Source of the DNA: a virus | IMG/VR virus record: IMGVR_UViG_3300046559_000137 | Span: 1 to 21,975 of that record | Length of the DNA: 21,975 nucleotides | Strand: one strand, 5' to 3' | In this document: piece after piece, positions 1 to 21,975 of the stretch | Layout of the letters: every line of letters begins with the position of its first letter | Position numbering within the stretch: the first letter of the stretch is position 1 | Notes under the pieces: generated by a model | The model's input: the letters and a program-made list of their open reading frames with translations, nothing else | What the model was told of the DNA's origin: nothing | Databases searched by the model: none | Translations under genes and position numbers: made by a program

Positions 1-2
1 TC

Positions 3-218
3 TTCGCCGATGGTACAGTCCCAAGGTGTAATGTCGATTACAACAAGAAGCATCCTGTTGGAAACCTTAACGATTCGAGTATTTCGGAACTGTGGAATTC
101 ACCGATTCAGAACAGGGTGAGACAAGAGCACCTGTTGGGTGAGAAAACAAGCATTTGCAAGGGGTGTGACGTGTGGAAGGAAAAGGTTGACACATCCCCA
201 GAGTTAGTAGCAACATAG
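3..218 (+). CDS. Radical SAM enzyme, C-terminal SPASM region (5' truncated)
   Basis: The reading frame is open from the left edge to a TAG, giving the last 71 residues of a larger protein. What is visible is a typical SPASM-like auxiliary cluster region: FADGTVPRC at the start, then VGNLNDSSISELWNS (residues 19-33), then a CKGC pair (Cys52, Cys55) followed by Trp58. In radical SAM/SPASM proteins these cysteines help hold an auxiliary iron-sulfur cluster, and the GN...S..E.WN segment is a family signature. The N-terminal half with the CX3CX2C SAM-cluster motif lies outside the window, so the reaction cannot be named; known relatives act on peptides, sugars and other small molecules. The gene ends about 50 bp before a terminator, so it probably closes an upstream operon. 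Confidence 0.82.
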   Translation, partial: FADGTVPRCNVDYNKKHPVGNLNDSSISELWNSPIQNRVRQEHLLGEKTSICKGCDVWKEKVDTSPELVAT

Positions 219-268
219 TGAAATGCCACAACCTATTGTATTAGTCCGCCAGTTCCTCCCCTGGCATG

Positions 269-296
269 AGCCCTGTCATTCGATGGGGCTTTTTTT
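269..296 (+). terminator. Factor-independent terminator after the radical SAM gene
   Basis: AGCCC (269-273) pairs with GGGCT (286-290) around a 12-base loop, and the stem runs directly into a run of seven T (290-296). This is a short but classical intrinsic terminator. It separates the radical SAM gene from the run of small genes beginning at 318. It also makes an ATG at 266 an unlikely start, because that start would lie next to the stem with no ribosome binding site. Confidence 0.75.
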
Positions 297-317
297 CTTC
301 TAACTCAAGGAAAAATC

Positions 318-482
318 ATGAAAGCAAAGTCAGTGAAGCAAGGTGGTACCGGTGGTCGGTCGGCGGGTCAGAATACCTCAACAGGCTCTGGAAGCCGCCC
401 GAGCGGGTCGAAGTTCACGATTCCTTCGAGCTTTCCCTCAAGCGCTCAGAGGATTCGGCCAATGAACAAGATCGGGAAGTAG
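318..482 (+). CDS. Small Gly/Ser-rich basic protein (54 aa), unknown function
   Basis: ATG 318 is preceded by AAGGA at 307-311 with six-base spacing, the best ribosome binding site in this part of the window. The product is basic and low in complexity: a KAKSVKQGGTGGRSAGQ start, a Ser/Gly/Pro-rich middle, and an end carrying SSAQRIRPMNKIGK. No transmembrane segment or known domain is visible. The next gene begins three bases after the stop and encodes another Gly/Ser/Asn-rich protein ending in SAQRLRG, so the two may be diverged relatives. Early-region or virion roles are equally possible. I do not recognise the family. Confidence 0.55.
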   Translation: MKAKSVKQGGTGGRSAGQNTSTGSGSRPSGSKFTIPSSFPSSAQRIRPMNKIGK

Positions 483-484
483 TC

Positions 485-712
485 ATGAGGAAGTGGTCAA
501 AGGTCCAGGAGTTCAATCCCAACTCCCAAGACCCTGATAACAAAGTCTACGGGAACGATCCCCAAGGGAACAAAATCCACGGTAAGGGTCAGACAGGCGG
601 TGGGTCTAAGCCCACCCCTCAAGCCCAGAGGATGACCACGGGTAACTCTAGAGGCGGCAGTTACAAAATCGGCAACTCAAGCCCCAAGAGCGCTCAAAGA
701 CTTCGTGGCTAA
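485..712 (+). CDS. Small Gly/Asn/Ser-rich basic protein (75 aa), unknown function
   Basis: ATG 485 follows GGGAAG at 474-479 and lies three bases after the previous stop. The frame is open further upstream, to 266, but that stretch overlaps the terminator and the 318 gene in a different frame, so the short start is preferred. The product is hydrophilic, with NPNSQDPDNKVYGNDPQGNK near the N-terminus, a GGGSKPTPQAQR segment and a C-terminal SPKSAQRLRG. The composition suggests an intrinsically disordered, nucleic-acid- or protein-binding peptide. The end resembles the preceding gene's C-terminus (SSAQRIR). No function can be assigned. Confidence 0.55.
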   Translation: MRKWSKVQEFNPNSQDPDNKVYGNDPQGNKIHGKGQTGGGSKPTPQAQRMTTGNSRGGSYKIGNSSPKSAQRLRG

Positions 713-821
713 GTGGCTAAGAAACCTCTGGTACCCAGGTATAACATTTGAGCAGATGTATCTCAGGTGTAAATCCTACGAGTACGACATCGAGACCGAT
801 GGGTATAGACTGAGGAAATGA
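705..821 (+). CDS. Small protein (38 aa), possible phage microprotein
   Basis: A GTG start at 705 lies inside the last codons of the preceding gene, an eight-base overlap, and the frame ends at TGA 819-821. The product has an aromatic, amphipathic N-terminal half (AKWLRNLWYPGITFEQMYLR) and a polar tail (YEYDIETDGYRLRK), which looks more like real protein than random sequence. The stop overlaps the next ATG (ATGA at 818). No strong ribosome binding site is visible, so translation would depend on coupling. An ATG at 756 is an alternative, shorter start. Function unknown. Confidence 0.45.
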   Translation: MAKWLRNLWYPGITFEQMYLRCKSYEYDIETDGYRLRK

Positions 822-934
822 TAGACGATCTTGTAAACTGGATTTTGCTACACGTTGTCTTCCGTCCTTTTGGCGGCATCAGTCAATGGGGCGCACGAAA
901 ACTTACGGAGCGTTGCGAAAGAGGGAAAGCCTGA
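818..934 (+). CDS. Small protein (38 aa) with hydrophobic N-terminus
   Basis: ATG 818 overlaps the preceding stop by four bases (ATGA), which is the junction style used throughout the window. GAGG lies just upstream at 812-815. The first 25 residues are mostly hydrophobic or aromatic (MIDDLVNWILLHVVFRPFGG) and the end is basic (ARKLTERCERGKA), so a membrane-associated peptide is possible. The gene lies directly before the TerS-like gene. I recognise no family. A 14-codon frame starting at the overlapping ATG 934 (ending 978) is too short to call. Confidence 0.5.
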   Translation: MIDDLVNWILLHVVFRPFGGISQWGARKLTERCERGKA

Positions 935-967
935 TGATCCACGTGAATCCACAGGATATCCACAGGC

Positions 968-1279
968 ATGGCCGCTAGATCAAGCAAGGTGACCCTGCAC
1001 GAGAAATGGCGTGAAAAGATACGCGCCAGCATGCTCATAAATCACCTTAGAAATCATGTGCTTGGTAGGCTGGAAATGAGCAGCACCCAAATACGCGCGG
1101 CTGAGATATTACTAAGCAGGGTAATGCCTACCTTACAGGCTACAGATATAACCGCTAGTGATGCAGACGGACAACCACTGCAGATTGGACTAATTGCTTA
1201 CCATCCCTCACAACTACGAACACCAGAGACCGCAAAACTCGAAGACTTGTCGGGCGTGCGGGATCACCAAACCCACTGA
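968..1279 (+). CDS. terS: Probable terminase small subunit / DNA-packaging DNA-binding protein
   Basis: The 103-residue protein contains a helical core resembling small DNA-binding proteins found just upstream of phage terminases: EKWREKIRASMLINHLRNHV (about residues 12-31), then LEMSSTQIRAAEILLSRVMP (about 35-54), where STQIRAAEILL reads like the recognition part of a helix-turn-helix. In such phages the small subunit binds the packaging site and presents DNA to TerL. The C-terminal 45 residues are less structured. The position 326 bp before TerL supports the call. The upstream sequence has only a weak AGG-type site. A generic DNA-binding role is the alternative. Confidence 0.65.
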   Translation: MAARSSKVTLHEKWREKIRASMLINHLRNHVLGRLEMSSTQIRAAEILLSRVMPTLQATDITASDADGQPLQIGLIAYHPSQLRTPETAKLEDLSGVRDHQTH

Positions 1280-1329
1280 GTGCTTTGGGACGTTTCTGGA
1301 GAAGCGTCGGTTAAAAGAGCCAACGAGAT

Positions 1330-1503
1330 ATGTCAAGGCCGGATATTCAGATTACTGAGGAGATGGTTAGAGCTGGGGTAAATGCCTTCATGCAGTTCGG
1401 CGACCCAGACAACGACCCACGATTGTTTGTTACTGACCTTTTCCGTGCAATGCTTCAAGCCCGAGATCAAGTTGGCGCTCGAACTCCTGAATGCGAAGAA
1501 TAG
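1330..1503 (+). CDS. Small acidic phage protein (57 aa), unknown function
   Basis: ATG 1330 is the only usable start, because an in-frame TAA lies at 1312. The product begins with SRPDIQITEEMVRAGVNAFM, followed by QFGDPDNDPRLFVTDLFRAM and a helical end. The ITxEMVxAG pattern recurs in small phage proteins near packaging genes, but no function is known to me. No clear ribosome binding site precedes it. A 64-codon minus-strand frame (1430-1624) overlaps its last third; only one of the two is likely to be real in that stretch, and the plus-strand reading has the more phage-like sequence. Confidence 0.55.
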   Translation: MSRPDIQITEEMVRAGVNAFMQFGDPDNDPRLFVTDLFRAMLQARDQVGARTPECEE

Positions 1504-1604
1504 CGCTTTGCATTTGCCTTAACTTCTCTTGGAGCCATGTTTCATTGATAGGAAATATTCCGGGATAGAGCTTTTTAGTAAGTTGCTCTCGCCCACCCGC
1601 ATAA

Positions 1605-2924
1605 ATGCTGACGATACCTTTCAACTATGTTCCAAGGCCCTACCAGCTCCCGATCCTACAAGCACTGGACTCAGGCATTAAGAGGGCGGTAGCGGTCTGG
1701 CACAGGCGAAGCGGTAAGGAAAAGACATTCATCAACTACGTCTGCAAGGCAGCGTTTCAACGGGTGGGAACGTACTTCTATATGTTCCCCACTTATGCTC
1801 AGGCGAAGAAAGTTCTATGGGATGGGAGAGACAGGGAAGGATTTCCTTTCATGGGGCATATCCCACGTGAGATCGTCAAGAACAAGAACGAGACGGAGTT
1901 GCGGGTAGAGTTAGTCAATGGTTCAGCCATTCAGCTCATCGGGACTGACAATATCGATTCCGTACTCGGAACCAATCCCATCGGATGCGTCTTTAGCGAA
2001 TACGCTATGCAAGACCCTCGGGCCTGGGATTACATGCGACCAATTCTGCGTGAGAATGGTGGATGGGCCATTTTCGATTACACCCCCAGGGGGAAGAACC
2101 ACGGATACAGCCTGTATCAAATGGCTAAGAGTAACCCTGAGTGGTTCGCCGAAGTTCTTACAATCGATCAGACAAAGGCTCTCGACCCCTCAGACATTGA
2201 CAAGGAACGTCGGGAGGGGATGAGTGAAGAGCTTATCCAACAGGAGTATTACTGTTCATTCGAAGGGGTTCAGCAGGGGTCGGTCTTTGGAAGGCAGATG
2301 GAGAAGGCGGAGAAAGAGGGAAGGATATGTGGGGTTCCTTACCAACCAGAATACCCTGTAGACACATGGTGGGATATAGGGACATCAGATGCTACGGCAA
2401 TCTGGTTCACTCAGAACGCGGGGAAGGAAGTCCATGTCATAGATTACTACGAAAACTCAGGCACAGGGATAGGGATTGACCATTATGTCAAAGTCTTGCA
2501 GGGAATGGATTATGTTTGGGGTACGCATAACGGTCCTCATGACATCGAACAGCATCACTTTGCGGCTAATGGGAAATCGACGCGGGAGCAGGCGAGGGCG
2601 CTTGGGTTCAAATTCGAAGATCGTACCCTTAAGGACACAGGGCAAGACTGCATCAACGCCGCGCGTGCATTCTTTAGTCGTTGCTGGTTCGACGCGAAAA
2701 GGACTGAACGAGGAAGAACTGCATTGAGCGCTTACCACTATCCTTGGCTTGAAAAGCGGTACTGCTTTGCGGATGAACCTTTTCATGATTGGTCATCGCA
2801 TGCTTCCAAGGCGTATATATACTTGTCCATAGGGCATAAACTCAGTCCTATCCAAACAAAAGAAGCGGTTGAGATAGTGACCTACTCCAAAGACGATAAC
2901 TCCCAATCCTGGATGGCGGCGTGA
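1605..2924 (+). CDS. terL: Terminase large subunit (packaging ATPase and headful nuclease)
   Basis: The 439-residue protein has the two-domain layout of TerL. In the ATPase half, VWHRRSGKEKT (about 31-41) is the Walker A-like motif, GCVFSEYAM (about 127-135) carries the Walker B Asp/Glu position, and DYTPRGKNH (about 158-166) is the coupling motif. In the RNase H-fold nuclease half, WWDIGTSDATAIWF (about 255-268), the Asp of VIDYYENSG (about 278-286) and DEPFHDWSSHASKAY (about 390-404) supply the expected acidic metal ligands. It powers DNA entry through the portal and cuts the concatemer. The start is fixed by an in-frame TAA at 1602, although no Shine-Dalgarno sequence is visible: the region before the ATG is pyrimidine-rich. 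The stop overlaps the GTG of the next gene. Confidence 0.95.
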   Translation: MLTIPFNYVPRPYQLPILQALDSGIKRAVAVWHRRSGKEKTFINYVCKAAFQRVGTYFYMFPTYAQAKKVLWDGRDREGFPFMGHIPREIVKNKNETELRVELVNGSAIQLIGTDNIDSVLGTNPIGCVFSEYAMQDPRAWDYMRPILRENGGWAIFDYTPRGKNHGYSLYQMAKSNPEWFAEVLTIDQTKALDPSDIDKERREGMSEELIQQEYYCSFEGVQQGSVFGRQMEKAEKEGRICGVPYQPEYPVDTWWDIGTSDATAIWFTQNAGKEVHVIDYYENSGTGIGIDHYVKVLQGMDYVWGTHNGPHDIEQHHFAANGKSTREQARALGFKFEDRTLKDTGQDCINAARAFFSRCWFDAKRTERGRTALSAYHYPWLEKRYCFADEPFHDWSSHASKAYIYLSIGHKLSPIQTKEAVEIVTYSKDDNSQSWMAA

Positions 2925-3082
2925 AGACAGTTTCCTACTGGTCGAAGACTCACTGGCAATGCTGGTTAATCCCACAGATCATCATCACAAGGGGAGGTGA
3001 CAGGACTCAAGGCGGTGGTTACTGGTCTATCGGCTTTCGGTGGTTATTCTATGGCGGGTCCATTTCCTTTGGTGATGTATGA
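2921..3082 (+). CDS. Small Trp/Gly-rich protein (53 aa), unknown function
   Basis: GTG 2921 overlaps the terL stop (GTGA) and the frame ends at TGA 3080-3082, which overlaps the next ATG. The protein is aromatic-rich: YWSKTHWQCWLIPQIIITRG at the start, then GGGYWSIGFRWLFYGGSISF near the end. The alternation of aromatic and polar residues suggests short beta-strands rather than a membrane helix. Precise stop/start overlap on both sides is good evidence that it is translated. I recognise no characterised family. Confidence 0.6.
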   Translation: MKTVSYWSKTHWQCWLIPQIIITRGGDRTQGGGYWSIGFRWLFYGGSISFGDV

Positions 3083-3276
3083 GATGCCTCACAGAGCGCA
3101 TAGCTAAACGCATTCGCCGTGGGAAACCTTGGGGGAAGAGCGCGATTCCTGATGGGTTGATATTGGATTGGGCTCTTCACTATGCAATTCTGAGGTCGTT
3201 TGAAGCCTACTGCCCGACAATCCCGTATCCGGAGTTCATGTACAAGATGTGGACGGAGTATGCAGTTAATCGTTAA
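3079..3276 (+). CDS. Small basic protein (65 aa), unknown function
   Basis: ATG 3079 overlaps the preceding stop (ATGA). The N-terminus is strongly basic (ERIAKRIRRGKPWGKSA) and the rest looks helical with aromatic residues (LDWALHYAILRSFEAYCPTI, then PYPEFMYKMW). It could bind nucleic acid or act as a small adaptor. The gene lies in the tightly overlapped block between TerL and portal, so it is probably expressed with the packaging genes. The next gene starts 17 bases before this one ends. Confidence 0.55.
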   Translation: MRCLTERIAKRIRRGKPWGKSAIPDGLILDWALHYAILRSFEAYCPTIPYPEFMYKMWTEYAVNR

Positions 3277-3484
3277 GTTCAACGAATTCGAGTTCTACGA
3301 CATCACCCGTGATGAGCGGATGGTGACGTACATGGCGACTACTTCTACTGGGTCGTACTTTGCCGAAGCTCCAGTAGATAAGGAACAGGTGAAAAGACGC
3401 AAGCAGTTCAAGGAAAAGGTGATTGAGTTGATGCAGAAAGGTCTAGCCCCCGGGGAGATCGAGTTTGATGAGTATGTGGTCTGA
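3260..3484 (+). CDS. Small protein (74 aa), unknown function
   Basis: The frame is open upstream to 3200, but those codons lie out of frame inside the preceding gene and give an unlikely Arg/Ser/Cys-rich leader. ATG 3260, with GGAC/GGAG just upstream, is the sensible start. The protein starts MQLIVKFNEFEFYDITRDER, with alternating residues typical of beta-strands, and ends in a charged helix (DKEQVKRRKQFKEKVIELMQ) followed by an acidic tail. No known domain is recognised. Confidence 0.55.
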   Translation: MQLIVKFNEFEFYDITRDERMVTYMATTSTGSYFAEAPVDKEQVKRRKQFKEKVIELMQKGLAPGEIEFDEYVV

Positions 3485-3496
3485 AAGGCTTAACCC

Positions 3497-3652
3497 ATGA
3501 TGATCAGTCTTGATCCCTCTTTCCGGATTGCCCGTGAAGTGCCGGATGTTTCTCCTGACCGGCTGATCGAGCTTCTGAGGTCTTTGAGGCATTTGTGCAA
3601 GCTATCGAATATCTACATAAAAGATGGTGAGACGTGGCTGAAGCTGCTGTAA
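3497..3652 (+). CDS. Small helical protein (51 aa), unknown function
   Basis: ATG 3497 is preceded by AAAGG (3484-3488) at a suitable distance, and the frame ends at TAA 3650-3652, 19 bases inside the portal gene. The product is MMISLDPSFRIAREVPDVSP followed by a Leu-rich helix (RLIELLRSLRHL) and a short IKDGETWLKLL end. The overlap with the portal GTG suggests translational coupling to the portal. Function is unknown, and no homologous family is recalled. Confidence 0.55.
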   Translation: MMISLDPSFRIAREVPDVSPDRLIELLRSLRHLCKLSNIYIKDGETWLKLL

Positions 3653-5901
3653 CCGACCGCGCCCCTTCTGCAAAGACTGAGAAGAAGGCGAGGAATGATG
3701 ACGAGTTCCTGAGACTTGTCAGGAAGAGGTTCGACAGGTGCATAGCTGCTGAAGCGGTCAACAGGAAGATGGCAGTTGAAGACCTGAAGTTCAAGTCTGG
3801 GGATCAGTGGCCCGATGCCATCAAGGCTGACAGGACGACGCAGAAAAGGCCTTGTCTGACTGTCAACAAGATGAAGACCTTTGTTCATCAAATTACCAAT
3901 GACCAGAGACAAAACCGCCCCGCTATCAACGTCTCCCCGGAGGGAGATCGTTCTGACCCGCATACTGCGAAGATGCTCAAGGGGCTCATACGCCAGATTG
4001 AGCGACAAAGTAATGCTGATGTTGCCTATGACACAGGCTTTGACTCCGCCGTCAGTAACGGATGGGGGTATTGGCGAGTCCTCACCGAATATGAAGATGA
4101 GGATAGCTTTGATCAAGTTATCCGAATCGGGCGTATACGTAACCCCTTTAGGGTCTATCTCGATCCGGACCTCCAGGAACCGGACGGATCAGACGCTCAG
4201 TTCGGGTTTATCACAGACCTAATACCGAGGGCTGAGTTCGAGGCGACCTTCCCTGGGAAAGACCCCATGCAATACGAAGAGGGGGGTATGGGGGATGAGT
4301 TCAAGAACTGGACTACACAGTCTCACGTTCGGATAGCGGAGTATTTCTACTTCGAGACCGAGACAAGAAAGCTGGTTCATCTAAAGAACGGTCACACTGG
4401 ATGGGAGGATGAGTTAGACGAAAGTCTAAAAACTGAAGAGCCTGAAAATACCAGAGAGGTTCAGGTCAAGAAGATCAAGTGGTGCAAAATGTCCGGTAAG
4501 CAGGTTCTGGAGGAGAACGACTGGCTGGGTAAGTGGATACCCATAGTCAAAGTCATAGGCGATGAGACTGACGTTGAGGGGAAGGTCGTCCTGGCTGGTT
4601 TGATTCGAGACGCCAAAGACTCCCAGAGGATGTACAACTACTGGGTTACTTCAGAAACTGAACAAGTAGCTTTGATGCCCAAAGCTCCCTACATCATGGA
4701 GGAGGGGCAGGTTGAAGGTCATGAACAGAGGTGGAAACAAGCCAACGACAAGGCGTATCCGTATCTTCTTTACAAGGCAAGTTCTGTAAGCGGTAAGCCC
4801 GCCCCTCCCCCTCAGAGACAGCAGTTCGCCGGGCCTCCTGCTGGTGTGGTACAGGCGAAGATCGCCGCTGCTCAGGATATGCAAGCTACAACCGGAATAA
4901 GGTTTGATGCGACCCTACAGGAGAGACTTTATGACGAATCAGGGAAAGCTCTACGTGAGCTCAAGCGTACCGGCGACCTTGGAAACTTTCACTATGTCGA
5001 TAATCTCGCGCGGTCTCTCAGGCATACGGGGAGAATCCTCATCGATATCATCCCCAAAATCTACGACACCCCACGATCCCTTACCATCCTCAGAGAAGAC
5101 GATTCAGAAGATCAAGTCAGAATCGACCCCAGCCTAGGCGTCCCTCATCAGGATAGACATAACCCCTTAACGGGGAAGATGGAGAAGCTCTACAACCCCA
5201 AACTAGGGACTTATGCGGTTGCGGTGACGATAGGGCCTTCCTACGCCACTAAACGGGCTGAAGCAGCCGATTCTATGCTGGGTTTTATGAAAGCCGTCCC
5301 TCAGTCGGGTCCGATCATTGGGGATTTGATAGCGAAGAACATGGACTGGCCTGGGGCTGAGGAAATATCCACAAGACTCGCAGCGATGCTCCCGCCTCAA
5401 CTACAGGGCGTTTTGGGCAAGAACATGAACGACTGGCCTCCGGAGGCTAAAGCCTTACTCATGGGTATGAACCAACAACTCCAACAACTAACAGGTCAAC
5501 ATAAGCAAGCCCTTCACTTACTGGGTGAGAAACAGACCGAACAGGGTCAACACCAGCAGGAGATTACGAATCAACGGCAGAAGATACAGAACGACTTTGA
5601 GGCGAAACTGACGAAGATCGTGGCTGATCTTGAAAAAGCAGGTCTTCAGACCTCCGAGAAGGTCTATAACGACATGCAGAAGGTTGCTGAAGCGGTGAAT
5701 AACCTTGAGAAATCTCTCAAAGAGAAACCCAAGGAAGAGAAGAAAGACGCGCCTTCTAGGGCGACCGACCATAAGGAACTCGCCGAAGCACTCAAAGGTG
5801 TTGGGGAGGCTTTGAAGGCTCAGGCCAAACCGAAGAAAAGGACAGGAAAGATGAAAGGGCCCAGTGGAAAGGTCTATGAGATGGAGATGAGCGAACAATA
5901 A
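3634..5901 (+). CDS. Portal protein, P22 gp1 type
   Basis: The 755-residue product matches the long P22-class portal in size and pattern. Residues about 23-200 carry the usual N-terminal region: FLRLVRKRFDRCIAAEAVNR, then KFKSGDQWP, RPCLTVNKMKTFVHQITNDQ, VSNGWGYWRV and RNPFRVYLDPDLQEPDGSDA. A dodecamer of this protein forms the channel through which TerL pumps DNA and to which gp4-like factors later bind. The last 120 residues or so are Gln/Lys/Glu-rich coiled coil, resembling the extended helical barrel of P22 portals. It starts with GTG at 3634, overlapping the preceding small gene, and its stop overlaps the next ATG (TAATG). Confidence 0.92.
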   Translation: MAEAAVTDRAPSAKTEKKARNDDEFLRLVRKRFDRCIAAEAVNRKMAVEDLKFKSGDQWPDAIKADRTTQKRPCLTVNKMKTFVHQITNDQRQNRPAINVSPEGDRSDPHTAKMLKGLIRQIERQSNADVAYDTGFDSAVSNGWGYWRVLTEYEDEDSFDQVIRIGRIRNPFRVYLDPDLQEPDGSDAQFGFITDLIPRAEFEATFPGKDPMQYEEGGMGDEFKNWTTQSHVRIAEYFYFETETRKLVHLKNGHTGWEDELDESLKTEEPENTREVQVKKIKWCKMSGKQVLEENDWLGKWIPIVKVIGDETDVEGKVVLAGLIRDAKDSQRMYNYWVTSETEQVALMPKAPYIMEEGQVEGHEQRWKQANDKAYPYLLYKASSVSGKPAPPPQRQQFAGPPAGVVQAKIAAAQDMQATTGIRFDATLQERLYDESGKALRELKRTGDLGNFHYVDNLARSLRHTGRILIDIIPKIYDTPRSLTILREDDSEDQVRIDPSLGVPHQDRHNPLTGKMEKLYNPKLGTYAVAVTIGPSYATKRAEAADSMLGFMKAVPQSGPIIGDLIAKNMDWPGAEEISTRLAAMLPPQLQGVLGKNMNDWPPEAKALLMGMNQQLQQLTGQHKQALHLLGEKQTEQGQHQQEITNQRQKIQNDFEAKLTKIVADLEKAGLQTSEKVYNDMQKVAEAVNNLEKSLKEKPKEEKKDAPSRATDHKELAEALKGVGEALKAQAKPKKRTGKMKGPSGKVYEMEMSEQ

Positions 5902-6593
5902 TGGCCGTTGCTTCTTCAGCCTCGGCCAATATCTCTCCGGCGACGACTACTAATTCGCTGGTAACGATCAGTTGCGGAGGTCTGAGTCCAACGATCATAG
6001 GTGCGGTGGCGATAAGTTCAGCCACCATAACGGTTACTTCTGCTACGTGGTCTCTAGGAGGGACGCCGGCTCAGGTCTCAAGCTCAAGGTCGGCGGGGAA
6101 TGTTCTAGTTTCGATCTGGGCTGTCCCCGCACCTACTACTGGGAATGGGAGTTTTAGGTTTGGTTACTCAGCCTCAGGACATGTTAACGGGATCATCACT
6201 TGCTACACAGGAGCCAATCAAAGCACCCCTTCAGCGGCGGCGGACAGGGTTACTTCTGTCTCGGTCTCTACAAACATCACCCTTACGCCTGCAAACCTGA
6301 CAGCGAATGACGCGACGTTCTTACTTGCAGCCAATGTCACCAATGGAAACTGGAACTCGACCACTCCGAGTCAGTTAAATGTCGATAACACCAACTCTCC
6401 GGGATATATCGCCGGATACGCAACCGGGACTGCCGGGGTTCATCAGTTCAATGACGGGACTATATCTGCCGGGAACGATATGCAGATGGCGGTAAGAATC
6501 CAGGCCGCAGCCGCTGGAGGGTCTGCGTTGAGGATTGAATACTACTGGGCGGGTGATGGAACATCCGGAGTCTTTGGGAAGAGGCTTCACTAA
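5901..6593 (+). CDS. Beta-rich, probable virion-associated protein (230 aa)
   Basis: The start is fixed by the TAATG overlap with the portal stop. The protein is rich in Ala, Ser, Thr, Gly and Val with few charges, typical of extracellular beta-sandwich domains. The segments GGTPAQVSSSRSAGNVLVSI and GIITCYTGANQSTPSA resemble a recurring phage/bacterial surface domain (pattern: tolerant strand, then TGxxQxTP). The C-terminus (RIEYYWAGDGTSGVFGKRLH) ends directly before the next gene with no gap. It may decorate the head or support a fibre. The exact role is inferred from composition and position only. Confidence 0.6.
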   Translation: MAVASSASANISPATTTNSLVTISCGGLSPTIIGAVAISSATITVTSATWSLGGTPAQVSSSRSAGNVLVSIWAVPAPTTGNGSFRFGYSASGHVNGIITCYTGANQSTPSAAADRVTSVSVSTNITLTPANLTANDATFLLAANVTNGNWNSTTPSQLNVDNTNSPGYIAGYATGTAGVHQFNDGTISAGNDMQMAVRIQAAAAGGSALRIEYYWAGDGTSGVFGKRLH

Positions 6594-8063
6594 ATGCCGT
6601 TAATCTCAAGGAAAATCGGATCAGCTTCACAGATACTTGAAGTGTTTGTGAACGACGCCACTGTCTCTACCGGGGCGGGGTTAGCCAATATCGTCGCCTC
6701 TTCTGTGACCTTTGCGTGGTTCAGAAGCAACATGGCGGCGGTGTCCTCTGGGACGTGTACCACAGGGACTTTGGGGACGTTCGGTGTGTCCTCTTTTGTC
6801 CAGGCTCTCTCTACAAACGCTTTGGGTTGGTATCAGTTCTGTCCTCCTGACGGGGTTTTCTTATCAGGTAGTTCAGCGGCGATACATCTAAGTCTCGCCC
6901 CTTCGATGGCTCCTCTACCGATTTTGATTGAACTCACGGCGACTGATAATCAGACCGCGATGTCCAGTCAGACCATATCTACTTTCCTGAGTGGGTCTGT
7001 GAACGCTTCTACGGTCGCTGATAAAGCTGGGTACGGAGTCTCTTCAGTTAATACCGGGGTTAACGTAACCTCAGTGGTTAACAGTCCTGCGGTCACAACG
7101 GCGGCGGGGATTCAAGCGGTAGCCTGGGATTTGGGGAGGACTGCAAACCTGACAAGCACGCTCGCCCTAACGGGGTTTTCTATAAACCTCGCCACTACCG
7201 CGACGTTCCTGACGACCAACAACGACAAAGCAGGTTACGGGGTTTCCTCCGTAAATACGGGGGTCAATGTTTCCTCGGTGAACGGATCAGCGATAGTCAC
7301 CACAAGCCCCGGAGTCATTACCGCAAACGTGACCTCTGGGGTTGGTGTGTCATCCTTTGCCATAGCCGTAGGAGTCTCTTCTGTAGCTGACAAATCCGGG
7401 TATGGCGTCTCGTCTGTGAATACCGGGGTTAATGTGACTTCGGTTGTCGGGACGGCGGCGGTGACGACTCAAGCCGGAATCTTCGCCACGGTCTTTGATC
7501 TTGGTAGGACGGCGAATCCAAACTCAACCGTTGCTTTCAGTTCGCTCTCGATCTCAAGTCAGTCGGTCTCTATAGGCGCGGTGAACGTCACCTCGGTTAA
7601 TGGGTCGGCGATAGTCACTACCAGCCCTGGTGTAGTAGCAACAGGGTGGGACTTGTCGAACATCCTGAACCCTACAAGCACGGTCGTTCTATCGGGGTTG
7701 TCTTTCTCGAACGTAACTACAGTCTCAGGCGGGGTGACGGTCAATACCAACAACGACAAAACAGGATATTCAGGATCAGTGAATGTCTCCTCGATGGGAG
7801 TCAACGTCACTACAGCTACAAACTTGGATAAGACCGGATACGCGACTACCGACTTTACGACTGCTCTTGCGGAGTCCTACCGTGGGGTAAATGCCACAGG
7901 CACCCCGGCACAGCTACTGTATGAGCTTGTAGCGAACATCACCGAAGCCTCGAACTCTGGGACGACGAGGACTTTGAATAGCGTAACAAGCCATCTACCC
8001 GGTGCGGTGACTTACGGATATGACTCCTCCACTTCACCCAGCCTGATTTCGAGGACCGCATGA
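6594..8063 (+). CDS. Repetitive beta-structured virion/fibre-like protein (489 aa)
   Basis: ATG 6594 directly follows the preceding stop. Residues 1-120 form a domain of a kind common in environmental phages: STGAGLANIVASSVTFAWFR, then WYQFCPPDGVFLSGSSAAIH, then a PILIELT strand. Residues 143-416 are imperfect repeats built from DKxGYGVSSVNTGVNVTSV units, WDLGRTANxTST units and NGSAIVTTSPG units. The C-terminal 60 residues contain GTPAQLLYELVANITEASNS and end SPSLISRTA. The architecture suggests an elongated fibre or head-fibre protein with an assembly domain at one end. There is no catalytic motif and no receptor-binding domain that I recognise. The following gene overlaps by ATGA. Confidence 0.65.
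   Translation: MPLISRKIGSASQILEVFVNDATVSTGAGLANIVASSVTFAWFRSNMAAVSSGTCTTGTLGTFGVSSFVQALSTNALGWYQFCPPDGVFLSGSSAAIHLSLAPSMAPLPILIELTATDNQTAMSSQTISTFLSGSVNASTVADKAGYGVSSVNTGVNVTSVVNSPAVTTAAGIQAVAWDLGRTANLTSTLALTGFSINLATTATFLTTNNDKAGYGVSSVNTGVNVSSVNGSAIVTTSPGVITANVTSGVGVSSFAIAVGVSSVADKSGYGVSSVNTGVNVTSVVGTAAVTTQAGIFATVFDLGRTANPNSTVAFSSLSISSQSVSIGAVNVTSVNGSAIVTTSPGVVATGWDLSNILNPTSTVVLSGLSFSNVTTVSGGVTVNTNNDKTGYSGSVNVSSMGVNVTTATNLDKTGYATTDFTTALAESYRGVNATGTPAQLLYELVANITEASNSGTTRTLNSVTSHLPGAVTYGYDSSTSPSLISRTA
7020..7841 (+). repeat. Degenerate in-frame repeats in the fibre-like gene
   Basis: DKxGY begins at codons 143, 211, 266, 388 and 412. The first three copies continue into GYGVSSVNTGVNV(T/S)SV with 52-68 residues between starts. 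A second unit, (W/F)DLGRTANxxST, recurs at about codons 178 and 301, with a weaker WDLSNILNPTST at 352. NGSAIVTTSPGV recurs at 230 and 336. The DNA copies differ mostly at third codon positions (for example around 7027, 7231 and 7393), so protein sequence has been kept while DNA drifted. Confidence 0.85.
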
Positions 8064-8581
8064 GCATAGGTTCCGTAGTCACGATGGGTTTTGAGATTGG
8101 GACCATAGGTCTGGTTACGACATTAGGATACGGCCAGGGCGCTCTTCCTCCCCCGCCCCCGCCAGTAGTCTCTAATCAGGTCTATGGTCCCGCCCTCACA
8201 CCTTGGGAGAGGTGTAGATGGTTCGAATACTGCCCCCCAGATGAGAAGGAACAGCGCCTAAAAGCACTAGAACGCGCCAAGAGGATCGAACTGGGGATCA
8301 TCAAGTCTCTACCCCCCCTGAAGGCTGAGACGCGCTCTGAGGTACTAGAGGTAGTACGTGAGCGTGTACTAACCACCTTACCTAGTGTAGCCTTACAACC
8401 GATAAAGCTTGACAAAGAGGTGGTTCGTGAGATAGCGAAGGAGATAAGCCTCGATCTCAAGTCTGTGGTGAAGGAAGGCAAGAGGTTACGCGAGATTCAA
8501 AGGGTTCGAGAGATCGAAAGGCTCGAAGCCGAGGAAGAGGAAGAAGCAATAGAAGTCGCCACCCTATTCATGCTGCATTGA
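8060..8581 (+). CDS. Proline-tract and coiled-coil protein (173 aa), unknown function
   Basis: ATG 8060 overlaps the preceding stop (ATGA). The first 28 residues (MSIGSVVTMGFEIGTIGLVT, then TLGYGQGA) are hydrophobic and Gly-rich. A run of prolines follows, then PALTPWERCRWFEYCPPDEK and a long Arg/Lys/Glu-rich helix that ends in a poly-Glu stretch (EAEEEEEAIEV). A hydrophobic Gly-rich start, a proline hinge and a charged helix suggest a structural linker or a peptide that docks on another virion part. It probably works with the preceding fibre-like protein. No recognised domain. Confidence 0.6.
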   Translation: MSIGSVVTMGFEIGTIGLVTTLGYGQGALPPPPPPVVSNQVYGPALTPWERCRWFEYCPPDEKEQRLKALERAKRIELGIIKSLPPLKAETRSEVLEVVRERVLTTLPSVALQPIKLDKEVVREIAKEISLDLKSVVKEGKRLREIQRVREIERLEAEEEEEAIEVATLFMLH

Positions 8582-8583
8582 TT

Positions 8584-8871
8584 ATGAAACAGTTGATGAG
8601 TGATTCCGAAGCGTGGGCGGTTATCGGAGAGACATTGCGCCAGTGTAATTACGTTAAGGTTGGTTTGTGCGATGTTCTCGTCAGATGCGCCAGAGAGCGT
8701 CTTCTTGAACCATACCAATGGTTGAGGATGGAGCATCAGCTCTACAAATATAGGGACAAGGTGTCTAAAGGGCGAGTTCATTTCTGGCCTTCGGGGAAAG
8801 TAACTCCTCGTGTAAGAGCTTGCTACAAACTCGCAGAAATAGTTGATGGAAGGAAAGATACATGGAAATAG
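8584..8871 (+). CDS. Small helical phage protein (95 aa), unknown function
   Basis: ATG 8584 is chosen. A TTG at 8578 overlaps the preceding stop (TTGA) and would add two residues, and neither has a clear ribosome binding site. The product is helical with several Cys and Trp residues: SEAWAVIGETLRQCNYVKVG, then LCDVLVRCARERLLEPYQWL, then FWPSGKVTPRVRACYKLAEI. The WxVIGE...GLCxxL pattern seems shared by small phage proteins, but I know no function. It lies directly before the scaffold-like gene, overlapping it by ten bases. Confidence 0.6.
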   Translation: MKQLMSDSEAWAVIGETLRQCNYVKVGLCDVLVRCARERLLEPYQWLRMEHQLYKYRDKVSKGRVHFWPSGKVTPRVRACYKLAEIVDGRKDTWK

Positions 8872-9845
8872 TCAAAGGAATCACGCTGGACCTGCTGCCC
8901 ACGAATGAGCCTGCGCTTTCGGCAACCAGCGACGTACCTATTATCGAGACTCAACCGGACGCATCCCCGGTAAAGGATGTGCCAGCCGCAGACAAGGAAA
9001 CGCCAAAGGCTGCTGATACGGCACCAGCAGAACCGGCAAAGGAACTTTCGGAAGATTCATCCGCGACCCCTGAAGAGGCTAAGAAGCCCGCGAAAGGTGT
9101 TCAGAAACGAATCGATGAGCTGACGCGACAACGGGAAGACGAAAGACGCGCCCGCGAAGCCGCAGAAGCCCGAGAACTCAGGATATTGGCAGCGTTGGAA
9201 AGAGCAACAGGCGTTGCTGAAAAACCTGCAAAGACTGAAACAGAACCTCTCAAGCCCAAGAGTGCCGATTTTGGCGATCCCGATGCTTATGACAACGCGG
9301 TGGAAGACTGGATTGCCGCCAAGTCAGCGTGGATCGCCGACAAGAGGGTCGCTCAAAGGCTTGACGAAGAGAACAAGAAGCGCGAACAGGAGGTCGTTCT
9401 TACACAGCAAAAAGCCGTGCAAGACGCCTTCAATAAGCGGGTAGAGACTGCCAGAGCAAAATACCCCGACTACGCAGAAGTAGCGGAGTCTGCCGAGGTT
9501 CAGGTCTCATTCCCTATGGCTTACGCGATTCTCAACTCCGAACAAGGCCCTGACATTCAGTACTATCTCGGGAAGAATCCGGCAGAAGCAGAGCGCATCT
9601 CCTCGTACAAAGCACCTGATGGAAATCCCGACGTTGCGAGACAGCTAGTTGAGCTTGGAATCATCACAGCGAGGCTTACCCAAGCCCCTGAGAAACCCAA
9701 GCCCGTTTCGGCCGCACCCAAGCCGATCTCGCCGATTTCGAAGTCTTCTGAAACCGCCCCATCACCTGAAGAGGAATCGATGGAGCAGTACGCAGCACGC
9801 AGGAAGAAGGAATTGAACTCTGTGAGACCTGGGGTGAGGCACTAA
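8862..9845 (+). CDS. Probable capsid scaffolding protein
   Basis: The 327-residue protein lies directly upstream of the coat gene, where P22-like phages encode the scaffold. Its composition fits: residues 1-80 are Ala/Pro/Glu/Asp-rich and probably disordered, followed by a charged helix (QKRIDELTRQREDERRAREA...), a mixed middle with a DPDAYDNAVEDW segment, and a short basic C-terminus (YAARRKKELNSVRPGVRH). A basic C-terminal end is what P22-type scaffolds use to bind coat. The scaffold directs procapsid assembly and leaves before or during packaging. GGAAGGAAAG (8848-8857) is a strong ribosome binding site for ATG 8862. The call rests on position and composition, not on a conserved motif. Confidence 0.75.
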   Translation: MEIVKGITLDLLPTNEPALSATSDVPIIETQPDASPVKDVPAADKETPKAADTAPAEPAKELSEDSSATPEEAKKPAKGVQKRIDELTRQREDERRAREAAEARELRILAALERATGVAEKPAKTETEPLKPKSADFGDPDAYDNAVEDWIAAKSAWIADKRVAQRLDEENKKREQEVVLTQQKAVQDAFNKRVETARAKYPDYAEVAESAEVQVSFPMAYAILNSEQGPDIQYYLGKNPAEAERISSYKAPDGNPDVARQLVELGIITARLTQAPEKPKPVSAAPKPISPISKSSETAPSPEEESMEQYAARRKKELNSVRPGVRH

Positions 9846-9860
9846 CCCAAGGAGTCTTAA

Positions 9861-11069
9861 ATGTCTCAACAGGTACTACTTACTCCATCGATCATCACCA
9901 AAGAAAGCCTGGTGATCCTGGAGAACAACCTGGTTGCGGCGAACAGGGTGAACCGGAAGTTTGAGAATCAGTTCGTAAAGATCGGGAATTCTCTCACCAT
10001 TCGGAAGCCCAACCGCTTCACGGTTGCCAACGGGCCGGGACTTCAGGTTCAGGATATTGCTGAGCCTTCGGTCTCGATTACCATCAACAAACAGAAGCAA
10101 GTAGCCTTTCAGTTCACCTCTCAGGACTTGACCCTTACGGTTGAAGAGTTCTCAGAGAGATACCTGAAACCCGCTATGGCAGGGATGGCGAACCAGATCG
10201 ACTTCGACGTGCTCCAGAACTTCTCGGGGGTATCCAACTTTGTTGGTACTCCGGGGACGACTCCGGCGTTCTTCTCGACCTCGATTCAACTGGTTGGTCA
10301 GAGGCAGGATGAAAACGCGGCCCCGCAAGACAACAGGACGATGGTGTTTAATCCTGCGGCTTACTGGTCGATTTCAAACAGCCTCACGGGTAGTTTCGTA
10401 ATGCCCACCGCAAAAGAAGCCCTGGTAAAGGGTTATCTGGCAACGGTAGGGAATTACGAGGTGTATATGGACCAGAACATTCCTTCGGTCTCTTCGTACA
10501 TCCACATCTCTTCCAACGCTCTAGTCTCTAACGCCCCTGCTTCTCAATCGGGGTCTTCGATCTCCACTGTCGGGTTTAATTCGACCGACGTGTTCCAGAT
10601 CGGAGAAGTGGTGACTTTCGGTACGGTGTTTGCAATCAATCCCCAGAACAGACAGTCCACGGGGTCTTTGAAGAACTTCGTCATTACCGCCACCACCCAG
10701 CCGGGCGCGGCGTCTACTGCCGTACTTCAAATCTCCCCCGCGATGGTCACATCTGGACCGTATCAGAACGTTACCAACGGGACAGTTTCTACCGCTTCAG
10801 GGAAAGTTTCTCTAGTTAGTGGTTTTGCCACAGCAGCCTCGACGTTCGTGCAGAACCTCGCATTTACTAGAGATGCATTTGGTCTGGTGATGGTGCCTCT
10901 TGAAATCCCTCAAGGGGTGGACTTTGCGGCCAGAGAGACTTACAGAAACATCTCTATGAGAGTCATCAGGGCATACGACATCAACAACGACGTGTTCCCG
11001 ACTCGTATTGATACTCTGTACGGAACCACGGTCTACTACGACGAACTTGCCGTTCGTCTAGGAGGTTAA
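9861..11069 (+). CDS. Major capsid (coat) protein, P22 gp5-like
   Basis: AAGGAG (9849-9854) precedes ATG 9861. The 402-residue product has the P22 coat pattern: N-terminal helix and E-loop region (SLVILENNLVAANRVNRKFE, IGNSLTIRKPNRF), then the spine-helix region (FQFTSQDLTLTVEEFSERYL, AGMANQIDFDVLQNF). An inserted beta-rich region at about 225-320 (DVFQIGEVVTFGTVFAINPQ ... ISPAMVTSGPYQNVTNG) matches the expected I-domain. The C-terminal end (FTRDAFGLVMVPLEIPQGV, SMRVIRAYDINND, PTRIDTLYGTTVYY) is a strong family signature. It builds the icosahedral shell with the scaffold. A phage GroES lies two genes downstream, which fits the GroEL dependence known for this class of coat protein. Confidence 0.93.
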   Translation: MSQQVLLTPSIITKESLVILENNLVAANRVNRKFENQFVKIGNSLTIRKPNRFTVANGPGLQVQDIAEPSVSITINKQKQVAFQFTSQDLTLTVEEFSERYLKPAMAGMANQIDFDVLQNFSGVSNFVGTPGTTPAFFSTSIQLVGQRQDENAAPQDNRTMVFNPAAYWSISNSLTGSFVMPTAKEALVKGYLATVGNYEVYMDQNIPSVSSYIHISSNALVSNAPASQSGSSISTVGFNSTDVFQIGEVVTFGTVFAINPQNRQSTGSLKNFVITATTQPGAASTAVLQISPAMVTSGPYQNVTNGTVSTASGKVSLVSGFATAASTFVQNLAFTRDAFGLVMVPLEIPQGVDFAARETYRNISMRVIRAYDINNDVFPTRIDTLYGTTVYYDELAVRLGG

Positions 11070-11070
11070 T

Positions 11071-11289
11071 ATGGCTACTACAAGCCAAGCAGTAAAACAG
11101 CTGTCCGATCAGAACTCCCAGGGTACCGTTTTGGGAGCGGCTTCAACCGATCTGATCGGTTTCTACGGAGTCACCACCGGAGCCACGAAACAGACCGCTA
11201 CAGGGTCGATTTCGTCCGGCGCGTTGGCTTCGAGTTTGTGTACGGCTCTTAGCACTATGGGGTTGATTAACGTCACCTTCAGCGCCTAG
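11071..11289 (+). CDS. Small protein following coat (72 aa), possible head accessory
   Basis: AGGAGG (11060-11065) lies five bases before ATG 11071, so translation should be high. The product MATTSQAVKQLSDQNSQGTV...LGAASTDLIGFYGVTTGATK is small, uncharged and Ser/Thr/Gly-rich. The pattern SDxNSxGTxLG...DLIGFYG recurs directly after coat genes in many uncultured phages. A minor head or decoration role fits the position and the strong ribosome binding site, but this is inference. The gene ends five bases before a strong hairpin. Confidence 0.65.
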   Translation: MATTSQAVKQLSDQNSQGTVLGAASTDLIGFYGVTTGATKQTATGSISSGALASSLCTALSTMGLINVTFSA

Positions 11290-11293
11290 ATTG

Positions 11294-11317
11294 AGACCCC
11301 TTCGAAAGAGGGGGTCT
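11294..11317 (+). terminator. Strong GAAA-tetraloop hairpin after the coat operon segment
   Basis: AGACCCCTTC (11294-11303) pairs with GAGGGGGTCT (11308-11317) around a GAAA loop: ten pairs, one of them T-G. The T-tract normally needed for intrinsic termination is missing (the next bases are TGACC). It may be a weak terminator, an attenuator that lets some late transcription pass, or a 3' hairpin that protects the abundant coat message. It lies in the only sizeable noncoding gap (47 bp) of the capsid region. Confidence 0.65.
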
Positions 11318-11336
11318 TGACCTAGAAGGAGTCATT

Positions 11337-11639
11337 TTGAAACTTGATCCGTTGAGCGACATAGTAGTCATTAAACGAGCGGAGTATTCCGACATCTCCG
11401 ATTCTGGGATTGTGTTACCCGAGTCTGTTGACATTACAGAAGACATTGGTTACGTGAAATGGTGTGGTAAAGGTAAGAAGACTCCCAAGGGTCAGTGGCC
11501 GATGGAAGTAAAACCCGGAGATAAGGTGATTTTCTCTACCAACGCCCACATGGTGAAATACATCGAAGGAGAGGAATACATTGTCACCCGACAAGACTCA
11601 ATCATCGGAATCATTGATGATGCTTCAGCACTACTTTAA
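11337..11639 (+). CDS. groES: GroES-like co-chaperonin (Cpn10)
   Basis: TTG 11337 is the start, with AAGGAG at 11326-11331. The 100-residue product is the right size for GroES and follows its pattern: MKLDPLSDIVVIKRAE, then the mobile loop YSDISDSGIVLPESVD with the hydrophobic Ile25-Val26-Leu27 that contacts GroEL, then GYVKWCGKG, VKPGDKVIFS and EEYIVTRQDSIIGII. Family knowledge: GroES caps GroEL, and T4 gp31 replaces it to fold a phage coat protein. The position just after the coat gene suggests the same job here with host GroEL. The substrate is inferred. Low start-codon strength with a strong ribosome binding site may tune the level. Confidence 0.9.
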   Translation: MKLDPLSDIVVIKRAEYSDISDSGIVLPESVDITEDIGYVKWCGKGKKTPKGQWPMEVKPGDKVIFSTNAHMVKYIEGEEYIVTRQDSIIGIIDDASALL

Positions 11640-11751
11640 GAAGATATACGAGGCTCACGGTATGCCTGGAGTCTGCTATTGGTTCCATGCGATAGGGCTT
11701 CCCCACGAACCACAAGGTTGCAAATACTGCGAGGATAAAGTTGATGGCTAA
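11617..11751 (+). CDS. Small Cys/His protein (44 aa), possible zinc-binding
   Basis: An ATGATG at 11617 lies inside the groES end (23-base overlap), and the frame runs to TAA 11749-11751, overlapping the glycosyltransferase start by eight bases. GGAA at 11608-11611 is a plausible ribosome binding site. The product carries VCYWFHAIGLPHEPQGCKYC: three Cys (one CxxC pair) and two His in 20 residues, a good candidate for a single zinc site. The frame is open only in this reading, and both overlaps match the local style. Partner and role unknown. Confidence 0.5.
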   Translation: MMLQHYFKKIYEAHGMPGVCYWFHAIGLPHEPQGCKYCEDKVDG

Positions 11752-13960
11752 GGTTTCTGTATGCGCTTCGGTTCTGAATCAATCCGAATGGTTGGTGGAG
11801 ATGATCGAATCTGTGAGGGCTCAAACCCTGACAGATTGGGAGATGCTTCTTGTCGATGATGGGTCAACCGAAGACATCAAAGGGGTGATAGAAAAGATCA
11901 ACGACCCTCGTATAAAACTGACGGTCTTCCCTAAAAACCTAGGTATTCCTCACGGGATAAACTGGGCCTTCCAACACGCTACTGGAGACTTTATTCAACC
12001 CCTGGCGGCGGATGAAAAGCTCCATCCTTCAAAGTTCGAGGATCAGGTCAAGTTTCTAGATGAGAACCCAAGAGTAGATTGTGTGTGGGGACTGCCTCAA
12101 TACTCGAACGGAAGGACGGTTCAGTGCAGAGAAATGGGTCCGAGACCTTCGTGGGAGCAGTATTTCATGAAGGCTCACAACAGATCGCAGGAGTCTTGGC
12201 TTAAAACCCTTCTGTTACTTGAGCAAGTGCCTCTGGGGAGTTGTTCTGCTTTGTGGAGAAGGTCAGTCTTCGAATCCATCGGGTATTTCGATCCCAACCT
12301 TAACATCTTCACGGACCACGAATGGTACTGCCGGTTCTTCGAAAAGCACGAGGGAAGAGTCCTGCCGGTCAGATGGGCCGTTTGTAAAGAGGACATCAGT
12401 AATTCGGTGAGGGCGAAAAGCTCCGAAGAGAAGGCCCAGGAAGAGCTTAAATCCGTGAGAGAGAGGCACAAGCTGCTACTTCCTCCTGTGACGGGGAAGG
12501 TCACGATAGGCATTCCATGTTTCAACATGGCTAACTACCTGCCCGATTCTGTGGGGTCGGCTCTCAAACAGACCTTTGAAGACTTGGAGATCATAGTCCT
12601 TGATGATTGCTCTACGGACAACATCGCACAGGTCATGGGGGAGTTCTCAGACCCAAGGATCAAGTTCATCAAGTTCGATGAAAACCGTGGTCAGATGGAC
12701 GCGCAAAATGCGATGTTAGCTATGGCTGAGGGAGAGTTTTTCATTCCCCTGTCGGCGGATGACACCCTCGACCCAAGGTTCGTCGAGAAATGTCTAGAGG
12801 TCTTTAAAAAGAATCCGTTCACTGAATTCGTCTCCACACAGACTGACTTTATTGACAATGAGGGTAAGGACTTCCCCGACAAAAACCATCCGTTCTATTC
12901 CATCCCAAAGGCTTCAAACAGGACTCAAGACCAGTGGAAGGAACAGTTCTCAAGGTCGAACGTCTATTTTGGTGTGGGGATGTACCGTACTTACTCCGCA
13001 AGGGAAGTCGGAGGGTGGGACAAGAAACACGGGGTCATTTCAGATTATGAGATGTATCTGAAAATGATCCACCGGGAGAATATCCAGATAGTGGAAGAAG
13101 CTTTGACTCATACGAGAATCACCGGGAAGAATCAATCCATCCTGACCCCGGAACAGGCAAAAGCTCTCCCGCAGATGTATGCGGATGCTAAGAAGCCCTA
13201 TCTCCCCATGAGAACGAAGGTCATCATAGCGACACCTTTTTACGAACTCAAAGGCTTCAGTCCCTACATCTCAAGCATGGTCCATGTAGTCAAGCTTCTG
13301 ACTCAAATGGGGGTGGAGTTCGAGTTCTGGGAGCTTTCTGGTGATTCTTACGTACACCGGGCGAGAAACACGATCTGCGCTAGGTTTCTAGAAGACCCCG
13401 CCGCTACTGACTTGTTTTTCATCGATTCAGACATGCAGTGGAATCCCGAGGCTTTAGTCAACATGATATTCCTACCCGAAGACGTAATCGGTGGGTCGTA
13501 TCCGGTTAAAAACAACTGGGCCTCGTGGACTTCAATTCCTGAGTTCGAACAAGGGGAGGATGGGAAGAATCACCCCAGAGGCAGAATCCTCCCCGATGGG
13601 ACTGCCTTACTGAAAGCTTATGTAGTCGCTGGGGGTTTCTTGAGGATCAAACGAATAGCTCTTGAGAAGTTCAAAGAGAAATACCCCGACCTTTGGTACA
13701 ACGAGCCCTCAGCCGATCCGTCAAATCCGACCCGACGGTATCACTCGTTCTTCATGAGTCAAGTAGAAGACCATCTGCTTTATGGGGAGGATATGTGGTT
13801 CTCCAAGAAAATGAGAGAAGCAGGTCTAGAGACTTGGATTTACCCCAACGTCAACATGGGGCATTACGGGGTGAAGGGGTGGACGGGTAACTATCACGCC
13901 TTCCTCTCGGGAGCCAAAGATACCCGAGACTCACCGGAGTTCAACACGAAAGTTCACTAA
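11744..13960 (+). CDS. Three-domain glycosyltransferase (two GT2 domains plus a third GT-A-like domain)
   Basis: ATG 11744 has GAGG upstream at 11731-11734. The 738-residue product reads as three nucleotide-sugar-binding domains in a row. Domain 1 (about 1-245): VSVCASVLNQSEWLVEMIES, LLVDDGSTED, the DxD-like LAADEKLHP and TDHEWYCRF. Domain 2 (about 250-485): VTIGIPCFNMANYLPDSVGS, IIVLDDCSTDN, PLSADDTLDP and ISDYEMYLKM. Domain 3 (about 490-725): KVIIATPFYELKGF, FFIDSDMQWNP (Asp561/Asp563), VVAGGFLRIKR, GEDMWFSKKMREAG and NMGHYG. Each has its metal-binding acidic pair and a likely catalytic acidic residue, so all three look active. No membrane segment is seen, so it is probably cytoplasmic. The gene sits between capsid and neck genes. 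It may build a short glycan on virion or host surface; donor and acceptor are unknown. Confidence 0.88.
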   Translation: MAKVSVCASVLNQSEWLVEMIESVRAQTLTDWEMLLVDDGSTEDIKGVIEKINDPRIKLTVFPKNLGIPHGINWAFQHATGDFIQPLAADEKLHPSKFEDQVKFLDENPRVDCVWGLPQYSNGRTVQCREMGPRPSWEQYFMKAHNRSQESWLKTLLLLEQVPLGSCSALWRRSVFESIGYFDPNLNIFTDHEWYCRFFEKHEGRVLPVRWAVCKEDISNSVRAKSSEEKAQEELKSVRERHKLLLPPVTGKVTIGIPCFNMANYLPDSVGSALKQTFEDLEIIVLDDCSTDNIAQVMGEFSDPRIKFIKFDENRGQMDAQNAMLAMAEGEFFIPLSADDTLDPRFVEKCLEVFKKNPFTEFVSTQTDFIDNEGKDFPDKNHPFYSIPKASNRTQDQWKEQFSRSNVYFGVGMYRTYSAREVGGWDKKHGVISDYEMYLKMIHRENIQIVEEALTHTRITGKNQSILTPEQAKALPQMYADAKKPYLPMRTKVIIATPFYELKGFSPYISSMVHVVKLLTQMGVEFEFWELSGDSYVHRARNTICARFLEDPAATDLFFIDSDMQWNPEALVNMIFLPEDVIGGSYPVKNNWASWTSIPEFEQGEDGKNHPRGRILPDGTALLKAYVVAGGFLRIKRIALEKFKEKYPDLWYNEPSADPSNPTRRYHSFFMSQVEDHLLYGEDMWFSKKMREAGLETWIYPNVNMGHYGVKGWTGNYHAFLSGAKDTRDSPEFNTKVH

Positions 13961-14691
13961 TGGCCGTCTCTGCGAACGACCTGATTACCCGCTCGATGAG
14001 GGCTCTCCAAGCCTTGGGGGGTGGAGAAGTCCCTTCCGCTTCGGAGGCGAACGACGGACTGACGGCTTTAAACGCGATGCTTGATAGCTGGTCGAATGAG
14101 AACCTGACGGCCTATGCGGTACTTGAAAACTCGTTCGTTCTTTCACCGGGGACCAATTCATACACCATAGGGTCTGGTGGGGTGATTAACGTCACCCGTC
14201 CTTTAAGCATCACACAGGCTTACGTCCAGGACTCCAGTGGGAACAACTTCATCATGCAAATCCTGCCGAGGGACAAGTGGAACGAGATCGGGGACAGAAG
14301 CACGAACATCACTAGCCAACTACCGGATACGATGTTCTACGACCCTCAGTTTCCCCTAGGGGTCATCAACATCTTCCCGACACCTCTACTTGGGTATACG
14401 GTATTTTTCGACTCCCTACTTCAGCAGACTACTTTTGCGAGTCTGACGACTAATCTAGCCATGCCTCCGGGGTATGAGAGGGCGATGGTCTACAACCTCG
14501 CGGTTGAGATTTCCAACATGTTTGGTATACCAATACCTCCGGCGTCTCCGGGATCAAAGAATGTCGGTCAGTTGGCAATGGAGTCTCTAGGGAATATCAA
14601 GAGAACAAACATCAGAGAGAACATCGCAGACTACGACCCCAGCATCGTTTCTCGGTCTTACTACACCTACAACATCTATCGGGATGTGTAA
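13960..14691 (+). CDS. Head-to-tail connector / head completion protein, P22 gp4-like
   Basis: The TAATG overlap at 13960 fixes the start. The 243-residue protein has the family N-terminus (ANDLITRSMRALQALGGGEV, then PSASEANDGLTALNAMLDSW), then SPGTNSYTIGSGGVINVTRP and the PPGYERAMVYNLAVEI segment near residue 170, a set typical of gp4-like adaptors. In P22, gp4 binds under the portal after packaging and is the platform for gp10. The gp10-like gene lies one gene downstream here, separated by a methyltransferase. No separate enzyme motif is visible in this protein. Confidence 0.85.
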   Translation: MAVSANDLITRSMRALQALGGGEVPSASEANDGLTALNAMLDSWSNENLTAYAVLENSFVLSPGTNSYTIGSGGVINVTRPLSITQAYVQDSSGNNFIMQILPRDKWNEIGDRSTNITSQLPDTMFYDPQFPLGVINIFPTPLLGYTVFFDSLLQQTTFASLTTNLAMPPGYERAMVYNLAVEISNMFGIPIPPASPGSKNVGQLAMESLGNIKRTNIRENIADYDPSIVSRSYYTYNIYRDV

Positions 14692-15230
14692 TGAGGGAAC
14701 TGCCCAGTGGGAATCATTTCTTCGCACAGGACGAAGTGGAGTTCGATGAGATTCTCAAGATAATGAAAGACTCGAAATCCATGCTTGAAATAGGTTCTAG
14801 GTATGGAGAGTCTTTGAGACGTTTTGCAAGAGCGATGACCCCTAGGAGCAGGGTCGTCTCGGTTGACTTAGGTAAGGACATAGACGCGCAGAGCTATCAT
14901 TCCGGCCCGTGGTTATACAAGGTCTGTGGAGACTTAGCCGATGAATACGACATTCATTTGTTCTTGGGCGACTCTCAGGATCAGAAAATAGTAAATCAGG
15001 TGGAGAAATTGGGACCATTCGATTTCGTTTTCATAGATGGGGATCACTCCTACAAAGGGGTGAATCTTGATTGGATCAACTACGGGCCTTTGGGGAAGAT
15101 GGTTGCCTTTCACGACTGCGCTCCTCACGGTCCTGCATCTGAGACGTTTAAATCTATCTACAAGAAAAAGCAACTGATCTGGAACGCTCCTAGTGGTATG
15201 GGGATTGGCGTGATTTACAATGAGGGTTAA
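14691..15230 (+). CDS. SAM-dependent methyltransferase (Methyltransf_24-like, class I)
   Basis: ATG 14691 overlaps the preceding stop (TAATG). The 179-residue product has class I fold motifs: MLEIGSRYGESLRRFA (31-46) as the SAM-binding Gly loop, VVSVDLG (55-61) with the ribose-contacting acidic residue, FDFVFIDGDHSYKGVNLDW (110-128), and GKMVAFHDCAPHGP (135-148). The IDGDHSY plus HDC pair is characteristic of the methyltransferase family related to CmcI and to sugar or natural-product O-methyltransferases. The substrate is unknown. It is inserted between gp4-like and gp10-like genes and overlaps the latter by 11 bases, so it should be co-expressed with late genes. It could methylate the glycan made by the upstream triple glycosyltransferase. 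Confidence 0.85.
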   Translation: MRELPSGNHFFAQDEVEFDEILKIMKDSKSMLEIGSRYGESLRRFARAMTPRSRVVSVDLGKDIDAQSYHSGPWLYKVCGDLADEYDIHLFLGDSQDQKIVNQVEKLGPFDFVFIDGDHSYKGVNLDWINYGPLGKMVAFHDCAPHGPASETFKSIYKKKQLIWNAPSGMGIGVIYNEG

Positions 15231-16653
15231 TTTGTTCGGAATCGGATTAAAAGGTCACTCCCCCGCGATAGACGCTCAGCGGAGGATAAACTGCTATCTG
15301 GAACCGCAGATCGATCCCGATAGGACAAAACTCGCCCTAGTAGGGTCTCCGGGGTTGACGGCGTTTTGCACCTCTATAGGAAGTAACCCTTCTAGGGGGT
15401 TGTGGGCGGTGAATACCCTCACGACTCCCCTTGTTTTTTCGGTCAACGGGAATACGTTGTATTCGATAAACAACGCCGCGATAATTTCTAGTATTGGGAC
15501 GATAAACACCTCAAGCGGTGATGTCTCGATGGCCGATGATGGGACGTTCCTGGTCTTGGTAGACGGAACTAACGGCTGGGTCTACAACATGGGGACGGGT
15601 GTTTTAACCAAGATCACCGACGGGAACTTTACAACGACTCCTAAAACGGTGACGTGGCAGGATAATTACTTCATAGTCACTTCATCTACAAACAGGCAGT
15701 TCCAGCTCTCCCAAATCTCCCCCGGTGTAGACCCTACCGTGTGGCCCGCCGTTCAGATCAACTTCACTGGAAGCGGGGGAGGTCAGATACAAGCTGGGAT
15801 AGCGGATCACTCAGTCCTTGAGTTGTTCGGGGATGTCTACACTGAGTTTTGGCAAGACGCCGGGAATCCTGATTTCCCGTATGCAAACATCCCCGGAAGT
15901 TCTCAGGAGTTCGGTCTAGCTGCTCCAGGGTCTTTGTGTAAGTACGACAACAGCCTCGCGGGTCTTTTCAAGAACAAGATGGGGGATGTACAAGTCTCCC
16001 GTATGGCAGGCTTTAGACTTCAGAAGCTATCGACTCACGAACTGGACCACAACATCAACGACTATACCAACACGGCAGACTGTCAGGCGTTTGCGTACAT
16101 GCTGAAAGGCAATCCGCTTCTACAACTCGGGTTTCCCTCCGCAGGGGCGACGTGGGAGTTTTCTGGGTTAGGGCAGACTTGGGGTGAGAGACAAGACGCA
16201 AACGGGGGAAGATTCAGAGCCAACAAGTTCACATCGTTTCTCAACAGGAAACTAGTCTCTGATTACAGGAACGGAAATATCTACGAGATAGACGACAACG
16301 TATTTACCTATGCTGGAGACATCTTACCGATGGAGGTTTGGTCAAGACACATATGGAACGACGACAAATATATATCGATTCCCCAACTCCAAGTGGACGT
16401 AGAATCAGGCGTCGGACTGACTTCGGGTCAGGGGTCGATACCCCAGATCATGTTGGATATCTCCAAAGATGGCGGACAGACCTTCTCCGCCGTTTCGTGG
16501 TCTTCGATGGGGGCTATTGGGCAATATACGCAAAGGGTTATCTGGAGGCGGTTAGGCAGAGCGAGAGACTGGATCATCAAACTCAGGATCACCGATCCGG
16601 TAAAACGAGTCCTTACTGGAGCCAGTGCTGAGATGGTAGGAGGTACGTTCTGA
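15220..16653 (+). CDS. Packaged DNA stabilisation / tail accessory protein, P22 gp10-like
   Basis: The 477-residue product has the family N-terminal signature: FGIGLKGHSPAIDAQRRINC, then YLEPQIDPDRTKLALVGSPG. The middle is beta-rich and repetitive, as expected for this fold, and the C-terminus ends KLRITDPVKRVLTGASAEMV, then GGTF, also characteristic. In P22, gp10 binds gp4 and plugs the head together with the tail needle. ATG 15220 overlaps the methyltransferase stop by 11 bases. AGGAGG near its end (16638-16643) serves the next gene. Confidence 0.88.
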   Translation: MRVNLFGIGLKGHSPAIDAQRRINCYLEPQIDPDRTKLALVGSPGLTAFCTSIGSNPSRGLWAVNTLTTPLVFSVNGNTLYSINNAAIISSIGTINTSSGDVSMADDGTFLVLVDGTNGWVYNMGTGVLTKITDGNFTTTPKTVTWQDNYFIVTSSTNRQFQLSQISPGVDPTVWPAVQINFTGSGGGQIQAGIADHSVLELFGDVYTEFWQDAGNPDFPYANIPGSSQEFGLAAPGSLCKYDNSLAGLFKNKMGDVQVSRMAGFRLQKLSTHELDHNINDYTNTADCQAFAYMLKGNPLLQLGFPSAGATWEFSGLGQTWGERQDANGGRFRANKFTSFLNRKLVSDYRNGNIYEIDDNVFTYAGDILPMEVWSRHIWNDDKYISIPQLQVDVESGVGLTSGQGSIPQIMLDISKDGGQTFSAVSWSSMGAIGQYTQRVIWRRLGRARDWIIKLRITDPVKRVLTGASAEMVGGTF

Positions 16654-16934
16654 TGGCTGGGCCGAAACTTCAACCGCCTGGACCTCTAACCCCCATCACT
16701 CAAGAGGACGGGACGGTAACGATAGACTATGCGAGTTTTTTCCATGTCTTGCAGAACATCGCCTTCTACTCAACACGAAGCGGCCCGACTTCTACCCGAC
16801 CTACCTCTTCGAGTGAGGCACGGTGGATCGGAATGCCTTTCTTTGATACTTCCTTGAGTACGAACGGGCTTCCGGTGTTCCTGGCTATTGCGTCTTCGAA
16901 TACTTGGGTCGATGGTAATGGAGCGGTGAGATGA
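16653..16934 (+). CDS. Small tail-associated protein (93 aa)
   Basis: AGGAGG (16638-16643) serves ATG 16653, which overlaps the gp10-like stop. The segment RPTSSSEARWIGMPFFDTSL, followed by NGLPVFLAIASSNTWVDGNG, resembles a short motif that often closes phage tail or fibre proteins (RW.GMPFFDT...G.P.F). Here it is a stand-alone protein in the position where P22 encodes its tail needle, gp26. It is too short for a needle and has no long coiled coil. It may be a tail tip piece or assembly factor. Confidence 0.6.
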   Translation: MAGPKLQPPGPLTPITQEDGTVTIDYASFFHVLQNIAFYSTRSGPTSTRPTSSSEARWIGMPFFDTSLSTNGLPVFLAIASSNTWVDGNGAVR

Positions 16935-17191
16935 TCGTCAGTCAGTTAAACCACGTACAACCCAAAGCCTCGGTGATGAACGTGGGTGATGTGCTGCCTA
17001 AAAGGGTCGATGAGGATCACGTCCTGAGAGTCTTGTCTGGGAAGGTTCGTCACTGGATAGACTCAAGACTTCAAGGTGAATACGATAAAGAGCAGTTCTG
17101 CGATGTGAGGGCGGGGGTTTGGCATGTCTTCGAGCCGGTGGAGGATGTTACCGTGCTTTCGTTCACCAAAACCCCGAAGATAGAACTATGA
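16931..17191 (+). CDS. Small cupin-fold protein (86 aa), first of a pair
   Basis: ATG 16931 overlaps the preceding stop (ATGA). The protein shows the two-part small cupin pattern: VGDVLPKRVDEDHVLRVLSG (18-37) with the strand-turn-strand before SGK, then VRAGVWHVFEPVEDVTVLSF (59-78) with Gly62 and His65. Unlike metal cupins, the first motif has a single His (His30), and Lys/Arg occupy the usual HxH position. It may therefore not bind metal by itself, or it may have a binding rather than a catalytic role. It ends in ATGA overlap with a second cupin, so the two may form a heterodimer. Confidence 0.7.
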   Translation: MIVSQLNHVQPKASVMNVGDVLPKRVDEDHVLRVLSGKVRHWIDSRLQGEYDKEQFCDVRAGVWHVFEPVEDVTVLSFTKTPKIEL

Positions 17192-17514
17192 GATTCCATG
17201 GCGACTCAATAGGGGAGATTCCGCAATTCGATCTCACCGTCGATGGGGTGTTTATCAAAAGATTCAAGCTTAAGAAAAACGAAGTCGTCCCCCAACACGC
17301 GCATACTCACAGTCACGTGACAATTCTAGGTTATGGGTCTCTTAGAGTTTGGAGAGGTGAAGACCCGAACTACATGGATTACGTGCCGGGAATGATCCAT
17401 ATTCCGGCCTACACTAAACACCAATTTCTAGCTTTAGAGGATAGTGAGCTTTACTGTATCCACAATTCAGAGCACGCAATGATTCACGAAGAGAATAGAC
17501 TGGAGTTGGTATGA
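17188..17514 (+). CDS. Small metal-type cupin protein (108 aa), second of a pair
   Basis: ATG 17188 overlaps the first cupin's stop (ATGA). An upstream in-frame extension to 17119 would lie inside the first cupin out of frame and is rejected. Motif 1 is VVPQHAHTHSHVTILGYGSL (33-52), with His37, His39 and His43 as candidate metal ligands and Gly48/Gly50 in the turn. Motif 2 is DYVPGMIHIPAYTKHQFLAL (64-83), with His78 as the usual final ligand. Single-domain cupins include sugar isomerases, dioxygenases, and binding proteins. With a triple glycosyltransferase and methyltransferase nearby, a sugar-related role is plausible but unproven. It overlaps the ejection protein gene by ATGA. Confidence 0.8.
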   Translation: MRFHGDSIGEIPQFDLTVDGVFIKRFKLKKNEVVPQHAHTHSHVTILGYGSLRVWRGEDPNYMDYVPGMIHIPAYTKHQFLALEDSELYCIHNSEHAMIHEENRLELV

Positions 17515-18269
17515 GGTCACTCAAAAGGCAAAGAGGATTTCTAGGAGTTGGCGCGGCCATTCTAGGCGGCGCGGTTGGTTCTTCCGTTATCGGAGCGATA
17601 GGGTCTAACCGAGCCGCCCAAACTCAGGCCAACGCAGCTAACAACGCCACTCAGACACAACTAGCTGAGTTTCAGGGGATCAGCAACAACCTCCAGCCTT
17701 GGATGCAGCAGGGACAGACTTCTCTAAGTCAGTTGGGGCAAGGTCTTCAACCCGGAGGGCAGTTCAATCACATGTTCGGTATGCAGGACTTCCAACAGAG
17801 TCCCGCGTATCAATTCAACCTCCAACAAGGTCAGCAGGCGATAGACAAAGCGGCCAACGCCAAAGGGGGAGGGAATCTGTACGCCCCTCAAACGCTTCAG
17901 GATATATCCAGATTCTCTCAAGGGCTTGCTAGTAACGAGTTCCAAAACGCCTTCAGCAACTACCAGACCGGAGTGGGGAATATATGGAATAGGCTCTACA
18001 ACACCTCTCAGTCGGGACAGAACGCGGCGGCTAATCTTGGGGGTTTTGGAACCACGACCGCAGGGCAGATAGGGAACAACATGATCGGGGCGGGTAATGC
18101 TCAAGCCGCAGGACAAATGGGAGTAGCTGGTAGTCTCGCGGGAGGTCTGAACAGCCTCACGAATTACTCGATGATGCAGAACCTTCTTTCTCAGCAACAA
18201 CAGCCAACCTACAATCAGAGTGTTAACGGGTATATCGGCCCGCTCGGATATAACCCACAGGGGGAATAA
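17511..18269 (+). CDS. Internal virion / DNA ejection protein, P22 gp7-like class
   Basis: ATG 17511 overlaps the cupin stop. The protein starts with a basic stretch and a Gly-rich hydrophobic helix (GVGAAILGGAVGSSVIGAIG, about 12-31), then Ala/Gln/Asn-rich helices. The phage signature segments are NNLQPWMQQGQTSLSQLGQG, DFQQSPAYQFNLQQGQQAID and FSQGLASNEFQNAFSNYQTG. Proteins of this class are packaged inside the head and ejected to help carry DNA across the envelope. It is the first of three adjacent genes of similar character, the arrangement of P22 genes 7, 20 and 16. Confidence 0.78.
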   Translation: MRSLKRQRGFLGVGAAILGGAVGSSVIGAIGSNRAAQTQANAANNATQTQLAEFQGISNNLQPWMQQGQTSLSQLGQGLQPGGQFNHMFGMQDFQQSPAYQFNLQQGQQAIDKAANAKGGGNLYAPQTLQDISRFSQGLASNEFQNAFSNYQTGVGNIWNRLYNTSQSGQNAAANLGGFGTTTAGQIGNNMIGAGNAQAAGQMGVAGSLAGGLNSLTNYSMMQNLLSQQQQPTYNQSVNGYIGPLGYNPQGE

Positions 18270-19615
18270 TGCCTATTGACGCATCCATTCCGCTCAGTTT
18301 CCGTCCGACCACGGAGATGATGTCGCCTGTCCAGGCTTTGACTCTTAAAGACCTGGCTCAAAGGGTTCAGGCTCAACAGGTAGAGACTCAGAAACAGCAA
18401 GGCATTACCCAGTTGATGAAACAACCGGGATCGGTGGACCCCAAAACAGGGATGGTCGCTCTACCGGCTATCGCTCAAGCTGCGCAGATCGATCCTTTCT
18501 ATGCTTTCAAGCTTCAGGACCATAACGAGAAAGTAAGGCTAAACAGACTCCAGATAAGCCAAGAACAGCAGCAATACGACCTCGGGGTGAAGACTGCTAC
18601 GCTTTCATCCTACAAGCGGCATCTATCTGAGGGTATGTCAAGACCCGAAGCTATCAAGGCCGCTAACCTGGATAGGCAGAATCTCATTTCTGAAGACGAC
18701 AGGACAGGAAGGATCAGGACCGCAGGCTTTGACGACCAGGACATAAAACAAGCTATGGGGAGGTACATCGACAATCCCGAGGGTCTTGAGGACGACATCA
18801 TAAGGCAAGGCGGGAAATTGCCAGATGTTGCCGCCCCCAGGACCAGGAACAGGATCGAAGGAACGAACGAGGTTCAAGAGCAATACAACACAAGGACTGG
18901 ACAGTGGGAGAAAGTTGGAGGTGGACCGAGATTCAAGCCGGACGAAACAAAGGGAGGATTTGAGGGTAAGAATGGGGAATTGCTTGCGGCTCTGGCAGAG
19001 AAGGGCGTTTCCCTACCTGCGGGGTTCAGATCAAAAACTCAGCAACTTGGGCTCTTAAACTCACTTCGGGAAAGAAACCCAAGCCTCTCCCCGGATGAGA
19101 TCGCGGACAAGGTTAAGAACGGACAGATTGATCTTGCTAACGTCAAGAAAGCGGGTCAGGTCGCGGCTGGTATAGCTGGTAAGGTTGCTTATGCAGAGAA
19201 CGAACTAGAGCAGACCATTCCCCTTGTTAGGGAGGCTTCTGCAAAACTTCCAAGAGGGCAGTTCATCCCGTTCAATAAACTCAAACAGATGAGTCAGGAT
19301 AAGTTCTCGAATCCCGATTTGGCAGAGTTTCGTATGTACATGACCTCGCTTTCAAATGCTTATGACATGCTCGCCGCTAGGGGTGGGACGGACGTTGAGA
19401 AGCGGGCCGAGGGGAGGAGAAACTTCGAGACAGCGCAATCCCCTGAAGCTCTTGAGGCTGTCCTTCGTGCCGTTCAGAAAGAAGCCCAAGCATCCGGAAG
19501 GGCGGCGCAAGCGGCTATGAAGCCTCCGGGATCAAAGAAGGAACAAGAAAAAGCCACCTCTAAAAGCGGCAGACCTATGCACAAGAATGAAGACGGAAAG
19601 TGGGAGTACGACTAA
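18269..19615 (+). CDS. Internal virion / DNA ejection protein (448 aa), second of three
   Basis: The TAATG overlap fixes the start. The product is long, helical and Gln-rich. It starts MPIDASIPLSFRPTTEMMSP, has QALTLKDLAQRVQAQQVETQ (about 22-41), then a central globular or helical part, and ends with SKSGRPMHKNEDGKWEYD, a short C-terminal module seen in several phage internal proteins. No catalytic motif is seen. Its place between the gp7-like protein and another internal protein makes gp20-like DNA ejection the best reading. The assignment is by context. Confidence 0.68.
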   Translation: MPIDASIPLSFRPTTEMMSPVQALTLKDLAQRVQAQQVETQKQQGITQLMKQPGSVDPKTGMVALPAIAQAAQIDPFYAFKLQDHNEKVRLNRLQISQEQQQYDLGVKTATLSSYKRHLSEGMSRPEAIKAANLDRQNLISEDDRTGRIRTAGFDDQDIKQAMGRYIDNPEGLEDDIIRQGGKLPDVAAPRTRNRIEGTNEVQEQYNTRTGQWEKVGGGPRFKPDETKGGFEGKNGELLAALAEKGVSLPAGFRSKTQQLGLLNSLRERNPSLSPDEIADKVKNGQIDLANVKKAGQVAAGIAGKVAYAENELEQTIPLVREASAKLPRGQFIPFNKLKQMSQDKFSNPDLAEFRMYMTSLSNAYDMLAARGGTDVEKRAEGRRNFETAQSPEALEAVLRAVQKEAQASGRAAQAAMKPPGSKKEQEKATSKSGRPMHKNEDGKWEYD

Positions 19616-20904
19616 TGGCACTCGTCCCCGCTGACGATCTCCCTTCTGGTTTGGTTCCTGCTGACGATCTCCCTGATGTTGGGAGAAAGACCCCGAAGCA
19701 GATGAGAGGAGATGCCCAGGAATTACTCCCGCCATTGGTATCTGGGAGACTGGGGATTCATGGACCTAGAGAGTTTCGTAAGGAAGACCCTGGAAGCATG
19801 GTTAGGGGGCTTTCTGAGTTCCCCGAGAGGGCGGGGTTTGGTGTAACTGATCTGTTGGCAAAAAGTCCCGCTACTCGTCCCCTAGCGGCTCCGGCGGGAT
19901 ATGCGACAAGCCTAGCCCTTGAGGCTCTACCGTCTTTATTTCCTGGTGCAAAGCCCGCTGAGATCGCCCTGAAAGACGTTGTGAAGATGCAGACGCTAAA
20001 AGAGGGACGCAATCTAGGCCTGAATGTCCCGCCTTCCGCTGTTGGTTCTGGTCACGTAGAGAGGGGGATAGAAAGCCTCGGGGGGAAAGCTGATATAGGC
20101 AGGGAAATCTCCTCAAGGAACAGAGAGGCGGTTCAGGTCATTGCCCGGCGTGAGGCTGGGCTTGCTCCTGATGCCCCGATAACAGAAGGCACCTTAGAGG
20201 CTGCTAGGCATCAGTTGTCTTTGCCCTACAGGCAGATTTCCGCTCTATCGAACAAAGCCGCTCAGGCATTGGAAAAACTCAAATCTGCACGAATTGATGC
20301 CAAAGACCTGTGGAGCAAGTACGGCAGGGAACCAGATCCAGCTACTCGCAGACTTGCGATGAAAGCAGACCTAAATGTGGACAGACTGGAAGGAGTAATT
20401 TCAAATGAAGCAGGAGAGTTGGCCCCAAACCTTCTGCCCGCTCTGAAACAGGCTAGAGTCAACATCGCCAAAAACTACGACATAGAGAAAGCGTTGAATG
20501 TCGGGACTGGTGAAATTGACGCCAGAGTAATCGGCAGGATGGTTGACAAACGAGGGACTAAAGCAGTCACCGGAGACCTTCAAACAGTGGGAAAGTTCGC
20601 TCAAGCTTTCCCTGATTTTGTCCAGCCCAAAGACGTAGCAAGGGACGTAAGTGCTCTTAGACCTTACCTCGCTCTAGGAGCTTTGGGTGGCGGTGGTGCT
20701 TTATCCGAGCATTACACAGGTACTCCCTATGGTATGGCTCTAGGGGCACTACCGTTTATCTCTCCTGCTGCGAGAGGTTTGGCGTTGTCTAAACTCATGC
20801 AGTCAGGAGCATTGGGGCCCGGCGCTTCAGCATCAAGGGTTGGGGCGGCGAGCCTCATTCCACTCTCAAGACTAGGGACTCAAGATGACGATGCCGGACG
20901 ATGA
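19615..20904 (+). CDS. Internal virion / DNA ejection protein (429 aa), third of three
   Basis: ATG 19615 overlaps the preceding stop (TAATG). An in-frame GTG-type extension to 19600 would add five residues inside the previous gene and is rejected. The N-terminus carries a doubled LVPADDLP motif, a short element found in other phage internal proteins. The middle has long amphipathic helices (RQISALSNKAAQALEKLKSA) and the end has a hydrophobic Gly/Ala segment (YLALGALGGGGALSEHYTGT, PYGMALGALPFISPAARGLA) that could insert in a membrane. This fits a gp16-like protein that crosses the host envelope. No peptidoglycan-lytic motif is recognised. Confidence 0.68.
   Translation: MALVPADDLPSGLVPADDLPDVGRKTPKQMRGDAQELLPPLVSGRLGIHGPREFRKEDPGSMVRGLSEFPERAGFGVTDLLAKSPATRPLAAPAGYATSLALEALPSLFPGAKPAEIALKDVVKMQTLKEGRNLGLNVPPSAVGSGHVERGIESLGGKADIGREISSRNREAVQVIARREAGLAPDAPITEGTLEAARHQLSLPYRQISALSNKAAQALEKLKSARIDAKDLWSKYGREPDPATRRLAMKADLNVDRLEGVISNEAGELAPNLLPALKQARVNIAKNYDIEKALNVGTGEIDARVIGRMVDKRGTKAVTGDLQTVGKFAQAFPDFVQPKDVARDVSALRPYLALGALGGGGALSEHYTGTPYGMALGALPFISPAARGLALSKLMQSGALGPGASASRVGAASLIPLSRLGTQDDDAGR
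19621..19674 (+). repeat. Tandem LVPADDLP motif, 30-bp period
   Basis: Codons for LVPADDLP occur at 19621-19644 and again at 19651-19674, separated by Ser-Gly. Fifteen bases (GCTGACGATCTCCCT) are identical in both copies at 19630-19644 and 19660-19674. The repeat stands at the extreme N-terminus of the third ejection-type protein. Confidence 0.85.
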
Positions 20905-21004
20905 AAGATCAGGTCTTTACGACCCCGAAGAGGAATTCGCTTGGGATATGGACAACAACTATCCTCTAGACCCTGATGATGAAGAAGGCGAGGAAGGTGA
21001 ATAG
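20885..21004 (+). CDS. Acidic microprotein (39 aa)
   Basis: ATG 20885 lies 20 bases inside the end of the preceding gene, and the frame ends at TAG 21002-21004, overlapping the next GTG by one base. About 17 of 39 residues are Asp or Glu: PDDERSGLYDPEEEF, AWDMDNNYPLDPDDEE, GEEGE. Such a peptide could mimic DNA or mask a basic protein surface. Its last codons also form the GAGGAAGG ribosome binding site of the ATP-grasp gene, so part of its sequence is constrained by that role. No family recognised. Confidence 0.5.
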   Translation: MTMPDDERSGLYDPEEEFAWDMDNNYPLDPDDEEGEEGE

Positions 21005-21975
21005 TGCATGTTCTCCTTATTGATACCGATTCCTGCGGATTGGACATAGCCTACCGTGCGAGTGAAGCGGGGCATAAAGTCAGGCATTGGATACCTAAAG
21101 AGGGAAAGGTCGTCTCCCGCGATGGTTTTGGATTCGTTGGAATTGAGAGAGTTGACGAGTGGAAACCGCACATGGATTGGGCTAAGTCCGGGCTCATCGT
21201 CAACCTGTATAACGGGAAAGTTACAAAAGAGCTCGAAAGGTATCGTGAGTACGGATTTCCTGTATTCGGTCCCTCGGTCAAAAGTGCAGACCTTGAGGTC
21301 AAAAGGCAGTCAGGTATGCAGGCCCTTGAAAAAGAGGGGGTGAAAGTCCCTCCCTACAAGACGTTTCAAACGCTTCAAGAAGCTATGGCGTATGCGAAAA
21401 AGCAAGACAAACGGCTGGTCTTCAAGACCCTCGGGGATGAAGAGGACAAGTCGTTATCCTACTGCGCACACGATCCTGAAGACATGGTATGGCGGATCAA
21501 CTCCTGGATCGAGCAAGGAATGACCCTGAAGGGTCCGTGTATGCTTCAGGACTTCATCGAGGGTATAGAGGTAGGGGTTTCAGCCTGGATGGGCTCTGAG
21601 GGGTTCCTTAAACCAAGGAACGTAAATTTCGAGTTCAAAAAACTTATGAGCGAGGACTATGGACCAGCAACGGGAGAGATGGGAACGGTATGCAAGTATG
21701 TGGATGAATCCAAGTTGTTCACGGAAACTCTGGGTCCGATGGAGGCAACCCTACGCAAACTGGGACACTTGGGGGACTGTGATCTCAACTGTATCGTTAC
21801 CGATCACGGACCTTATTGTTTGGAGTTCACCAACCGATTTGGATGGCCCTCGACGCAAATCCTCTTTGCCAGTCACAAGGGCGATCCGATTAAATGGATG
21901 AAGGATGCTCTTGAAGGGAAAGACTCCCTCGAAGTCGATCAAAGAACAGCGATTGGTGTTCTCATGGCCGCGCCG
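21004..21975 (+). CDS. PurD-like ATP-grasp ligase (3' end beyond window)
   Basis: The frame is open from GTG 21004 to the window end (324 codons, no stop). GAGGAAGG (20990-20997) is the ribosome binding site. The N-terminus (HVLLIDTDSCGLDIAYRASE) looks like the Rossmann-like N-domain of glycinamide ribonucleotide synthetase, followed by YGFPVFGPSVKSADLEVKRQ. The ATP-grasp part has RLVFKTLGDEEDKS (Lys141), MLQDFIEGIEVGVSAW (180-195), FKKLMSEDYGPATGEMGTV (211-229; compare PurD's GPNTGGMG) and YCLEFTNRFGWPSTQ (271-285; compare PurD's LEFNxRFGDPE). PurD ligates phosphoribosylamine and glycine; this enzyme may use another amine or acid. The usual metal-binding Asn of ExN is Thr276, with Asn at the next position. 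It follows the ejection genes, so it is probably a late gene. Confidence 0.82.
   Translation, partial: MHVLLIDTDSCGLDIAYRASEAGHKVRHWIPKEGKVVSRDGFGFVGIERVDEWKPHMDWAKSGLIVNLYNGKVTKELERYREYGFPVFGPSVKSADLEVKRQSGMQALEKEGVKVPPYKTFQTLQEAMAYAKKQDKRLVFKTLGDEEDKSLSYCAHDPEDMVWRINSWIEQGMTLKGPCMLQDFIEGIEVGVSAWMGSEGFLKPRNVNFEFKKLMSEDYGPATGEMGTVCKYVDESKLFTETLGPMEATLRKLGHLGDCDLNCIVTDHGPYCLEFTNRFGWPSTQILFASHKGDPIKWMKDALEGKDSLEVDQRTAIGVLMAAP

Follow-up and report, generated by a model that had tools for sequence, protein, structure and literature searches.

The window analysed here, a 21,975-nucleotide stretch of viral DNA (IMG/VR record IMGVR_UViG_3300046559_000137), encodes a 738-residue protein predicted to combine three glycosyltransferase (GT) domains in one soluble viral polypeptide, and its gene lies downstream of the major capsid protein (MCP) gene of a P22-like podophage (Table 1). 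Three intact domains (D1, D2 and D3), selection acting on each of them, linkage to a slot beside the capsid gene, a stepwise series of architectures and sugar-making genes in relatives are what the computational analysis found. The explanation that we favour, at somewhat better than even probability, is a capsid-linked trifunctional enzyme that would attach a short sugar chain to one of the virion proteins. We infer this acceptor from the gene position, from the precedent of the archaeal virus enzyme A197 and from a Ser/Thr-rich protein encoded nearby.

Table 1. Coordinates of the glycosyltransferase, its motifs and associated genes (window positions unless a contig is named).
Feature	Coordinates	Strand	Remarks
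Major capsid protein, P22-like (phrog_283)	9861..11069	+	E 4.5e-70; upstream of GT
72-aa Ser/Thr-rich protein	11071..11289	+	32% S+T; between capsid and GT
GroES-like co-chaperonin	11337..11639	+	Pfam Cpn10, E 1.1e-18
Glycosyltransferase ORF	11744-13960	+	ATG 11744 to TAA 13960; 738 aa, uninterrupted
D1, GT2 domain	residues 1-250; 11744..12493	+	Pfam PF00535; PDB relatives K4CP, SpsA, TarS
D1 metal site D90-E91	12011..12016	+	Invariant in 25
D2, GT2 domain	residues 251-488; 12494..13207	+	Pfam PF00535; K4CP E 2e-26; orthologue of the single GT2 in two-domain forms
D2 metal site D339-D340	12758..12763	+	Invariant in 29
D3, GT-A domain, phrog_1574 / STIV A197-like	residues 489-738; 13208..13957	+	phrog_1574 E 3e-27; structure model; A197 matches
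D3 DXD motif D561-S562-D563	13424..13432	+	D561 and D563 unchanged across 65 D3 domains
D3 catalytic xED motif E682-D683	13787..13792	+	D683 invariant in 65; E682 in 28/29
D3 C-terminal metal His H707	13862..13864	+	Invariant in 65
phrog_12985 gene, probable head-tail adaptor	13960..14691	+	Downstream slot border; junction TAATG, start overlaps GT stop by one base
Methyltransferase (Methyltransf_24)	14691..15230	+	E 1.1e-10; weak RMNT_CmcI match; candidate sugar O-methyltransferase
Ten-gene nucleotide-sugar operon of relatives	G002 L174:13862-19532 and L175:12-1842; G006 L193:11969-19991		

Domain make-up and integrity of the three-domain protein

D1 and D2 match Pfam Glycos_transf_2 in two stretches (E 1e-57; 195 bits against a cut-off of 23.3) and share about 25% identity, in keeping with the initial annotation, which had called both clearly GT2-like and similar to each other. 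D3 falls outside this family and matches phrog_1574, listed as of unknown function. A search of NCBIfam returned GT2 matches only, all of them below cut-off, and when the window was scanned for repeats, a single result concerned this protein, the similarity between the DXD regions of D1 and D2 (D5 of that scan). No membrane segment was detected, no 19-residue stretch having a mean hydropathy above 1.3. The predicted full-length model has a pLDDT of 88.9 and a pTM of 0.83. Identical copies of the protein are present on contigs of other metagenomes, at full length in L002, L003 and L004 and partially in L007 and L008, and therefore the ORF is not an assembly fusion, an origin also ruled out by 25 distinct homologues. 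The same domain order, for which the initial annotation had suggested searching, was found in a full-length homologue 73% identical to the window protein (L005) and in these 25 distinct three-domain relatives.

The conserved nucleotide-binding Asp, the metal Asp and the catalytic acid are present in both GT2 domains. In alignment A3, D38, D39, D90 and E91 of D1 are kept in 25/25 sequences and D191 in 24/25; D339, D340 and D434 of D2 in 29/29 and D288 in 28/29; and D561, D563, D683 and H707 of D3 in 29/29. The acidic metal pair noted earlier for these domains is thus present in D1 and D2, as D90-E91 and D339-D340, but not as a textbook DXD motif, whose first Asp is replaced by Ala or Ser in both domains while the second is retained (aligned to 'LDSDD' of the chondroitin synthase K4CP). 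For D3, the earlier positions of DSD (561–563) and GED (681–683) hold, whereas GHYG lies at 706–709, one residue before the 707–710 first given. Values of dN/dS, given only where dS could be estimated, range from 0.02 to 0.21 in each of the three domains, all of which are under purifying selection. The kept motifs and these ratios rule out a dead remnant, in line with the initial annotation, which had seen none: metal and catalytic residues persist, with single exceptions, in the 25 three-domain relatives, and the domain-level comparison did not reveal the loss of donor sites in two of the three domains that it had named as contrary evidence. As far as can be read from sequence, these data support a cytoplasmic enzyme with three active sites, encoded within the virion operon.

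The tandem arrangement of D1 and D2 resembles that of K4CP (2Z86/2Z87), which also has two consecutive GT2 domains and to which both D2 and D1 are most similar in sequence. The pair could accordingly be a bifunctional polymerase that makes a repeating chain, with D3 serving for priming or linking, instead of an enzyme adding exactly three sugars. K4CP is indeed the best PDB match over both domains (residues 1–489, Z 25.5); over 438 residues of the pair, however, the rmsd is 12.8 Å, which may reflect a different domain arrangement or orientation, and K4CP is a bacterial polymerase that lacks D3. Moreover, forms consisting of one GT2 domain and D3 exist without D1, and tandem GT2 domains also occur in enzymes that do not polymerise, so that we regard a polymerase as improbable.

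D3 was described in the initial annotation as a different lineage, and this lineage can now be named. Predicted alone (pLDDT 93.2, pTM 0.90), the domain is confidently modelled as a GT-A fold, and alignment shows DXD, xED and a C-terminal His; structure prediction had been recommended there. The closest solved structure is A197 of the archaeal virus STIV (2C0N; Z 18.7, rmsd 2.3 Å over 164 residues, 23% identity), followed by LH3 (Z 16.9), then by ColGalT1, Mimivirus R699 and Mnn9 at about 14.7, and by GT2 enzymes near 12. Both LH3 and ColGalT1 transfer sugars onto proteins. A profile built from 65 D3 domains (A4) matched the A197 sequence with an E-value of 9e-9, with no further match below 0.1, and a PDB sequence search with a single D3 sequence gave no match. 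Given that fold and profile converge on the same protein, the modelled domain is assigned to an A197-like GT-A lineage. A197 is likewise a viral enzyme with a single GT-A domain, but it stands alone, without GT2 domains, in an archaeal icosahedral virus; it is essential there and is a candidate glycosyltransferase for the STIV coat protein (PMC10551542). D3 is also a clear member of phrog_1574, and differs from the family as annotated in having a GT-A fold, a motif set and a capsid-linked context. The assignment would give this family a function and link it with capsid genes as well as with an archaeal virus enzyme that is essential.

The capsid-side slot and the stepwise architectures

Among loci recruited through the GT with at least 600 bp of upstream sequence, near-identical contigs included, a P22-like MCP gene lies 5′ of the GT gene in 35/35 three-domain and 4/4 two-domain cases, at a distance of 343–2344 bp. 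The placement between capsid and neck genes that had been proposed for the window is borne out, with the P22-like MCP gene upstream and a probable adaptor gene downstream. In the phages of six three-domain genes, MCP identity to the window falls to 27–30%, yet their GTs are 48–55% identical to the window's, and in the capsid tree the three-domain genes fall into two separated lineages (capsids about 29% identical). Considering that the slot is the same in both lineages, the GT gene appears to have moved between capsids and yet kept its position, transfer into the same slot being the simplest reading of this two-lineage pattern. L123 and L158 carry the two-domain form, with MCPs 49–51% identical. 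The position beside the capsid gene would also be explained by the timing of expression or by a site permissive for cargo genes.

The distribution of D3 is broader. P22-like phages that are more distant have D3 alone in this slot, and its homologues also lie 3′ of unrelated MCP families, namely phrog_334 (L139, L144) and phrog_1328 (L149, L151, L157). In several cultured phages, D3 relatives are found in replication or other regions, away from capsid genes; they are near clamp-loader genes in DLP_6, Ochrobactrum OC and Rhizobium RHph_I1_18, and in early regions in others. No D3 match was present in the slot of some phages with related capsids, and within the window's capsid lineage the MCP C-termini showed no obvious difference linked to architecture. 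In two contigs, just 3′ of a capsid gene, D3 is fused to a C-terminal methyltransferase-like domain (L139:5971-7413, L164:4956-6233).

Among bacterial genomes there was a single match, a two-domain form on a Nitrosomonadales metagenome-assembled genome (MAG) contig that itself carries a phage MCP gene. A bacterial cargo gene was rejected on this basis, and the match is insufficient for naming a host.

Three forms coexist: D3 alone, GT2 plus D3 (L123, L126, L128, L158) and D1 plus D2 plus D3. In the domain tree, D2 groups with the single GT2 domains of the two-domain forms (support 98/99), while D1 forms a separate clade (100/100) apart from both, so that the tree does not support a recent duplication of D2 as the source of D1. 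Given that the single GT2 is the orthologue of D2 and that D1 stands apart, D1 was probably the last domain to join; with the long branches of the outgroups, it may stem either from another GT2 or from an old duplication. With its three stages in comparable slots, this series lets one follow how a multi-step enzyme of a virus grew.

Sugar genes, neighbouring genes and the proposed activity

Epimerase-family genes are present in 6/6 of the relatives' contigs of at least 38 kb. Two relatives (G002 and G006) encode a ten-gene nucleotide-sugar operon upstream of the terminase gene, comprising SIS, transaldolase, epimerase, cytidylyltransferase, PfkB kinase, epimerase, SDR, UDP/GDP-sugar dehydrogenase-like, TPP enzyme and methyltransferase; partial versions occur in G001, G004 and G008. 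Judging by the family names, the operon may be heptose-like. The sequence of the window phage could be extended 9.3 kb upstream by a 99.95%-identical contig, and the operon was not found in its known sequence, this extension included; adjoining the terminase gene are instead a radical-SAM/SPASM gene, a PhyH-like dioxygenase gene and an RmlD-like fragment (L190:3612-5726). The sugar-making genes of the relatives, together with the capsid-side GT, suggest that these phages make a small sugar chain, most likely on their own particles.

The same genes would also suit sugars of lipopolysaccharide (LPS) or capsule, at least the heptose-type ones (SIS, PfkB, cytidylyltransferase, epimerase), and D1 and D2 resemble bacterial polysaccharide GT2s, D2 matching polysaccharide synthases and GtrB-like families best. 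It could thus be argued that, during infection, the target is a glycan of the host surface (LPS, O-antigen or capsule), whose modification would block re-adsorption of the phage or superinfection. Yet neither a GtrA flippase (0/8) nor an integrase was found in the contigs of eight relatives, which may be incomplete, and GtrB-type serotype conversion differs further in that the GT described here has no membrane helices, in agreement with the earlier remark that this is not a lysogenic-conversion locus with a flippase. The fixed position in the virion operon across two capsid lineages and the sole bacterial match, on a MAG contig that itself has the phage capsid gene, also argue against modification of the host surface, which we consider unlikely.

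A third alternative is that the domains glycosylate hypermodified bases of phage DNA. There are reports of glycans being built on DNA by GTs of phages (Pyle et al. 2024, as cited in PMC12619734; YerA41, PMC9023294). Nevertheless, no thymidylate-synthase-type base hydroxymethylase was detected in the contigs of seven relatives, which may be incomplete, and in this clade the gene sits among capsid rather than replication genes. A role on DNA is thus very improbable.

The genes next to the GT are compatible with a virion target. The 72-residue protein encoded between the MCP and GT genes is richer in Ser and Thr than the other counted virion genes (10–19%) and is the short form of a Thr/Ala-rich repeat protein of 350–570 residues in relatives (L048:1495-2559, L081:7211-8548, L126:4229-5935), with similar N- and C-terminal motifs; family searches with the repeat-rich forms gave nothing that explains their fold or repeats. 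It is a candidate capsid decoration protein and a candidate glycan acceptor. Genes suited to sugar tailoring are also found nearby: methyltransferases recur beside these GTs or fused to them, a sugar C-methyltransferase (L126:7506-8750) and a B12-binding radical-SAM protein (L132:6744-8015) follow D3-type GT genes directly, and the slot of L039 contains a sugar epimerase.

Under the favoured explanation, the protein would be a soluble, cytoplasmic, trifunctional glycosyltransferase whose production coincides with that of the capsid proteins, late in the infection cycle. Each domain would use its own nucleotide-sugar and metal. D3, as the putative oldest occupant of the slot, would most likely act on a virion protein, either the Ser/Thr-rich protein or the capsid protein itself, after which D2 and D1 would lengthen the first sugar into a short glycan, possibly capped by the methyltransferase encoded nearby. 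In several relatives, phage-encoded nucleotide-sugar genes would supply part of the donor pool. The phage might benefit from a head coated with glycans, through altered adhesion, stability or recognition. Acceptor, order of the three steps, donors and benefit are all proposed here on indirect grounds, and the addition of three sugars in sequence, which the initial annotation had suggested, is likewise a proposal.

Three further features of these genomes were noted. A GroES-like gene between capsid and GT is conserved throughout the clade. In the late region of the window, an open-ended ORF (21004–21975) has an ATP-grasp match (GARS_A, E 3e-11). DNA repeats of 54–57 nt, 61–78% identical, occupy positions 7125–7703 within a 489-residue ORF of unknown function (6594–8063).

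Relation to known glycosylation systems

Capsid enzymes with three GT domains are already known from chloroviruses, and glycosylation of virions from mycobacteriophages. Protein A111/114R of PBCV-1 is likewise a single soluble viral protein in which three GT domains are joined; it has been assigned the building of three of the sugars in the glycan on the major capsid protein (PMC7826918). It belongs to a eukaryotic algal virus and, compared by description, its domains are a GalT, a XylT and a FucT, whereas the present protein, from a tailed phage, joins two GT2 domains to an A197-like one and is encoded next to the capsid gene. Considering both A111/114R and multi-GT phage proteins in BFVD, the architecture is less singular than the initial annotation implied. 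In mycobacteriophages (Che8 and relatives), phage GTs are reported to decorate capsid proteins (Freeman et al. 2023, via PMC11256854 and PMC12619734); the phage type is unrelated, and the GT genes there are separate and described as lying near the 3′ end of the genome in Maravista.

The open-access literature, as far as it was covered, yielded no phage protein with three GT domains. For P22-like podophages, the novelty appears to lie in several features taken together: an A197-like domain joined to GT2 domains, a conserved position beside the capsid gene, architectures that grow step by step, and sugar genes carried by the phages. If the virions are glycosylated, these phages carry the assembly enzyme and, in some cases, donor synthesis, making autonomous phage glycosylation directly testable. 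More tentatively, and as a possibility to which we give clearly less than even weight, a widespread P22-like lineage may bear a three-sugar, possibly heptose-containing capsid glycan made by one trifunctional enzyme, which would have arisen in steps from a single-domain A197-like transferase and be supplied in part by a phage-encoded donor operon. In that case bacteria would harbour a glycosylation pathway run by the virus itself, a counterpart of the chlorovirus one.

Proteins of uncultured Caudovirales in BFVD (e.g. A0A6J5T3W3 and A0A6J5LLV3) also contain several GT-A domains, which had gone unremarked; they are longer (1119–1443 residues) and overlap little in structure with the window protein (TMq up to 0.32).
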